64,000 bases of DNA from assembly GCA_026390165.1 (NCBI GenBank), contig JAPLGM010000015.1:62001-126000 (forward strand), read 5' to 3'. The translations under genes and the position numbers were made by a program. The notes beneath the pieces are model-generated. The model made no database searches and was not told the DNA's origin. It saw only the letters and a program-made list of their open reading frames with translations. Of the stretch, positions 1 to 64,000 are shown piece after piece (position 1 is the first letter of the stretch; every line of letters begins with the position of its first letter). This DNA is from Campylobacterales bacterium (GTDB taxonomy: Bacteria > Campylobacterota > Campylobacteria > Campylobacterales > Sulfurimonadaceae).

Positions 1-750
1 AGTGATAATGACGTACGCCATCATGTTGAGCAGCATAAGATTGGCTTCGTAGGGGATACTGAGATGATGCGTAGCCGATTTCGAGAGCTGAATCCGACGC
101 ACATCGAGGATGGCGAGTTCTACCCCTTTTTTAATGACATCAAGCATACGGTTAGCAACGATAGGGTGCCCCTCCGTCGTATTAGAGCCCATAACGATCA
201 TAAATTCAGTCTCATAAATATCATCGAAGGGGTTGGTAGCTGCCCCCTCACCAATCGTTGTTCGCATCCCCTTTAGTGAGGGGGAGTGACACACACGGGC
301 ACAGTTGTCAACGTGAGGAGAACCGACAACATTACGGGTGAAATGTTGAAACAAATACGAGCTCTCACAACTTGTACGTGCTCCGCCAATGGAGGCAAAA
401 CTGTGTGAACCGTGAGTATCAGTGATAGATTTGAGTTTTCTCGCGGCAAGTTCGTATGCACTCTCATAACTAATCTCATAAAAATCGTGATCAACGGGTT
501 CGAGATAATCCATATCTAAATCGGCGAATAAAGCAGCATTGGCACTAAGAAATGATTTACGGACACGTGCATTGCGTAACCGCTTGGGATGGGTTACAAA
601 ATCCCACCCTTGTTTCCCTTTAATGCAGAGTTTTCCTTGTGAGACAACACCTTCTTCTTTGGCAAAAATCTTTTGGATCTTGTTGTCTTCGACTTCGGCG
701 GCAATATCACACCCCACGCCACAATAAGTACAAACGCTGTCGATGATCAT
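1..750 (-). CDS. Formate dehydrogenase alpha subunit-like molybdopterin oxidoreductase (N-terminal part)
   Basis: The first 250 codons of a molybdo/tungsto-bis-pterin oxidoreductase; the gene runs off the left edge of the window. The protein begins with the [4Fe-4S] ligands Cys7, Cys10, Cys14 and Cys42 (CTYCGVGC, then GKLCIKG). The segment NCARVCHSP at residues 149-157 matches the ARV-U/C-H active site of formate dehydrogenases, with Cys154 where E. coli FdhF has selenocysteine. There is no Tat signal and no N-terminal ferredoxin domain, so a cytoplasmic enzyme oxidising formate (or reducing CO2) is inferred. It starts at an ATG preceded by AGGATATTTT and lies 15 bp after the SDR gene, probably in one operon with it. 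Partner subunits, if any, are outside the window. Confidence 0.82.
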   Translation of the reverse strand, partial: MIIDSVCTYCGVGCDIAAEVEDNKIQKIFAKEEGVVSQGKLCIKGKQGWDFVTHPKRLRNARVRKSFLSANAALFADLDMDYLEPVDHDFYEISYESAYELAARKLKSITDTHGSHSFASIGGARTSCESSYLFQHFTRNVVGSPHVDNCARVCHSPSLKGMRTTIGEGAATNPFDDIYETEFMIVMGSNTTEGHPIVANRMLDVIKKGVELAILDVRRIQLSKSATHHLSIPYEANLMLLNMMAYVIIT

Positions 751-765
751 AAAATATCCTTGGGG

Positions 766-1518
766 TTAACTACCCTTTTTAAAATTAGTGAAGTATATTA
801 TTTTGTCTCTTAAGGGGTGTGGAAGAAGCTGTATAAACCGAATCATTAAGTAAAATCTCAACGGAAACGGATAAAAGTGTTTTTTCTTTGCGATGGCGTT
901 GGTAATTCTTTTGACTCCTTGCTCTGTACTCAAGAAAAAAGGCATCGTAAAATTATTTTTTTGGGTCATTTCCGAATCGATAAACCCCGGTAAAATTGTC
1001 ATCACATCGACACCGTACGGTTTTAGTTGATACCGCAATCCCTCTGCGTAGGCGTTGAGTGCCCGTTTGGAACTGCTGTAGGCAATCGATGTGGGCATAG
1101 ATAATAATGAGGCGAGAGAGGAGATAAAAACGATCTCTCCCGATTTTTGCTCTATGAGTTTGGGGATAATCGGCTCCAAAAGTGCGTGAAGACTCAAAAA
1201 ATTGGTTTGAAACAATCGATGAAAATCGTCAAAAGGGGTAACACCGCCCGAATGACCGACAGAAACCCCTGCATTGAGAATGATACGGTCAACTTTCTCA
1301 CTCGCGAGCCGCTCTCCAATGCTGTTCATAAGGGTAAAATCATTCACATCGGCAATAATGATTTCAACCGTTGCCCCCAGTGCCAAGCACTCCTCAGCCA
1401 CTTTTTGCAGCTTCTTTTCCCGACGGGCAATAAGAACAAGATCATTTTTTTCGCGTGCATAGTGCAATGCCAACGCTTCACCCAATCCGCTACTGGCACC
1501 TGTGATGATTATACGCAA
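766..1518 (-). CDS. SDR family NAD(P)-dependent oxidoreductase
   Basis: A 250-residue classical short-chain dehydrogenase. The dinucleotide motif TGASSGLG is at residues 6-13, an NAG motif is near residue 82, catalytic-type Ser residues lie in VFISSLAS, and the YSSSK (YxxxK) motif follows about ten residues later. The hydrophobic, basic C-terminus (RFYLMIRFIQLLPHPLRDKI) suggests membrane association, as seen in some lipid- or sugar-modifying SDRs. The substrate cannot be read from sequence. It sits 11 bp after queD and 15 bp before the formate dehydrogenase gene, so it is probably co-transcribed with them. Confidence 0.9.
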   Translation of the reverse strand: MRIIITGASSGLGEALALHYAREKNDLVLIARREKKLQKVAEECLALGATVEIIIADVNDFTLMNSIGERLASEKVDRIILNAGVSVGHSGGVTPFDDFHRLFQTNFLSLHALLEPIIPKLIEQKSGEIVFISSLASLLSMPTSIAYSSSKRALNAYAEGLRYQLKPYGVDVMTILPGFIDSEMTQKNNFTMPFFLSTEQGVKRITNAIAKKKHFYPFPLRFYLMIRFIQLLPHPLRDKIIYFTNFKKGS

Positions 1519-1529
1519 TTCATCTCCTT

Positions 1530-2111
1530 TTACACCGTCCTAGGATTCACAAACATCTCCCCTTTTTTGACTTTTTCCCAAAGTTTCGGATCATTCCAAC
1601 TACTACGCACCTCGTCACTAAAGAGGATTTTATCCAATTCAATGCGTCCCATAATCTCGGAATAGGCATCTTCAGCGAACGCTTGGGCATATCCCGTATC
1701 GGTTTCATGTACGATGATGCTGTGAAGTTTTACCCCTCGTTCACCGTTGATACTTTTGGTACATCCCAAAAGGGTATCAATCATTACAAAGATGACACGG
1801 CTAAATTGTTCTGCTGAGGGGGAGATAGGAAGTTGTACCCACCGTTGGGAGTGTTTTTTCATATCGGCAATATACTCACTATCATCTCCATCCCAAAGGG
1901 CAATCGCATGATCGAAACTGTCGATAAGCTCTTTCATCCCCTGTTTCATCAATCCAAAATCGTAGACCATCTGACCGTGGTCGAGATATTGGGATTCAAA
2001 CAAAACTTCGACTTTGTATGAGTGTCCATGAAGCGACGCACGGCACCGCTGGGTTGAACAGCCACGGACAATGTGGGCGTTTTCAAATTTAAAAAGTTTT
2101 CGAATAATCAT
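1530..2111 (-). CDS. queD: 6-carboxytetrahydropterin synthase QueD family
   Basis: A 193-residue member of the 6-pyruvoyl-tetrahydropterin synthase/QueD family. This step converts dihydroneopterin triphosphate to 6-carboxytetrahydropterin on the way to 7-deazaguanine (queuosine). The N-terminus carries the zinc/active-site signature FENAH, then CSTQRCRASLHGHSY, and the C-terminal half has VHETDTGYAQAF. It is longer than the E. coli enzyme (about 120 residues), as I recall for Campylobacterota homologues. The ATG at 2111 is chosen over an upstream start at 2138 because GGAGA lies 8 bases before it. queE is 5.7 kb away, separated from queD by the NO genes and the AT-rich island. Confidence 0.85.
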   Translation of the reverse strand: MIIRKLFKFENAHIVRGCSTQRCRASLHGHSYKVEVLFESQYLDHGQMVYDFGLMKQGMKELIDSFDHAIALWDGDDSEYIADMKKHSQRWVQLPISPSAEQFSRVIFVMIDTLLGCTKSINGERGVKLHSIIVHETDTGYAQAFAEDAYSEIMGRIELDKILFSDEVRSSWNDPKLWEKVKKGEMFVNPRTV

Positions 2112-2173
2112 TTTATTTTCTCCGTCATTTCGTCTCACATTGTATAGAATATGCTTTAGGTTGTCAATTCGTA

Positions 2174-2587
2174 TTATAACTTGGTCTCTTTATTGAGAAT
2201 AAGAGAGGCCAAGGTTGTCGTTGTCAGCATCGTTTCAATCATCTCTTTGGGCTGAACCCACTGATCGTGTAAAGCACATGGATTGAGTGCATCGCATTTA
2301 TCAAACCCAAGAATACATCGATCGTACTCAGGTGATTCCCCAATGGCTTCGAGGATATCGCATAGATAAATGCTATTGGCATCCCTCGCTAAACTCAATC
2401 CTCCCTCGCGCCCTCTGGAAGCATGTACCAACCCTTTTTTAGCTAATTCAGTCATCAGTTTGGTGAGATATTTATAAGGAAGATCAAGTTCTTGATGCAA
2501 AACATTTACCGAATGAGACGTTTTATTATGACGATGTAAATAGGATAAAACCCGAATCGTGTATTCGGCAGTTTTGGAAAAGTGCAT
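2174..2587 (-). CDS. Rrf2 family transcriptional regulator, NsrR-like
   Basis: A 137-residue Rrf2 protein: an N-terminal winged helix (MHFSKTAEYTIRVLSYL), a recognition region (DLPYKYLTKLMTELAKKGLV), and three clustered cysteines in a C-x6-C-x5-C arrangement (CILGFDKC then DALNPC), the expected Fe-S ligands. NsrR and IscR share this architecture. It is transcribed divergently from a globin gene, which favours an NO-sensing NsrR role over IscR or CymR: no isc, suf or cysteine genes are nearby. The predicted target is the palindromic region upstream of the globin gene. The NsrR assignment is inferred from context; the Rrf2 family call is firm. Confidence 0.82.
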   Translation of the reverse strand: MHFSKTAEYTIRVLSYLHRHNKTSHSVNVLHQELDLPYKYLTKLMTELAKKGLVHASRGREGGLSLARDANSIYLCDILEAIGESPEYDRCILGFDKCDALNPCALHDQWVQPKEMIETMLTTTTLASLILNKETKL

Positions 2588-2726
2588 AAAGTCTCCTACC
2601 CTTAAAAATATTATTGTATTGCAATGTTACTTATGTCAGTCTATTACTATTTTTTTTATAGAACTTAGAGTATATAGCTCCTTCCTTGTTTAATTATGAG
2701 AAGAAAAGCATAACCCGCAAATAATA

Positions 2727-2751
2727 TACTACATAAAGGTAGTAATACTAC
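2727..2751. promoter_or_regulatory. Tandem palindromic operator in the Rrf2-globin intergenic region
   Basis: Three copies of one half-site lie in a row: TACTAC-N6-GTAGTA-A-TACTAC. The first two copies form a spaced inverted repeat, and the last two form a perfect 13-bp palindrome centred on a single A. The region lies 31-55 bp before the globin ATG. This is a plausible binding site for the divergently encoded Rrf2 regulator. The half-site does not look like the published E. coli NsrR consensus, so the pairing is an inference. Confidence 0.5.
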
Positions 2752-2781
2752 AATTCTCTAAATTTTAAATCAGGATCCCCT

Positions 2782-3213
2782 ATGAGCTTATCACAAGAAA
2801 CAATTACAGCTGTTAAAGAAACTATCCCTTTAATCAATCAAGAGTCAGAAAACGTTACGACACGTATGTATGAAATTTTATTTTCTAAATATCCGGAAAC
2901 TAAACCTCTTTTCGACAATGCCGATAAAAATCAGCATAAAAAACTCGCAGGTGCGATCGCAGCATTTGCAGGGAACATCGATAATCTCGGCGTACTGGGA
3001 GCTGCTGTTGAAAAAATGGCACAGTCACACGTAACAACCCAAGTCAAACCCGTTCATTATCCAATGGTTGCCGATGCACTTATCACGGCAATGGGCGATG
3101 TATTGGGCGACGCATTTACCGAGAAGCGTAAAAATGCATGGATAGAAGCGTATACCTTTCTCGCTAACATCTTAATGCAGCGCGAACAAGAACTGTATGC
3201 ACAAAACGCCTAA
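2782..3213 (+). CDS. Single-domain globin (Cgb/Vgb type), probable NO dioxygenase
   Basis: A 143-residue protein aligning end to end with the globin domain of flavohaemoglobin Hmp, without the reductase domains. The haem-pocket residues align as Tyr30 (B10), Gln51 (E7) and proximal His83 (F8, in KMAQSH), the set associated with NO dioxygenation in Hmp and Campylobacter Cgb. The predicted role is oxidation of NO to nitrate in the cytoplasm, relying on an unlinked reductase. It is divergent from the NsrR-like regulator, and its 3' end overlaps the HPP gene by 17 bases, so those two genes are translationally linked. Confidence 0.9.
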   Translation: MSLSQETITAVKETIPLINQESENVTTRMYEILFSKYPETKPLFDNADKNQHKKLAGAIAAFAGNIDNLGVLGAAVEKMAQSHVTTQVKPVHYPMVADALITAMGDVLGDAFTEKRKNAWIEAYTFLANILMQREQELYAQNA

Positions 3214-3664
3214 TCGGAAGTATTCCCATCTCTTTGAGAGTATTCTCGCAGGAGTTGGGGCTTTTATAGGTCTCTCTTTGATCGGATTAATCGCACAACA
3301 AGCCGATACGATGATGATCATCGCCCCTTTTGGGGCAACGGCCGTATTGTTGTTCAGCGTGCCAAATAGCCCCTTCTCCAAACCGTTGAATATATTTGGC
3401 GGCTATCTGATTTCAATGGTGATAGGATCTCTCATACTGTTCTATAGCCACAATGATTGGTTTGCCATTGGAGGAGGGTTGGGAGTAACGATTATGCTGA
3501 TGCATTGGACAAAAACCATTCACCCCCCTGCAGGGGCTAATTTTTTGATTATCACACAGGGACATCTCAACTTCTATCTACTCGAACCACTTTTTATCGC
3601 TCTTATTTTTCTTATCATCATCGCACTGGGTATCGAAAAAATCAGAAAAAAATTATTGATGTGA
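3197..3664 (+). CDS. HPP family integral membrane protein
   Basis: A 155-residue protein with about four hydrophobic segments and the family signature IHPPAGAN near residues 109-116. HPP proteins of cyanobacteria and plant chloroplasts have been reported as nitrite transporters. Overlapping the globin gene behind an NsrR-like regulator, a role in nitrite or NO-derived anion movement is plausible here but not shown. The start lies inside the globin gene, which is typical of coupled translation. The C-terminus is basic (EKIRKKLLM). Confidence 0.8.
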   Translation: MHKTPNRKYSHLFESILAGVGAFIGLSLIGLIAQQADTMMIIAPFGATAVLLFSVPNSPFSKPLNIFGGYLISMVIGSLILFYSHNDWFAIGGGLGVTIMLMHWTKTIHPPAGANFLIITQGHLNFYLLEPLFIALIFLIIIALGIEKIRKKLLM

Positions 3665-3672
3665 ATTAAAAA

Positions 3673-3692
3673 ATGGGGAAATCACACCCCAT
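3673..3692 (+). terminator. Weak hairpin after the HPP gene
   Basis: ATGGGG and CCCCAT pair across an 8-base loop, followed by GATTTTGAT. It lies 8 bp after the HPP stop. The stem is short and the T-run broken, so termination here is only a possibility. Confidence 0.3.
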
Positions 3693-3764
3693 GATTTTGA
3701 TCCCTAATAGGCATTTCACCCTTAAAATCCCTATTTTTAGGGCTTTTAAAAAAGTAATTATTGG

Positions 3765-3779
3765 TTTTTCCCACTTTTT
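3765..3779 (+). repeat. Left copy of 15-bp direct repeat flanking the AT-rich island
   Basis: TTTTTCCCACTTTTT, identical to 7725-7739. Looser similarity (TGGGCA-AAAT) follows about 12 bases after each copy. It is low in complexity, so chance is possible, but its position on both sides of the AT-rich gene suits an insertion boundary. Confidence 0.45.
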
Positions 3780-4151
3780 TAACGCCCGTATTTGGGCACA
3801 AATCATGGTATTCATACACCCAAATACGTATATTTGTCATAAAGCACCTATTTTGTGAGCTTTATGATATATTGTTATATTGTTTTGCCCCTTTTTTGAC
3901 AACTTTTATAGCTTGAATGGGCAAATCCAATATATGAATATCCGCATATCGATATAAATGGGGATATTAAAAACAATAGTTTAATAGCTTCTTCCTTTGA
4001 CATTGATTCATCTGTCACAATACTTGAACTACGTAAAGCTAATGATATATCAATATCATTTCACACTAATATTTTTTTAATGCACTAACACGTATAATCA
4101 ATCAGTATTAAAAAAATTTAAAAAATAATGTACATATGCGTAAACAAATAA

Positions 4152-4265
4152 GACAAAACGAAGATTAGACAGTTCATGCTTAGAGGCTTTGAAAAAGTAA
4201 AAGCTGAATGGAATTTAATCTGTATAGCCTATAATCTAGAGAGATTACACACGATAAGAGGATGA
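4152..4265 (+). pseudogene. C-terminal remnant of a DDE transposase (IS1182-like)
   Basis: Reading from 4155 gives a peptide ending FMLRGFEKVKAEWNLICIAY then NLERLHTIRG and a TGA. This is the familiar C-terminal end of IS1182-type DDE transposases, whose members finish with RQF-LRG-EKV-EW-LIC-AYN-. A stop precedes it in the same frame, and a likely continuation (KQIRQNE) sits in the neighbouring frame just upstream, so the remnant is also frameshifted. The rest of the transposase and its inverted repeats are gone. It marks past IS activity beside the putative defence gene. Confidence 0.6.
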
Positions 4266-4406
4266 AATCGGTTAATATTGTAGATGCAATATAAATTTAA
4301 GTGATAATTTACTTGAAAATTCGCCACTTAATCAATTATTTTTTTAAGCCCCTTCAACTCTTCTTGAAAATTTTTTACTTTGGGAAACCGACAGACTCCT
4401 AGAATA

Positions 4407-7400
4407 TTAAGAAATTATTTTTGCTATTTTGATTTTTTCATCAAGTGTTTCATTTAATTGGCTCATTTTAACACCGATATTATCAAGTTGAATATTATTT
4501 ATTTTTATAATTAGTTGCATTAATATTTTCTTTATTGATTTTTTTGTATTACTAAGATAGTCTTTACTAACATAAGCAATTAATAACTTTAAGAATAAAA
4601 TCCTAAATAAATTATTATTTTTTGTTTTAGAAATAAACGTTTCTATTCGTTCGATTATTGTATTTTCATCATCAGAATCCAATTTAAGCATTAAATATAA
4701 AAAACTATTATATTCATCCTTGCTATCATCTAATGCTATATTATACAACTTGGTCATTTTTGGTGTACTTAAAGTTGTGCTAGCAACGTGAGTTATCATA
4801 TTCAATACATGCGATAGAATGAATTTTTTAAGTGACTCAAGTTCTTTTTCGTCCATTTCAGAAAAATCATTTTGAAAATTAGAGGACATAAACATATAGG
4901 TTGCATGTTGATTTGATAAAATATTTTCCCAATATCGAATGATATTAATATAATTTGAAACTGAATAAGATAAATTTTCTTGTTGTTCATTCACTTTAAT
5001 TGAATTTATATTTTTTATAAATTCAGATAAAACCATGTTAAGAATAAAATATTCTTCCCGATATCGTAATTCAGGATTAATAGTTAATGATTTGTTGCTA
5101 TTATATTTTTCAACTTGATGTTCTCTCTCAGTTGTAGAGATAGTATCTATTTTATGATTAAGTTCTTTATCTTCATGGGATAAACTTGGTTCATCATGAT
5201 CCATATCGGGTAGTTCAGTTAAAGCATGGGTTTCTTTGCTTTCCAGTTCATCATTATGTAATTTTGGCAATGAAGCATTAACTTTTTTAGTGAATCGATG
5301 AGTTTCTATCAAACTTTTCAGAACTTTTATAATTTCTTTGTCGTCTCTTTTAATCGAAGCGTAATATCTTAATTCATCGACCATATTTAGAAGATGATTT
5401 TTATTTGATATGATTGAATTATAAAAATCTTTATTATTCATCATATGTGATGCAATAAAATAATAATAAAAAACCCTATATGAAAACTGTACAAATCCAT
5501 TACTCTTTAGCAATATTCTTCTTGTATAAAAATATTCTAAAATATCTTTGGACTCAATAGGAAAAGCAAAATAATCTTTTGCATATTCTATAATGGATTC
5601 TAATATTTTATCTTCTTTTATTGCTAAACTTTTTTCAGTGAAAAATTTGTGTGCAATAATACATAGTAAATTTTTTTTATCAGAAAAATCAAATTTCCCT
5701 TTAAATCTTTTAGATAAATCTGACTTTTCTAAAAGATAATCTAAAAAGACATCAATAATTTGCGGCTCATTATCTCTAATTTCTATTTTCTCCATATGCA
5801 TCCAGATCAACAAAGTTGTTATGAATGGATTAGATGGTAGCCGTAATTTACTAATTGTTTTTGAGACACTATTTGAAATTTTTGTTGCAAGGTGTGATGG
5901 AACAATATTAACTGTAAGAGCTTTACTCTCACGATTTCTTAAAGGTTTTATTTCCAACTTATCAAATATTTCATATGAATTACTTTTTTTGTTAAAATGT
6001 AAAATTTTTTCTTCAACTTCAGCATACTCTTTTGTAGTCAATGTTGCTATTATTATATTGCCCAAATTAACTATTTCATTCACAAATTCATCGTTAATGC
6101 ATTGGATATCATCAATTAAAAAAATAAATCTTTTTTGTTCAATCATAGATTGAATATCGAGTTTGTAATTACCATAAAATTTATCAAGATAGTCATTAAT
6201 TTTTGCTGTAAAAATACGAATGCTTGATTGATTAGATAACTCTGCACCTGAAATATATATTGGTATTTGCTCAGAATAATGCTTCAAGAAGGTTAAATTC
6301 AGCATATTTAAAACAGATGTTTTACCGCTTTCACTCTTTCCTTCTAAAAGGATGTTTTTATTTAGTTCAATAATTTGTTGTAAACTCAATGCTTCAGCTA
6401 TATCATCATTTTCTATCTCAGCAAGTTTTTCATCTTCGTTATTTGCATATGTAATATAAGGGTTTACATAAATTGATTCAATATCCTTTTTATCCATTTC
6501 AGATGTTAAATTGATTGCTAGATATTTATTGATTACTTCTTTGAGTTTCGGGTATATTTCCGAACAAATATGCTGATTTCTAATTGCTTTCGATGCTTTT
6601 TTTAACAAATCAATATTAGGTATGCTACTTTCTTGAAATGATTCAAAAATAGATTGTCTTTTATTGTATTCACTTTTACTTATTTTTAATTCGTTAGTAT
6701 CTATATTATATGAATATATACAGTATCCATTTCTTTCATTTGTTTGATGATAAATTGATGATGCATGTAAACTTAAAATATCTCTATTATGCAAATCCAT
6801 TAAATAATCACCATCATGTTCATGTTCATGACCATAAAATACAATGTTAAATTTATCTAATAGAACTTTTTTAATTTCTCTTTGATTTGAATACCAGCTT
6901 AGTGAGTGATGTATATTTAATGTCTTGATGTTGCAATCATCTAATTCTTTCGAAAGCTCAATTAATAAATCGGTAATAATCCATAGGTTTCCATGATCTG
7001 CACTACTTTTTTCACTAAACAAACTTGAATTAAGTGCAATATTGCCAAAGGTTATTGAATTAATAGTTTTTTTATATATCGTGTATAGACTATGCTTTTT
7101 GATAGCTGTTTTTTGACTTAGGGAATCTATAAACTCTTTGTAACTTGAAAATTCATCTAAAACTGTTTCTCCAGAAATTAAAGATGAGATAGTTGATTTA
7201 TCATTTTGCTTTATGACATAATCTTTCAATCCAGAAAAAGTTAGCTTATTTCGTCTTGAATACTCGACATCATGATTACCAGGAGTAAAAAAACAATCAT
7301 CAACAGTTAAATTTAATGCTATTAATACTGGCGATATAAATTCACTATATGCATTTTTAAACTCTTGATATGAAGGTCTGTTTGTCAAATCACCAGAAAA

Positions 7401-7526
7401 AATTACAATATCAATTTGACTTTCTTTTTTTAAGCTATTAATCATCTTGTTACGTAAATTTAAGATACTGGATTTATTTTTATCATCAAAATGCAAATCT
7501 GAAAAATGCAATATATTTATATTCAT
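4407..7526 (-). CDS. Metallophosphoesterase-P-loop NTPase (STAND-like) fusion, candidate anti-phage protein
   Basis: A 1039-residue two-part protein. Residues 1-280 form a calcineurin-like metallophosphoesterase with all metal-binding motifs: DLH (10-12), GDLTNR (45-50), GNHD (83-86), HH (206-207) and GHEH (232-235). A P-loop NTPase module follows: Walker A GKSESGKT at 396-403 and a Walker B-like FLIDDIQ near 469-475. Residues 600-1039 are a long helical region without a recognised motif, with an acidic stretch near 800; in STAND proteins this is where the sensor usually lies. The layout (effector, NTPase, sensor) fits single-protein immunity devices in which infection triggers nucleotide or nucleic-acid cleavage. 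The gene is much more AT-rich than its neighbours and is the only intact gene of its island. The defence role is inferred. Confidence 0.75.
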   Translation of the reverse strand: MNINILHFSDLHFDDKNKSSILNLRNKMINSLKKESQIDIVIFSGDLTNRPSYQEFKNAYSEFISPVLIALNLTVDDCFFTPGNHDVEYSRRNKLTFSGLKDYVIKQNDKSTISSLISGETVLDEFSSYKEFIDSLSQKTAIKKHSLYTIYKKTINSITFGNIALNSSLFSEKSSADHGNLWIITDLLIELSKELDDCNIKTLNIHHSLSWYSNQREIKKVLLDKFNIVFYGHEHEHDGDYLMDLHNRDILSLHASSIYHQTNERNGYCIYSYNIDTNELKISKSEYNKRQSIFESFQESSIPNIDLLKKASKAIRNQHICSEIYPKLKEVINKYLAINLTSEMDKKDIESIYVNPYITYANNEDEKLAEIENDDIAEALSLQQIIELNKNILLEGKSESGKTSVLNMLNLTFLKHYSEQIPIYISGAELSNQSSIRIFTAKINDYLDKFYGNYKLDIQSMIEQKRFIFLIDDIQCINDEFVNEIVNLGNIIIATLTTKEYAEVEEKILHFNKKSNSYEIFDKLEIKPLRNRESKALTVNIVPSHLATKISNSVSKTISKLRLPSNPFITTLLIWMHMEKIEIRDNEPQIIDVFLDYLLEKSDLSKRFKGKFDFSDKKNLLCIIAHKFFTEKSLAIKEDKILESIIEYAKDYFAFPIESKDILEYFYTRRILLKSNGFVQFSYRVFYYYFIASHMMNNKDFYNSIISNKNHLLNMVDELRYYASIKRDDKEIIKVLKSLIETHRFTKKVNASLPKLHNDELESKETHALTELPDMDHDEPSLSHEDKELNHKIDTISTTEREHQVEKYNSNKSLTINPELRYREEYFILNMVLSEFIKNINSIKVNEQQENLSYSVSNYINIIRYWENILSNQHATYMFMSSNFQNDFSEMDEKELESLKKFILSHVLNMITHVASTTLSTPKMTKLYNIALDDSKDEYNSFLYLMLKLDSDDENTIIERIETFISKTKNNNLFRILFLKLLIAYVSKDYLSNTKKSIKKILMQLIIKINNIQLDNIGVKMSQLNETLDEKIKIAKIIS

Positions 7527-7860
7527 TCACATACTCCATTTCAATCTTATTAAGTTTATTTTTATACAAAACTTTTATTTATGCCTATTCTACCTAAACT
7601 GTTAATACAAGTTGATTTAATTGTAATAAATATTTTGTTTTTTTGGAACACATTAATCATTATTTCTACTATATCATAAATATTTATGATATCTTTGACT
7701 TCTAATTATCAGGACGTTTTTAGTTTTTTCCCACTTTTTCCCCACTTCAGATGGGCAAAAATGAGTTCAAATGACTTCAAAACGATGATTTCTTAAAATT
7801 TAATAAGCCTTACAAATGCCTATTTCATGGGAGTTTAGCCCTTTTTTAGGACTATGCAAT
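7527..7860. other. Intergenic stretch upstream of the phosphoesterase-NTPase gene
   Basis: An AT-rich promoter region of the minus-strand gene, then the right copy of the 15-bp direct repeat, then the tail beyond queE. AAATGCCTATT at 7814-7824 is the reverse complement of 3706-3716, a possible remnant of inverted ends. No gene is visible. Confidence 0.45.
7725..7739 (+). repeat. Right copy of 15-bp direct repeat flanking the AT-rich island
   Basis: TTTTTCCCACTTTTT, identical to 3765-3779, about 4 kb away in the same orientation. The two copies bracket the transposase remnant and the 1039-residue gene. Confidence 0.45.
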
Positions 7861-8619
7861 TTATACGCCTTTGTTTTGATCCCAAATCCGAATATGCAAT
7901 CGGTCTGAATAGATAAACCCCCTCCGTTTACAAAACTCGATAACTGCTTCACAATTGGCTTCGATGTGCGCTTTGTCACCTCCTAGAGGCATACAATAAA
8001 CAGAGGTATACGGATGCGGTGCAATAATCGTATCAATTTCTGACTCAATATGGCTGACCAATGAAGGTTCATCCACCGTGAATTTAAAAAAACTCTCTTT
8101 GGCGTGGGCGATAATTGTACTATACATATCAGCCTTTAGTCGTCGATTCTCAGGCTCACCACTATTGGAAAGTTTGACCGATAACGCATACGTCGCTTGC
8201 GCGTAAAAAGGGTACTGCTTAAAATCAGGGGCAATTGTCCCATTCGTCTCAAACGTCACCCGATGTCCGCTGGAAATCAGATGCTCGATAAACTCAACAA
8301 ATATCGGCTCATTTGCATAGATAAGAGGTTCGCCCCCCGTAAGGACAACATCGACATGGGGAGGGAGACGATAGCCGTTCATAATCCAAATAAGACTTTG
8401 AAGCTCTTCAATCTCCATCCACAAATCGCCAAACCCTTTGCGATCAACGGCATAGACCGTATCGCATCCGAGTATCTCTTCCCCATTGGGTGTTTTTTCG
8501 ATACAGCCAAACCCCTCACATTTGAGGTTACAACCACCAAAACGAAAAAATAGGGAGGGGACACCTGTATATTTCCCTTCCCCTTGGATAGAGTAAAAAT
8601 GTTCTACTAAATAGAGCAT
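7861..8619 (-). CDS. queE: 7-carboxy-7-deazaguanine synthase QueE (radical SAM)
   Basis: A 252-residue radical SAM enzyme converting 6-carboxytetrahydropterin to 7-carboxy-7-deazaguanine in queuosine synthesis. The N-terminus VEHFYSIQGEG is the QueE hallmark, and LTGGEPL is the SAM-binding GGE motif. The cluster cysteines are Cys30, Cys34 and Cys39 (GGCNLKCEGFGC), a C-x3-C-x4-C spacing rather than the standard C-x3-C-x2-C. A CDTVYAVDR segment follows. It is 3 bp downstream of moaA, so the two are translated from one message driven by the FNR-type promoter upstream of moaA. Confidence 0.9.
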   Translation of the reverse strand: MLYLVEHFYSIQGEGKYTGVPSLFFRFGGCNLKCEGFGCIEKTPNGEEILGCDTVYAVDRKGFGDLWMEIEELQSLIWIMNGYRLPPHVDVVLTGGEPLIYANEPIFVEFIEHLISSGHRVTFETNGTIAPDFKQYPFYAQATYALSVKLSNSGEPENRRLKADMYSTIIAHAKESFFKFTVDEPSLVSHIESEIDTIIAPHPYTSVYCMPLGGDKAHIEANCEAVIEFCKRRGFIYSDRLHIRIWDQNKGV

Positions 8620-8622
8620 GCT

Positions 8623-9588
8623 TCACCCTCCTGTTTCATAAAATGCCCGTTTAGAGAGCTCACCGTCAGGATCAGACCAACGGTTTTTTTCAGGCTTGGT
8701 ACGGATAACCTCTTTGAGAACTAAGGCGGCCTCTTTTATATCGCCACGCCGTACCGCATCACGAATCGACATCGCCTCATCGAAATAGAGACAGGGAATT
8801 AAATTCCCCTCCGCCGTGAGACGGATACGGTTGCATTTGGCACAAAAATCATCTTTATGGGGTTCGATAATCCCAAACTCATACCCATCGTCAAGACGAT
8901 AATAGTGCGATGGGGAATGACCGTCAAACCCTTCGTCATGATAGAGATAACGACTCCCAATGATTTCGAGAAGCTCATCGCTTTGCATCCCTCGAATATC
9001 GACCTCCGCATGAACATTTTCCATATATTCGATAAAACGGACCGACATTTTGCGCTCTTTGCAAAACTCTAAGACATCCAAAATTTCGTTGTCATTCATC
9101 CCTTTCATCGGAACCATGTTTACCTTGACTCGAAATCCGACACGCAACGCCTCTTCAATCCCTCCCAATACGTGACTCAAAACATCTTTTTTAGCAATTT
9201 TTTCCGCAACATCAGGGATCAAAGAATCGATGGAGACATTGAGACGGCGTAGCCCTGCATCATAGAGTTTTTGCGCCGCCCCTTTGAGCAAATAGGCATT
9301 CGTTGTCATCGCTAAATCAATATCACTGTTGTAATCATGAATCATCTTGATAAACTTATCAAGGTCTTCACGCAACAATGGCTCACCGCCCGTTATACGG
9401 ATCTTCTTAACTCCTTCATCAATGGAGACCTTTATAAATTGAAATAACTCTTCAAAATTGAGAAGATTCTCCTTGGGTACCCACGAAAACGGTTTTTCGG
9501 GCATACAATACTGACATCGAAAATTACATCGTTCCGTTACTGAAACCCGTAAATAATCGACCGTTCTACCATAGCTATCTATTAACAC
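8623..9588 (-). CDS. moaA: GTP 3',8-cyclase MoaA
   Basis: A 321-residue radical SAM enzyme that starts molybdenum-cofactor synthesis from GTP. The first cluster motif CNFRCQYC uses Cys21, Cys25 and Cys28. ITGGEPLLR is the SAM-binding loop. The second cluster is the C-terminal CAKC...CLY arrangement ([13 protein letters not shown], then IPC). The protein ends in Gly-Gly, as catalytically competent MoaA does. It is required for the molybdopterin enzymes in this window (NapA and the formate dehydrogenase), which fits its FNR-type promoter. Confidence 0.96.
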
Positions 9589-9665
9589 TGCAATTCCTTT
9601 TTAATTCACCGAAAGAGTACCACGTCGCTCACCAAAACCGTATTATAAATAAAAGATAGTTTCAA

Positions 9666-9714
9666 ACGGTTGATTGTAGAGTGTTTAGCGGAAGATTGCT
9701 TTGACTTGAGTCAA
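9666..9714 (-). promoter_or_regulatory. FNR-type class II promoter of moaA-queE
   Basis: A perfect 5-4-5 palindrome TTGAC-TTGA-GTCAA at 9701-9714, with a -10 hexamer TACAAT (complement of 9673-9678). The box centre is 34.5 bp from the outer edge of the -10, which puts it at about -41.5 from a start near 9666. The nap and cytochrome promoters in this window have exactly the same geometry. The moaA ATG is about 78 bp downstream. The box also overlaps the 3' end of the nnrS pseudogene. Confidence 0.75.
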
Positions 9715-10237
9715 ATCAGCTTCCCAAAGAGTAAAATTCTCCCATACCGCCATCCCAAAAAAACGAACAAGACAATCTATGCCATAGATGCTATATCAAA
9801 AATTAATCTATAACTATTCCCAAACGCACTGTCGATAAAAAGGGCGAAGCAGGCAAATACGACGAGCTGTGTCCACCAAAACAAGACAACCGCTCACCCA
9901 TTCGCATGGGGAGGCTGACCCGAATGACCTAGTGTTACCCGCGTTCCAAATCCAATCAATATTGTGGTTAGAAAGCCTAAAACGAGAAGATGTGTACCTA
10001 AGAAGAGCAGTGAAATCCCATAGAGAGCTTCAACTATTTGAGAAACTCCTCCCTTTATGCGACAAGATAAAAATAATCATCGCTACGATCGCCCAAACCA
10101 CCCAAAATAAAAAAAATGGCTAATGGGGCTGGGATAAAAAATAGCTTTTTTGTTTTGTTACAAATGTTATCATGAAATATCCTCGTAAAAGTATAAAAAC
10201 CTAGCACAGCAAAAGAGGCATAGCAAACAGACAGCAA
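9711..10237 (-). pseudogene. nnrS: nnrS pseudogene (haem-copper NO-stress membrane protein family)
   Basis: The decayed 3' part of an NnrS-family gene. The most telling segment, HLLVLGFLTTILIGFGTRV followed by TLGHSGQPPHA, matches the conserved late transmembrane region of NnrS (-SRVTLGHTG-). Reading on, there is an in-frame TGA at 9894-9896 and an in-frame TAG at 9777-9779 (each explicable as Trp to stop), then WRYGRILLFGKLI and a final TGA at 9711-9713. Upstream, near 10055-10070, a frameshift separates this from a membrane-like segment (YTFTRIFHDN ... FFIPAPLAIFFILGG). The N-terminal half is missing, cut off where an inverted repeat begins. Confidence 0.65.
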
Positions 10238-10295
10238 TCTGTAACAAATAAATTTAAGGAGGTCATTTTTTAGCTATGCTGTCTGTCTGCTATAC
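10218..10295. repeat. 19-bp imperfect inverted repeat (MITE-like or hairpin)
   Basis: GCATAGCAAACAGACAGCA at 10218-10236 and TGCTGTCTGTCTGCTATAC at 10277-10295 are reverse complements at 17 of 19 positions, with a 40-base loop. The repeat lies between the broken 5' end of the nnrS pseudogene and the cytochrome gene. It could be the ends of a tiny transposon-derived element or a long hairpin. Confidence 0.6.
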
Positions 10296-10319
10296 CCCGA
10301 AGGGCATTGAGTGTAGAAA

Positions 10320-10622
10320 TTATTTAGCAATATACGTAGCAATAGAAGTAATTTGAGCATCCGTAAGTGCTGCTACTTGACCTTTCATAATCGCTTTTGA
10401 TGCTCCGCCGTAACTGCCATCTTTGTATCCTTTAAGAGCTGTTATCACACCAGAAACTCCCATATCTTTAATGATTTTACTTTTGCCTAATGCTGCTTTT
10501 TCACCTGCGGCACCGTGACACGCTGCACATTTTTTATATAAATCTGCCCCCTCATCTGCCATGACACTAACACAACCTAGCCCTAACAAGGCTATTACTA
10601 CCATGATACTTTTTTTCATCAT
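10320..10622 (-). CDS. Small monohaem c-type cytochrome (c553-like)
   Basis: A 100-residue periplasmic cytochrome. A Sec signal (MMKKSIMVVIALLGLGCVSVMA) precedes a mature domain of about 78 residues with CAACH (haem attachment) near residue 35 and a Met in the KAIMKGQV segment as probable distal ligand. It is probably an electron shuttle between bc1 and periplasmic terminal enzymes. It is monocistronic with its own FNR-type promoter, so it is expected to be made under low oxygen. It ends 25 bp before the right arm of the inverted repeat. Confidence 0.88.
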   Translation of the reverse strand: MMKKSIMVVIALLGLGCVSVMADEGADLYKKCAACHGAAGEKAALGKSKIIKDMGVSGVITALKGYKDGSYGGASKAIMKGQVAALTDAQITSIATYIAK

Positions 10623-10639
10623 ACACCCCTAGAAAAAGA

Positions 10640-10688
10640 TACCCTCATTATAAAAGATTATGCAATAGATTGCTTTGATGCAGGTCAA
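10640..10688 (-). promoter_or_regulatory. FNR-type class II promoter of the c553-like cytochrome
   Basis: Box TTGAT-GCAG-GTCAA at 10675-10688 and a consensus -10 TATAAT (complement of 10647-10652). The centre-to--10 distance is 34.5 bp, the same as in the moaA and napA promoters. The predicted start near 10640 leaves an 18-base leader before the ATG. Confidence 0.75.
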
Positions 10689-10694
10689 GAAATA

Positions 10695-11360
10695 TTAAGA
10701 TCGTACTGTACTATATGGGGCTAATTTTTCATAGTCAATACGATGGTTTGATGATGAAAGGTTTCCTATTGTTTTCACTCCCCCTTGAAAAATCTGTACG
10801 TAATATTTGCGCTCGTATCCTCTGCGCTTTAAACTCTTTGCCATAGTAATAATTTCTTCTTCGTCTAGCAACTCTGGATGAAATGTTGTTCGTACTTCAA
10901 AATTAATACTACTTTGACGAAGTATTTTAAAACTCTCCCAAAAACGTTTTTCACTCCCGCCACCGCAGATTTCACCCGTTTTTGCTTCAGGGGCTTTGTA
11001 GTCCAAGGCAACATAATCGATCAGTTTATTGTCGATTAGCACTTTAATCACATCGGGACGCATACTGTTGGTGTCGAGCTTGATTTTATATCCCAATAAT
11101 TTGATACAACGGCAAAAAGCCAGAAGATGAGGGTAGGTCGTGCATTCACCGCCACTGAGCACTACCCCCTCTAGTAGTCCTTGACGACGGCGTAAAAAAG
11201 CAAGCGCTTCCTCCTCGTCTATATGAGCAGTGCCGAATACGATATCAGGATTGTAGCAGTAAACACAACGTAGATTGCACCCTGCGAACCAAAAAATAGC
11301 GGCAGGGGTGTCGGGGAAATCGAGAAGGGTAAAGGGAGTTATGTCATACAGTGCTTTCAT
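10695..11360 (-). CDS. nrdG: Anaerobic ribonucleoside-triphosphate reductase activating protein
   Basis: A 221-residue radical SAM activase that installs the glycyl radical on class III ribonucleotide reductase. Cluster motif CNLRCVYC uses Cys28, Cys32 and Cys35; GCNLRC is preceded by FWFAG, and VLSGGECTTYPH is the GGE region. The FTLLDFPDTPAAIFWFAG start is typical of the longer NrdG2 type rather than the 155-residue E. coli NrdG. Its start overlaps the small glycyl-radical ORF by 17 bases. It is the last gene of the nap-nrd unit. Confidence 0.92.
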   Translation of the reverse strand: MKALYDITPFTLLDFPDTPAAIFWFAGCNLRCVYCYNPDIVFGTAHIDEEEALAFLRRRQGLLEGVVLSGGECTTYPHLLAFCRCIKLLGYKIKLDTNSMRPDVIKVLIDNKLIDYVALDYKAPEAKTGEICGGGSEKRFWESFKILRQSSINFEVRTTFHPELLDEEEIITMAKSLKRRGYERKYYVQIFQGGVKTIGNLSSSNHRIDYEKLAPYSTVRS

Positions 11361-11517
11361 TACAAAAATGCTCTTTAAAATACATTCGATCTTTATGCTC
11401 TTGTTTTTTTCCGATATTAAAACTCTCGACGGGACGATGATACCCCATCACCCTCGTGTACACCATACAACGTGTTCGTTTGCTTTCTTGGCTTTTGGGC
11501 ACCATTTCATTTTTCAT
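11344..11517 (-). CDS. Separate glycyl-radical segment of class III RNR (57 residues)
   Basis: A 57-residue ORF starting at an ATG that overlaps the nrdD stop as ATGA and preceded by a strong AAGGAGG five bases upstream. The peptide contains CMVYTRVMGYHRPV at residues 17-30, then FNIGKKQEHKDR. This matches the extreme C-terminal glycyl-radical loop of NrdD (E. coli RRVCGYLG...FNAGKQEEVKRR), so Gly25 is the predicted radical site. The 697-residue NrdD upstream stops just after its Cys4 zinc motif, exactly where this segment would begin. It therefore appears to complete NrdD in trans. nrdG begins inside its 3' end. Confidence 0.78.
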   Translation of the reverse strand: MKNEMVPKSQESKRTRCMVYTRVMGYHRPVESFNIGKKQEHKDRMYFKEHFCNESTV

Positions 11518-13607
11518 GCAACCTCCTTGGATAAGATTAATTCGTCACATTTTGGGCAAAACTCATGTTCGCCGTGTAGATATCCGTGCGTCGGACATAC
11601 GGAAAAAAGCGGGGTGATGGTGATATAGGGGAGGCGGTGATGGGTTAAGACATTTTTGACCATCCGTCTGCATGCTTCGATGGTTCCGATACGCTCACTC
11701 ATATAAAGATGCAACACTGTCCCCCCTGTGTATTTGCACTGAAGCTCATCTTGGAGTTCCAGTGCTTCAAATGGATCATCGGTAGAGGCAACGGGGATTT
11801 GGGAGCTGTTGGTGTAGTAAATATTCTCACCTTCTCCTGCTTGCAAAATTTCGGGATAACGCTTTTTATCCTCTTTGGCAAAACGATACGTCGTCCCCTC
11901 AGCAGGTGTTGCTTCCAGATTGTACAAATTACCGCTACGCTCTTGATAACCTCGGATGATATTGCGCATTTTTTCTAAAATATCCAGTGAAAACTCCACT
12001 CCCCATGCAGTGGATAAATCCTCTGTATCACCGCTAAAATTACGAACCATTTCGTTCATCCCATTAACACCGATGGTGGAAAAATGGTTATTGAACCCTT
12101 TTAGATAGCGTGCCGTATAGGGATAAAGTCCCCGTTCGAACATCTCGTTTACAAAGATTCGCTTTTTTTCCAACGTTGAATAAGAAATTTCCATCAAAAT
12201 ATCCAGTGCCTCAAAAAATCCTTTGTCATCTTTGGGATATAAATATCCTAAGCGTGCCATATTGATCGTAACGACACCGATACTTCCCGTCATTTCGGCA
12301 CTGCCGAACAGTCCATTGCCCCGCTTTAGAAGTTCTCGCAAGTCCAGCTGTAAGCGACAGCACATACTGCGTACAGCCCCCGGTTTATAGGCATTGGGGT
12401 TTTCTACTTTTACCCCGTTTTCATTTTTTAGATACTGGCTGCCGATAAAGTTTTGAAAATAGCTCGAACCGATTTTGGCAGTGTTTTCGAACAAAATATC
12501 GGTATTTTCGCCATACCAGTCAAAATCTTCAGTGATATTGACGGTGGGGATGGGGAAGGTGAAAGGTTGACCACCGCTGTCTCCTTCGGTCATAATCTCG
12601 TAGTAGGCACGGTTAATAAGGCGCATTTCGGGTAAAAAGTGTTTGTAGGTAACATCTGTGAATTTTGTGATAGTACTGTCTCTGTTTTTTAATTCACTCA
12701 GCAACTCATTCGATGTACTTGTCTCAAAGAGGTGATGCTGATTTTTGGTAGGAATTTGATCTTGTAAATCTTCCGGAACTACCCAATCAATCGTGATATT
12801 GGTAAAAGGAGATTGACCCCAGCGGGCAGGGACGTTGAGATTGTAGACAAACTGCCGTATTGCTTTTTTTACTTCGATAAATGAGAGTTGATCTTTATAA
12901 ACGTAGGGTGCCAAATAGGTATCAAACGAGCTAAACGCTTGCGCCCCTGCCCACTCGCTTTGAAGAATTCCCAAAAAATTAGCCATTTGACCTAATGCTT
13001 CTCTAAAATGATTCGGGGCTTTGCTGTCCACACGTCCTCGCACTCCGTTGAACCCTTCATCCAATAATGCCCGTAAACTCCATCCCGCGCAATACCCTGT
13101 CAGACAATCAAGATCGTGGATATGAATATCACCGTTACGATGTGCTGACCCTTCTTGGGGTGAATAGATGGAATCAAGCCAAAAATTTGCGACTACTTTT
13201 CCCGCTAGATTGTTGATAAGTCCTGCATTGGAATAGCCTGTATTTGCGTTGGCATTGATGCGCCAGTCCGTTTTATAGATGTATTCTTGGACGCTTTGGG
13301 TGGAGTTTACGAACGTGGTGTCGGGTAATAATCCTGCGACATGTTCACGCTGCATTTTGTGTAAAAATCGGTAAGTGATAAAGGATTTCATCACCGCAAA
13401 TTCACCGGAATTATGGAGTTCTTCTTCGATGATGTCTTGAATCTCTTCTACATTCCAAAGTGGCTTAGTTTCGATTCTCTCTAAGAGACATTTTAACGCA
13501 ATTTGATTGTAGGGGCGTGAGACGCTTTCAAACCCTTTTTTGATTGCATCCACAATCTTATAGAGATGAAAGAGTTCTGTTGATCCATCGCGTTTACAAA
13601 CTTCCAT
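11514..13607 (-). CDS. nrdD: Anaerobic ribonucleoside-triphosphate reductase, large subunit without glycyl-radical tail
   Basis: A 697-residue class III ribonucleotide reductase, making dNTPs without oxygen. An N-terminal ATP-cone (residues 1-95; CKRDGSTELFHLYKIVDAI) is followed by the ten-stranded barrel with DCLTGYCAGW and the Cys pair in RSMCCRLQLDL. The C-terminus has a zinc site of the form CPTHGYLHGEHEFCPKC and then stops. The glycyl-radical loop that normally follows lies on the next small ORF. The gene begins 15 bp after napD, with no room for a promoter, so it appears to be the continuation of the nap operon. Confidence 0.93.
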   Translation of the reverse strand: MEVCKRDGSTELFHLYKIVDAIKKGFESVSRPYNQIALKCLLERIETKPLWNVEEIQDIIEEELHNSGEFAVMKSFITYRFLHKMQREHVAGLLPDTTFVNSTQSVQEYIYKTDWRINANANTGYSNAGLINNLAGKVVANFWLDSIYSPQEGSAHRNGDIHIHDLDCLTGYCAGWSLRALLDEGFNGVRGRVDSKAPNHFREALGQMANFLGILQSEWAGAQAFSSFDTYLAPYVYKDQLSFIEVKKAIRQFVYNLNVPARWGQSPFTNITIDWVVPEDLQDQIPTKNQHHLFETSTSNELLSELKNRDSTITKFTDVTYKHFLPEMRLINRAYYEIMTEGDSGGQPFTFPIPTVNITEDFDWYGENTDILFENTAKIGSSYFQNFIGSQYLKNENGVKVENPNAYKPGAVRSMCCRLQLDLRELLKRGNGLFGSAEMTGSIGVVTINMARLGYLYPKDDKGFFEALDILMEISYSTLEKKRIFVNEMFERGLYPYTARYLKGFNNHFSTIGVNGMNEMVRNFSGDTEDLSTAWGVEFSLDILEKMRNIIRGYQERSGNLYNLEATPAEGTTYRFAKEDKKRYPEILQAGEGENIYYTNSSQIPVASTDDPFEALELQDELQCKYTGGTVLHLYMSERIGTIEACRRMVKNVLTHHRLPYITITPLFSVCPTHGYLHGEHEFCPKCDELILSKEVA

Positions 13608-13622
13608 AGTACATCCATTCTC

Positions 13623-13985
13623 TTAAAATCGATCTTTGAGATCGCCGTTGTATTTAATATCGCGCTTTGTAGCGTTTTCATCGTTTAGCCACTCAGGCAA
13701 AGCATCGCCTACTGCTTCAAGCTTATCACGCTCGGCATTGAGCTCATCCTCACTGTAAGCAAAGGACATATCTGCAGAAATAATATGATCCATAAACTGA
13801 ATTCGTGTGAGTTTTTGAATCTCTTCTTCGACACCTTCACCTTCAATGGTGACAATAATGCGCCCTTTTTCATCGTGAAAATGATAATCACAAAAATCAG
13901 AAGATTTAAAAATTTCGACTACTTCTTCGGTAAAATTTGGGTTGGTTTGCACCACAATGCTTGAAATATTCACGGTATTCTCCAA
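13623..13985 (-). CDS. napD: Periplasmic nitrate reductase chaperone NapD
   Basis: A 120-residue small cytoplasmic protein with the NapD start (NISSIVVQTNPNFTEEVVEIF), a ferredoxin-like beta-alpha-beta fold pattern and RIIVTIEGEGVEEEI. NapD binds the Tat signal of NapA and holds the precursor back from export until the cofactor is inserted. It overlaps napL by 16 bases and is last of the nap genes. The C-terminal 35 residues are an acidic extension beyond the core fold. Confidence 0.88.
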   Translation of the reverse strand: MENTVNISSIVVQTNPNFTEEVVEIFKSSDFCDYHFHDEKGRIIVTIEGEGVEEEIQKLTRIQFMDHIISADMSFAYSEDELNAERDKLEAVGDALPEWLNDENATKRDIKYNGDLKDRF

Positions 13986-14908
13986 TAATAAATTTTATTC
14001 TCTTCACCCGAACCGATTAGGGTATGCTCATCCAAAAAGATCAGCGTATCGTAAAGGGTTTCTCCCCCTTTTAATCGTGCGATTTTTCTTTGAGTGGCTA
14101 AATCAAAAACTTGTAACTCATTTTCATCACCATCGGTATAAACCCCTTTGGATGCCGAAGGGCTAAGTCCTACTGCATAGACGAAAAAATCGGTTTCGAT
14201 AAAATAACTCCCCTTTGGACGATAAACACCTACACGACGATCATGTCCACCGCTTATAATGGTATTTTGTTGATAGGAGAGCCGATTGATTGCATCCAGA
14301 TTAAGTCCGCTGAGCGTTTTAATTTTTCGACCGCTGAGCGTTTCGATTTGTACAATTTCACCACTCTCATCTCCTACGGCTAAGAGTGATTTCTTAGGGC
14401 TAAGTGCCATATCTCCAAACACTCCTCCACCGGCTTGTACGTGGTAGATGAGGGTTTGCTTGTTCAAATCCATAAGAACGATTGTATCACCAGAGAGTCC
14501 GAAGAGTAAATGACCTGCATCAAGGAAACGAACTTTTTTAATCAATAATCCTCTTGAATTATTAATAACTTTTAGCATCTGATTGTCGCGCCATAGATAA
14601 ACATTTCGAAAAGATTCACCACTCTCGGTCACGATAACTGTAGACCCCGCTAAATGATCGACAGAATAGATTTTTGGGGTAAAAACTTTGTCTAAAATGG
14701 AAACGTTTGGCGCAGTTATGGAGCTGAGTTTACGTTTGGAGACACTATCAAAAACGTTCACAATTCCTGCATCTGTTGAGACATAAATCTTGCCTTCTCG
14801 AACTACCATGTCACTGATTAACCCATCGGTTTTTAGTGTTGCAGAGGGATTTATAACAGCTGCAATGCCATTTATAAGAAGCCAAAATAATAAAAATAAT
14901 GTTTTCAT
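13970..14908 (-). CDS. napL: NapL, periplasmic beta-propeller accessory protein
   Basis: A 312-residue protein with a Sec signal (MKTLFLLFWLLINGIAAV) and a repetitive WD40-like body (VREGKIYVSTDAGIVNVFD, LLAVGDESGEIVQIETLSG, ENKIYYWRIP). NapL is found in epsilonproteobacterial nap operons between napF and napD. Its exact role is unsettled, with suggestions of help in NapA maturation or electron delivery. It overlaps napF by 4 bases and napD by 16. Confidence 0.88.
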   Translation of the reverse strand: MKTLFLLFWLLINGIAAVINPSATLKTDGLISDMVVREGKIYVSTDAGIVNVFDSVSKRKLSSITAPNVSILDKVFTPKIYSVDHLAGSTVIVTESGESFRNVYLWRDNQMLKVINNSRGLLIKKVRFLDAGHLLFGLSGDTIVLMDLNKQTLIYHVQAGGGVFGDMALSPKKSLLAVGDESGEIVQIETLSGRKIKTLSGLNLDAINRLSYQQNTIISGGHDRRVGVYRPKGSYFIETDFFVYAVGLSPSASKGVYTDGDENELQVFDLATQRKIARLKGGETLYDTLIFLDEHTLIGSGEENKIYYWRIP

Positions 14909-15384
14909 GCTACCATCTCAATCGCACCGCTGGGGCACACTCCGATACAATATCCACATCCCGTACATTTTTCAGGAAAAATAATGGGATGCAACATCCC
15001 TTTGAAAACAATTGCATTCTCCAAACACGGCTCCTTGCATGAAAAACAAATCGTTCCGTGATGAGACATACAACTGATCATGGAAATTTTTGCATGACCA
15101 CTAATAAATCGCTGGGGATCACTGAGTACATTAGGGGTACACACGTCAAGACATTTATGACAATCACTGCATCCTGTCGTTTTAAAATCTAAAAAAGGGG
15201 TTTTATCCCCATTCAGACAGATAATTTTTTCTTCGCATGCACTTACACACATCGCTTCACACGTTTTGCACGCATCAAACGTTTCGTTTAACGCGGCATA
15301 AGGCGGCCGAATAAGGAGAGATTCTTTCTCTTTGAAAAGTGCAGTAAGTACACCAAAAATTCCCCCTCGTCCTTTGGTTTGCAT
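14905..15384 (-). CDS. napF: NapF-type polyferredoxin
   Basis: A 159-residue cytoplasmic iron-sulfur protein with four cysteine clusters: CKTCEAMCVSAC, CSDCHKCLDVC, CFSCKEPC and CTGCGYCIGVC. A basic N-terminus and IRPPYAAL (the conserved RPPY segment of NapF) come first. NapF is thought to assist cluster or cofactor loading of NapA, or to feed electrons through NapH. It is 3 bp after napB and overlaps napL by 4. Confidence 0.88.
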   Translation of the reverse strand: MQTKGRGGIFGVLTALFKEKESLLIRPPYAALNETFDACKTCEAMCVSACEEKIICLNGDKTPFLDFKTTGCSDCHKCLDVCTPNVLSDPQRFISGHAKISMISCMSHHGTICFSCKEPCLENAIVFKGMLHPIIFPEKCTGCGYCIGVCPSGAIEMVA

Positions 15385-15386
15385 AA

Positions 15387-15995
15387 CTATAGTCCGTTTC
15401 CGACTTGAACGCCAATATCGAGTTCATCGAGAAGATACGATTTGTTTTTATGTTTTTGCCCTTTTTTATCCGTATAAGAAGGTTTGAATGTATTGGCTAC
15501 ATTTAACGCTCCTGTTGTTTGAGGAGCATGACACGCTGTACAGTTATAGCGTCCTTGCCATAGCTGTCCATGCAAATCTTTCTTAATGATTTTATCATCA
15601 CTTTCTGCTTTGAGATTATCATCATTATCCACAGATACGGCAGGACGCATGTTCGTGAGATGCGATTTAGGAATAGGAGTAGCACCCATACTTTTGGCAA
15701 CATCAGGCATATGACACCCGATACACGCATTATTATTTTTGTCAATTTCTCCCAAATCACTGATGTCATGGGGAATCATTGGTGGTGCATTGGTATAGGC
15801 ACGATCAAACCGTTTTGATGTTCCCGGAGCTTCTGTATGGTAATTAGTACCATTTGGGACAGCGGTATCTTCGGTATAAATATCGACTTTACGCAATCCA
15901 AGTTGGGTCTCATCAACATCGGTATTAACAGCGTAAACACTGCTAATAATTAGCGAAGCAGCGATTAAACTGCCGATTAATTGTTTTGCTTTCAT
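15387..15995 (-). CDS. napB: Periplasmic nitrate reductase diheme cytochrome subunit NapB
   Basis: A 202-residue protein with a Sec signal (MKAKQLIGSLIAASLIISSVYA) and two haem motifs, CIGCH (near residue 96) and CTACH (near 154), separated as in NapB. It passes electrons from the NapGH quinol dehydrogenase to NapA in the periplasm. NapB-typical PPMIPHDI precedes the first haem. It overlaps napH by 4 bases. Confidence 0.93.
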   Translation of the reverse strand: MKAKQLIGSLIAASLIISSVYAVNTDVDETQLGLRKVDIYTEDTAVPNGTNYHTEAPGTSKRFDRAYTNAPPMIPHDISDLGEIDKNNNACIGCHMPDVAKSMGATPIPKSHLTNMRPAVSVDNDDNLKAESDDKIIKKDLHGQLWQGRYNCTACHAPQTTGALNVANTFKPSYTDKKGQKHKNKSYLLDELDIGVQVGNGL

Positions 15996-16852
15996 TCCTC
16001 ATCCTTTGGTTGTTTTAGTTGACTTCGGATCGAAAATCCGAGCGCGTCTTCTTGACAGACATCTACGCATCTGCCACAATTTGTGCACTCACCCATAAGT
16101 ACACTTTCACTGCTGCGATTGATCATATGAAGGACCTCTTTTTCAGGGCACACCGTGATGCAGATCATATGAAGGACCTCTTTTTCAGGGCACACCGTGA
16201 TGCAACTGCGACAATCGGTACATTTGTTGGCATCATGAGAAACACGGATGAGGGAAAATTTCCCAATAAGCGAATAGGTCGCTCCCAAAGGACACACATA
16301 CCCGCACCATCCATTCTCATGTACCAGCAAATCAAATAAAAAGATTACGATCAGCGCACCGCCACCCATCCCCATACCGAAGATAAGCCCACGGTGTGCC
16401 ATTGAAATAGGGCTGATAAGTTCAAACGCTGCTACTCCCATAAGAGCAGAAAGGATTAAACTTAAACCTAAAATCCAATAGCGTAATGATCGGCTCATAT
16501 AAAATCGTTTCTGCACTTCAGAAAATTTCAAAGCTCGACGCAGCCATGCCGCCGTATCGGTAATAATGTTGATAGGACACACCCAACTGCAAAAGGCACG
16601 ACCACCGAGTACACCATAGAAAAGTGTCACGATTAAAGCGCCAAGCAGTATATCCATCCCTAAACTTGCACCAGTAACGGCAATTTGCATCACCGCATAG
16701 GGATCACTTAGGGGAATAACTCCCAATACAGAGGAAGTGCTGAGATTACCTTGCAGCATTTTCCATCCCCACACATTGGCTCCTACATAAAGAACTAAGA
16801 GTGTGATTTGTGTTAGACGACGGAGGATTAAATAGCGATAATTTTTCATCAT
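15992..16852 (-). CDS. napH: NapH membrane quinol dehydrogenase component, with internal tandem duplication
   Basis: A 286-residue integral membrane ferredoxin with four to five transmembrane helices, two membrane CxxxCP motifs (CSWVCP and CGYVCP) and cytoplasmic 4Fe-4S motifs near the C-terminus (CTDCRSCITVCP, CTNCGRCVDVC). Together with NapG it oxidises menaquinol and replaces NapC, which is absent here. A perfect in-frame 42-bp tandem duplication (16121-16204) repeats CITVCPEKEVLHMI and adds two extra cysteines next to the first ferredoxin cluster. The reading frame is kept, so a full-length but altered protein is predicted. It overlaps napG and napB by 4 bases each. Confidence 0.92.
   Translation of the reverse strand: MMKNYRYLILRRLTQITLLVLYVGANVWGWKMLQGNLSTSSVLGVIPLSDPYAVMQIAVTGASLGMDILLGALIVTLFYGVLGGRAFCSWVCPINIITDTAAWLRRALKFSEVQKRFYMSRSLRYWILGLSLILSALMGVAAFELISPISMAHRGLIFGMGMGGGALIVIFLFDLLVHENGWCGYVCPLGATYSLIGKFSLIRVSHDANKCTDCRSCITVCPEKEVLHMICITVCPEKEVLHMINRSSESVLMGECTNCGRCVDVCQEDALGFSIRSQLKQPKDEE
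16121..16204. repeat. Perfect 42-bp tandem duplication inside napH
   Basis: Positions 16121-16162 and 16163-16204 are identical over 42 bases (14 codons). Exact identity without drift points to a recent slippage event or an assembly duplication. Confidence 0.97.
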
Positions 16853-17652
16853 AATCCTCCTTCGTCATTGAGTGAATCAATAGCGCTTCTTTCGCTTATT
16901 TTGGTTTTAGTTACCTCTATTGAGGCTCCTTCTAACCGTTTTTCATCCTTTTTATCCCATCCTTTTATGTAATGGTCTCCCACTTTCCCCATGGCTAATG
17001 CTCTGGGGAAGATATGGATAGCGGCGATTTCAGTAACACATGCATGCTCACACATACCGCATCCTGTACACACATCCGCATGGACAACAGGTTTTAAAAA
17101 TGCATGCTTCCCCGTCCGTTCATTTTTGGACGTTTCGATGGTAATGGCTTCGCCTAAAAGCGGACACGCACGGTAGCACGCATCACACTGGATTCCCCAC
17201 ACGGCGATACACGAACTCTCATCGACCACCGCTAAACCCATACGCGATTTATTGATGTCCAAAACGGCTTTGCTTTTCACATAGCTGCTTACGGAGGGTT
17301 CGTTCAATGCACCGCTAGGGCACACCGGTACACACGGAATATCCGTACACATATAACAAGGTACGAAGCGTGGTGTAAAAAACGGTGTCCCGATGGGGAG
17401 ATTGTCCCCTGGACGCGCTAATATCAGAGTGTCATACGGACACGCTTCCACACATAAACCGCACTTGATACAGTTTTTGATAAACTCCGCTTCATCCAGC
17501 GCTCCCGGAGGGCGCAAAACCAGAGGCGCTGCTTTTACTTCACCCACATAGGCACTCCAGACCAAAGCCCCCATCGCACTCAACCCAATTCCTCTTGCAA
17601 TAGAGAGGAGAAAACGGCGACGATCATTAGGAGTTTTAGTGCTCATGGTCAT
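16849..17652 (-). CDS. napG: NapG, Tat-exported polyferredoxin of the quinol dehydrogenase
   Basis: A 267-residue periplasmic ferredoxin. The Tat signal has DRRRFLLS near residues 9-16, with a hydrophobic stretch to AKA-type cleavage near residue 40. Four clusters follow: CIKCGLCVEACP, CYMCTDIPCVPVCP, CIAVWGIQCDACYRACP and CTGCGMCEHAC. It docks on NapH and relays electrons to NapB. The start overlaps the napA stop as TAATG. A second ATG two codons later is also possible. Confidence 0.94.
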   Translation of the reverse strand: MTMSTKTPNDRRRFLLSIARGIGLSAMGALVWSAYVGEVKAAPLVLRPPGALDEAEFIKNCIKCGLCVEACPYDTLILARPGDNLPIGTPFFTPRFVPCYMCTDIPCVPVCPSGALNEPSVSSYVKSKAVLDINKSRMGLAVVDESSCIAVWGIQCDACYRACPLLGEAITIETSKNERTGKHAFLKPVVHADVCTGCGMCEHACVTEIAAIHIFPRALAMGKVGDHYIKGWDKKDEKRLEGASIEVTKTKISERSAIDSLNDEGGL

Positions 17653-20441
17653 TACGCTTTATAGATTTTGACGGCACATTTTTTGTGGTCGATTTGTTTA
17701 GAAATCGGACACGTATGATCTAAACATACTTTGTTGATAAATACTTTTTCATCAAACCATGGGACGAATACCAACCCTTTTGGAGGACGATTACGACCAC
17801 GAGTTTCGACGTGTGCTTTTACTTTACCACGGCGTGATTCTACCCACACCATCTCGCCACGCTTCACTCCGCGCTTTTGTGCATCAGCAGGGTGCATATA
17901 ACACAATGCCTCCGGAACCGCACGATAAAGCTCAGGAACACGCATCGTCATGGTACCGCTGTGCCAGTGCTCGAGTACACGACCGGTACAAAGCCAAATG
18001 TCATAGTTTTTATCAGGTACTTCCGTTGGTTCCATATACGGACGGAAGAAAATTTTGGCTTTGTTATCCAAATTCACTTTCGCAGTGTTCGTAACTCCTT
18101 TAAGATTTCCGGTTGGAATGTCTTTGAACGCATGGCCGTAGAATGCGAATGCTCCGTTGTTTGCTTTTTTCGCATACGGATCGTATTTCGCGTTGTAACG
18201 CCAGAATGTTTCTTTACCATCGACAACCGGCCATTTTAGACCGCGTACACGGTGATAGGTATCGAAATCGGCGTAGTCATGTCCATGCCCGTCTCCAAAT
18301 TTACGATACTCTTCCCAAAGATATTTTTGGATAAAGAAGCCATATCCTTTGAACGGTTTTCCATCGCTTCCGATAACATTACGTTTATCGCCTTCAACTT
18401 CAGAGTTTTGATACCCTTTGCCCACTGGATCAGGCCATTTAAATGCTTTTGCTCGTGCATTGCCAAAAAGGACATCGTACAAGGTTGAGTTATCGTTGTA
18501 TCCCATTGCTTTGGCTTTACCCATAACGTCAGGTAATCCGCCATCAAGCCCTGGGATAGGTTGTGCTCCCCATACTTCTTTGATCGTAAAGCGTTTAGAA
18601 AGCTCTACAAACTGCCACGTATCCGACATCGAATCACCCATAGGAGTGACTTGCTGACGCCAGTGTTGTGTACGGCGTTCTGCATTGCCGTACGCTCCCC
18701 ACTTCTCATACATCATTGCACTTGGCAGAATCAAATCGGATACTTTTGCTGAAATTCCCGGATAACCATCGGACGTTACGATGAAGTTGTCCATATTCCG
18801 TGCTGCTTTAATCCAGTGATCTGCATTACCGGTATCTTGATACGGATTACAAACACTGACCCATGCAAATTTCACCTTTCCATCTTCAAGATCACGGTGG
18901 ATTTGAGTAAAGTGCGATCCCGCTTTTGGATTAATCGTTCCATCAGGAAGTGCCCAGATACCCTCCGCCATTTTGCGGTGAGCAGGATTCATAACGACCA
19001 TGTCCGCAGGAAGTCGGTGACTGAATGTTCCTACTTCACGCGCTGTTCCGCACGCTGATGGTTGACCTGTGAGCGAGAATGCGCCATTACCTGGTTTGGC
19101 TTGTTTGCCAAGGAGGAAGTGAACCATGTAGGCTTGTTCATTAACCCATGTTCCACGCGTATGCTGATTGAATCCCATCGTCCAGAAAGTCAAACATTTA
19201 CGTTTTTTCTCGATGTAGAGATCTGCCATTTTTTGAAGTTTTGCTTTGTAGCTCTCCATACTCTCATCTGCATCACCTTTGGAAACGTGTGCAACATAAT
19301 CGAGGGTATACGGAGCAAGACCTTTTTTGAACTCTTCAAAAGTAATTTTCCAATGTTTATTGGCATCATTGGTATTTTTCATCTCCAGCGTATCACCCTC
19401 TTTGTAGCCCAAATACCCAAGACTGACCCCCTCATCAGCAGTAAGAACTTTAGATTTTTGTTTGGCTGCGGTATCTAGCTCTTTTGCCCCGTATTTAGGG
19501 TGGTGAATATCTTCACGAAGCCCGTATCCGATGTCCACTGGACCTGTAGCAAATACGATATTTTTATCTAAAAACTCTTTGTCCATGGCTTCAGGGTGAT
19601 TGTAAACAATCTCACGAGCGATGTAGTTCCAAATCGCCAAATCGGTATTAGGCTTGAAGATGATTTCGACATCCGCTAAGTCCATCGTACGGTGTTTGTA
19701 GGTAGAAAGAACAACCACTTGAACTTTATCAGGATTACTAAGTTTACGATCACTGACACGTGACCAAAGGATAGGGTGCATTTCCGCCATGTTTGAACCA
19801 AATGCAACAATCGTTTCGGCAAGCTCAATATCTTCATAACAGCCCGATGGTTCATCCGCTCCAAAGACGTTCATAAATCCAGTAACTGCCGATGCCATAC
19901 AAAGACGTGCATTAGGATCGATATTGTTGGTACGAAAACCCGCTTTCATTAGCTTTAGAGCTGCGTGACCCTCCATCGCCGTTTGCTGACCTGAGCTGAA
20001 CATCGCGATACCGGTCGGTCCTTTTTCTTTGAGAGCCGATTTGATATGTACTTCCATCTCATCAAATGCACGTTTCCAGCTGACGGGTTTAAATTTACCC
20101 TGCTTATCAAACTCCCCTTTATCATTCATGCGCAACAACGGCTGGGTAAGGCGATCGGCACCGTACATGATTTTGGCGTTAAAGTACCCTTTGATACAGT
20201 TAAGACCACGATTAACCGGAGCCAACGGATCACCCTTAACCGCGACGATACGATCATCTTTGGTTGCCATCATGATTCCGCATCCCGTTCCGCAAAAACG
20301 ACATGCCGCTTTATCCCAACGCCATCCTGCTTGCCCTTGAACCGCTGCTGCTTCTACTGAAGCGGGAACTGTCATCCCGATTGCTGTTGCTGCTGACGCT
20401 GCTGCTGCACTTTTTAAAAACTCTCTTCGTTCCATGGACAT
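17652..20441 (-). CDS. napA: Periplasmic nitrate reductase catalytic subunit NapA
   Basis: A 929-residue molybdo-bis-MGD enzyme reducing nitrate to nitrite in the periplasm. The Tat signal is [14 protein letters not shown] near residues 4-17. The [4Fe-4S] ligands are CRFCGTGC (Cys47, 50, 54) and the Cys of GLNCIKG, and the Mo-binding Cys lies in [14 protein letters not shown]. The start at 20441 is preferred over an upstream start at 20471 because AAGGAGG sits five bases before it. It is first of napAGHBFLD, behind an FNR-type promoter about 90 bp upstream. Its length suits the long epsilonproteobacterial form, which has insertions relative to the E. coli enzyme. Confidence 0.97.
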
Positions 20442-20529
20442 TGAAGCCTCCTTGGTTAAATCATTTCTCATTCAATCCACTTTAGATGAATTCTTATGAT
20501 TTTCTTATGCTATGAAATAACTCATGCAC

Positions 20530-20578
20530 TTCAAACATTATAAAGATATTTAAAAAGAAAGGTTTTGACTTAGGTCAA
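20530..20578 (-). promoter_or_regulatory. FNR-type class II promoter of the nap-nrd operon
   Basis: The perfect box TTGAC-TTAG-GTCAA at 20565-20578 and a consensus -10 TATAAT (complement of 20537-20542) are placed so that the box centre is near -41.5. The predicted start near 20530 leaves an 88-base leader before napA. Spacing is identical to the moaA and cytochrome promoters. Confidence 0.8.
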
Positions 20579-20597
20579 GAAAAGAGGAAAAATGCCC

Positions 20598-21497
20598 TTA
20601 GGCATTTCGTATTGCATTGGCTTTTTGGAGATTGTTTTTGAGTTTTTTGAGTCGTTGTGATGTTTGATGTAACTCTTCACTCACTTGGATCATCACATCT
20701 TCACTTTGCTCCAGTAAGGCTCCAGCTTCTGGAGTGGTCGAGATAAGCGTGGCCGTTGCCACTTCACTCTTTTCTACCGCATCGGTTGCACTTTGAAGTG
20801 CTTCTTCTACATTATGTAAAAAATACTCGATATGAGTGCAGGCGATATCGAGTTCATTTCCTTTACAATCGAGATCATCCACCCCACTAATCTCACGAGA
20901 ATGTTCCAAAAATGTTTCAAAATTACGCTGAATTTTCAATGCTGTACGTGCCATATAAAGAATTATCATAAAAGAGAGGAAGGCCAAAAGGATCTGAATA
21001 CGATGTGCCAAAACCCGCTTTTCCATCATGTACGCTTCATATTGGTTTACCGCTTTGTCCATCAGCTTAAGTGTAAAATCTCCATTTTTATAGATGATTT
21101 CTAAATCATACAGATTATGATCACCTTGTAAATAGCGGTCAATCAACCCCCCCATCCGATTCCAATGGGCATGTACTTCCATCATTGTTTTCTCAATTTG
21201 AGGATTCTTAAACCCTTCATATTCAGAGGATGTCACACTGAGTTGCTTAAAATTACGATCAAACTCTTCACGCGCATTTTGAAGCTGCTCGTATGCTCCC
21301 TCTTTATCTATTAACAGACGATGAAGCTCCAAAACGGTGCGCTGTGAAAGCATCCGCTGTTTTCCTGCCGTATTGATGATTTTAGCGTCAAGCTTTTGAC
21401 TGGAATTCAGCCAAATATCAACCATAATAATAATAATGAGATTAAGCGATAAAACGGCGACCATCCATCGCACTTTTGTCGTAATTGATTGCATCAC
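20598..21497 (-). CDS. NarX/PilJ-type P-box membrane sensor protein without kinase domain
   Basis: A 299-residue membrane protein. A first transmembrane helix (residues 11-30) is followed by INTAGKQRMLSQR, the P-box-like signature of nitrate/nitrite sensing PilJ/NarX domains, then a four-helix periplasmic region, a second transmembrane helix (about 168-186) and a coiled-coil cytoplasmic tail of about 110 residues. No histidine kinase, GGDEF or MCP hairpin is present. Its start overlaps the end of the Crp/Fnr gene by 4 bases, and it lies just upstream of the nap promoter. A nitrate/nitrite sensor acting through a protein partner is plausible. Confidence 0.78.
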   Translation of the reverse strand: MMQSITTKVRWMVAVLSLNLIIIIMVDIWLNSSQKLDAKIINTAGKQRMLSQRTVLELHRLLIDKEGAYEQLQNAREEFDRNFKQLSVTSSEYEGFKNPQIEKTMMEVHAHWNRMGGLIDRYLQGDHNLYDLEIIYKNGDFTLKLMDKAVNQYEAYMMEKRVLAHRIQILLAFLSFMIILYMARTALKIQRNFETFLEHSREISGVDDLDCKGNELDIACTHIEYFLHNVEEALQSATDAVEKSEVATATLISTTPEAGALLEQSEDVMIQVSEELHQTSQRLKKLKNNLQKANAIRNA

Positions 21498-22147
21498 AAC
21501 GCCTCCTTAAAATAACGGGGTAATTCATCCCTTTTTAAAATAATCGTTTTGTGATCCTCTTCGACTATTAATCCCAAGCGGATAAATTTTGCTAAAACCC
21601 TTGAGAGAGTTGCGGGCTGGATATTGAGACGATAGGATATTTCTTGTTTTTTGAGACTATTGTAAAGCTCTAAATGATCATAAAGCATCTTTGCTACTTT
21701 AGCCGTTACGTCGTACACCATCCCCATATTGACCATACAATCCACCATCTGTTTTTGACGAGCTAGGAGATTGACGAGATTGACGAGCAACGTCATATCA
21801 CTTTTCACCGTCTCTTTAAAGAGATTTAAATCGCATGAGATAACACGGCTTGGAATCAAAAATTCAACATTACTAAAACAGCTTACATGATCGTATTCCA
21901 ATGTTCCGATATTGGTTAAAAGCGATTGATTGGAAAGGGTATATAAAAATATCTCGTTTTCAAATCGATCGACTTTATAAAGCTTCACTTCACCCTCAAC
22001 TAAAAAGTAGACACGATGAATATCATCATCTTCAAATACCATAAGATCTGAGGCTTGATAGATTTTTAATTTTGCAGTTAATAAGAGAGAAGTAAGCTTT
22101 AGGGGATCACATTCACTAAAAAAATCGAGTTCCTCGAGTAATGACAC
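21494..22147 (-). CDS. Crp/Fnr family transcriptional regulator
   Basis: About 217 residues: an N-terminal cyclic-nucleotide-like beta barrel (FEDDDIHRVYFLVEGEVKLYKV), a dimer helix and a C-terminal helix-turn-helix (EISYRLNIQPATLSRVLAKFIRLGLI). The FNR cysteine pattern is missing, so it is not an oxygen-sensing Fe-S FNR; NnrR/Dnr/NssR-like sensing of NO or nitrate is more likely. In the recognition helix, Ser-Arg of FNR are kept, but the Glu that reads the TTGA half-site is replaced by Ala. The GTG at 22147, with AAGGG upstream, is preferred because a more distal TTG lies inside a hairpin. It is coupled to the P-box gene. Confidence 0.85.
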   Translation of the reverse strand: MSLLEELDFFSECDPLKLTSLLLTAKLKIYQASDLMVFEDDDIHRVYFLVEGEVKLYKVDRFENEIFLYTLSNQSLLTNIGTLEYDHVSCFSNVEFLIPSRVISCDLNLFKETVKSDMTLLVNLVNLLARQKQMVDCMVNMGMVYDVTAKVAKMLYDHLELYNSLKKQEISYRLNIQPATLSRVLAKFIRLGLIVEEDHKTIILKRDELPRYFKEAL

Positions 22148-22162
22148 TGCAACCCTTTTGCT

Positions 22163-22179
22163 AACCCCCAAAAGGGGTT
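22163..22179 (-). terminator. Hairpin between the cytochrome and Crp/Fnr genes
   Basis: AACCCC and GGGGTT pair across a 5-base loop just after the cytochrome stop. There is no T-run behind it on the minus strand, so it may only attenuate or protect the petABC-cytochrome message. Confidence 0.4.
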
Positions 22180-22195
22180 TATTGAAGCTTAAAGC

Positions 22196-22591
22196 TTACC
22201 AGCCGCGTACAACTGCGTGACATGCAGTACATGCGTTCACGATTTCAGAATACGACTGATGCGCTTTTGAATACTCTTTTTTATCCAATGCTTTAAGTAG
22301 ATCATTGGATGCTGTATCAATACGTTTAGAAGCATTGAACGCAATATTATTCATATGCTGTTTATCTTTAGGGAGATATTTCTTTGTCTCATCCTTATTG
22401 TGGAAAAGGGCATTTGCTTTTTGAATATCAGAAACCCCTTCTTTTATCAATACAGGGGTATTGTATAAAAACCCTTTTTGAATACTACTTAGCCCTTTTT
22501 CCATTTGGCTCATATTTGATGCCAATGTATCGTTTGCCATTAGACCGGCACTTAAAAGTGCCGACAATGCTAGAATTTTTACTATTTTCAT
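22196..22591 (-). CDS. C-terminal-haem cytochrome c (class II-like)
   Basis: A 131-residue periplasmic protein with a Sec signal (MKIVKILALSALLSAGLMA), a mainly helical body and one CTACH motif ten residues from the C-terminus. The late haem site and helical profile resemble cytochrome c'/c556 (class II). It follows petC by 10 bp, so it is probably an accessory or electron acceptor of the bc1 complex. Confidence 0.8.
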   Translation of the reverse strand: MKIVKILALSALLSAGLMANDTLASNMSQMEKGLSSIQKGFLYNTPVLIKEGVSDIQKANALFHNKDETKKYLPKDKQHMNNIAFNASKRIDTASNDLLKALDKKEYSKAHQSYSEIVNACTACHAVVRGW

Positions 22592-22601
22592 CCATTACCC
22601 C

Positions 22602-23480
22602 TTAGTGTACTTCAGACCAGATTTTGCGTTTCCACAAATAAGCTAGCATAGCGAATACAAAAGTATATATCATCACATAAAGACCAGTGGCTTCACGTTC
22701 TGCTTTTTTACGGTCACCCGTCTCTTCCATATAGGCAATTACTTCTTCTTGTGCTTTGGCGTTTAGACCGACACGTGGCATAGACGTTCCTGTCAACAAC
22801 ACTTGTGGATCATTGATAAATCCATGAAGATAGTGTTCACCACGGCTTTTGATGTACTGAGACAAATCAGGAGGTGTTGCACCCATATAAGCTTTAATAA
22901 CATCAGCCGGAGTAGTTGCTTCAAGTTGACCATATTTCATACTGTGACAACGTCCACATGCTGCTTCAAAGGTTACTTTGTGTCCCTCTGCATTATCGGC
23001 TACTTTTGGAGCAACCGATTGAAGATAGGAAACGACATCCATAATTTCTTGAGGAGTCATCCAATTGTACGATGGCATAGGGAATGTTTTTGTTCCCCCT
23101 ACCGGATATTTATGGCTAAGGTGCATTGCACTTACGGGATCAAAAATAAAATTCGCCAAATAGTTTTTGTCATAGATACGTCCTGCATGACTTAAATCAG
23201 GCGGAACAACTCCATAACTTGCCGCTGAGTCTGCATTAGGCATCATAGCAGGGTGACCTGCTTTTTCAATTGCGTGACATGCGAGACAGTTTGCCTCTAC
23301 TAACGTTTTTCCATTCTCAACATTGCCTGCTAGCTTCGTATCAACGTTTTTAAGATCGCCAAAAGTGAAATCAGCGGCTTTAACCTCTGGGTGCATTACG
23401 TGGTGTGCATACGGCTCAATCCCATAATAGGTGATCCCAACGAGAGTAGCAATAACTGCTAAAATTTTTAACTCTTTCAT
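22602..23480 (-). CDS. petC: Ubiquinol/menaquinol-cytochrome c reductase, diheme cytochrome c subunit
   Basis: A 292-residue protein with an N-terminal membrane segment (residues 5-22), two haem motifs (CLACH near residue 67 and CGRCH near 175) and a C-terminal transmembrane helix (LYVMIYTFVFAMLAYLWKRK). The diheme form built from two c-type domains replaces classical cytochrome c1 in epsilonproteobacterial bc1 complexes. It overlaps petB by one base. Confidence 0.9.
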   Translation of the reverse strand: MKELKILAVIATLVGITYYGIEPYAHHVMHPEVKAADFTFGDLKNVDTKLAGNVENGKTLVEANCLACHAIEKAGHPAMMPNADSAASYGVVPPDLSHAGRIYDKNYLANFIFDPVSAMHLSHKYPVGGTKTFPMPSYNWMTPQEIMDVVSYLQSVAPKVADNAEGHKVTFEAACGRCHSMKYGQLEATTPADVIKAYMGATPPDLSQYIKSRGEHYLHGFINDPQVLLTGTSMPRVGLNAKAQEEVIAYMEETGDRKKAEREATGLYVMIYTFVFAMLAYLWKRKIWSEVH

Positions 23481-24730
23481 TATTTGCCCCCTACTTTTTT
23501 GGCTTCAGCTCTTGTGATAAATGGCAATGCAATAAAGAGTAATAAGAACGTCACAGATGACGCAAATCCTACCCACGCATTGGCACCCGTTGGAGGCAAT
23601 TTACCGAATATAGTAAGGACGATCAAATCGACCATCAAGAACCAGAACCAGTATTTAAAATACGGACGTTGATTAGCCGGTTTTACCATCGGTGAACGAT
23701 CCAACCAAGGGAGAACCAAGAAAATACCATTTGCGAAGGCAAACGCTATCAATCCTAATGACTTACCTGAAATACCAGCGATTTCAAAGAAGAAGCCACG
23801 TAATACTTCATAACTCCACAAGAAATACCACTCAGGGTAGATGTGCGCTGGGGTTTTAAGATTATCCGCTTTATCAAAGTTGACAGGATCCATTGCAAAA
23901 CCATAATGGAAAAAGACCAAATAGAAAAAGAACAATAAGAAAAAGCCTAGAACAAAGAAATCTTTTGACAAGAATACTGGCCAAAAAGGGACAACTTTAG
24001 ATCCTTTTTTATCGCCAGCAAGATATTTATCCGCTTCTTTATCGAAATCAAAGAACTCACCCTCTTCGTTATTAACATGAGGAAAACGAAGTGCATAAAA
24101 GTGAACAACGATAGCCCCAAGAATAGCAATAGGGATCAATAATACGTGAAGCATAAAGAAACGGGTCAATGTTGAATCAGAAACATAGAAGTTACCACGA
24201 ATCCAAACAACCAAATCACCACCGATAACAGGAATACCACCAAAAATTTCGGTAATAACGTAGGCTGCCCAATATGACATTTGTCCCCATGGAAGCATAT
24301 ATCCGCTGAATCCTTCTGCTGAGAAAAGGACGAATAAAAGCATCCCTGAAATCCAGATCAGTTCACGCCCTTTTTTATAAGAACCGTAATAGATGCCTGT
24401 AAACATGTGGATGTAAATGATCAAGAAGACAACAGATGCCCCAACTGCGTGAACATGTCGGAAGAGCCATCCATAGCCAACTTCTTGCATAATCGTGTAG
24501 TTGACACTGTCAAACGCCATATTCATATCAGGTTTGTAGTACATTAAGAGGAAAATTCCCGAAACCAAAAGAATCGTGAACATAACGGTCAATAAAACAC
24601 CCATTGCCCACAAAAAGTTAATATTTTTAGGAATCCAATATTCCGTCATCATCACTTTTACGAATTTATCAATCCCTAAACGTTGATCAAACCACTCATA
24701 CAACGAGTCTGCTGGTTTAAATTCTGCCAT
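23480..24730 (-). CDS. petB: Cytochrome b subunit of the bc1 complex
   Basis: A 416-residue multi-helix membrane protein. Haem-ligating His pairs are seen in FRHVHAVGAS and in the later MLHVLLIP/IVVHFYALRFPH region, and the quinol-oxidation motif appears as PEWYFLW, the equivalent of PEWY. It oxidises menaquinol at the Qo site, passing electrons to the Rieske protein and haem b. It lies between petA (one base apart) and petC. Confidence 0.94.
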   Translation of the reverse strand: MAEFKPADSLYEWFDQRLGIDKFVKVMMTEYWIPKNINFLWAMGVLLTVMFTILLVSGIFLLMYYKPDMNMAFDSVNYTIMQEVGYGWLFRHVHAVGASVVFLIIYIHMFTGIYYGSYKKGRELIWISGMLLFVLFSAEGFSGYMLPWGQMSYWAAYVITEIFGGIPVIGGDLVVWIRGNFYVSDSTLTRFFMLHVLLIPIAILGAIVVHFYALRFPHVNNEEGEFFDFDKEADKYLAGDKKGSKVVPFWPVFLSKDFFVLGFFLLFFFYLVFFHYGFAMDPVNFDKADNLKTPAHIYPEWYFLWSYEVLRGFFFEIAGISGKSLGLIAFAFANGIFLVLPWLDRSPMVKPANQRPYFKYWFWFLMVDLIVLTIFGKLPPTGANAWVGFASSVTFLLLFIALPFITRAEAKKVGGK

Positions 24731-24731
24731 C

Positions 24732-25244
24732 TTACGCTCCTCCTGCTTTTGCCATCATAGCTTTGTACTCAGGACCTTCTTCACCAAGAACCAAAGTTGT
24801 TCCATCAATTTTAAACGGAGGGAGATCAAGTGGGCGAGGAGGAGGTCCAAATGTATTTTTACCATCAGCAGAATATTCTCCACCGTGACAAGCACATTTG
24901 AACAGTTTTTTATCCTCTTCATATCCAGGAATACAACCCAAATGGGTACATAATCCGATCATGACAGAGTAATAATAATCGCCAACTTTGACACTGCGAC
25001 CCTCGGTTGGCTTCATATCTTCGGTATATTTAAGGATAAAAATTGGTTTACCCCGCCATACAACGATATCAAGCTTGTTGGCTTCTAAGGCTGACACGTC
25101 TACGGTTGTAAAACCGGCAGACATGACACTTGGAAGCGGATCCCATGTTTTCTTCATCGCAAGTAGTGAGGCAACCCCACCCACTGCAGCGACGGCACCA
25201 AAGGCTTTACCTATAAAACCTCTTCTGCTTTCATTCTCCATCAT
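24732..25244 (-). CDS. petA: Rieske iron-sulfur subunit of the bc1 complex
   Basis: A 170-residue protein with a Tat-type anchor (ESRRGFIGKAFGAVAAVGGVA) and Rieske ligands in CTHLGC and CACHGG. It transfers electrons from quinol to the diheme cytochrome. It is first gene of petABC-cytochrome c. No FNR-type box is seen in the 56 bp before it, so the operon may be constitutive. Confidence 0.95.
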   Translation of the reverse strand: MMENESRRGFIGKAFGAVAAVGGVASLLAMKKTWDPLPSVMSAGFTTVDVSALEANKLDIVVWRGKPIFILKYTEDMKPTEGRSVKVGDYYYSVMIGLCTHLGCIPGYEEDKKLFKCACHGGEYSADGKNTFGPPPRPLDLPPFKIDGTTLVLGEEGPEYKAMMAKAGGA

Positions 25245-25300
25245 TTCTCACTTAATTTAGGAATTTAACCCTCTATCATAAGCAAGAAAGGTTTAATTTC

Positions 25301-26167
25301 CTATAAAATAAGTGAGTTTCGTATAAATTCGATAATTTTTTTGTTACTTCTTTGATATTTTTGATAACTTTTTGATAAAGGACAACTTATAATCTCTATA
25401 AGTTGTCCTTTATCATAACCCTCTACAATCGGAATCCCCATCTCCTCAAATAACGGAATAAAATCTCGGGTGTAATCAGGACGCTGGAGATAAATAGGTC
25501 GTCCGCCACAGGAGAGATTTTGCAATACCGCCATCGGTGAAGCACTGATAAGGAGATCGGTATGGCGAATCACTTCATCATACTCCTCACTCTCATGCAC
25601 GGTAGAAAAACTCTCTTTCAAACTCTTTTCGTACCCTAGAAAATGGTAGTACCCCATTAATAACTCCATTTTGTACGGAGCAAAAATTTCTTGATGTTTT
25701 TCCAAATCTTTCTCATAATCATCATCACCGAAAAAAAGTGCCATTGGAATGGTTTTAGGGAGTTGTTCATGATAACGCTCATGTACGACTATCCCTGTTG
25801 CAATGTTTTCACCTAATAGATAGGGAGAGATCAACAACTCTTTCGGGTGCTTTGTGTCGTCAGGATTATCGCTAATACGGATAAATGTTGAAAAGAACTG
25901 CGTCATATCCTCCAACAGTGTTGGATTGATCTCCTCAGAATCAAAGATGATTTTATCTCCGTGTTGAGCAATTTGAGGAATATTCCGGACTAAATCGACC
26001 CCAACTGCACGTTTGATTCCGTATGCTTTTGCTTCACTGGCAATGCGAAAATCGGAGCACAAGAGGGTAATATCAAGATCGTGAAGTTCATTCAAAATGG
26101 CGACCGCGCGATGAAAACGGTCAAGTCCGATACGATGTCCTGTGTGGACGTAATAAAAAAAGCGCAT
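25301..26167 (-). CDS. Uncharacterised glycosyltransferase-like (GT-B fold) protein
   Basis: A 288-residue protein I can only place loosely. The start (FFYYVHTGHRIGLDRFHRAVAIL) and the tail segment (DLLISASPMAVLQNLSCGGRPIYLQRPDYT) resemble GT-B glycosyltransferases and PseG-like proteins, where a C-terminal segment binds the nucleotide sugar. There are no transmembrane helices. It stands alone between petA and an oppositely oriented small gene. Its last 40 codons contain a 19-bp perfect inverted repeat, described separately, which is unusual within coding sequence. Confidence 0.55.
   Translation of the reverse strand: MRFFYYVHTGHRIGLDRFHRAVAILNELHDLDITLLCSDFRIASEAKAYGIKRAVGVDLVRNIPQIAQHGDKIIFDSEEINPTLLEDMTQFFSTFIRISDNPDDTKHPKELLISPYLLGENIATGIVVHERYHEQLPKTIPMALFFGDDDYEKDLEKHQEIFAPYKMELLMGYYHFLGYEKSLKESFSTVHESEEYDEVIRHTDLLISASPMAVLQNLSCGGRPIYLQRPDYTRDFIPLFEEMGIPIVEGYDKGQLIEIISCPLSKSYQKYQRSNKKIIEFIRNSLIL
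25373..25415. repeat. 19-bp perfect inverted repeat inside a coding region
   Basis: TGATAAAGGACAACTTATA at 25373-25391 pairs perfectly with 25397-25415 across a 5-base loop. It would form a very stable RNA or DNA hairpin. It encodes in-frame residues (GYDKGQLIEIISCPLSK) near the C-terminus of the glycosyltransferase-like protein. Confidence 0.95.
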
Positions 26168-26266
26168 AAAAATCCTTAAGCCAAATTATAATATAAGGAA
26201 GTTTACTAAGCTTAAACCAAAGCGTTGATTAAGCGGTATAATTGCACTAAAAACAGGGGTGAGGAT

Positions 26267-26665
26267 ATGATACAAAAAATGATTTTATTCGTAGTATGTG
26301 TGAGTCTTGCGGGTGCTTCTGAACTGTCACAGCTGGATACTTTTCGCTCCAAGCTCTTAACCTCTGCCGTAGCGTTTTATTTTAATACCAAAGGGTATGG
26401 AAAAGTAGAGAATATTACCGTTGATACAATGAAAAAGAACCTTAATTTTCTTTTAATTCCTGAGGGGGAGACCCAAAAGCTATCGGTGATGATCGGGCAA
26501 TATCAGATCAAGACGGTAGATAAAGAAGAAGTATTGGTGCTTCAAGATGTTCAAACAAACCGTGTGTGGCTTAACCGTATTTTTGCTGATCATATGAAAG
26601 ATGGGATTAAAATACCCCTCCGAGGAGTTACTAAAGGGGCAGGGGCTTTACTTCTGAATTTATAA
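26267..26665 (+). CDS. Small periplasmic protein of unknown function
   Basis: About 132 residues with a Sec signal (MIQKMILFVVCVSLAGAS). I do not recognise the mature domain: a first amphipathic helix (LDTFRSKLLTSAVAFYFN), then beta-rich segments (KLSVMIGQYQIKTV, EVLVLQDVQTNRVW) and a hydrophobic end (GAGALLLNL). The start at 26267 follows AGGGGTGAGG; an in-frame start 14 codons earlier lacks a signal-peptide-like start. It converges with the truncated globin gene 2 bp away. Confidence 0.6.
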   Translation: MIQKMILFVVCVSLAGASELSQLDTFRSKLLTSAVAFYFNTKGYGKVENITVDTMKKNLNFLLIPEGETQKLSVMIGQYQIKTVDKEEVLVLQDVQTNRVWLNRIFADHMKDGIKIPLRGVTKGAGALLLNL

Positions 26666-26667
26666 CT

Positions 26668-27114
26668 TTAAAAGGTCGGTGTGTTGACCATCCATAGAGA
26701 AAATACATTCAGGTAATCCCAAAATGACTGGATATATTCAGGGTTGATCCCCTCAGCTTCAAGTGCTGGAAGTAATACGGCATAAAACTCCAACCAACGA
26801 CGACGGGCGTTTTCATCGATGCGGAAAGGGGCATGTCGTCCTACCATCCGAGGCTCACCGCGGCTTTGGGCAAAATAGGCAGGTCCACCACAAATTTGGA
26901 TCAAAAAATCGGCAGCGTGTTTTTTAGCGAGAGAAAAATCTTCTTCATCATTGATAGGGAACAAAAATGCAATGTCGCTAGTGCGGATCATCTCGTAATG
27001 ATCATCGATTAGTTTACGAAAACGCTCTTCCCCAACTTGAAAGAAGAATCCTGGATGGGGTTTGGTAACAGGGGGACGAACCCCAAGGACTCCGTCGGTA
27101 ATCGTTAAATTCAT
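26668..27114 (-). CDS. Truncated haemoglobin
   Basis: A 148-residue globin of the truncated family. The signature CGGPAYFAQSRGEPRMVGRHAPFRI contains the GG-Y and RM--RH-PF motifs of group II trHbs, with the proximal His in VGRHAPF. The TITDGVLGVRPPVTKPHPGFF start is an extension before helix A. It may deal with oxygen or NO in the cytoplasm. Together with the single-domain globin at 2.8 kb, this gives the organism two globins in this window. Confidence 0.82.
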   Translation of the reverse strand: MNLTITDGVLGVRPPVTKPHPGFFFQVGEERFRKLIDDHYEMIRTSDIAFLFPINDEEDFSLAKKHAADFLIQICGGPAYFAQSRGEPRMVGRHAPFRIDENARRRWLEFYAVLLPALEAEGINPEYIQSFWDYLNVFSLWMVNTPTF

Positions 27115-27249
27115 TGTGCATCCTATAGTGTAATCTTGAGAGCTATTCTAAAGAGATAACAAAAAGAAACTCCTTAAATGTGGTACCATCTTCCTCTTTT
27201 TAGGTGAGGGTTTGTATAATTGAAACATAATTAGCGTGGAGAGACCAGT

Positions 27250-28665
27250 ATGAGAGCAAATATTTGGATGGGATCGGATGAGATTCAAGGGGAAACATAT
27301 ACGCAACGGTTGAGTCCGTACGATGGACGGGTTGCTTCAATGGTTGCACTCTGTAGTAGTGACGATGCTGCAAGAGCGTTAAAAATTGCTCAAAGTGCAT
27401 CAAAAGAGGCTAAAAAAACGCCACTGCATCAACGGTGTTCGTGGTTGCTGGATGTAGCAAATACACTACGAGAACAGCGTGAAGAGTTTGCACGTGTTTT
27501 GTGCGATGAGGTGGGCAAGCCGATTACCTACGCCCGCATAGAGGTAGATCGGTGTATCGAGACGATTACGTTAAGTGCAGAAACGATGCGTACCATGAAC
27601 GGTGAGACTATTAATACCGATGCGATGCCAAGCGGTAAAAAAGCGCATGCTTATTGGCGTCGGGATCCTGTTGGGGTAGTGGTAGCCATTACCCCTTTTA
27701 ATTTCCCTCTCAATCTTGTTGCCCATAAACTTGCCCCTGCATTGGTAGCAGGAAATGCCGTTGTTTTGAAACCGACTCCCGAAGCACCGCTTTGTGCCTA
27801 TATGCTCGCCAAACTCTTTATCGAAAGTCCGTATGCCATTAAAGATGCGTTGAGTGTTGTTTATGGCGATGCGGAGGTGGGGGGAGCATTGGTGGGAAGC
27901 GATATCCCCCGTGTAATTAGTTTTACCGGTTCGGTTGGGGTAGGGGATATTATTACCCGTACGGCTGGGATTAAAAAAATCTCATTGGAGCTAGGGGGAA
28001 ATGCAGCCACCTATATTGATGAGAGTGCTGATTTGGAGTATGCGGCACAACGTTGCGCCATCGGTGCGTTTGTCAACTCCGGTCAGGTGTGTATCTCACT
28101 TCAACGTATTTATGTCAACCGTGCCGTTTACGATGAATTCGCCGTGAAGATGGCAGAGGCAACGGCAAAACTTGTTGTTGGCTCCCCTTACAATGAAGAT
28201 ACCTTTCTAGGACCACTGATTAATGATGAAGCATCTGTGCGGGCGATGAGCTGGGTTGAGAGTGCGATTGCCGAGGGGGCACGAGCGTTGACACCACCAC
28301 GTTGTGAAGGGCGAATTTTTTACCCGTGCGTTATGGCAGATGTCACCGATTCGATGAAAATTATTTGTGAAGAGGTATTTGCCCCTATTGTGAGTTTAGT
28401 GTCAGTGGAAAGTGTGGATGAGGCGATAGCAAAAATGAATAATTCTCCGTACGGGTTACAATTTTCGATTTTTACCAATAATTTGGCCAATGCGACGAAA
28501 GTGATCGAGGAGTGTGAAGCGGGAGGGGTGGTTATTAACGATATGCCGACGTTACGTTTTGATATTCAGCCGTATGGCGGGGTAAAAATGAGCGGCGTAG
28601 GGCGTGAAGGGCCTCGTTTTGCAATAGAGGAAATGACAGAGATTAAATCTGTTGTAATTTTATAA
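27250..28665 (+). CDS. NAD(P)-dependent aldehyde dehydrogenase
   Basis: A 471-residue ALDH superfamily enzyme. The cofactor segment TPFNFPLNLVAHKLAPALVAGNAVVLKP, the glycine loop FTGSVGVG, the general base Glu247 (LELGGN) and the catalytic Cys281 (NSGQVC) are all present. The preference for a lactaldehyde- or glyceraldehyde-type substrate cannot be told from sequence. A TATAAT lies about 35 bp upstream. It is followed 11 bp later by a peroxiredoxin gene, so they probably form an aldehyde/peroxide-detoxifying pair. Confidence 0.93.
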   Translation: MRANIWMGSDEIQGETYTQRLSPYDGRVASMVALCSSDDAARALKIAQSASKEAKKTPLHQRCSWLLDVANTLREQREEFARVLCDEVGKPITYARIEVDRCIETITLSAETMRTMNGETINTDAMPSGKKAHAYWRRDPVGVVVAITPFNFPLNLVAHKLAPALVAGNAVVLKPTPEAPLCAYMLAKLFIESPYAIKDALSVVYGDAEVGGALVGSDIPRVISFTGSVGVGDIITRTAGIKKISLELGGNAATYIDESADLEYAAQRCAIGAFVNSGQVCISLQRIYVNRAVYDEFAVKMAEATAKLVVGSPYNEDTFLGPLINDEASVRAMSWVESAIAEGARALTPPRCEGRIFYPCVMADVTDSMKIICEEVFAPIVSLVSVESVDEAIAKMNNSPYGLQFSIFTNNLANATKVIEECEAGGVVINDMPTLRFDIQPYGGVKMSGVGREGPRFAIEEMTEIKSVVIL

Positions 28666-28676
28666 AAGGAAGATAG

Positions 28677-29144
28677 ATGTTAGAACTAGAAAGCACAGCC
28701 CCCGATTTTTGTTTGAGTAATCAAGACGATGTAGAGATTTGTTTGCGTGATCTGCGCGGAAAATGGATTGTACTCTATTTTTATCCGAAGGATTCGACTC
28801 CCGGATGTACGACGGAGGCGTGTGAGTTTACAACGGCTCAGGATGAGTATGATGATATGGGTGCAATTATTTTGGGTGTGAGTGGTGACAGTACGGCATC
28901 TCACCGTAAATTTATTGAGAAACAAAATCTTGGTATTACGTTGCTGAGTGATCCGACAACGCAAATGATGCAAGCGTACGGTGTATGGGCAATGAAAAAG
29001 AATTACGGTAAAGAGTATATGGGGGTTGTCCGCTCAACGATGATTATTGATCCAAAAGGGATTGTAAAAGCGGTATGGACAAATGTCAAAGTAAAAGAGC
29101 ATGTGGCAAAGGTAAAAGAGGAGTTGGTGAAGTTGCAAGGGTAA
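28677..29144 (+). CDS. bcp: Thiol peroxidase, Bcp/PrxQ type peroxiredoxin
   Basis: A 155-residue peroxiredoxin. Peroxidatic Cys44 and resolving Cys49 lie in DSTPGCTTEACEF, five residues apart, the PrxQ alpha-type arrangement. It reduces peroxides and lipid hydroperoxides with thioredoxin, in the cytoplasm. It is co-transcribed with the aldehyde dehydrogenase, with GGAAG before its ATG. Confidence 0.94.
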   Translation: MLELESTAPDFCLSNQDDVEICLRDLRGKWIVLYFYPKDSTPGCTTEACEFTTAQDEYDDMGAIILGVSGDSTASHRKFIEKQNLGITLLSDPTTQMMQAYGVWAMKKNYGKEYMGVVRSTMIIDPKGIVKAVWTNVKVKEHVAKVKEELVKLQG

Positions 29145-29162
29145 AGGACACAAGTGTGCGTA

Positions 29163-29188
29163 GCCAATCGGGATTTTATTCCGATGGC
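29163..29188. terminator. Bidirectional hairpin between bcp and the DUF3373 gene
   Basis: GCCA-a-TCGG pairs with CCGA-TGGC across a 9-base loop (GATTTTATT), with one bulged base, between two converging genes. Confidence 0.5.
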
Positions 29189-29203
29189 GTACAAAAAATA
29201 GTC

Positions 29204-30760
29204 TTAGAATTTATAACGAATATAAGCGCGAATGTCTTGAGCTTTATCAACAACCATAGAACCTGCTCCAGCTCCAATAGCTTCATTCATGCTCATAGGT
29301 GTACCTGTGGTACTTCCAAAGAAACCATTACTTCCACTGTATTTGTAATCAATGTAAGTGTAGCGAAGCTGGAATGTCAAAATATCATCGACGAGTGGTT
29401 CGGTGAAGTACACTTCGTACGCATCCCCCCGAGTGGCAATCTTCGAACCGATAAGAGTATCCTCTGCGTAGGTGATTGGACGCCAGTATTTGGAACCATG
29501 GTTAAACTCTACTCCCCATTTTCCCTCTTCACTAATAAGCGATGGCATTTGTGTCCCGATCCAGTAGCTGTATCCTGTTTGACTATCGGGGGATCCCAAC
29601 ATCGTTTTACCTCCATACGGATCAGTTTTGGTCATTGCCCCACTGATAAAGAGTGTCGTATCATCGAGATAGTTGCTCCACCCCTCCCCGATACCGTTGA
29701 CCATTGCAAATGCCGTTGCTGTGTGGAGACCACCGACGGTATTCATACCCTTTGTAGGATCCATGGGATTGACCATATCAATTAAATTATTAGCATACGT
29801 ATATTGCATTCCTGTGCTGTATTGTTTATCATCATACGGAACGAGAATGATTCCTCCCATATCAATATTATTGGTCATAGCGTCAGCACTCGTGGCATAA
29901 GGCGCTGAATTAAAACGTGGTTCCGCATTGCTCATCCCCCGTCCTGCACAGAGTTTGAAGTAGGAACCATTGAGTCCTGTTACCCCTTCCATCCCAAATT
30001 TTGCACTGGCACCATCAAATTCAACATTAATCGTATGCGCTAATGGTGATGATGCTTGATTATCGTCACGTAGGTTGATGAGGTGCCCTTCGGTAGAGGG
30101 GCGACGACCGACACTGAAAGTCCAGGGAACATTAAGACTCAAGAATTCATCATCCGTATAGAAAAAATAGGCAGAACGGACACGAAGGGTATCATCGTGT
30201 GCTGATTCGCTACTGACCCAATCAAAACCGTCAAAAATTCCACCATCGGGAGTTTTAGAACGGTCTCCGAACGTTTTGTTATAGGCAAGCTGCCCTGTAA
30301 AGCTAAGATGCTTAGTCGCAGCATAGTTCATACCCAACCATAAACGGTTACTGAAAAGAGCATTATTGGATTGCTTGCTTCCATCCGCCATTTTGTAGTT
30401 GATATTGTCAACACTAGTACGAAAATCAACATCCCATTTAATGGCATTACCATTCGTTCTTTTGTTGAGGGTAGTTAGTTGATCATGGATATCTTCAAGA
30501 TCTTCAGTAACGCTTTTTTTGTCATTATCTTTTGCAACAGTAACTTTTAGTGGTTTTTCATCATTATCGTCTTCTTCAACGACTGCTTTTTTCACAGTAA
30601 CCGGTGTAAATTTTTCAGCTTTCATACTTGCTAGTTCAGCTTTGAGAGCGTTCATCTCTTTTTCCATTGTATCAAATCGTTGCATAAGCGTATCATCCGC
30701 ACTCGCCGTTGTACTGAGAAGGGTGGCTGCTAGGATAGACCCTAAAAATCGTTGATTCAT
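29204..30760 (-). CDS. DUF3373-type outer-membrane beta-barrel protein
   Basis: A 518-residue exported protein with a signal peptide (MNQRFLGSILAATLLSTTASA), a coiled coil (DTMEKEMNALKAELASMKAE, residues 29-48), a short linker, then a barrel-like domain of alternating polar/aromatic strands ending in the typical outer-membrane tail IRAYIRYKF. I assign it to the DUF3373 family, which I know from Campylobacterota; function unknown, possibly a porin. The N-terminal coiled coil could trimerise or tether it to peptidoglycan. Confidence 0.72.
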   Translation of the reverse strand: MNQRFLGSILAATLLSTTASADDTLMQRFDTMEKEMNALKAELASMKAEKFTPVTVKKAVVEEDDNDEKPLKVTVAKDNDKKSVTEDLEDIHDQLTTLNKRTNGNAIKWDVDFRTSVDNINYKMADGSKQSNNALFSNRLWLGMNYAATKHLSFTGQLAYNKTFGDRSKTPDGGIFDGFDWVSSESAHDDTLRVRSAYFFYTDDEFLSLNVPWTFSVGRRPSTEGHLINLRDDNQASSPLAHTINVEFDGASAKFGMEGVTGLNGSYFKLCAGRGMSNAEPRFNSAPYATSADAMTNNIDMGGIILVPYDDKQYSTGMQYTYANNLIDMVNPMDPTKGMNTVGGLHTATAFAMVNGIGEGWSNYLDDTTLFISGAMTKTDPYGGKTMLGSPDSQTGYSYWIGTQMPSLISEEGKWGVEFNHGSKYWRPITYAEDTLIGSKIATRGDAYEVYFTEPLVDDILTFQLRYTYIDYKYSGSNGFFGSTTGTPMSMNEAIGAGAGSMVVDKAQDIRAYIRYKF

Positions 30761-30898
30761 CTTGACTCCTTAAGTCTCTTTGTGATATTGATATTAGCAA
30801 AAATTATATAAAAGCAATTTGAAAGCTTTTGCATTTAGTGATAAAAGTGTGACAGTTAAACCAATATTAAAAACAGCTAAATTTAAGAGCCATTGAAG

Positions 30899-31050
30899 TA
30901 TAATTTCGCCGATTTTCTCTCCACTTTTTAAAGTCGCGTGAAAAAATTCGCAAGCGAAATTGCCGTTCTCGTGCACCTGATGTCTCATCGGCTCTGTTAG
31001 CATTCGCCCAAGTAAACGAAGAACAAACTATTTTAATACAGGAGCCTATA
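30899..31050 (+). promoter_or_regulatory. rpsB promoter and long structured 5' leader
   Basis: A consensus -10 TATAAT at 30899-30904 lies about 140 bp before the rpsB ATG, giving an unusually long leader. Within it TTCGC-AA-GCGAA forms a hairpin (about 30947-30959). An r-protein S2 autoregulatory leader is plausible; I recognise no named RNA family. Confidence 0.45.
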
Positions 31051-31824
31051 ATGGTAACTATGAAAGACCTTTTAGAATGCGGTGTACACTTCGGTCACCA
31101 AACACGTCGTTGGAATCCGAAAATGAAAAAATATATTTTCGGTGTTCGTAAAAACATTTACATCATCGATCTTCAAAAAACATTACGTTTTTTCCGTGCT
31201 GCGTATCAGCAAGTTCTTGACGCTGCGGCTGAGGGACAAACTGTTCTTTTCGTAGGAACCAAAAAACAAGCACGTGTAGCCGTTCGTGATGCAGCACTCT
31301 CATGTGGTATGCCATACGTTGATAACCGCTGGTTGGGTGGAATGTTGACAAACTTCCCAACAATCCAAAAATCAATTCGTAAACTTGAAATCATCGAAGA
31401 GATGCAAGCAAATGGTCAAATGGGTCTTTTAACTAAAAAAGAAGCGTTGATGATGGGTCGTCAAAAAGAGAAATTGATCGCATACCTTGGTGGTATCCGT
31501 AACATGAAAACATTGCCAGATATGATGTTTGTTGTTGATGCAGTAAAAGAGCACATCGCGGTTCAAGAAGCGCGTAACCTTGGTATCCGTGTTGTTGCAC
31601 CTCTTGATACTAACTGTGATCCAGACGTAATCGACATCCCCATCCCTGGAAATGACGATGCTATCCGTTCAATTCAACTTTTCTGTAAAGAAATGGCAGA
31701 AGCGATCAACGAAGGTAAAGCACTTCGTAACGGCGGAAACGACGAAGTAACCGAAGAAGAAATGGCACCTGTTGCTGCAGTGGAAGAAGCAGCTCCTGTT
31801 GCAGCAGTAGCAGAGGAAGCATAA
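31051..31824 (+). CDS. rpsB: 30S ribosomal protein S2
   Basis: A 257-residue ribosomal protein uS2, beginning [20 protein letters not shown] and containing the family signature near [12 protein letters not shown]...[15 protein letters not shown]. The C-terminal 30 residues are an Ala/Val/Glu-rich tail. It forms an operon with tsf, the stop and next start being 2 bp apart. The SD AGGAG is 7 bases before the ATG. Confidence 0.98.
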
Positions 31825-31826
31825 TC

Positions 31827-32894
31827 ATGGCAGACGTTACAGCAGCAATGGTGAAAGACCTTCGTGCGGCGACTGATGCGCCCATGATGGATTGTAAAAA
31901 AGCCCTCACTGAGTGTGATGGCGATATGGAAAAAGCAAAAGAATTTTTACGTGACCGTGGTATGGCTCAAACGGCTAAAAAAGCGGATCGTGTTGCTTCT
32001 GAAGGGCTTTTGGGACTTAAAGTTTCTGAAACTTTCACATCGGCTTCATTGGTAGAAATTAACTCAGAAACCGATTTCGTTGCAAAAAATGATGGCTTTA
32101 TCGCTCTTGTTGGCAACACAGCAGCGCACGTCTTTACGACGGGTGTCAGCAGTGTAGAAGAGTTGAATGAAACATCTTACGAAACAGGAACTTTTTCAGA
32201 GTATTTTACCTCTCAAGTTGCTCGTATCGGTGAAAAAATCGTAACTCGCCGTTTTGTAACTCTCAATGCTGGTGAGCATGGATGTGTTAACGGTTACGTT
32301 CACACAAACGGCCGTGTAGGTGTTTTGGTAGCAATCACATGTGATTCTCAAAAAACAGCAGACGCATTGGCTCCAATGGTACGTAACATCGCAATGCACG
32401 CATCTGCAATGAAACCTACAACGATGAGTTACAATGATTTTGATCCTGCATTCGTAGAAGCAGAAACGATTGGTCGTATCGAAGCGATCAAAACTGAGAA
32501 TGAAGAACTTGCACGTTTGAAAAAAACGGTTAAGAATGTTCCTCAGTATATCTCTATGTCTCAGTTGACTCCAGAAGTTATGGCTGCGGCAGAAGAAGCG
32601 ATCAAAGCGAAGTTGCTAGCGGATGGAAAACCGGAGAAAATCTGGGCAAACATCATCCCTGGACAATTGGCTCGTTTCGTAGCAGACAATACAACGTTGG
32701 ATAAAGAACTTGCATTGTTGGATCAAAACTACGTTATGGACGATTCACTGACGGTTGCGCAAGCACTGACAAAAGAAGCTGCCGCTCACGGCGGTACAGC
32801 TAGTATCGTTGAATTCGTGAAATACGAAGTAGGCGAAGGCTTAGAGAAAAAAGTAGACAACTTCGCAGAAGAAGTCGCTGCACAAATGGCGTAA
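31827..32894 (+). CDS. tsf: Translation elongation factor Ts
   Basis: A 355-residue EF-Ts, the GDP/GTP exchange factor for EF-Tu. An N-terminal UBA-like domain ([21 protein letters not shown]) is followed by the EF-Ts signature ([15 protein letters not shown]) and the core dimerisation subdomains. Longer than E. coli EF-Ts (283), as is usual for Campylobacterota. It follows rpsB directly. Confidence 0.98.
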
Positions 32895-32922
32895 ATAAAC
32901 CTTTTGGTTTAATTCGCTCTCG

Positions 32923-32944
32923 TTCCCAAGCTCCAGCTTGGGAA
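32923..32944. repeat. Palindromic REP-like element after tsf
   Basis: TTCCCAAGCT-CC-AGCTTGGGAA is a perfect 10-bp stem with a 2-base loop. No T-run follows (ATGCAT), so it is not a canonical terminator. A weaker AAACC-TTTT-GGTTT hairpin at about 32897-32910 is nearer the stop codon and more terminator-like. I recall related palindromes being dispersed in several bacterial genomes. Confidence 0.7.
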
Positions 32945-33004
32945 TGCATACAGCAATCAGAATTTTTTTACTCCCCTTAAACATTTTTCCTCTATAATTC
33001 CCCT

Positions 33005-33649
33005 ATGACACTTTTAAAAGCAACCTCTTTATCACACCGTTTTGATTATCCCCTTTTTGAGAACCTATCGTTGGAACTCCACACAGGTGAGTCTATTGCT
33101 ATTGTCGGGGTAAGCGGTAGCGGTAAATCGACCCTTTTGCATATCCTCTCGTCGTTATTAAAACCAAATAGTGGAGAGGTTGAGCTTTTTGGTCAGAATA
33201 TTTATACCCTTGATGACTCCTCATTGGTCAAACTTCGCCGCTATGATTTGGGACTTATCTATCAGAGCCATTATCTTTTTAAGGGATTTAGCGGTCGTGA
33301 GAATCTCGAAGTAGCGGCAATTTTAGCTGGGGAGAGTGTCGATCCTTTGTTGTTGAAGCGTTTGGGGATTGATCATGTGATCGATCAAAAAGTGACGGAG
33401 CTCTCAGGGGGTCAACAACAACGGGTCTCCATCGCCCGTATCCTCTCCAAAAAACCGCGTCTTATTTTTGCCGATGAACCGACGGGGAATTTGGATCATG
33501 CAACGGCTACGGAAGTAATGGATCTTTTTATGAACTATCTATCGGAGCATGAGGCGGGGATGATTCTCGTGACACACGATGAAGAACTCGCCAAACGATG
33601 TACTCATATTTATCGTTTAGTGGATGGTGTCTTGGTCAAAGGAGCGTAA
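33005..33649 (+). CDS. ABC transporter ATP-binding protein, LolD/FtsE-like
   Basis: A 214-residue ABC ATPase with Walker A GVSGSGKST, signature LSGGQQQRVSIARIL, Walker B RLIFADEPTGNLD and a switch His (VTHDEEL). The EPTGNLD motif is typical of the LolD/FtsE/MacB group, which work with lipoprotein-release or MacB-type membrane subunits; none is adjacent. A TATAAT at 32993-32998 lies just 6 bases before the ATG, and no SD is seen, so the message may be leaderless. fliR follows 3 bp later. Confidence 0.88.
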   Translation: MTLLKATSLSHRFDYPLFENLSLELHTGESIAIVGVSGSGKSTLLHILSSLLKPNSGEVELFGQNIYTLDDSSLVKLRRYDLGLIYQSHYLFKGFSGRENLEVAAILAGESVDPLLLKRLGIDHVIDQKVTELSGGQQQRVSIARILSKKPRLIFADEPTGNLDHATATEVMDLFMNYLSEHEAGMILVTHDEELAKRCTHIYRLVDGVLVKGA

Positions 33650-33652
33650 AGA

Positions 33653-34417
33653 ATGGAGTGGACAACGATTTTTAATGAGGGGAATTCAGCCGCTTTTATT
33701 CTCCTTTTTACCCGTTTTACAGCCCTTTTTGCAGCTGTTCCAATCTTCTCTCATGCCAATATCCCCGTCTCAATCAAAGCTGCGATGGCCTTTTTTTTTA
33801 CTATTGTTTTTTATGGCTCTCTCCCCGCGTTACAAATTCCTCTCGATGCTGCAAGTCTAACGGTTGCCATTTTAGGTGAACTTCTTTTTGGATTGACGGT
33901 GGGGCTAATTTTGCAATTGGCGTACAATGTTATTACCTTCGCAGGGGGGCAGATATCCTTTATGATGGGGTTTTCACTTGCCTCGGCTATTGATCCTCAG
34001 TCGGGGGTTTCAATGCCTATTATTAACCAATTTTTATCATTGTTGGCGTTGATGGTGCTGCTTACCCTGGATTTACACCACTGGATTTTACTTTATGCCT
34101 CTGAATCGATTGCTTCTGTTCCACTTGGGGGATTTATGCTTACCCACGAACTTTTTAATTATATTATGCATGCTATGCTGAATATGTTTGTGGTAGGATT
34201 TATGATCGCTTTCCCAATCACGGCACTTTCCATGCTTGCGGATACTATTTTTGGGATGTTGATGAAAAGTATGCCGCAGTTCAATCTTTTGGTTATTGGT
34301 ATGCCGATTAAAATTGGTGTCTCCTTTTTGGTATTGATGGCAACGCTTACCGCAACGCTTACGATTGTGAGTGCACAGATGGAGGATGCCTTTTACTTTT
34401 TGGAAAAACTATTCTAA
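33653..34417 (+). CDS. fliR: Flagellar biosynthesis protein FliR
   Basis: A 254-residue inner-membrane component of the flagellar type III export gate, with about six hydrophobic helices and FliR-typical segments (FTRFTALFAAVPIFSHANIPVSIKAA, then GLILQLAYNVITFAGGQISFMMGFSLA). It stands apart from other flagellar genes, following the ABC ATPase. Its 3' end overlaps a converging gene by 9 bases. Confidence 0.93.
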   Translation: MEWTTIFNEGNSAAFILLFTRFTALFAAVPIFSHANIPVSIKAAMAFFFTIVFYGSLPALQIPLDAASLTVAILGELLFGLTVGLILQLAYNVITFAGGQISFMMGFSLASAIDPQSGVSMPIINQFLSLLALMVLLTLDLHHWILLYASESIASVPLGGFMLTHELFNYIMHAMLNMFVVGFMIAFPITALSMLADTIFGMLMKSMPQFNLLVIGMPIKIGVSFLVLMATLTATLTIVSAQMEDAFYFLEKLF

Positions 34418-34873
34418 ATAACGTTTCGAATGGGTACGCATTTGGTGGATATTTTTGAGTGTTTTTTGGAGTAAAAGAGAATCATCGGTACAGATAATAG
34501 TTGTTTTTGACTCGCCCAACGACCCTTTTTTGGTACACATAAAGTTACTATCCACGATAATAGTCGACTCTTTCAGGGGCTTTTCAAAATAGAGCAGTAA
34601 CTCTATGTTTTGGTACGCGACAAGTGCAATAGGATCGTTTGAGATGTTTTGAGTGATAAGGGTGAGAGAGCAACCGTGAGAAACAGCTTTGATGAGCTTA
34701 CTTTTAAACGAGCGAGTGTTCATCGATGGGGTGGCAATAATAGTTTCTTGGGCATTTTTTAGGTGAGTGTTTAGTGAATACTCAAAATGAGTCGTCTCTT
34801 TTGGAAGAGAATAGAGGATACTTTGGCCGTTTAGAACGCTGAAAGTGAAAAGTAGGGTTATAAATTTTATCAT
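34409..34873 (-). CDS. Exported phospholipase D-like protein lacking catalytic HxK
   Basis: A 154-residue protein with a short signal peptide (MIKFITLLFTFSVLNGQS). The segment order (YSLNTHLKNAQETIIATPSM, KAVSHGCSLTLITQN, then ESTIIVDSNFMCTKKGSLGE) follows one PLD repeat of Nuc-type endonucleases, but the HxK(x4)D motif is absent: Glu replaces His. It is either a diverged, inactive PLD-fold protein or an unrelated small periplasmic protein. It converges on fliR. Confidence 0.5.
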   Translation of the reverse strand: MIKFITLLFTFSVLNGQSILYSLPKETTHFEYSLNTHLKNAQETIIATPSMNTRSFKSKLIKAVSHGCSLTLITQNISNDPIALVAYQNIELLLYFEKPLKESTIIVDSNFMCTKKGSLGESKTTIICTDDSLLLQKTLKNIHQMRTHSKRYLE

Positions 34874-34949
34874 TTTATTTTTTTTTAGTTACAATGATAC
34901 CATTAAGAGCTGAATAAGACACTAGCCATAGATAAGGGGTGAGTACGCC

Positions 34950-36263
34950 ATGAGAATTTTGTTATTAAACGATAATCCCGTTGTACGAAAATTGGTTGCG
35001 CTCAGCGCACAAAAAACAAAAGATGATTTAAATGTCGTTAGCTCAGTTGATGAAATTGAATACAATACGTATGATCTATTGATCGTTGACGATGCTTTGT
35101 ACCGTGATGATGTTATGGCTGCTCTTAAAGAAAAAATAACCTTTAAAATAAGTTTATTGATGGCAACTCGTGGGAATACGGTTCCTGAAGGATTTAGTCA
35201 TGTCATTAATAAACCGTTTTTGCCAACTGATTTGGTCGAATTATTTGTGGGAATTGAAAATAATCTTGAAAAAACAGTGATCCTTCCATTGGAAGACGCT
35301 TCTGACAATCTGCCAGCCATTGATCTTGATTCAATGCTAAAAGGGCTTGAGAACAAAGAGGAATTGGAGAGGTTACAGTTGGATGATGAGTTTGATTTTG
35401 AAGAGCCTAGTCGGGGCAGTGACGAGCTTGACGATACCATCACAACAAATGTCCTTGATCATGAAGAGGTGCAAGAACTTCAAGAGCTTTTGGACGATAC
35501 AGATGACGAGATCAAAATTAGTGCTCTTACGGAAGAAGAGGGTGATGACGATATTTTAGGGGCTCTTGATGATTTTGATATGGAAGATGATGCTCTTTTA
35601 AGTGAAATTGAAGATTTCAAAATGGAAGAAGAGAGTCTTGGAGAGCTTGATGATTTAAGTGAGCAAAATATCCCCTCTTCTGAGGAGATATTGGAAGATG
35701 ATTTTGACGATTTAGGTGTGACAGAAAAAGAGGGAGAACCTCTTGAAGAGATGATGCTGGATGATGAAGCGTTTGATGATTTGGAGTCCATAGAAGATGA
35801 GGAAGTCTCTTTGAGTGATGAAGATTTTGATGACCTTGAACTACAGATTAAGAAAGCAACGGGAGAGCTTGGTCTTGAAGATCTGGAGCTAGAGTTAGAG
35901 GATATTCATCATGATGAACTGGATAGTGATGATTTTGACGTAGCAGGGGAGATGGATATGCTCGATGGTTTAGATGGGTTTGAGGGGATTAATGAGAGGG
36001 ATATGAAGCTTGCACTTGGAGAGAAAGTGGAAGAAGAGAGTGGTGTAGCTGTGCAGGAGGATCTTTCTCTTGAGTTAGCGGAGATAGAGGAACCGGCAAC
36101 GAAAAGTAAACCTTTACGTGCAGCTGTAGAAGAAAATTCCTCTCCTGCTCAAGGGGTGGAAGCATTGCAAGCACTTCTCAAAGCCCTTTCAAACGATGAG
36201 GTTGTTAAATCACTCAAAGGGCTTAATATCAGTATTAATATCAATTTTGGAGAGACGAAGTGA
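34950..36263 (+). CDS. Highly acidic protein with receiver-like N-terminal domain
   Basis: A 437-residue protein. Residues 1-115 read like a response-regulator receiver (MRILLLNDNPVVRKLVALSA, YDLLIVDD near 42-49, and INKPF as the conserved Lys-Pro near 90). The first acidic pocket residue is changed to Asn-Asp, so phosphorylation is uncertain. Residues 120-385 are an Asp/Glu-rich low-complexity region full of DD(F/L) repeats; the last 40 residues (ALLKALSNDEVVKSLKGLNISININF) form a conserved-looking amphipathic end. Its 3' end overlaps the gmk start. Function unknown; a scaffold is possible. Confidence 0.6.
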   Translation: MRILLLNDNPVVRKLVALSAQKTKDDLNVVSSVDEIEYNTYDLLIVDDALYRDDVMAALKEKITFKISLLMATRGNTVPEGFSHVINKPFLPTDLVELFVGIENNLEKTVILPLEDASDNLPAIDLDSMLKGLENKEELERLQLDDEFDFEEPSRGSDELDDTITTNVLDHEEVQELQELLDDTDDEIKISALTEEEGDDDILGALDDFDMEDDALLSEIEDFKMEEESLGELDDLSEQNIPSSEEILEDDFDDLGVTEKEGEPLEEMMLDDEAFDDLESIEDEEVSLSDEDFDDLELQIKKATGELGLEDLELELEDIHHDELDSDDFDVAGEMDMLDGLDGFEGINERDMKLALGEKVEEESGVAVQEDLSLELAEIEEPATKSKPLRAAVEENSSPAQGVEALQALLKALSNDEVVKSLKGLNISININFGETK

Positions 36264-36883
36264 ACGAAGAGAGTGGTGCTATTTTAGTCTTATCGGGTCC
36301 TAGCGGAGCGGGAAAGAGTTCGTTAATTAGCAAGATTATTGATCATATTGGGCCAACTTATTTTTCTATTTCGACGACGACCCGTCCGATGAGAGAGGGG
36401 GAGAGAAACGGTATTCATTACCATTTTGTGAGTGAAGAAGTATTCAAGGAAGAGATTGAGGAGGAGATGTTTCTCGAATATGCGTTTGTTCACGGTAATT
36501 ATTATGGTACCTCTTTGGGCCCTGTGAAGCAAGCTCTCAAAGAGGGAAAGCTCGTTATTTTCGATATTGATGTTCAGGGGAATGATGCGGTACAGAGCCG
36601 TCTAAGTGACATTACCACTTCTGTTTTCATCACTACCCCTACTTTGTGTGAACTCAAACGCCGTCTTCATAACCGTTCTACCGACAGTGAAGAGGTTATT
36701 CACCGACGGCTTGAAATGGCGACACGTGAAGTGCAGCGAATTACTGAATATGATTATTTGGTTGTCAACGATGATCTTGAAAAAGCGGCAGAGATACTGA
36801 TTTTCATTGCCAAAGCGGCACGGATGAAAATCCCGACCCTTAAGATCAATGAATTTATTCAACGATGGGAAGCGCAGGGCTAA
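36260..36883 (+). CDS. gmk: Guanylate kinase
   Basis: A 207-residue enzyme phosphorylating GMP to GDP. The P-loop GPSGAGKSS, the GMP-binding STTTRPMREGERNG segment and YHFVSEEVF are intact. The start codon is GTG, overlapping the stop of the acidic protein by 4 bases (GTGA), so the two are coupled. Confidence 0.96.
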   Translation: MNEESGAILVLSGPSGAGKSSLISKIIDHIGPTYFSISTTTRPMREGERNGIHYHFVSEEVFKEEIEEEMFLEYAFVHGNYYGTSLGPVKQALKEGKLVIFDIDVQGNDAVQSRLSDITTSVFITTPTLCELKRRLHNRSTDSEEVIHRRLEMATREVQRITEYDYLVVNDDLEKAAEILIFIAKAARMKIPTLKINEFIQRWEAQG

Positions 36884-36961
36884 AAAAAAATGTAAGGACG
36901 ATTACAGCAATGAGCCGTTATACTACATTTATTAATTTTCTTAAAATAAGGAGCTCGACAG

Positions 36962-37198
36962 ATGAGTATGCCAAGCGGATCTGAATTATTATTGATCTTC
37001 GGAATTATTGTTTTGTTATTTGGGGCTAAAAAGATACCAGATTTAGCAAAAGGTTTGGGTCAAGGAATCCGTAATTTCAAAAAAGAGATGAAAGAGGATG
37101 ATACAACAGTTGCTTCATCGACTCCAGAAGCTCATAAGCACGTCGAATCAACGACAACAGTTGATGTTGAAACTCCAAAAACAACCACACAAGCGTAA
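36962..37198 (+). CDS. tatA: Twin-arginine translocase subunit TatA
   Basis: A 78-residue protein with the TatA pattern: one N-terminal membrane helix ([18 protein letters not shown]) and the amphipathic [16 protein letters not shown]. The Thr/Val-rich tail is unstructured. It is needed to export NapA, NapG and the Rieske protein encoded in this window. AAGGAG lies 9 bases before its ATG. argS follows 3 bp later. Confidence 0.93.
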
Positions 37199-37201
37199 CC
37201 C

Positions 37202-38782
37202 TTGAAACAACGAGTAGCTGCGCTGTTGCGCGATAAATTCAACTGTGACGTTATCTTAGAAAAGCCGAAAGATCGTTCCTTCGGACACTTTTCTACCCCT
37301 ATTGCTTTTTCTCTCTCCAAAGAACTCCGTAAATCTCCGATGATTATTGCCGAAGAGATTGCCAATTCTTTTGGGGATGAATCGGTATTTAGTGCCATTG
37401 AATCGGTGAAGGGATACATTAATTTTCGTCTCTCGGAGTCATTTTTGGATGAATATGCGTCGTGGGCACTGACTCATGGGGAGCAGTTCGGTAGTGACGA
37501 CAAAAAAGGGACGATTCTATTAGAATTTGTGAGCGCCAATCCGACAGGACCACTTCATATCGGTCATGCACGTGGTGCGGTTTATGGCGATACACTGTTA
37601 CGTCTTGGTCGTCATTTGGGATACGATATGACGGCGGAGTATTACGTCAACGATGCGGGAAATCAGATTGATCTGCTTGGTGTTTCGCTTCAGCTTGAAG
37701 GACGTAGTGCGCTGCTTGGCGAAGAGGTAGAGTGGCCAGAGAAATATTATCGTGGTGACTATCTTAGTGATCTCGCACGTGAAGTAATGGAACAGTTCGG
37801 TGAAGAAGCTCTTCGTGATGAGTCTCGTCAAAAAGAGCTCGCATTATGGGCAAAAGATAAAATTTTAGCACTGATTGTGGATGATCTAAAAGCAATTAAT
37901 GTCCATTTTGATACGTTTGTCGGTGAAGCGTCATTGTATGGTGAATGGGATCGTGTGATGACAAAAATGGGGGATGGTGTTTACCAAAATGAGGGTAAAA
38001 CTTTTATCCACTCTTCTGATTTTGGTGATGATCATGACCGCGTTGTCGTACGGGATGACGGTCGTCCTACGTATTTGGCAGGGGATATTATTTATCACAA
38101 TCAGAAATTTGAGCGTGGGTATGAGGATTATATCAATATCTGGGGAGCCGATCATCACGGTTATATCGCCCGTGTGAAAGCGGCGGTGAGCTTTTTGGGA
38201 TACGATCCTGAAAAATTGGAAGTGCAGCTTTCCCAAATGGTAAGTCTCCTCAAAGACGGTGAACCATTCAAGATGTCCAAGCGTGCTGGAACCGTGATTC
38301 AGATGAATGACGTGGTTGAAGAGATCGGTTCGGATGCGTTACGTTTTATGTTTGCCTCTAAAAAATGCGATACCGCGTTAGAATTTGATATTGAAGAGCT
38401 TAAGCGTACCGATAGTTCAAACCCTATTTATTACGTCCAATATGCCCATGCCCGTATCCAAACTCTCATTTCTAAAAGTGAAAAGAGTATGGAAGAGATT
38501 ATGGGCTCTCATTTGCATGGTTTAAGTGCCGATGCGGATGGATTGCTGTTTGAAGCGTTGTTATTGCCTGAAATCATCGAGGATGCGTTTGAATCGCGCC
38601 AAGCGCAAAAGCTCCCCGATTATCTCAAAGCACTTGCGGCAAAGCTGCATAAATTTTATTATGACACTCGTGTGATTGGACATGAAGATGAAGCGAAACT
38701 TCTTAAGCTTCTTCTTGTTGTTGCCCTGTCGATTCGAACGGGACTTTCTCTGTTGGGAATCGAAGCCAAAGATCGGATGTAA
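37202..38782 (+). CDS. argS: Arginyl-tRNA synthetase
   Basis: A 526-residue class I synthetase. HIGH is in GPLHIGHARGAVYGD (near residue 119) and KMSKR in FKMSKRAGT (near 359). The N-terminal Add1-type domain and the C-terminal anticodon-binding domain (YVQYAHARIQTL onward) are both present. The start codon is TTG, 3 bp after the tatA stop. Confidence 0.96.
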   Translation: MKQRVAALLRDKFNCDVILEKPKDRSFGHFSTPIAFSLSKELRKSPMIIAEEIANSFGDESVFSAIESVKGYINFRLSESFLDEYASWALTHGEQFGSDDKKGTILLEFVSANPTGPLHIGHARGAVYGDTLLRLGRHLGYDMTAEYYVNDAGNQIDLLGVSLQLEGRSALLGEEVEWPEKYYRGDYLSDLAREVMEQFGEEALRDESRQKELALWAKDKILALIVDDLKAINVHFDTFVGEASLYGEWDRVMTKMGDGVYQNEGKTFIHSSDFGDDHDRVVVRDDGRPTYLAGDIIYHNQKFERGYEDYINIWGADHHGYIARVKAAVSFLGYDPEKLEVQLSQMVSLLKDGEPFKMSKRAGTVIQMNDVVEEIGSDALRFMFASKKCDTALEFDIEELKRTDSSNPIYYVQYAHARIQTLISKSEKSMEEIMGSHLHGLSADADGLLFEALLLPEIIEDAFESRQAQKLPDYLKALAAKLHKFYYDTRVIGHEDEAKLLKLLLVVALSIRTGLSLLGIEAKDRM

Positions 38783-38788
38783 ATCTGG

Positions 38789-40189
38789 TTAAACTTTGCC
38801 TCGTGAACGAAAATAGAGATAAAAAGGGACACCAAGCATCATCAATCCAAGACCCGTTAGTGATTCAAGGGGACGGGTATAGACGGCATTGATGACGATA
38901 ACACTACAGCAGAGTAAAAATAAGAGTGGGACGTAGGGATAGCCAAATGTAAAGGAAAGTTTCCCCTGCATCTTGAGACGGATGACCGCGACGGCACCCA
39001 ATCCATAAAAGATAAAAGCGGCGAAGATGAGCATATCGGTCAATTGATCGAATGTACCGCTGATAATGAGTAAACACGCCCAGATCATTTGTCCGACTAA
39101 CGAGACATGAGGTGTCCGGAATCGTTTATGTACGGATGAAAAGGGTTTGAAAAAATAGCCCTCTTTGGACATTTGATAATAGACCCGTGCCGCCGACATG
39201 GTACTAGCTTGCGTTGCTCCGAAGGTGGAAATCATAATCAAAATGGAAATAACAGTGATACCAACAGGTCCCATCACAATCCCTGCTACTTCCACGGCGG
39301 CAATACTCCCCTCTTGGGTGCTGAGACGGGCAAAATCGGCAGGGGTGAGGACTTGGAGATAAGCATAGTTGACTAACACATAAAGGCACATCGTGAGAGC
39401 GGTTCCGATGATGATGGCACGAGGGACATTTTTCGTAGGGTTTTTGAATTCACTCGCCATATTGGTGATATTAACCCACCCGTCATACGCCCAAAAAGCT
39501 CCAAGCATGGCGGTAAAAAAAGCGCTGATACGGAGTATATCTCCCATCTGATCGGGATGAACGGAAGGGATGGAAACGGGGGGGACGGTTGGATTTCCAC
39601 TGTAACTTAGTCCCAACGCAATGAGCAATACAATCCCCAAAATTTTAGCCCCCGTAACGACATTACTGAGCCATCCACCCCCCTCAACTCCACGGATATT
39701 AAAGAGGGTAAGAGAGATTAATGCGGTAATCGCAATCAGTTTTACCGACGCGTTTTCAAAGGGGGTAATCACTCCCATCAACGTATAAGAGCTGTACGGT
39801 TCCAAAATTTTGGGTACACCGAAGAGGTTAACGAGAGATTCAGCAAAAACGTAAGCAATGGAGGCGATGGAAGCGGTACTGATAACGGTGAAAAAACTCC
39901 ATCCGTAGATAAATCCAAAAAATCCGCCGAAGACATTTTTGAAATACTGAAACTGCCCTCCTGCCTCTTTTGTCGTTGTTGCCAATGATGCGAAGCTAAA
40001 TGCCCCTAACATCGTGATGAGACCCGCAACAATCCATGCCCATAAGATAAGGGAACCACTCCCGAGTTCTGCTGACATGGGAGTTATTTTTTTAAATACC
40101 CCAGAACCGATCATATTGCCCGCAACGAGGAGGATGGCAGTTCCAAGACCTAAGACTTGAAGGAGGGAAGGTTGATGTTTGTCGTTCAC
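38789..40189 (-). CDS. APC family amino acid permease
   Basis: A 466-residue inner-membrane transporter with about twelve helices. The helix-1 motif GNMIGSGVF, substrate-binding in APC transporters, is at residues 23-31; AYDGWVNITNMASEFKNP matches the conserved helix-6/loop region of the LAT/YfnA branch. The substrate is probably a neutral or basic amino acid. It is one base apart from the acetyltransferase gene upstream, suggesting co-expression. Confidence 0.88.
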   Translation of the reverse strand: MNDKHQPSLLQVLGLGTAILLVAGNMIGSGVFKKITPMSAELGSGSLILWAWIVAGLITMLGAFSFASLATTTKEAGGQFQYFKNVFGGFFGFIYGWSFFTVISTASIASIAYVFAESLVNLFGVPKILEPYSSYTLMGVITPFENASVKLIAITALISLTLFNIRGVEGGGWLSNVVTGAKILGIVLLIALGLSYSGNPTVPPVSIPSVHPDQMGDILRISAFFTAMLGAFWAYDGWVNITNMASEFKNPTKNVPRAIIIGTALTMCLYVLVNYAYLQVLTPADFARLSTQEGSIAAVEVAGIVMGPVGITVISILIMISTFGATQASTMSAARVYYQMSKEGYFFKPFSSVHKRFRTPHVSLVGQMIWACLLIISGTFDQLTDMLIFAAFIFYGLGAVAVIRLKMQGKLSFTFGYPYVPLLFLLCCSVIVINAVYTRPLESLTGLGLMMLGVPFYLYFRSRGKV

Positions 40190-40812
40190 TAGAGTATGAT
40201 TTGCAGTCTTAGTATACCCGCACGTCCAAACTGCTCTTCGTAGTAATCACTCCGTTTTTCATCGATAACTTTAAAACCTAATTTTTTGTAAATGAGCTCA
40301 GATTCAGCCGAGCCGATTTCGATCATCGCCTGCACTTTACGGTACCCTTTGAGACGCGCGGTAAGCATACTTTTTCGAACCAACTCTTTGAGTATTTCAA
40401 AACTCTTAAATTCTGGTTTGATAACCATACAGTCACATACCCATGTTTGATTATCGATTTCGGGCTCACACAAAAGATACCCTGCAATCCTCTCATGATA
40501 GCTCTCATCGATCCCTACCTCTTCAAGGGCGCGGGCAAAAATAGCATGGGTAGCAATTCGAGGCTCATACCCGCAAATCGTCCCTGCATTGATTCCGTCT
40601 ACTACGGCAATCATAAAGTTCGAAAAATGGCAATAACTTTTCGTGTCTGTAAGGGTAAATTTGTGTAAAAATTCCAAAAGAGTTGCTTTGTCAGAGGTGT
40701 TGAAGATAAAATCAAAGATCCCTACCTTTTTTCCGGCACGAGAACTTTCTAACAGAGCTTCCGCTATAAAAGGTGCATCGCTCTCTTGAGCTTTTCGTAC
40801 CGTAACATTCAT
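40189..40812 (-). CDS. GNAT-family N-acetyltransferase
   Basis: About 207 residues. MNVTVRKAQESDAPFIAEAL is the usual GNAT start; the acetyl-CoA region appears as CMVIKPEFKSFEILKELVRKSM, followed by SAESELIYKKLGFKVIDEKRSDYY, the typical final helix-strand pair. The start at 40812 is chosen over a TTG at 40827: GGGGG precedes the ATG by 8 bases. Substrate unknown. Confidence 0.82.
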   Translation of the reverse strand: MNVTVRKAQESDAPFIAEALLESSRAGKKVGIFDFIFNTSDKATLLEFLHKFTLTDTKSYCHFSNFMIAVVDGINAGTICGYEPRIATHAIFARALEEVGIDESYHERIAGYLLCEPEIDNQTWVCDCMVIKPEFKSFEILKELVRKSMLTARLKGYRKVQAMIEIGSAESELIYKKLGFKVIDEKRSDYYEEQFGRAGILRLQIIL

Positions 40813-40884
40813 CTTCGTAACCCCCAAGATTTTCCTTATGCTATACTACCTCACTTTAAAATAAACTAAGTTCAGGTTAAAAAG

Positions 40885-41562
40885 ATGGTTAAAACAGTTT
40901 CCCTTTTGATTATTTTGGCGAGTACGTCGCTTTTATGGGCGCAGGAGCAACTGATTGTGGTCATCTCCCCTGAGCCCAATTCGACAACAGCAATGCTTCA
41001 ACGGTACGAAAAAGAGGTGAGTTGGCACAAAGTGGGGGAGAGTGTCCCCGTGATACTAGGGCGCAACGGTTTGGGTTGGGAGAGTGGCAATAAGAGTCTC
41101 AAAACGGAAGGGGATGGACGTAGCCCTGCGGGAATCTTTGAAATCTATTCCACCTTTGGTTATGATGAAAATCCGCTTGGTGCAATGCCTTATTATTATG
41201 CCGATGAGAACTTAATTTGTGTGGATGATAGCAATGACACCCGTTACAATCGAATGGCTCTTTTAGATCCTCTTCATCCACCCAAAAGTTATGAAGTGAT
41301 GCATCGAGCCGATGGCGTTTATCGGTATGGAGCGGTGATCGGCTATAATCCTCAAAATAGTGGAGGGCATGGTTCCTGTCTCTTTTTTCATCTCAAGAAT
41401 AGACAAAATACCCCAACATCGGGATGCACGGCGATGGATGAGAAACCGCTTTTGGAGATGTTGCGTTGGCTGGATCCCATGAAAAAGCCTAGATTGTTAC
41501 AAATACCCGTAAGTGAGTGTGTGCAGTATCAAAAAGAGTTTGATGGGGTTGAGTGTGAGTGA
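40885..41562 (+). CDS. L,D-transpeptidase (YkuD-type) periplasmic protein
   Basis: A 225-residue exported protein with a signal peptide (MVKTVSLLIILASTSLLWA). The catalytic region reads GGHGSCLFFHLKNRQNTPTSGCTAM, giving the His and the SGCT nucleophile Cys of L,D-transpeptidase domains, though the spacing differs from classic YkuD. These enzymes cross-link or trim peptidoglycan; this subtype is common in Campylobacterota. TATACT lies upstream as a probable -10. Confidence 0.8.
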   Translation: MVKTVSLLIILASTSLLWAQEQLIVVISPEPNSTTAMLQRYEKEVSWHKVGESVPVILGRNGLGWESGNKSLKTEGDGRSPAGIFEIYSTFGYDENPLGAMPYYYADENLICVDDSNDTRYNRMALLDPLHPPKSYEVMHRADGVYRYGAVIGYNPQNSGGHGSCLFFHLKNRQNTPTSGCTAMDEKPLLEMLRWLDPMKKPRLLQIPVSECVQYQKEFDGVECE

Positions 41563-41634
41563 GAAACTTAATCTATAATATTATAATAAGTTGTAATTTA
41601 ATATTATGATAGCATTATATTACAAGGATATCTG

Positions 41635-43338
41635 ATGTTAAAGAATTATTCAATCTCAAAAAAGCTTTTTTCAATGCTGTTGTTTTTAATTATTACATTA
41701 GGGCTTTTACAACTGGTTACTATATTTAAATACAACCATTTTATTGATGATATGTCCCAAGAAGAGAGGCAGCTTGTCGCGTTGCTTTCAAATATAGAAT
41801 CAGCGCAAATTGAGTTCAAAATAGAGGTACAAGAGTGGAAAAATATACTTCTACGTGGGAATGACCCCAAAAATTATACTAAGTATCTGAATGGACTTAA
41901 GAAGCAAATTGAAAAGGTAAATACGCATCTTGTTGAAGCGGAAAGAATAGCAGCAGAAAAGAAAAATACGGAATCTCTAAAAGCGAAAATTGTTGAATTT
42001 AGAGAGGCATGGAGTAAAAATAACGATGCCTACTTTGCCGCACTTGAAGCACATCCGTTCGGTACGGATAGTTTAAATTACAAGAATCTTGATAGTGCTG
42101 TCAAAGGGATAGATAGAGCACCCAAGGAGCTGCTTGACGCAGCATCAAAATTAACAGAGCAGTTTTTAGAGGAAGAAATGGCTCGACAAAAAAAAGATGC
42201 TGATAATTTTAAATTTGTCAATTTAATGATTTTAACGCTTTTAATTGTTATTGTGTGTATTCTTGGATTTCTTGTAGCACAGAATATTATTGGTTCTCTT
42301 TCAATCATTCAAATAGGATTAGATTCTTTTTTTCATTTCCTTAACCGAGAAACGAATAAAGTGGGGATAATTGATCTAAATTCAAAAGATGAATTTGGAG
42401 AAATGGCAAAAATGATTAATGAGAATATCAAAAAGATTGAAACTGAAATGGGGATGGATAATCATCTTATTGATGAAGCAAAGAGAGTTATTAGCCGCAT
42501 ACAACATGGCTGGTATTCTCAGAATATTGAAGCAACAACAACCAATCGTTCACTCGAAGAGTTTAAAAATGGGGTTAATGCTATGATCCTCGCGACCAAA
42601 GAGCATTTTATTGCTATAAATGTTGTTTTGGAACAATATGTTGCACACAATTATACTAAGGAACTCCAATTAAAAAACATTGAAAAGGGGGGAGAATTTG
42701 AAATTTTTGTTAATGATATTAACACATTACGGCATTCTATTATTACGATGCTTAGTGCTTCTCAAAATAATTCTCAAGCTCTGTTGGATAAAGCCAACAC
42801 TCTTAAAGATGGGATGGAGAATTTAAGTAGCGCGTCAATACAGCAAGCTGCAAGTGTTAAAGAGACCGCATCCGCAATGGAGCAAATTACCCATTCGATA
42901 AACGATACCTCTGAACAAACGAAAAAAGTAGGAGAACAATCGAGTGAGATCAAAATTGTTATTAATATTATTAATGATATCGCTGATCAAACAAACCTTT
43001 TAGCTCTTAATGCAGCCATTGAAGCAGCACGTGCAGGTGAACATGGGCGCGGGTTTGCCGTTGTTGCGGATGAGGTACGTAAACTTTCCGAAAAAACGCA
43101 AAAAAGTTTGGCGGATATTAATGCTAGTGTGAGTTTACTGACTCAAGGTATTATGGATATAGGTTCAGACATTGGCGAACAAGCATTGGGGATTACCCAT
43201 ATTAGCATCGCGATTAATGAAATCGATAAAGCAACCAAAAATAATTCCTCCATTGCTGAAACCATTGATACTACGGCCAAAGAGGTAGAAGCAATGTCTC
43301 AGAATATGCTTAATGAGGTGCAAAAAAATAAGTTTTAA
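41635..43338 (+). CDS. Methyl-accepting chemotaxis protein
   Basis: A 567-residue transducer. Transmembrane helix 1 is at residues 10-28, a four-helix periplasmic sensor follows to about 193, and helix 2 ([21 protein letters not shown]) leads into a long linker and the signalling hairpin with [37 protein letters not shown] near 440-480. No C-terminal pentapeptide for CheR/CheB docking is present. The ligand is unknown. It is followed by a hairpin terminator. Confidence 0.94.
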
Positions 43339-43358
43339 GGAATTAGCACTAAATATTT

Positions 43359-43380
43359 CATCTGCCCTTTGGGCTAGATG
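43359..43380. terminator. Hairpin between the MCP and diheme peroxidase genes
   Basis: CATCT-GCCC and GGGC-t-AGATG pair across a TTT loop between converging genes. It can serve both directions. Confidence 0.6.
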
Positions 43381-43390
43381 ATGTATTGAT

Positions 43391-44404
43391 TTAATTTACA
43401 TCTACTTTAGGCGTTTTAGTCGTAGAAGCAGGGAGCATTGGATAAACAACCATTGGTTTTTTTCCCTCTAACGCTTTTAAGAATGTTTCGATTTCTGCTG
43501 TCTCTTTATCGTTCAAATCAACACCAAGCTGGATACGTCCCATCTCTTTGATTGCTTCGCCAAGGGTTGCGATTTGACCGTTGTGGAAGTAGGGAGCCGT
43601 TTGCGTAATGTTGCGCAAGGTCGGTACTCGTACCATCCCATTTTTATCGCCACGGAAATCACCTACTTCGAGGTGTTTGTACGGTGTAACGGCACCAAAA
43701 GCCTGCATCGTTCCACCGAGAGCTACATCGTTGTGACACGTTGTGCACCCTTTATCGATAAAGGTTTTAAGCCCTTTTTGTTCTGATGAGGTAAGTGCTT
43801 TTTTATTGCCATTGAGGAAATCATCATAGCGTGATGGGGTGACGAGGGTACGCTCATAAACAGCGATGGTATCGGCAACTTTTTCAAAGGTGATTTTGAC
43901 ATTTTTACCGTACGCTTGTTGGAATTTAGTCACGTATTGAGGAATAGAGGTGACAACACCTATGACGTACTCTTTGGGTGCTGCCATTTCAGGTCCTGCT
44001 TGGATTGGTCCTTGTGCTTGATCTTCGAGGTGTGGGCTGCGTCCATCCCAAAATTGTTGGCTATAGAATACTGCATTATAAACGGTCGGAGAGCTCAAAT
44101 GATGCGGATTGGCTGTCCATTTATGTCCGATAGCGGCAGACATCCCATCCACGCCACCAATAGCTAGGTTATGACAGGTGTTACAGCTAATCAGACCGCT
44201 TTTTGAAAGGCGCGGATCAAAATAGAGCATTTTCCCCAATTCCACTTTTGCCGATGTTGTCGGATTTTTAGGATTAGAGGTGAGTTTGTCGAGTGCTTTT
44301 GCATTGTTGGGAATCGGTTTTAGACCTGCTATTTTGGCTTCGTCAGCAAGTGTCGCACCCATTACAGTTGAGGCAACGAGGGCAGAAATCATTAATGCTT
44401 TCAT
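43391..44404 (-). CDS. Diheme cytochrome c peroxidase
   Basis: A 337-residue periplasmic enzyme with a signal peptide (MKALMISALVASTVMGATLA) and two haem motifs, CNTCH (near residue 75) and CTTCH (near 217), separated as in bacterial CcpA/MauG. It reduces hydrogen peroxide to water with electrons from periplasmic cytochrome c. The proline-rich end (GKKPMVVYPMLPAST) is typical. Monocistronic. Confidence 0.92.
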   Translation of the reverse strand: MKALMISALVASTVMGATLADEAKIAGLKPIPNNAKALDKLTSNPKNPTTSAKVELGKMLYFDPRLSKSGLISCNTCHNLAIGGVDGMSAAIGHKWTANPHHLSSPTVYNAVFYSQQFWDGRSPHLEDQAQGPIQAGPEMAAPKEYVIGVVTSIPQYVTKFQQAYGKNVKITFEKVADTIAVYERTLVTPSRYDDFLNGNKKALTSSEQKGLKTFIDKGCTTCHNDVALGGTMQAFGAVTPYKHLEVGDFRGDKNGMVRVPTLRNITQTAPYFHNGQIATLGEAIKEMGRIQLGVDLNDKETAEIETFLKALEGKKPMVVYPMLPASTTKTPKVDVN

Positions 44405-44470
44405 GTAAAATTCCTTTGGAGTTAATTTGTTAATTGTGTAAGTGTAGCATAGAAGAAATAAGAGTGATTT

Positions 44471-46711
44471 TTATCCTTTATGCAACTCCTGCATCACCGT
44501 AAACCGCTTCGTTGTTTCTAATCGCTTGCACGCCACCTCAAACGCTCCCGACTCACCAATAATATGACAGTGTTTTTTGGCACGGGTAATGGCGGTATAG
44601 AGAAGCTTGGTATTGAGCATGATGAGGTGGGAGAAGCTCATAACCATCACGACGTTCTCATATTCCATTCCCTGCACTTTGTGGACGCTTAACGCATACG
44701 AGAGACTGAGTAAATCCCGTACGTTGTCGTAGGTGTATTGGACGATTAGCTCTTCATTGGGGTAATAGACCACGCACTGATCCTCTTCTTCATCGAGCCT
44801 GAAAATCAATCCGCACATCCCGTTAAATATCCGTCGCTCTACACTTTCAGAGCCCTCTTTGAACTCTTCGGTGGTGAAGGTGGGCATATTCTCGTTACGG
44901 ATATGGACGACTTTGTCAAAGAGGCGATATTCCCCTCGATGGGTTTTGATTTTTTTCTTTGGATTGGGATTGAAATATTCTTGGAGGAGGGTATTGAGAT
45001 TATCGACCCCCAACGCATTGCCCCGCATGGGGGAGATCACTTGAAAATGGTTGAGATACTCTTTGATCCGTTTTGTTTCGAGATGAGCACGTGAGGTGGG
45101 GAGACTTTCGAGAGTCGTTTGGGCGATTTGTGAGAGGATGGCTTGGGCGTTGCTTTGGAGCACTTCGTCAAATTCCCCTCCGCTAAGGTTTTGTTTAAGG
45201 GCGTATCGGTTGGCAATATCGACACCGATAAAGGTAAAATCATCGTAAGAGTCACGATACGAGGGGATGAGACCAAGCCGTACGTCATTGGCGATCAGGG
45301 CGATGGCTTGATCGCTGCGTTGACGATAGATATGGGTGAGGGTGACGGTAGGGGCAATCTTCAGTGCGATAAAATCACTTAAGGGGCTTCCGGCACCGAT
45401 GGGGGGAAGCTGCGCGTCGTCTCCTACGATAATAATCGTCGCATCGGGGTCAATTTTTCGGATAAGGCGTGCGAAGAGGGTGGAGTTAATCATTGAGGAT
45501 TCATCGATTAGGACGACTTTATACGGCATTTTTTCGTGGGCATCGAACCGTACCAATAGGCTTTGAATCGTCGTGCTCTCATAGCCGCTGCGCTCTTTGA
45601 TCCGCTGAGAGGCGATACCGCTGAGGGCGCACGTGATGATGGCATTTTCGTCATAACGGAGATTGAGGAGATCGAGCAGGGCTTTTGCCGTGGTGCTTTT
45701 CCCTGTCCCTGCATATCCGACGAGCAAGAGGAGCTTTTTCCCCTTATTGATAAGCTTCAGTGCCTCTTGCTGTTGCTCCCCCAATGTCAGAGAGTGCTCC
45801 TCTAAAAAAAGTTTCAGATCTTTGGTGAGGGGATCATCTTTCTTTTTGGAACGTTTCTTGAAATTATCGACGAGAAATTTTTCCGCTTCATAGATACGAT
45901 CGAGTGCCAACTTTCCACTGGGGAGAATAATAATACTCCCCTCGTGAATACGATCAAGAAGAGCCTCTTCATAGAGTCCATCGTTTTGTAAACTAACAAG
46001 AGCGTCCAGTTTCTCAAAAAGGACTCTTTTATCAATACAACTGTTCCCCTCTTGGTCGCAATACTCACTGAGGCTATACTCCATTGCTGCTTGAATTCGT
46101 CTGGGGTCGTGTCGGTGAAGTTTCATCGCGAGGGCAATCTCATCCGCTTTTTTGAATCCGATACCGTGGATACGCATAAGAGAGTACGGATTTTTTTTGA
46201 TACTCTCTATAGGATCTTTCGCCCCTTTCATCGCGGTAGCTATGAGACGAAGGAGAGCTGGGGTAACACCGTAGGGGGCGAGGAATTCTCCGAGAAGGCG
46301 CATTGATCGAAACTGTTTCCATCCATCGGAGAGTTTATCGAGCCGTTTTTGGTTCATCCCTTTGATCTCAAGGAGTTTATCAATATCGTTTTCCAAAATA
46401 TCAATCAGCCCCTCTTGGGAGTATTTTTCGATCAGTTCGGCAGTGAGTTTTTTCGTAAACCCTTTGACAACACGGTTGAGAAAAAAGAAGAGTTCGTTTT
46501 GATTGACAAGGAGTGATTCGGCTTTGAAGGTTTTGCCGTAGCTTTTGTGAATATCCCATTCCCCCTTGAGGGTGACGGCGGCATCTTGGAGATTGGCGAC
46601 ATCGCTTTCGTGGTAGTGGGCGCTGATTTTTTCACCGCTTTTGAGGGTAGCGATAAAAAAGCCGCTGTTTTCATAGATAATTTTGTCGATTTGACCGATA
46701 AGTGTTTGCAT
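44471..46711 (-). CDS. RecD2-like ATP-dependent helicase
   Basis: About 746 residues, helicase superfamily 1B. The N-terminus ([29 protein letters not shown]) matches RecD2, with helix-hairpin-helix segments (LLEIKGMNQKRLDKL; LMRIHGIGFKKADEIA). Walker A GYAGTGKST, Walker B-type VLIDESSM, GDDAQLPPIGAG and SYALSVHKVQGMEYENVV follow in the usual order. No RecB/RecC is present, so this is the stand-alone RecD2 type (5'-3' helicase). The start at 46711 is preferred; an in-frame start 8 codons earlier is less RecD2-like. Confidence 0.9.
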   Translation of the reverse strand: MQTLIGQIDKIIYENSGFFIATLKSGEKISAHYHESDVANLQDAAVTLKGEWDIHKSYGKTFKAESLLVNQNELFFFLNRVVKGFTKKLTAELIEKYSQEGLIDILENDIDKLLEIKGMNQKRLDKLSDGWKQFRSMRLLGEFLAPYGVTPALLRLIATAMKGAKDPIESIKKNPYSLMRIHGIGFKKADEIALAMKLHRHDPRRIQAAMEYSLSEYCDQEGNSCIDKRVLFEKLDALVSLQNDGLYEEALLDRIHEGSIIILPSGKLALDRIYEAEKFLVDNFKKRSKKKDDPLTKDLKLFLEEHSLTLGEQQQEALKLINKGKKLLLLVGYAGTGKSTTAKALLDLLNLRYDENAIITCALSGIASQRIKERSGYESTTIQSLLVRFDAHEKMPYKVVLIDESSMINSTLFARLIRKIDPDATIIIVGDDAQLPPIGAGSPLSDFIALKIAPTVTLTHIYRQRSDQAIALIANDVRLGLIPSYRDSYDDFTFIGVDIANRYALKQNLSGGEFDEVLQSNAQAILSQIAQTTLESLPTSRAHLETKRIKEYLNHFQVISPMRGNALGVDNLNTLLQEYFNPNPKKKIKTHRGEYRLFDKVVHIRNENMPTFTTEEFKEGSESVERRIFNGMCGLIFRLDEEEDQCVVYYPNEELIVQYTYDNVRDLLSLSYALSVHKVQGMEYENVVMVMSFSHLIMLNTKLLYTAITRAKKHCHIIGESGAFEVACKRLETTKRFTVMQELHKG

Positions 46712-46747
46712 AGTGAGATTGTACCGAAATCTCAAAAAAGGTGCTTT

Positions 46748-48352
46748 TTAAATCTCCAGCCATTTTGTCAATATCTCACGCAAAAGCCCTTTATCGATCG
46801 GTTTGGCGATATGTTCGTTCATCCCTGCCATTAGGGAACGTTCTCGATCCTCTTTCATGACGGCAGCACTGAGGGCAATAATAGGGAGTGTTGCATTAAA
46901 GGTACGGATCTCTTGGGTCGCTTCATACCCGTCCATAATAGGCATTTGCAAATCCATTAAAATCGCATCGTAGTGGTGACGTTTCACCATTTCAACGGCT
47001 TCGACTCCATGGTTGGCAATGGTGACATTAAAGCCCATTTGTTTGAGTCGCTCCGATGCCACTAACTGATTAATATCATTATCTTCAACGAGTAAAATAT
47101 GAAAAGTTTTGGGAAAAAGTATCGAAGGTTTTGGAGTGGTTTCGAGCGGTGGGAGGCGGTTTTCATCGGAGGGGATCGTAAAAAAAGCACTAAAGGTAAA
47201 CGTTGTCCCCTCATTGGGAATACTATGCGCCGTGATGATCCCATCCATCAAGTAGACCATATCTTTGGCGATCATCAATCCGAGACCCGTCCCTCCGTAT
47301 TTACGGGTGAACGAGGCATTTGCTTGATAGAACGGTTCAAAAATGTTACTGAGCTGTTGCGTGCTCATCCCTATCCCGCTGTCTTGTACGTCAAAGCGGA
47401 ATTGATACCGTTTCTCATCGGATGTAAGGAGCGAGATAGAGAGTGAAACTTCCCCGAATTCAGTAAATTTGAGGGCATTTCCGATGAGATTGCTCAAAAT
47501 CTGCTGAAGCCGAAGGGGATCGCCAACCAGTTTCCGAGGGAGATTAGGGGCAACATTAAAAATGAGTTGAATTTTTTTCTCTTCGGCTTTATAGTCAAAG
47601 AGGGCGTGAAGAGTGGAGAGAATTTTGTCCAGATCAAAAAGGGTTATTTCGAGATGAAGTTTATTTGCTTCGATTTTTGAATAATCAAGGATGTCGTTGA
47701 TAACCCCAAGCAATGCCTTAGCAGAGGTTTCTGCTTTGGTGAGATAATCACGCTGCATCGGACTTAAATTCGTTCCTAAAACCAGATCGGTTAGTCCGAT
47801 AATCCCATTAAGTGGGGTGCGGATTTCATGTGACATATTGGCGAGAAAACTGCTTTTTGCTTTATTAGCATTTTCAGCTGCCTCTTTGGCGGTGATAAGG
47901 GCTTGTTCAAACGTTTTGTCGATCGTGATGTCCCGATTAATCCCCACCATATAGAGAGGATTTCCATTCGTCTCTCTTTTGACAACGGAGGTTGCTTTGA
48001 CGTATTTGATGGTGCCATTGGGGACGATAATACGAAATGAGGTATCAAACGGGGCAATATTATGGAGAGCATTTTGAAGCTCCTGCTCGGCACGTTCTAC
48101 ATCATCGGGATGGCATCGGCTGATCCAGTGTTCGTACGCAAGGGTACTTTTTTGCATTCTTTTTGGGATTTCATAAAGTTGATACATCTTCTCATCCCAA
48201 ACGAGGGTGTTCTTTTTGATGTCCCATACCCATATCCCAATATCGGCAGCATCGGTTGCTAGACGGAGACGGTCATACGTTTCAGAGAGTTCATCTCCCT
48301 TTTGCCCGTTAAAAGAATTCAAAGCCATCCCCCTCTTCAAGGGTAGTTTCAT
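46748..48352 (-). CDS. PAS-domain hybrid histidine kinase with receiver
   Basis: A 534-residue cytoplasmic kinase without transmembrane helices. The PAS/PAC sensor is about residues 25-150, the dimerisation/phosphoacceptor has [14 protein letters not shown] (His near 174), and the ATPase has DSGIGMS and [14 protein letters not shown]. The C-terminal receiver has its Asp in [15 protein letters not shown] (near 468). With the two genes upstream it forms a phosphorelay. Its start overlaps the end of the response-regulator gene by 44 bases; an ATG at 48328 is an alternative start. Confidence 0.9.
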
Positions 48353-49604
48353 CTACCGGTTCCAAAAAGGATTGGATCATCTGAATATTGGAGAAGATGG
48401 ATGCGTCCATAAAATCAATGGAGGGTGCCCCCTCATAAAAGATACTTCTAAACCATAGTATCAGATCATTATTGAAGCTGCTGCACAAGGTAGACATTTG
48501 AGATGCCATTATTATGAAAACCTCTTCATCTTTTTTGATAATTGAGGTCAAATCGTGAATGGCACTCCCTAGTGTATTGGTTTGTATATAAAACATTAAT
48601 ATCCCCGATATTTTCTCAAAAGCCGTTGTGATTTGATCGACATCTTGCTCTGTGAGTTCATTACTCCCCATCCATACAAACTGGGTTGAGAGGTCTCCTA
48701 GTTTGAGCTCAAGTGAATTTCGATCATCTTCCTCCATAAAATCGAAGTGTTGAAGGATTTGGGCTTCTTTTTCATAGGTTGTATTGAAGGGGATCTCTCG
48801 TGTTGATGGAGATGACACTTCGGCGGAAAGAGGGGTGGTATCTCTGGAGATTTTGAACGAGAGGCAATTGGATTCCATTTGATATTCGATAGTCTCAAAG
48901 TGATTTTTAATCATTTGAAGAATATTCTTGGTGGGAAATGTTTCGATAGGGAGAATTGAAAAGAAAAAATCCTCTTCATTCTCTTCCATAATAATCTCAG
49001 GCTGGAGGTTATGGGAGAGGAGGGAGAGTCCTAATTGGTAGATAAATCGGATAAGATCACTTAAAAAGTTGGTTCGAACGTTGTCTTTGATTCTAAAGAG
49101 GAGCGATTCCCATAACTGCGCGAGATCCTCTTCATCTTCGATCAAATAGATGGTTTTGTAGCAAAAAATAGTATTGCTAAAGAGATTATGGCTTTGTTTG
49201 GAAGAGAGAGTCCCCTTTGCACTGTTTAGCATACTCAAGTAAAGTTCCAAACGGTGTTTGAAGACATCTGGTTGGATCGGTTTGATACAATAGTCTTTAG
49301 CACCATTTCGGAGCGCTTTGATCTGATTCTCTTCATCCTCCTCGGTAGAGACAATGACAATGATAGTGTTGGGTAAAATTGCACTGATACGTTTGGTCGC
49401 TTCAATCCCATCCATAATGGGCATTAAAATGTCCATAAAGATCAAATCATACTGAGTATTTTGAGACAAAGCCACCGCTTCGATTCCGTTGTTAGCGGTT
49501 GTGATAGTTACCGCCTCCCCGTGTTGCTTGCTGTATTGGTTGATGTAGGCTTCCAAAAGAGTTTGGTTAAGACTCTGGTCATCGACAATCAGTATTTTTT
49601 TCAT
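48309..49604 (-). CDS. Response regulator with uncharacterised large output domain
   Basis: About 431 residues. Residues 1-120 form a complete receiver (KKILIVDDQ, Asp in [20 protein letters not shown] as the conserved Lys-Pro). The remaining 300 residues match no output domain I know; they are mixed alpha/beta with an acidic stretch ([18 protein letters not shown]). The start at 49604 follows GAGGAGGAA. It lies between the Hpt gene and the hybrid kinase. Confidence 0.78.
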
Positions 49605-49634
49605 TAGGGATTCCTCCTCACTTTTTGTTAGCAT

Positions 49635-50018
49635 TCATCCTGTAATCTCTTGTTCCATCTGTCGAATCATCCATTTGGCTTCACTATGAATCTGTTCCAA
49701 TGTTTTAAGGCTCTCTTCTGCAGAGAGGGTTTCCCTATCTTTTTCAAATCGTTCACAAAGAAACCCCAGTGTTTCGAGGAAAAGATTTTTAGAAATCCCT
49801 TTGAGAGAGTGTATTGCCATTTTTAGTTGCACAGGATCATCGGGATACTCGTGAAGTTGATTCAAGATGGTGGATATATTATTGATGAACTTTTTAAACA
49901 GCTCTTTAATGATTGTTTCGGGGAGTTCTAAACGCAAGGCGAGAGTAGAAGCCGTGATAACTTCTACCGAAGAGTTTGATAATGGTATGGGTTTAAAATT
50001 ATTATTAATGGTACTCAT
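49635..50018 (-). CDS. Histidine phosphotransfer (Hpt) domain protein
   Basis: A 127-residue helical protein with AIHSLKGISKNLFLETLGFLCERFE near residues 70-94; His71 is the expected phosphoacceptor of an Hpt domain (HSLKG motif). It probably shuttles phosphate between the receivers of the hybrid kinase and the response regulator. It lies 30 bp upstream of the latter, in the same operon. Confidence 0.82.
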   Translation of the reverse strand: MSTINNNFKPIPLSNSSVEVITASTLALRLELPETIIKELFKKFINNISTILNQLHEYPDDPVQLKMAIHSLKGISKNLFLETLGFLCERFEKDRETLSAEESLKTLEQIHSEAKWMIRQMEQEITG

Positions 50019-50098
50019 CCGAAAATTGTATCACAAAATAATACAAAAACCATTTTTTTTACTATTAAAGCGTCAACCTTCTGGAGAAAGGGAAAAAT

Positions 50099-50980
50099 TT
50101 ACCCCTTTACTCGCTCTATGCGTGCTGTTTCTTGAGATTTATAGAGTTCCGCACACCCTTTTGCAAGCTCACGGATTTTCAAAATATAGTTCGCCCGCTC
50201 CGTCACCGAAATTGCTTTACGCGCATCGAGAGTGTTAAACGTATGGGATGCCATCATACACAAATCATACGCAGGGAGGGGGAGTTCCGCGTCTAAACAC
50301 CGTTTACACTCGGCTGATTTGGATTCAAAATCGGCAAAGAGCATAGCCGTATCGGCAATTTCAAAGTTGTATTTGCTAAACTGAATTTCACCTTCTTTAT
50401 GGATGTCACGGTACAATGTTTTACCATATTGGTTCTCACTCCACACGATGTCAAAAACCGTATCAACCCCTTGGAGATACATTGCCAGACGCTCTGTTCC
50501 GTAGGTAATCTCCACGGCGACAGGATCACACGCGATCCCCCCTACTTGCTGGAAATAGGTGAACTGTGTCACCTCCATCCCATTGAGCCACACTTCCCAA
50601 CCCAAACCCCATGCACCCAATGTCGGAGACTCCCAGTTATCTTCGACGAAGCGGATATCATGATCTTTGAGATTAAGTCCCAAATATTCTAAACTTTTGA
50701 GATAAAGCTCTTGGATATTGGCAGGGCTTGGTTTGATAAGGGCTTGAAACTGATAGTAGCTCCCCAAACGGTTCGGGTTTTCCCCGTAACGTCCATCGGT
50801 AGGGCGACGGCTAGGGGCGACGTAGGCAACTGACCATGGTTGCGAATCAAGTGAACGCAAGAAGGTTGCAGGATGAAACGTCCCCGCACCTGCTGCGATG
50901 TCGTAAGGCTGTACGATGGCACACCCTTGATCATTCCAAAATTGTTGTAGTTTTAAAAGCATATCACCGAAAGTTATCAT
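50099..50980 (-). CDS. glyQ: Glycyl-tRNA synthetase alpha subunit
   Basis: A 293-residue catalytic subunit of the heterotetrameric glycyl-tRNA synthetase. [21 protein letters not shown] and [16 protein letters not shown] are conserved motifs, and [36 protein letters not shown] is the class II core. Its beta partner (glyS) is not nearby. TATAAT at 51008-51013 (minus strand) is a good -10. Confidence 0.97.
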
Positions 50981-51030
50981 AAAAAATTCCCATAAAAAAA
51001 GTGTGTTATTATAGCCAAAGAGTCCTCGTT

Positions 51031-51049
51031 CTCAATGATGCCTATTGAG
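51031..51049. terminator. Hairpin downstream of hipA
   Basis: CTCAAT pairs with ATTGAG across a 7-base loop, 18 bp past the hipA stop. It is not followed by a T-run, so it is weak. Confidence 0.35.
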
Positions 51050-51066
51050 TACTTCGACAGGGATCG

Positions 51067-52284
51067 TTATCTTAAGAGTCTTGATCCAATAAAGCGTATC
51101 ATCTTTTGACTCACACCGACGTGTTGTGCAAAGTGCGACCATTGCGCCACCGATGTATACACTTCATCATAGATTGTGACCCCATTTTTGAGTCGATGTT
51201 TTTTGGCGAGTGCCAAGAGATGCTCTTTCGTCGGGTTTTTCCCCTCTCCCGCAACCATCGTGCTATGCTCTCCCCCCGGTCCACTGGAGAGGGTAATATC
51301 ATAGATCGGTGAAAACTTCCACGCTCCCTTCTCATCCATGAGAAACGAGAAATTTTTGGCATGATCATCACGATTATGGGCAAAGAGGTTGAAACACGCG
51401 AGGCGAAAAACTTTCTCTTGCTCTTGGATATTTTTGGTGAGGTGTAGGCTCAACGAGAGGAGATCATCGTAATCCAAGCACGGAAATCGAAAATCACTAT
51501 GGACTAATCCTGCCACCGAGTGGACATGAACACGCGTATCGCCCATCCGATCAAATCGTTCACAGGCGAAATAATTCCCCTTTTTCCCCTCCAACAGTGC
51601 CGTTTTTGGCATCTCTAATCCCGCTTCTTTCGCCATCAGCGAATAGGCATATTCGATAGCTCCGCTTTCAGGGTGATCTGTCCCAGAGGCAAATTTAACC
51701 ATCCAATGAGAATATCCCTCTTGGAGCGGTTGCGACCCGTGGATAATCTCTCTACGATCATCGCTGAGTTGTACCATCGCTTTGGGACGCGCCCCTGCGG
51801 ATGAGCCATTGAGAATCAAAAGTTCATCGATCAGCTCCTCACTGCTCCCCGCTAAAATCTCTTGCGAATGAAGTGCTAGATGATCGAGTACGATGGTATC
51901 CACAGAGGGATTTTCGATCTCGTGAAAAGGTTCGTAGCTCAGTGCACCCATCCCGTAAATTCCGACATACCCCAGCCGATCCAGTGGGGTCAAATCGTGT
52001 GCATGAATACCCAATCGCATCAAATGCCTATCCATCAACAACCGACCCCAACCATCGGGCAATGAGTCATTAAATACCCCCCATAAGCCCTCAAACGTAT
52101 CATCATCGCATCGCATGACACCTGCTTTGAGCGGTAGTTTATAGGGAGATATTTCGATACCCGTTTTGAGAAATGCTTGGTCATACTCGAAATAGATTTT
52201 CCGATCTTTGTAGGCGAGGGTTCCTACTTTTTGTTTTTGGGTGGTGTTGAGGTGGACGGTGAGTTTGGGGGTGAATGGGGTCAT
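51067..52284 (-). CDS. hipA: HipA-family serine/threonine kinase toxin
   Basis: A 405-residue kinase of the HipA type, the toxin of type II hipBA modules; the E. coli prototype inactivates GltX by phosphorylation. Gly-rich SSAGARPKA at 161-169 matches the E. coli autophosphorylation loop (Ser150 region). The catalytic loop HNRDDHAKNFSF at 303-314 and the metal-binding YDIT at 328-331 are intact, so it looks active. Its GC content is higher than that of the two AT-rich genes upstream. The gap to the helicase gene is 16 bp. Its presumed antitoxin gene is 3.7 kb upstream, separated from it by the gajA-gajB-like pair. Confidence 0.88.
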   Translation of the reverse strand: MTPFTPKLTVHLNTTQKQKVGTLAYKDRKIYFEYDQAFLKTGIEISPYKLPLKAGVMRCDDDTFEGLWGVFNDSLPDGWGRLLMDRHLMRLGIHAHDLTPLDRLGYVGIYGMGALSYEPFHEIENPSVDTIVLDHLALHSQEILAGSSEELIDELLILNGSSAGARPKAMVQLSDDRREIIHGSQPLQEGYSHWMVKFASGTDHPESGAIEYAYSLMAKEAGLEMPKTALLEGKKGNYFACERFDRMGDTRVHVHSVAGLVHSDFRFPCLDYDDLLSLSLHLTKNIQEQEKVFRLACFNLFAHNRDDHAKNFSFLMDEKGAWKFSPIYDITLSSGPGGEHSTMVAGEGKNPTKEHLLALAKKHRLKNGVTIYDEVYTSVAQWSHFAQHVGVSQKMIRFIGSRLLR

Positions 52285-52300
52285 TTCTATATACTTTTTT

Positions 52301-53983
52301 TCAGTTTGTTACTTCAGTAAATAATTCTTTAATTTTTTGCAATGAACTTCCTGTCAATGGAGATAAAGCCAAAATAACTAAATTAATTTTTGCCCTTGAA
52401 CAAACAACATAAAATAAATTTTTAGTTCTATTATAAATACTTTCATTTGTTGTATCACCTGAAAAATATTTTTCAAAACTATAATTTCTCCAAGCATCAT
52501 CATCTATGACAACTAAAACATTTTCAAATTCTGCACCTTTTGTTCCGTGTTTTGTTGAAAATGGCGTTTGCTCATCTGCCACTTTATTTGCTTGAATAAT
52601 CTCTTTATACGGTCTCTCCATAAGTCCATTATAGTAAGTTTTGTTGCTTTCATCTTCTAAATCAAAATCATTCATTTTTTGACTTACTTGAAGAAGTTTT
52701 TTATCAATAACAAGTTTAAAAATCTCTTCAACTGTTTTAGTTGCTCGTATTGCTACAAACTCATCCAAAATACTTTTCAAAGTTTTTTTATCTTCAAAAG
52801 AGTTGATTTCAAAATTAATTTCTTTGAGCAAGCTTTGAATTTTATTCTCTTGATATAACAAAACAACATTTTCTATTTGGTATAAAAATTTAATGAATGG
52901 GCATCTATCTTTATCTTTTTTTGTTAATGCATCTGATTTATCACTAGCATTAACTAAATTATAAAGTTCTTCATACTTATTTTCTCTAGCAATTAATTTA
53001 TGTGTTAAATACAAAACTTTTAAATTATGTAAATCATCCTCTAAATTAAATTTGTCTTTTAATTCATGAACTATAAAACTATCTAAATTAAAATCAGTAT
53101 TTGGCTTTTGATAAAAAGTACAGCTACCCTCTATATCTTTATTTGTTCCACTCGGAATTTGTTTTATATCATCTCTAATTTTATTAAGTAAATTAACAAC
53201 CGAAACAGAACATCTATAATTTTCAGGTTTGGTAATTCTTTTTAGATTATAGGTTAAAGGTATCTCACCAATCCCTGTATCATAAATCTTTTGCATTTTA
53301 TCGCCATAAAAACCAAATAAAATTTTATTTGTAGGCAATAAGTAGTCCAATAAAATATTAATAATTTTTGGAAATGTATCTTGATACTCGTCAACAAAAA
53401 TGATTGGATATGAATCAGCTACTATTTTTCTAATCGTCGGGTAAGAAGAAAATATATTACTAGATAACTCAATCACTTCATCATGACTAATGATATTGTT
53501 TTTATAAGAGAAATAGTTTTTATACTGCGTTGTATTTTGAGTTAAAATCAACTCATTTTTACTTGATTCTAATTTTTCTTTTTTTTCTAAATTATTAGCA
53601 TAAGTCTTTGTGGTTGTATTTTTGGCTTTATCTAATTCACTTTGAACTTTTGTAATTTTCTCATCTATAAGCTCTATCAGTTTTACCTTCAACTCTTTTT
53701 TAAATTGAGAGATACAACTCCATAAAAAATCATGAATAGTGCTAACCATCACAAGTTCATTGTTTTCTAATCTTTCAATAATCTCATTTTTTGCCACATT
53801 TGTATAGGTGATACAAACAATTTTTTGATTATTTCTATTAAAACTTTCGGCATTTTTGTCAATAATATATTTAAGTGATTCGATTAACGACCAAGTTTTA
53901 CCACTCCCTGCACCCGCATCTAAAACAAAACTTTCTTTAGTATCAATACTTTCATAAATTTGCTCTATTATTGGGAAAGCCAT
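52301..53983 (-). CDS. GajB-like UvrD/Rep superfamily 1 helicase
   Basis: About 560 residues. Walker A AGAGSGKT is at 23-30, motif Ia-like TYTNVAKNEI near 59-68, TIHDF near 82-86, Walker B VDEYQDTFP at 197-205, then FGFYGDKMQKIY, the UvrD-type FSTKHGTKGAEFENVLVV and FYVVCSRAKINLVI. It is smaller than full UvrD and lacks obvious 2B insertions, as in GajB of the Gabija anti-phage system. The ATG at 53983, preceded by AGAGGGATT, is preferred over a start 12 codons earlier. It overlaps the OLD nuclease gene by 16 bases. AT-rich. Confidence 0.85.
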   Translation of the reverse strand: MAFPIIEQIYESIDTKESFVLDAGAGSGKTWSLIESLKYIIDKNAESFNRNNQKIVCITYTNVAKNEIIERLENNELVMVSTIHDFLWSCISQFKKELKVKLIELIDEKITKVQSELDKAKNTTTKTYANNLEKKEKLESSKNELILTQNTTQYKNYFSYKNNIISHDEVIELSSNIFSSYPTIRKIVADSYPIIFVDEYQDTFPKIINILLDYLLPTNKILFGFYGDKMQKIYDTGIGEIPLTYNLKRITKPENYRCSVSVVNLLNKIRDDIKQIPSGTNKDIEGSCTFYQKPNTDFNLDSFIVHELKDKFNLEDDLHNLKVLYLTHKLIARENKYEELYNLVNASDKSDALTKKDKDRCPFIKFLYQIENVVLLYQENKIQSLLKEINFEINSFEDKKTLKSILDEFVAIRATKTVEEIFKLVIDKKLLQVSQKMNDFDLEDESNKTYYNGLMERPYKEIIQANKVADEQTPFSTKHGTKGAEFENVLVVIDDDAWRNYSFEKYFSGDTTNESIYNRTKNLFYVVCSRAKINLVILALSPLTGSSLQKIKELFTEVTN

Positions 53984-55947
53984 ATTAATCCCTCTTTGAT
54001 ATAAGTTGGAATATTCCAATCGTCTTGATTACTCAATAAATCAAATGCGAAGTCTGTTTTCTTTTTGTTACTATCAATATAATCTTGAATCTCAAAAGAA
54101 TTGTCTAATACCTCACTTTCTGAATTATAATTCTTGAGTTTATTTTTTATACTCACTAAATTGTCTTTATTATCAAATACATATTTTGGATTCTCAATAA
54201 TAAAAGCCTCTTCAAAACTTCTGCCGCATTTGATTTCTGTTGAATTAATTTTTATCTGATATGCAACTCTTATTTTTTGTACTATTTTTTCTTCGTTTGT
54301 TGTTGCTAGCAAATCTAATATTTTATTTTTACACGGAAGCCAATTTTTTAAACATGCATTACTTGTGTACAAATTATCCGAATTAATTATTTGACATTTT
54401 GGATATGTTGTTTGGACACTTCCTTTTTCATTGGTACTTTCTTTTTTTTCTACAGAATCAATGTCCGTAATTATTAATGTTTTAATCTCTAAAAAAATCA
54501 ATAACTCCTTAAATTTATCCATATATGCCCCACCAACTTCTATATATGAAATATATTGTTCAGATAATTTTGTACCATTTGAAGCATCCAGTTTTTTGAT
54601 GAAAATAGGCATCAAAAGTCGTTCTACTACTCCTTCAAAAAGAATTGCTTTATCAGAGAAAAAGAGTTCTCCTTTGTCTAAGGTCAAATATTGTTCCAAA
54701 AATTTTAATGTATGAGGCTCTGTAAGTTCTGTATGAAATTTTCTTAAATCTTTTATTTGAGTGCTGTAAGCATTTTTAGAAAAATATCTAATTGATTCAA
54801 ATTCAGCATTCGTCAAAATGTGGGATGAATGAGTTGATATTATTACTTGAACATTAAAACCTTTAGTAGCTAAAAAGTTAGTAATGTTTTTTATAAACAC
54901 CGTTTGCATTTGTGGATGCATATGTGCTTCTGGTTCTTCAATGAAAAGTAAATTTAAATCACACTTTTTATCTTGATGTAAAATTTCAAAACTCAAGATT
55001 TTTGAAATAATGTACATAAGATTTTTATACCCTAAACCATTGTATTTTTCAGGCAGTAAATTATCATCATGATTATAAACAAGTCTTACATTATTTCTAA
55101 AAAGGCTTTCCATTTCAATTTTTGATTGTAATTGAAGTTTTTCATTATTGATTCCAGGGAAACCAAAATCCAAAAAAGACTCGATAAATTGTTCAAAAAA
55201 AACTTCTAGCTTTTTTTCAATTTCAATATTTGCAGTATCCGTAGCTTTTATAAGCTCTTCTGAACTGTTATCTTCTTTTTTTCTTTTATAGTCATATTGC
55301 TGTTGAAAAATTGACGAAAGTTTTGTGTTGTTGGATTTACTATCTTCTAAATCTCGTTGCGCTTCAATAAAATGGCATTGTAGTAATCTTTGCACATCAG
55401 AAAATTCCAATTTACTAGCATTCTCAGTATCTGAATATGGCAGGATGATCGGTTGATAATAACTACTAAATAACAACTTGATTTTATCTATTAAATCGCT
55501 ACCGTCTAACAAATCTTTGCTGATAGTTTCTAAAAACTTTTCACTATCTTTTGGAGAATACTCAAATAAAATCTTTATCTCATTACTCTCTTCAAGTGAT
55601 GAAATAAAAGGCTTAATGTGTACCCAATTATCAGCTTCCGTATATTCTATTGTCAATATGAGTTTTATTTTAGGAATTATTTGAATAATTTCTTTAATTT
55701 TTTCTTCTTTATTTGTAGTATTAATTTGAGTAAAATAAGAATATGCGTCATAAAACTTTTGATGTGCTTTTATAGAAAAGTCTTCAAAATCAAATTTTCT
55801 ACCATTCATAAATATATTAAAAATTTCAGAGAATGATGTTTTACCTGAATTGTTTTTACCGACAATTGCCGTTGTTATATCTTCAAGGTTAATCTCTATA
55901 TTGTCTAATAATCTAAAGTTTTCTATTTTAATATTTTTGATTTTCAT
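53968..55947 (-). CDS. GajA-like OLD-family ATPase-TOPRIM nuclease
   Basis: A 659-residue OLD-family protein. The ABC-type ATPase domain has Walker A GKNNSGKT at 30-37, a signature-like NGLGYKNLMY near 303-312, Walker B LLFIEEPEAHMHP near 333-345 and STHS at 371-374. The C-terminal TOPRIM domain has FEGVVE (Glu438) and ITDIDS (Asp495, Asp497), then SFEEAFI near 577. Class 2 OLD enzymes are encoded next to UvrD-like helicases, which is the Gabija arrangement (GajA nicks DNA when NTPs fall during infection). It overlaps the antitoxin-like gene by 4 bases (ATGA). AT-rich; longer than the B. cereus GajA (578). Confidence 0.87.
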   Translation of the reverse strand: MKIKNIKIENFRLLDNIEINLEDITTAIVGKNNSGKTSFSEIFNIFMNGRKFDFEDFSIKAHQKFYDAYSYFTQINTTNKEEKIKEIIQIIPKIKLILTIEYTEADNWVHIKPFISSLEESNEIKILFEYSPKDSEKFLETISKDLLDGSDLIDKIKLLFSSYYQPIILPYSDTENASKLEFSDVQRLLQCHFIEAQRDLEDSKSNNTKLSSIFQQQYDYKRKKEDNSSEELIKATDTANIEIEKKLEVFFEQFIESFLDFGFPGINNEKLQLQSKIEMESLFRNNVRLVYNHDDNLLPEKYNGLGYKNLMYIISKILSFEILHQDKKCDLNLLFIEEPEAHMHPQMQTVFIKNITNFLATKGFNVQVIISTHSSHILTNAEFESIRYFSKNAYSTQIKDLRKFHTELTEPHTLKFLEQYLTLDKGELFFSDKAILFEGVVERLLMPIFIKKLDASNGTKLSEQYISYIEVGGAYMDKFKELLIFLEIKTLIITDIDSVEKKESTNEKGSVQTTYPKCQIINSDNLYTSNACLKNWLPCKNKILDLLATTNEEKIVQKIRVAYQIKINSTEIKCGRSFEEAFIIENPKYVFDNKDNLVSIKNKLKNYNSESEVLDNSFEIQDYIDSNKKKTDFAFDLLSNQDDWNIPTYIKEGLIWLSQ

Positions 55948-56258
55948 AATTTTCTAATTTCTTTTTTCTCTATTGTATCATTTTCATTCAAAACCTCTTC
56001 CAAACTCCCATAAACCTTTTCTTTCGGTTTACAAACCCCCTCGAAATCCCCCAAACATTCCAAAATAAACGCCAGTTTGAGAAGAGAATCGAAGGAAATA
56101 TCGCCACTGTGTTCGAAGCGTTTGAGGGAGCCTAAACTCACCCCTGAGCGGGTGGAGAGTTCTTTTTGGGTGTAGCGCAGGGTGCGTCGTCGTTCTCGAA
56201 ATTTGGTTCGGAGTTCTTCGATAATATGGTGAGGCTCTTTGGGTAAAAAGGATAACAT
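55944..56258 (-). CDS. HipB-like XRE helix-turn-helix antitoxin
   Basis: A 104-residue protein with an XRE DNA-binding domain at about 13-75 (LRTKFRERRRTLRYTQKELSTRSGVSLGSLKRFEHSG). Transcriptional repressor/antitoxin HipB proteins have this fold and lie directly before hipA. Here the next gene is the OLD nuclease, and hipA comes fourth. Base composition changes within the last 15 codons (NENDTIEKKEIRKL), which are AT-rich like gajA, so the original 3' end may have been replaced at the insertion junction. Confidence 0.8.
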   Translation of the reverse strand: MLSFLPKEPHHIIEELRTKFRERRRTLRYTQKELSTRSGVSLGSLKRFEHSGDISFDSLLKLAFILECLGDFEGVCKPKEKVYGSLEEVLNENDTIEKKEIRKL

Positions 56259-56259
56259 G

Positions 56260-56296
56260 TTAGCTCTTTTGCAATAATATTAACAATTATAGCTAA
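56260..56296 (-). promoter_or_regulatory. Promoter and candidate operator of the hipB-gajAB-hipA operon
   Basis: TATAAT (complement of 56286-56291) is a plausible -10 about 28 bp before the hipB ATG. It lies between inverted arms TTAGCT (56260-56265) and AGCTAA (56291-56296), which could be an autorepression site for the HipB-like protein. No good -35 is visible. Confidence 0.4.
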
Positions 56297-56351
56297 TATA
56301 TTATCTTTTTAATCCAACTTGCAGATTATAGAACCAACATCAATACGAAAC

Positions 56352-57902
56352 TTACTGTATCACTACTTTGTTTTTTCCACTGGTTTTGGCAGCATAAAGG
56401 GCCTCATCTACCCGCTTCAAAAACGAGTCGGCAGTATCCGTTTCTAAGAAGTTTGTTACTCCAAGGCTTATGGTAACCTTGCCTACAGCGCCAAAGGTGT
56501 GATTCTCTATTGCTTTACGCAACCGCTTGGCGAGAATAGATGCCTCATCCTCTGGGATATCCGGTTGCAGTATCATAAACTCTTCTCCTCCCCATCGGGC
56601 TAAAAGATCGCTTTTCCGGATATTCGCATTTCCGATATGGGCTATCTCTTTTAATACATGATCACCCGATATATGTCCATAGCTATCATTAACCTTTTTA
56701 AAGTCATCAATATCAAATAAAATGACGGAGAGGGCAACTTTATATCTTTTTGCTCTGTCTATGGAGTAGTGGAGAACTTCATCAAACTTCAGTCGATTAG
56801 CAATACCCGTCAGTTTGTCTATTGACGCGAGTTGTTCAAACTTCTTTTCCAAAAGCATATGTTGGGTGACATCTTTTCCTGTCGATACAAAAGAGGTGAT
56901 TTTCCCTTTGTGATTTTTGATTGCCGCAATGGCTTTATACTCGTGATAGAGTTCGCCATTTTTCTTTTTATTAACCATATAACTTCTAAAGGTCTTGCCA
57001 CTTCGTATGGTTTTCCATAAGTTTTGGTAAAAGGGTGTCGAATGTCTCCCTGATTTGACGATAGAGGCATTTTTACCGTACGACTCTTTTTTGGTAAACC
57101 CTGTTTGTTCTTCAAAAGCAGGGTTCGTATACAAAACTATCCCCTCTTTATCGGTGATTAGAACACTGTCACCGCTTACTTCAATCGCTTTTGAGAGTTG
57201 AACTAATTGGGATTCAACCTCAAGACGCATTTTTCGTAATAAGCTGATAGTAATCAAAACCATTAAAATAGCAAAGAGTGCTCTAAAAAGCTGAACGGGT
57301 AAACCGACGTATTCTTGGAAAGCAGTCGTATTTAGCAGTGAAGCCATCCCTATAGATGCATTAGAGACGATGACTCCAGCTAGTACACCATAGGCGAAGA
57401 AGCTTATGCTCAATAGGAATAGGTGCTTCTTATATAGGTGAGACCCCTCGTTATCTTTGTATTTAAATAGTGTATATGCCGTTAAAAAGGTAGCGGGAAT
57501 AGCAATCAAGTAGCGTGTCCATACATTTCCTGCTAGGTAAATATTGCTGTTTTGAAAGGTGAGGGCGATGAGCATCGTTACGAGTACGGCAGTAATAAAG
57601 ATCAGATGGGAGAATAAAAATCTTTTGAAACTATCTACAAGAGAGATGAGTCCAAAATAGAGTAAGAAAAGGTACGAAAGGGGGAGTAATAGTAAATTTA
57701 TTTTATTAAAGAGAAGGGCATTAGAAGGTTCTATGAGTTTAAACATATCGATCCACTCAACAATGCCATGAAGGATACCGAAAATACCTATCAGCCAAAG
57801 ATGTTTTACGAATCGTTTATCTTGTAACCCTTTGGGATACAACAATATCGCCCCACCAAAGGTGAAAAAAGAGAGCCCGTAAATAAAAAAAATAGTAATC
57901 AT
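56352..57902 (-). CDS. Membrane PAS-GGDEF diguanylate cyclase
   Basis: A 516-residue protein. About seven N-terminal transmembrane helices (residues 1-225), then PAS/PAC (about 232-350) and GGDEF (355-516). The active-site motif RWGGEEF is intact, and RKSD five residues before it is a c-di-GMP inhibitory I-site. It probably makes c-di-GMP in response to a membrane or redox signal. It stands alone downstream of the DUF89 gene. Confidence 0.9.
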   Translation of the reverse strand: MITIFFIYGLSFFTFGGAILLYPKGLQDKRFVKHLWLIGIFGILHGIVEWIDMFKLIEPSNALLFNKINLLLLPLSYLFLLYFGLISLVDSFKRFLFSHLIFITAVLVTMLIALTFQNSNIYLAGNVWTRYLIAIPATFLTAYTLFKYKDNEGSHLYKKHLFLLSISFFAYGVLAGVIVSNASIGMASLLNTTAFQEYVGLPVQLFRALFAILMVLITISLLRKMRLEVESQLVQLSKAIEVSGDSVLITDKEGIVLYTNPAFEEQTGFTKKESYGKNASIVKSGRHSTPFYQNLWKTIRSGKTFRSYMVNKKKNGELYHEYKAIAAIKNHKGKITSFVSTGKDVTQHMLLEKKFEQLASIDKLTGIANRLKFDEVLHYSIDRAKRYKVALSVILFDIDDFKKVNDSYGHISGDHVLKEIAHIGNANIRKSDLLARWGGEEFMILQPDIPEDEASILAKRLRKAIENHTFGAVGKVTISLGVTNFLETDTADSFLKRVDEALYAAKTSGKNKVVIQ

Positions 57903-57922
57903 AACGATGCCCTCTAAGATAA

Positions 57923-58780
57923 TTAGTCTATTTTACAGATAATAGAACCGATCTCAGCCCTGAGCGAACGCGATACGACAGAACATTTAATTTTGAGTAA
58001 AAAACAGATATTAGAACGTGTTATCGGACTCATACACTCATAATTTCCCATCCCTTTGGCAATAATAACATCGGCGTGATCGAAGAGATTTTTAGCTTCA
58101 TCACTGACACGGGCATAGACAAATCCGGGGGTATTGACACCGCTATCCATGAGGGTACAAACCTGATCGATATTAGCTTCACGCGCTTCCTTCATCGTCA
58201 CATCATTGATGATGGGATTACCTCGTACCATATAGGTGATGGCTAATTTTGGATAGAGCTTTTGGAGATGTTCGATTGCCAACGCATCGAAAATATGTTC
58301 CCCCGTATTGTCCCCGATATAGAGAAGTGTTTTTGCAGTGGTGAGTTTTTGACGTAATTTTTCTGAATCATCACAGGCAAAAGGGGTATTAAATACTGAC
58401 ATAATGGCATCGTGTAAATCAAATGTCACTTCTGCCGCCAAGTCGATCACATTCCCCACAACGGCTGTTTTGAGCAAAGCTACCAAGGGATCATTACTGT
58501 GTTCTATCGTTTCGCGTAAAAACGGGATATAGTGAAGGGCTTGAGCCGTAGCGTGTTTTTTTTCTTCATCATAGAGATCGATCTTCCCTGCTAAAACGGC
58601 CATTTGTTCATACAGTGGTGCAGCAATGACGGGAGGAGAGAGGGTAAAATCGGCATTTTCGAGAGAGGTTTTGACAAAATTAGTAATTTTCTGCCTTAAA
58701 AAATCATCTGCACCTATCGCCTTACAGACACGTTCACTTTGGGCGATGATACATCCGATACATTCATTTTGGATGGTCAT
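57923..58780 (-). CDS. DUF89 / ARMT1-like damage-control phosphatase
   Basis: A 285-residue protein of the DUF89 family, metal-dependent phosphatases that hydrolyse damaged phosphometabolites. A CIGC start, LLYIGDNTGEHIFD (the conserved Asp-Asn metal site, near 153-167), TYMVRGNPIINDVT and DVIIAKGMGNYE match the bacterial subfamily with an N-terminal CxxC. The natural substrate is unknown. It overlaps the DUF3972 gene by 4 bases. Confidence 0.82.
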   Translation of the reverse strand: MTIQNECIGCIIAQSERVCKAIGADDFLRQKITNFVKTSLENADFTLSPPVIAAPLYEQMAVLAGKIDLYDEEKKHATAQALHYIPFLRETIEHSNDPLVALLKTAVVGNVIDLAAEVTFDLHDAIMSVFNTPFACDDSEKLRQKLTTAKTLLYIGDNTGEHIFDALAIEHLQKLYPKLAITYMVRGNPIINDVTMKEAREANIDQVCTLMDSGVNTPGFVYARVSDEAKNLFDHADVIIAKGMGNYECMSPITRSNICFLLKIKCSVVSRSLRAEIGSIICKID

Positions 58781-59253
58781 TGAGCAGCATGATCATCAAT
58801 CACTTTTCCCCACATTAGTTTGTATTTACGGCGCATAAATTCAACTTCTTGTTGGGTAAGTTTGAGTTGTTCCGTGAGGGTTGCAATAGTGTTTCGATCC
58901 TCTTCATAGAGTTCTTGGAGGGAATTGAGCGCCTCTTTGAGAAACATATTTTCATTTCTTATTGACTCAATCGTCTCCTCTTTCGCAAAAAGGACTTTTT
59001 CATGAAGATTAATGATAGTACCGATTGTTTTTTCGACAAAACTGGCACCCAATGTAATATCTGCTTGCGAGCTACTGAGATCATGGAGTGTTGAGGGGAC
59101 AACACCTCCCATCATCGCAGTGGAATCGATAAGTATCTCCCCCTCTTGAATCGTTGTCGAAAGTTTCCCCCTCATAATCAAGGCTTCAACCGCATCACGA
59201 CTTATATCTGCCATTTGAGCATACGCATCAATACTCATCCACTGCTCTTGCAT
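58777..59253 (-). CDS. DUF3972 protein (helix-turn-helix plus coiled coil)
   Basis: About 158 residues. The start (MSIDAYAQMADISRDAVEALIMRGKL) resembles a MerR-like/excisionase helix-turn-helix, and the remaining two thirds is coiled coil (KEALNSLQELYEEDRNTIATLTEQLKLTQQEVEF). I place it in DUF3972, a Campylobacterota family of unknown function. The ATG at 59253, preceded by GAGG, is taken as start; a GTG three codons earlier is possible. Confidence 0.7.
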   Translation of the reverse strand: MQEQWMSIDAYAQMADISRDAVEALIMRGKLSTTIQEGEILIDSTAMMGGVVPSTLHDLSSSQADITLGASFVEKTIGTIINLHEKVLFAKEETIESIRNENMFLKEALNSLQELYEEDRNTIATLTEQLKLTQQEVEFMRRKYKLMWGKVIDDHAAQ

Positions 59254-59288
59254 CCTCACCACCTCACCATTATGTTTTTGAGTATCAA

Positions 59289-59783
59289 CTATAAAATAGT
59301 CTCTATTTCCAATGAATCCATCTCCACTTTTTTTGCTTTAGCGATACGGTCTTCTTGAAGTTTCATCCGTAATTCATCATTTTCAAGTGCCAAAATTTGC
59401 ATCGCTAGATAGGCGGAGTTAATAGCCCCCGCTTTTCCGATGGCAACGGTCGCAACAGGCATCCCTGCTGGCATTTGTACGGTCGATAAAAGGGCATCAA
59501 TACCGCTAAGGGCAGAGGCACTCATAGGGACACCGATGATGGGTTTGATTGTTTTAGAGGACAAAACACCTGCCAAATGTGCTGCCATACCCGCTGCTGC
59601 GATAAAGACCTGAGCCCCTTTTGCTTCGGCGGCAATGACATAATCCTTAGTACGTTCAGGGCTGCGGTGAGCCGATGAAATAATGAGTTCGTAGGCAACC
59701 CCAAAGTCCTCAAGGGTGTCTGAACACGCTTTCATCACCTCAAAATCGCTTTTACTTCCCATAATGATGGATACAAATTTCAT
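59289..59783 (-). CDS. purE: N5-carboxyaminoimidazole ribonucleotide mutase
   Basis: A 164-residue class I PurE converting N5-CAIR to CAIR in purine synthesis. IIMGSKSDFEVM, SAHRSPERT and AAGMAAHLAGVLSSKT are the conserved substrate-binding segments, and GVPMSASALSGIDALLSTVQMPAGMPVATVAIG completes the fold. Near full length. purK is not adjacent. Confidence 0.96.
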   Translation of the reverse strand: MKFVSIIMGSKSDFEVMKACSDTLEDFGVAYELIISSAHRSPERTKDYVIAAEAKGAQVFIAAAGMAAHLAGVLSSKTIKPIIGVPMSASALSGIDALLSTVQMPAGMPVATVAIGKAGAINSAYLAMQILALENDELRMKLQEDRIAKAKKVEMDSLEIETIL

Positions 59784-59811
59784 TTATTTTCCTTGTATTT
59801 TTTTTAAATTT

Positions 59812-60738
59812 TTAGCCATCAGCATTGATTTTGGCAATCAACTCTTGTAAAACGGTTTCTGCCTTATCGTTGTCAATTTGACATGTTCCTGCTGCATGGT
59901 GTCCGCCTCCATTATAACTGAGCATCAACTCCCCAATATTGGTTGTTGAACTTCGATTGACGATTGATTTCCCTGTTGCAAAAACGGTATTTTGATTTTT
60001 GAATCCCCATATTACGTGAATAGAGATATTTTGTTCTGGATTAAGGGCGTAAATCATGAAACGGTTCCCCGGATAGATAATCTCCTCGTTGCGTAAATCA
60101 AGGACGATTAGGTTCCCGTAGATTTTTGAACAGCGTGCTAATTGCTCTTTAAACTCCGTTGTGTATTTGGCATAAAGATCAACTCTCTCTTTGACGTCAG
60201 GAAGCTCCATAATCTCATCGATGGTGTGGTTGTAGCAATAATCGATTAAGTTCATCATCAGTTCATAGTTAGAGACTCTAAAATCTCTAAAACGCCCCAA
60301 TCCCGTACGGGAGTCCATCAAAAAGCTTAACAAATCCCACCCTTTCGGATCAAGAATATCCTCGATGCTAAATTGGGCGGCATCGGCTTTATCCACCGCC
60401 TCCATCATCTCTTCGGTGATATTATGAAGCTTCTCTTTGCCCCCATAATAGTCATAGACAACGCGAGCTGCTGAGGGAGCATCGGGCAAAATGATATGGT
60501 TCTCTTTTTTACCGTTACGAATCGTCTCACTCTCGTGGTGATCAAACGCTAAATGAACCCCTTCTACATAGGGGAGATTAGTTGTAATGTCATTGTCATT
60601 AATCTCTATCGTTCCATCTTGCATATCTTTGGGATGAACAAACTTGATCTCATCAATAATTCCCACTTCCTTGAGGATAACGGCACACACCAAGCCATCC
60701 ATATCACTACGGGTTACTAAACGGTATTTTTTAGACAT
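59812..60738 (-). CDS. DHH-family phosphoesterase
   Basis: A 308-residue cytoplasmic protein. TRSDMDGLVCAVIL at 9-22 is the DHH motif I variant (D-D), LAFDHHES near 63-70 is the DHH core, and GGGHHAAGTCQID near the C-terminus is DHHA1-type substrate binding. Family members cleave short oligonucleotides, cyclic dinucleotides, pAp or polyphosphate; the substrate here is not evident. Near neighbours are purE and a U32 protein. Confidence 0.87.
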   Translation of the reverse strand: MSKKYRLVTRSDMDGLVCAVILKEVGIIDEIKFVHPKDMQDGTIEINDNDITTNLPYVEGVHLAFDHHESETIRNGKKENHIILPDAPSAARVVYDYYGGKEKLHNITEEMMEAVDKADAAQFSIEDILDPKGWDLLSFLMDSRTGLGRFRDFRVSNYELMMNLIDYCYNHTIDEIMELPDVKERVDLYAKYTTEFKEQLARCSKIYGNLIVLDLRNEEIIYPGNRFMIYALNPEQNISIHVIWGFKNQNTVFATGKSIVNRSSTTNIGELMLSYNGGGHHAAGTCQIDNDKAETVLQELIAKINADG

Positions 60739-60787
60739 AGAAAGCCCCTTTTATTTTGAATTATTATAACGAAAAAGAAAAACAATG

Positions 60788-62080
60788 TTACTGTTTCGGA
60801 TGAGTCTGCATATCATCTGTCGCAGGGATACGAAAAAAGGTAAACTGCGGTAACTGCGTTGGGAGTTTGAAACGGTTAAGGTTTCCGCTGTGTACTTGAT
60901 CCCATACTTTCCCATTTTCAGCGACGAGCTGTTTGAAAATGATAATCCATTGCCCCTCTCTTTTTTCAATCGTTCCGATCTCATTATCACACTCTTGAAT
61001 TAAAGCATCCGTTGGGGCGACAATCTCCATCACATCATTGGGGAATGTTTTGTATTTACATTCGAAAAACTCCCCCGATTCATCGACCAGCCCCGTCACC
61101 TGGTGGGTTCCCATCATCATAGTGAAATCGAGATTTTGGGTATCATGTTTTTCAAAAGGGCGGTTGATGAGATACGCATCGGTAAATCCGCGATTTTGCA
61201 TCGTCCCAAGCTCTTGTTGATAGCTCTCTCCATCAAAATGGCCCGCATAATAATCATCAATTGCTTGTCGATAGGTTTTTGCGGTGATAGCGGCATAATA
61301 AGGGGACTTCGTTCGCCCCTCCACTTTAACCGAATCAATAGCCCCACTCTCTAAAATCTCTTGGATATGGGAGGCAAGGTTAAGATCTTTGGAATTCATA
61401 ATGTATGTCCCAATTCCCTCATGCTCTTCGAGTTTAAAGAGGGTTCCTGTTTCAGGATTGGCGGCGTACATTTCATACGGAAATCGGCAATCATTGGCAC
61501 AGCTTCCACGGTTGGGGACGCGACCGCTTTGCAATGTGGAGATGAGACATCGTCCGCTGTACGCAAAACACATGGAACCGTGGACAAACACTTCGAGTTC
61601 CAAGTCGGGGAGCTCTTCTTTGATTTGTATAAGATCTTTAAGAGAAATTTCTCGTGCAGCGATAATACGGCGCGCCCCCATATCGTAATAGACTTGCGCA
61701 TCAAGGATATTCATAACATTGGCTTGGGTCGAGAGATGAAGCGGTATCTGGGGGGCAATTTGGTGGGCGAGTTTGAGAACACCGGGGGTTGCTACGATAA
61801 ACGCATCCGGCTCTAGGGCTGCCATAGTTGCAATATGCTCTTTGAGAAGTTTGAGTTGAGAGTTAAAAGGAAAACCATTGATGGTGACATAGACCTTACG
61901 CCCACGTGCGTGAGCATACTCTATCCCCTCTTTGAAGCTCTCCAAATCGAACTCTTTACCTGAACGGATACGAAGTGAGAAGTGACTCACTCCACCATAA
62001 ACGGCATCCGCGCCGTAATCGATAGCAATTTTTAATTTTTCTAAATTTCCCGCAGGGGAGAGGAGCTCCACTTTTTTCAA
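60788..62080 (-). CDS. Peptidase U32 family protein (TrhP/YegQ-like)
   Basis: A 430-residue U32 protein. The N-terminal barrel begins VELLSPAGNLEKLKIAIDYGADAVYGG, and the family signature FVHGSMCFAYSGRCLIS is followed by a cysteine cluster (RVPNRGSCANDCRFPY) expected to bind Fe-S. E. coli TrhP uses prephenate for tRNA wobble-uridine 5-hydroxylation; that role is the closest characterised one and suits a cytoplasmic protein of this length. The C-terminal domain (380-430) is short. It lies between cheZ and the DHH gene. Confidence 0.88.
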   Translation of the reverse strand: MKKVELLSPAGNLEKLKIAIDYGADAVYGGVSHFSLRIRSGKEFDLESFKEGIEYAHARGRKVYVTINGFPFNSQLKLLKEHIATMAALEPDAFIVATPGVLKLAHQIAPQIPLHLSTQANVMNILDAQVYYDMGARRIIAAREISLKDLIQIKEELPDLELEVFVHGSMCFAYSGRCLISTLQSGRVPNRGSCANDCRFPYEMYAANPETGTLFKLEEHEGIGTYIMNSKDLNLASHIQEILESGAIDSVKVEGRTKSPYYAAITAKTYRQAIDDYYAGHFDGESYQQELGTMQNRGFTDAYLINRPFEKHDTQNLDFTMMMGTHQVTGLVDESGEFFECKYKTFPNDVMEIVAPTDALIQECDNEIGTIEKREGQWIIIFKQLVAENGKVWDQVHSGNLNRFKLPTQLPQFTFFRIPATDDMQTHPKQ

Positions 62081-62101
62081 ACGCTTAATCTCTATTCATT
62101 T

Positions 62102-62809
62102 TTATTTTTTTCCGAATGAAGCTAACAGTGCTTCGATATCATCGCTACTGACAACATCTTCCGTTGACGTGTCCCCTGGAAGATGGGTAGCCGAACTGAC
62201 CCGTTTCGTATCATCGATTTTACCCGAGAAGAGGTGATTCATATAGTTTGAGAGGGCACGCATCACATTAATAACGCGCTCAATTTTTTGGCGGTGAATA
62301 TCTTGGTATTGCATAATATCCATAACATTCATAATCGTGTCGCCACCATTTTGAAGAATATCCATAATAGTGCCCGTTTTAACTAATCCCTCTTTATTGT
62401 GTTCAAGTTGCGTTTGAAACGCTTCAACATGAGGAAACTTAAGACTAAGGGTTTCAAACAGCTCGATATTGCTTTTCAAAATTGTATTAAGGGCTTTGAT
62501 CTGCTTCTCGCCATCGCCTAGCTCATTACTGATCTCCTCAATAAGATCAAAAATTTGAGAAGCTTTTTGTTCGCTCTCTTTGGTAACATCATCAAGCTGA
62601 TGAACCATTTTATTCTCATCTGTTGGTGGAGGAGGAGGCCAGCTGTGGGAAGCAGAAACACGATAATTGTCTGGATCCATTTCATTCGTAGGTGTTTCGT
62701 CTACTTCCTCGTCTAGCGATTCCATATCGGTAAAAGATTCACCTTCTTCTTGGGTTTCATCTAAATCCATATCACCATTCATCAGCGCATCTAGCTCTTC
62801 TTGCGTCAT
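62102..62809 (-). CDS. CheZ-like chemotaxis phosphatase
   Basis: A 235-residue helical protein. An acidic N-terminus (about 1-75) precedes long helices, and DIMQYQDIHRQKIERVINVMRALSNYMNHL near residues 165-195 matches the CheZ active helix (Q-D-I-H-R-Q-K-I, the catalytic Gln in DxxxQ). The C-terminal 15 residues (SSDDIEALLASFGKK) look like the CheY-binding peptide of CheZ. This fits the diverged CheZ of Campylobacterota, which dephosphorylates CheY-P. Other che genes are not nearby. Confidence 0.78.
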   Translation of the reverse strand: MTQEELDALMNGDMDLDETQEEGESFTDMESLDEEVDETPTNEMDPDNYRVSASHSWPPPPPTDENKMVHQLDDVTKESEQKASQIFDLIEEISNELGDGEKQIKALNTILKSNIELFETLSLKFPHVEAFQTQLEHNKEGLVKTGTIMDILQNGGDTIMNVMDIMQYQDIHRQKIERVINVMRALSNYMNHLFSGKIDDTKRVSSATHLPGDTSTEDVVSSDDIEALLASFGKK

Positions 62810-62878
62810 ATCGATATCCTCTATGATTAATATTGCACTATAATAACATTAAAATCTTTAGTTTATTTGGATAAAAAA

Positions 62879-63658
62879 ATGAAAATTGATCTTCATAACC
62901 ATACAATTTTGTGTAATCACGCGACAGGAACGGTTGATTCGTACGTAGAAGCGGCGATTGCATGCGGTACAGAATATTTCGGTTTATCTGATCATGCGCC
63001 GATGAACTACGATTATGAGTATCGAATGTCATTTGAGCAGATGGATATTTATGAGCAATGGGTGCGCAATGCGCAAGAGCGTTATAGCGATAAAATCACC
63101 GTCCTTTTAGGCTACGAAGTTGATTATCTTGCTGGATATATGGATGAGCGTGTTTTAAAACGCCCGTGTGATTATTTGATCGGATCGATCCATTTTATTG
63201 ATGAATGGGGATTTGATAACCCTGAATACATTGCTAAATACAATACTATGGATATGGACACGCTCTATAAACGTTATTTTGATTTAGTGGAGACGATGGC
63301 AAAAAGTGGAAATTTTGATATTGTCGGTCATCTTGATTTATTAAAAGTGTTCAAATTTTTCCCAAAAACGGATATCCGCTTATTGGCAAAAGATGCGCTA
63401 AAAGCGATCAAAAAAGCCAATATGACAGTAGAGATTAATGTCTCAGGCTTGCGTAAACCCGTTACTCAAGCGTATCCATCACCCCTTTTACTCGAAGCCA
63501 TTGCGGAGCTTGAGATTCCTATTACGTTTGGTTCAGACGCGCATCGTCCCGATCAAGTGGGGATGTTTACAGATCAAGCCCAAGCCCTCGCGTGCAGTGC
63601 TGGATATACCCATTGTGCCCTTTATCGAAACAGAGATCGAGAAATGATTAAATTTTAA
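62879..63658 (+). CDS. PHP-domain histidinol-phosphatase-like protein
   Basis: A 259-residue PHP hydrolase. IDLHNHTILCNHATG is the metal-binding start, and GLSDHAPM, IGSIHFID, GHLDLLK and FGSDAHRPDQVG supply the other ligands. HisJ-type histidinol phosphatases of histidine synthesis have this pattern, though other phosphatase roles exist. The start at 62879 (ATG) is chosen over an upstream TTG. A TATAAT at 62839-62844 lies in the divergent region with cheZ. Confidence 0.85.
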   Translation: MKIDLHNHTILCNHATGTVDSYVEAAIACGTEYFGLSDHAPMNYDYEYRMSFEQMDIYEQWVRNAQERYSDKITVLLGYEVDYLAGYMDERVLKRPCDYLIGSIHFIDEWGFDNPEYIAKYNTMDMDTLYKRYFDLVETMAKSGNFDIVGHLDLLKVFKFFPKTDIRLLAKDALKAIKKANMTVEINVSGLRKPVTQAYPSPLLLEAIAELEIPITFGSDAHRPDQVGMFTDQAQALACSAGYTHCALYRNRDREMIKF

Positions 63659-63729
63659 TCAGCGTCTTTTTCGATATTAACATTTAATTCGCTATACTTT
63701 TTAAATTATAATTATTTCAGGAGTACTGC

Positions 63730-64000
63730 ATGGGTAAATTCGTAAACAGTGTAGATGAGTTTTTCGATTTTTGTAAAGAGAACGATGTTCAGTTCGTAGA
63801 TTTTCGTTTCACTGATATGAAAGGGACATGGCATCATGTCAGCTACCGTATGAGTGCGGTTAACGCAGGTCAATTCGAAGGGGGTCTTCCGTTTGATGGC
63901 TCTTCTATTGATGCGTGGCAGCCGATTAATAAATCGGATATGTTGCTAAAACCGGATGCTGAATCTGCATTTATGGATCCATTTACCGCTGATCCGACAA
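63730..64000 (+). CDS. glnA: Glutamine synthetase type I (N-terminal part)
   Basis: The first 90 codons of GlnA, the gene running off the right edge. [29 protein letters not shown] is the beta-grasp start and [13 protein letters not shown] is a family-defining segment forming part of the active site. It condenses ammonia and glutamate. AGGAG lies 7 bases before the ATG. Confidence 0.97.

Follow-up and report, generated by a model that had tools for sequence, protein, structure and literature searches.

A Gabija cassette inserted at the hipB–hipA boundary of a toxin-antitoxin operon in a member of the Sulfurimonadaceae

The window analysed here is a stretch of 64,000 nucleotides from contig JAPLGM010000015.1 of a Campylobacterales bacterium (family Sulfurimonadaceae, assembly GCA_026390165.1). 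It contains, on the minus strand, an array of four genes in the order hipB, gajA, gajB and hipA, all of which read as open frames. The features of the locus are listed below; G008, G022 and G040 are genomes with which it was compared.

50099..50980, minus strand: glyQ (glycyl-tRNA synthetase alpha), the conserved downstream flank, found likewise in G008, G022 and G040
51067..52284, minus strand: hipA-like Ser/Thr kinase toxin gene, 405 aa (Pfam, alignment to E. coli HipA, dN/dS)
52285..52300, minus strand: A-rich 16-bp spacer separating gajB from hipA, with no evident Shine-Dalgarno (SD) sequence
52301..53983, minus strand: gajB, UvrD-like SF1 helicase (PADLOC, Pfam UvrD, start and motifs)
53968..55947, minus strand: gajA, OLD-family ATPase-TOPRIM nuclease, 659 aa (PADLOC, Pfam, motifs)
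55944..56258, minus strand: hipB-like XRE/HTH gene, by homology a putative antitoxin and repressor, 104 aa
52285..55988, minus strand: inserted segment of about 3,704 bp at about 26% GC, not present at this locus in G022 and G008
55994..56001, minus strand: GGAAGAGG at the 3′ end of hipB, occupying the position of the native hipA SD (comparison with G022 and G008)
56259..56318, minus strand: tentatively, the hipBA promoter/operator, with TATAAT and an inverted TTAGCT...AGCTAA, conserved in three species
56352..57902, minus strand: GGDEF-domain gene, the upstream flank, also in G008 and G040

The genes are tightly packed. hipB and gajA overlap by 4 bp (55944–55947), gajA and gajB by 16 bp, and a 16-bp gap precedes hipA, all as originally described, provided that gajB starts at the ATG at 53983. 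This ATG is preceded by AAAGAGGG; the list of open reading frames has an earlier TTG at 54019. The inner pair is AT-rich and the outer pair is not: GC content is 0.27 for gajA and 0.26 for gajB vs. 0.42 for hipB and 0.48 for hipA, with third-position values of 0.20, 0.18, 0.43 and 0.50, respectively, in surrounding DNA of about 0.37–0.53 GC. The shift had been placed within the last codons of hipB, and it does start there, at codon 91. From a reading of the window, the neighbouring genes appear to be housekeeping or signalling genes and do not form a defence island. Between recD2 and glyQ (46748–50018), there are genes for a histidine kinase, a response regulator and an HPt-like protein, which are present in G008 and missing from G022.

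The inner pair is Gabija, as the original prediction had it. PADLOC matches GajA at 5.5e-183 and GajB at 6.2e-159, and Pfam finds AAA_15 (3.3e-50) and OLD-like_TOPRIM (8.5e-17, full length) in GajA and UvrD (1.5e-20) in GajB. Class 2 OLD nucleases carry a TOPRIM glutamate and a DxD motif (PMC10781630, PMC8136825). GajA has an OLD-type ATPase with the Walker A sequence GKNNSGKT (residues 30–37) and a TOPRIM domain with the conserved glutamate in FEGVVE (from residue 437) and the DxD as DID (about residues 495–497, within TDIDS). GajB, encoded by the gene adjoining gajA, is a UvrD-like helicase with Walker A (AGAGSGKT) and Walker B (DEYQDT) motifs.

HipA matches HipA_C (7.2e-45) and Couple_hipA (2.8e-16) and retains intact kinase motifs (NGSSAGARPKA, HNRDDHAKNF and PIYDI). 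Its alignment with E. coli HipA, whose structure is solved, extends across the HAKNF and YDI kinase-site motifs. HipB gives a weak XRE/HTH_3 match of 23.7 bits, the cut-off being 23 bits, and is identified as HipB because its orthologues directly precede hipA in the intact hipBA of relatives. The HTH gene directly adjoins hipA in G022 and G008; in the window, 3.7 kb lie between the two. The locus is thus an interrupted hipBA module, in which, by homology, HipB would neutralise HipA and repress the operon.

The uninterrupted form came from a search of 41 genomes of the genus. Two congeneric sister species carry an uninterrupted hipBA at the same locus, between glyQ and a DUF89 or GGDEF gene, with hipA at 92% (G022) and 84% (G008) identity and a 91-aa HipB to which that of the window is 92% and 87% identical. 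These empty sites confirm that Gabija was inserted precisely between antitoxin and toxin, and they fix the breakpoints exactly. By alignment, the empty site of G022 is GAGGTATTAGGATGAGTGTATTTACC, with the TGA stop of hipB overlapping the ATG of hipA (ATGA), whereas the window reads GAGGTTTTG|AATGAAAATGATA at the hipB-side junction and TATAGAA|ATGACCCCATTCACC at the hipA-side junction. The insert thus sits at the former ATGA stop/start overlap (GC, 26% vs. 44%). HipB retains 90 of its 91 native codons (56258–55989), and its residues 91–104, NENDTIEKKEIRKL, are 14 amino acids encoded by the insert. The stop codon that hipB gained overlaps the start of gajA, again in the ATGA form, and hipA keeps its start codon with residues 2–3 changed.

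An integrase, terminal repeats and a clear target-site duplication are all absent from the insert. The one feature shared by its ends is AATGA (55984–55988 and 52281–52285), which is not diagnostic and could reflect microhomology, a short duplication or coincidence. The 14-aa tail of HipB had no match among the C-termini of ORFs upstream of gajA in relatives. As the junctions are known from one assembly only, in 32 contigs, an AT-rich gajAB wrongly joined into hipBA by the assembler has to be considered. However, the two junctions coincide with one and the same 4-bp overlap and none of the four frames is broken, which makes the arrangement far from what chance would produce. In addition, the contig is 229 kb long, a second copy of gajAB was not found in the genome, and there is no long repeat at the junctions. 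A chimera is thus very improbable, and we take the precise insertion of Gabija into hipBA to be real; none of the four genes appears to be damaged.

The insertion is probably recent. The closest gajAB found is in a Sulfurovum metagenome-assembled genome (L056), with 84.9% nucleotide identity over 3,639 bp. The similarity spans exactly from the gajA start codon to the end of gajB; the flanks are unrelated and lack hip genes. The gajA of L056 has an in-frame stop (L056:1490–1530), either a decayed gene or an assembly error. A prophage origin was looked for among viral contigs, where a search that detects close relatives only gave no relatives of GajA or HipA.

The hipBA module is itself accessory at the glyQ spot, since G040, which is close by its flanks (100% aa identity for a glyQ fragment and 87% for DUF89), reads glyQ-GGDEF-DUF89 without hipBA, and glyQ adjoins DUF89 in several species. 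Between the window and G022 (L031), dS is 0.46 for hipA, far below the flanking glyQ (1.29) and DUF89 (1.69), so hipBA was probably exchanged between the two lineages. Gabija is a second layer on this accessory module. The outer genes have a low dN/dS vs. relatives, 0.08–0.12 for hipA and 0.09–0.13 for hipB, and hipA shows 18 synonymous vs. 4 non-synonymous codon changes on the window branch. These low values may partly come from the time before the insertion.

How the array is expressed bears on what the insertion means. A scan of the insert found no terminator-like site on the coding strand. Promoter-like sites in the insert were not in excess over shuffled sequences, and the coding strand had no scored site ahead of gajA. 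Upstream of hipB, the sequence is conserved even when the neighbouring gene is a different one. Given these three observations, one transcript from the hipB promoter is the simplest model, and the four genes probably form one transcription unit. From its position, Gabija may reasonably be placed under the control of HipB.

Alternatively, Gabija could have its own promoter within the insert and be transcriptionally separate, in which case its position in hipBA would have no regulatory meaning. A TACAAT element resembling a -10 box lies about 30 bp before gajA, within the 41 bp of insert that precede the gene, and may be such a promoter. The insert is AT-rich, and the nearest relative of the gajAB pair stands in a context without hip genes. 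However, AT-rich DNA yields such matches by chance, the promoter-like matches are at the shuffled expectation, there is no terminator between hipB and gajA, and the overlaps are tight. We regard separate transcription as possible but unlikely.

Translational coupling, which the original prediction took to be kept, is retained only in part. At hipB and gajA, the 4-bp overlap is preserved. At hipA, however, the insert has separated the gene from the SD-like sequence at the end of hipB and left it behind the 16-bp gap, and its predicted anti-SD pairing is -0.6 kcal/mol in the window vs. -7.2 and -3.3 kcal/mol in the relatives. Lower toxin output is therefore expected. The other change concerns the antitoxin. 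The last 16 residues of E. coli HipB, which are unstructured, serve as a degradation signal for Lon and are dispensable for binding to DNA and HipA (PMC3376134). By analogy, the foreign tail, at the place corresponding to this degron, could change the turnover of HipB without loss of function.

The layout was sought beyond the window in a family search of 228 genomes, which gave 130 distinct HipA loci. A short ORF lies directly upstream of 107 of the 130 genes. In 14, hipB was scored as the gene directly downstream, and in four that were scored otherwise a hipB overlaps the 3′ end of hipA. Only in the window do large genes separate hipB from hipA (1 of 130). Candidates for further nested cases among the loci without an obvious upstream hipB were rejected, as they had an overlapping downstream hipB, a missed short partner, no recognised partner or a contig edge. 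In all five annotated plasmid relatives of HipA, an HTH gene adjoins.

From the Gabija side, HipA or HipB lies beside gajAB in none of 48 loci of GajA relatives from the genome collection, and no other close GajA was found in 397 genomes of the phylum. In several of the 48 loci, gajA stands directly behind restriction-modification or AAA_14/DUF4143 genes, some with the same 4-bp overlap. Gabija is often a closely spaced downstream cistron of other systems’ genes, and hipBA is a new host for it. A different hipBA, in G013, has an AT-rich pair of ORFs of 329 and 674 aa 1.7 kb downstream (L047:12744–15754); the larger is weakly GajA-like (E = 2e-7), possibly marking another defence pair beside hipBA. 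No description of a hipB-gajAB-hipA layout was found in the open-access literature, and the parts consulted of a survey of Hip kinase gene organisation (PMC8262856) do not mention one. The layout is unreported in the literature searched, the parts being already known, and is so far a single case in one species and not a recurring system.

This bears on the proposal that the four genes are a selected joint unit, in which HipB represses Gabija and HipA serves as a second-line abortive effector, released when a phage or a deletion disturbs the operon. The four intact ORFs form a tight array on one strand, the kinase motifs of HipA are intact and its gene has a low dN/dS, and both the hipA start codon and the 4-bp overlap at gajA are preserved. 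However, the arrangement is unique among the 130 HipA loci and absent near the 48 Gabija relatives, the SD and the coupling are lost at hipA, the low dN/dS may predate the insertion, and the precision is explained by neutral landing at one harmless spot. Selection as a joint unit is thus improbable. The original prediction fares accordingly: a single unit is favoured by the shared strand and the lack of a coding-strand terminator or of a promoter excess, with no sign that it was selected as such, and the claim of a combined system is weakened, by the criterion given with the prediction itself, by an arrangement found in one assembly. A more elaborate version, in which HipB with its new tail and altered turnover would set both the dose of Gabija and the release of toxin, so that loss of HipB upon infection would raise Gabija and free HipA as a back-up, with the operon selected as one unit, seems decidedly improbable.

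The best explanation as a whole, which we hold with good but not complete confidence, is a single insertion of Gabija into hipBA, with a hipB promoter that would be shared and HipA as a bystander. A complete gajA-gajB cassette would have come from a low-GC donor, plausibly another member of the Campylobacterota, and entered once and fairly recently at the ATGA overlap of the accessory hipBA that lies between the GGDEF gene and glyQ. At its left breakpoint the insert is in frame, which gives HipB its 90 native residues and a foreign tail with a stop overlapping the gajA start, and the right breakpoint spared the hipA start codon. The autoregulated hipB promoter would then produce a single transcript of four genes, and Gabija expression would track the levels of HipB and HipA. 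hipA, as the last gene and without its own SD, would be expressed less than it was in the ancestral module, which would be tolerated because an excess of antitoxin is safe. Gabija would act as elsewhere, with the GajA-GajB complex cleaving phage DNA upon infection. HipA might add an element of addiction, since deletions of hipB and gajA that spare hipA would be selected against. Most likely, then, Gabija borrowed the hipB promoter, and HipA, now expressed at a lower level, is a bystander.

The locus shows, to the base, how a defence cassette can enter a toxin-antitoxin operon and leave it unbroken. Hardly any position other than the antitoxin–toxin seam would let an insertion spare both genes. 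Together with its two uninterrupted relatives, the locus makes a natural before-and-after set for studying the possible borrowing of a toxin-antitoxin promoter by a defence system. The same set bears on how the swapped HipB tail, the part recognised by Lon in E. coli HipB (PMC3376134), affects control of the toxin.

Compared with known Gabija systems, in which GajA and GajB are arranged in an operon (PMC10781630, PMC13304284), the window likewise has a class 2 OLD ATPase-TOPRIM GajA followed by a UvrD-like GajB with a short overlap in an operonic arrangement. It differs in that hipB and hipA enclose the pair, so that the array opens with the antitoxin gene of a toxin-antitoxin module, whereas in the relatives read Gabija either occurs on its own or has restriction-modification and AAA genes as neighbours. 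A parallel is offered by Gabija at restriction-modification loci, as on an Aliarcobacter plasmid (NZ_CP104379, L287), where a compact gajAB likewise sits amid another system’s genes with its start codon abutting the upstream gene; there, the neighbours are restriction-modification genes instead of a toxin-antitoxin module. That gajAB lies between a DUF2130 gene and genes for a site-specific DNA methyltransferase, RhuM and a helicase, as if embedded in a restriction-modification locus.

In CreTA-like, toxin-antitoxin-guarded defence, loss of the defence genes releases the toxin. A guard role of this kind is not directly predicted for Gabija here, because the expected antitoxin is HipB. As in other type II hipBA modules, the XRE antitoxin comes first and the HipA kinase last, on the same strand and behind a conserved upstream region, and the locus is 84–92% identical to the intact hipBA at the same position in two species. 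It differs from them by the 3.7 kb insert at the overlap, the replaced tail of HipB and the uncoupling of hipA from hipB.
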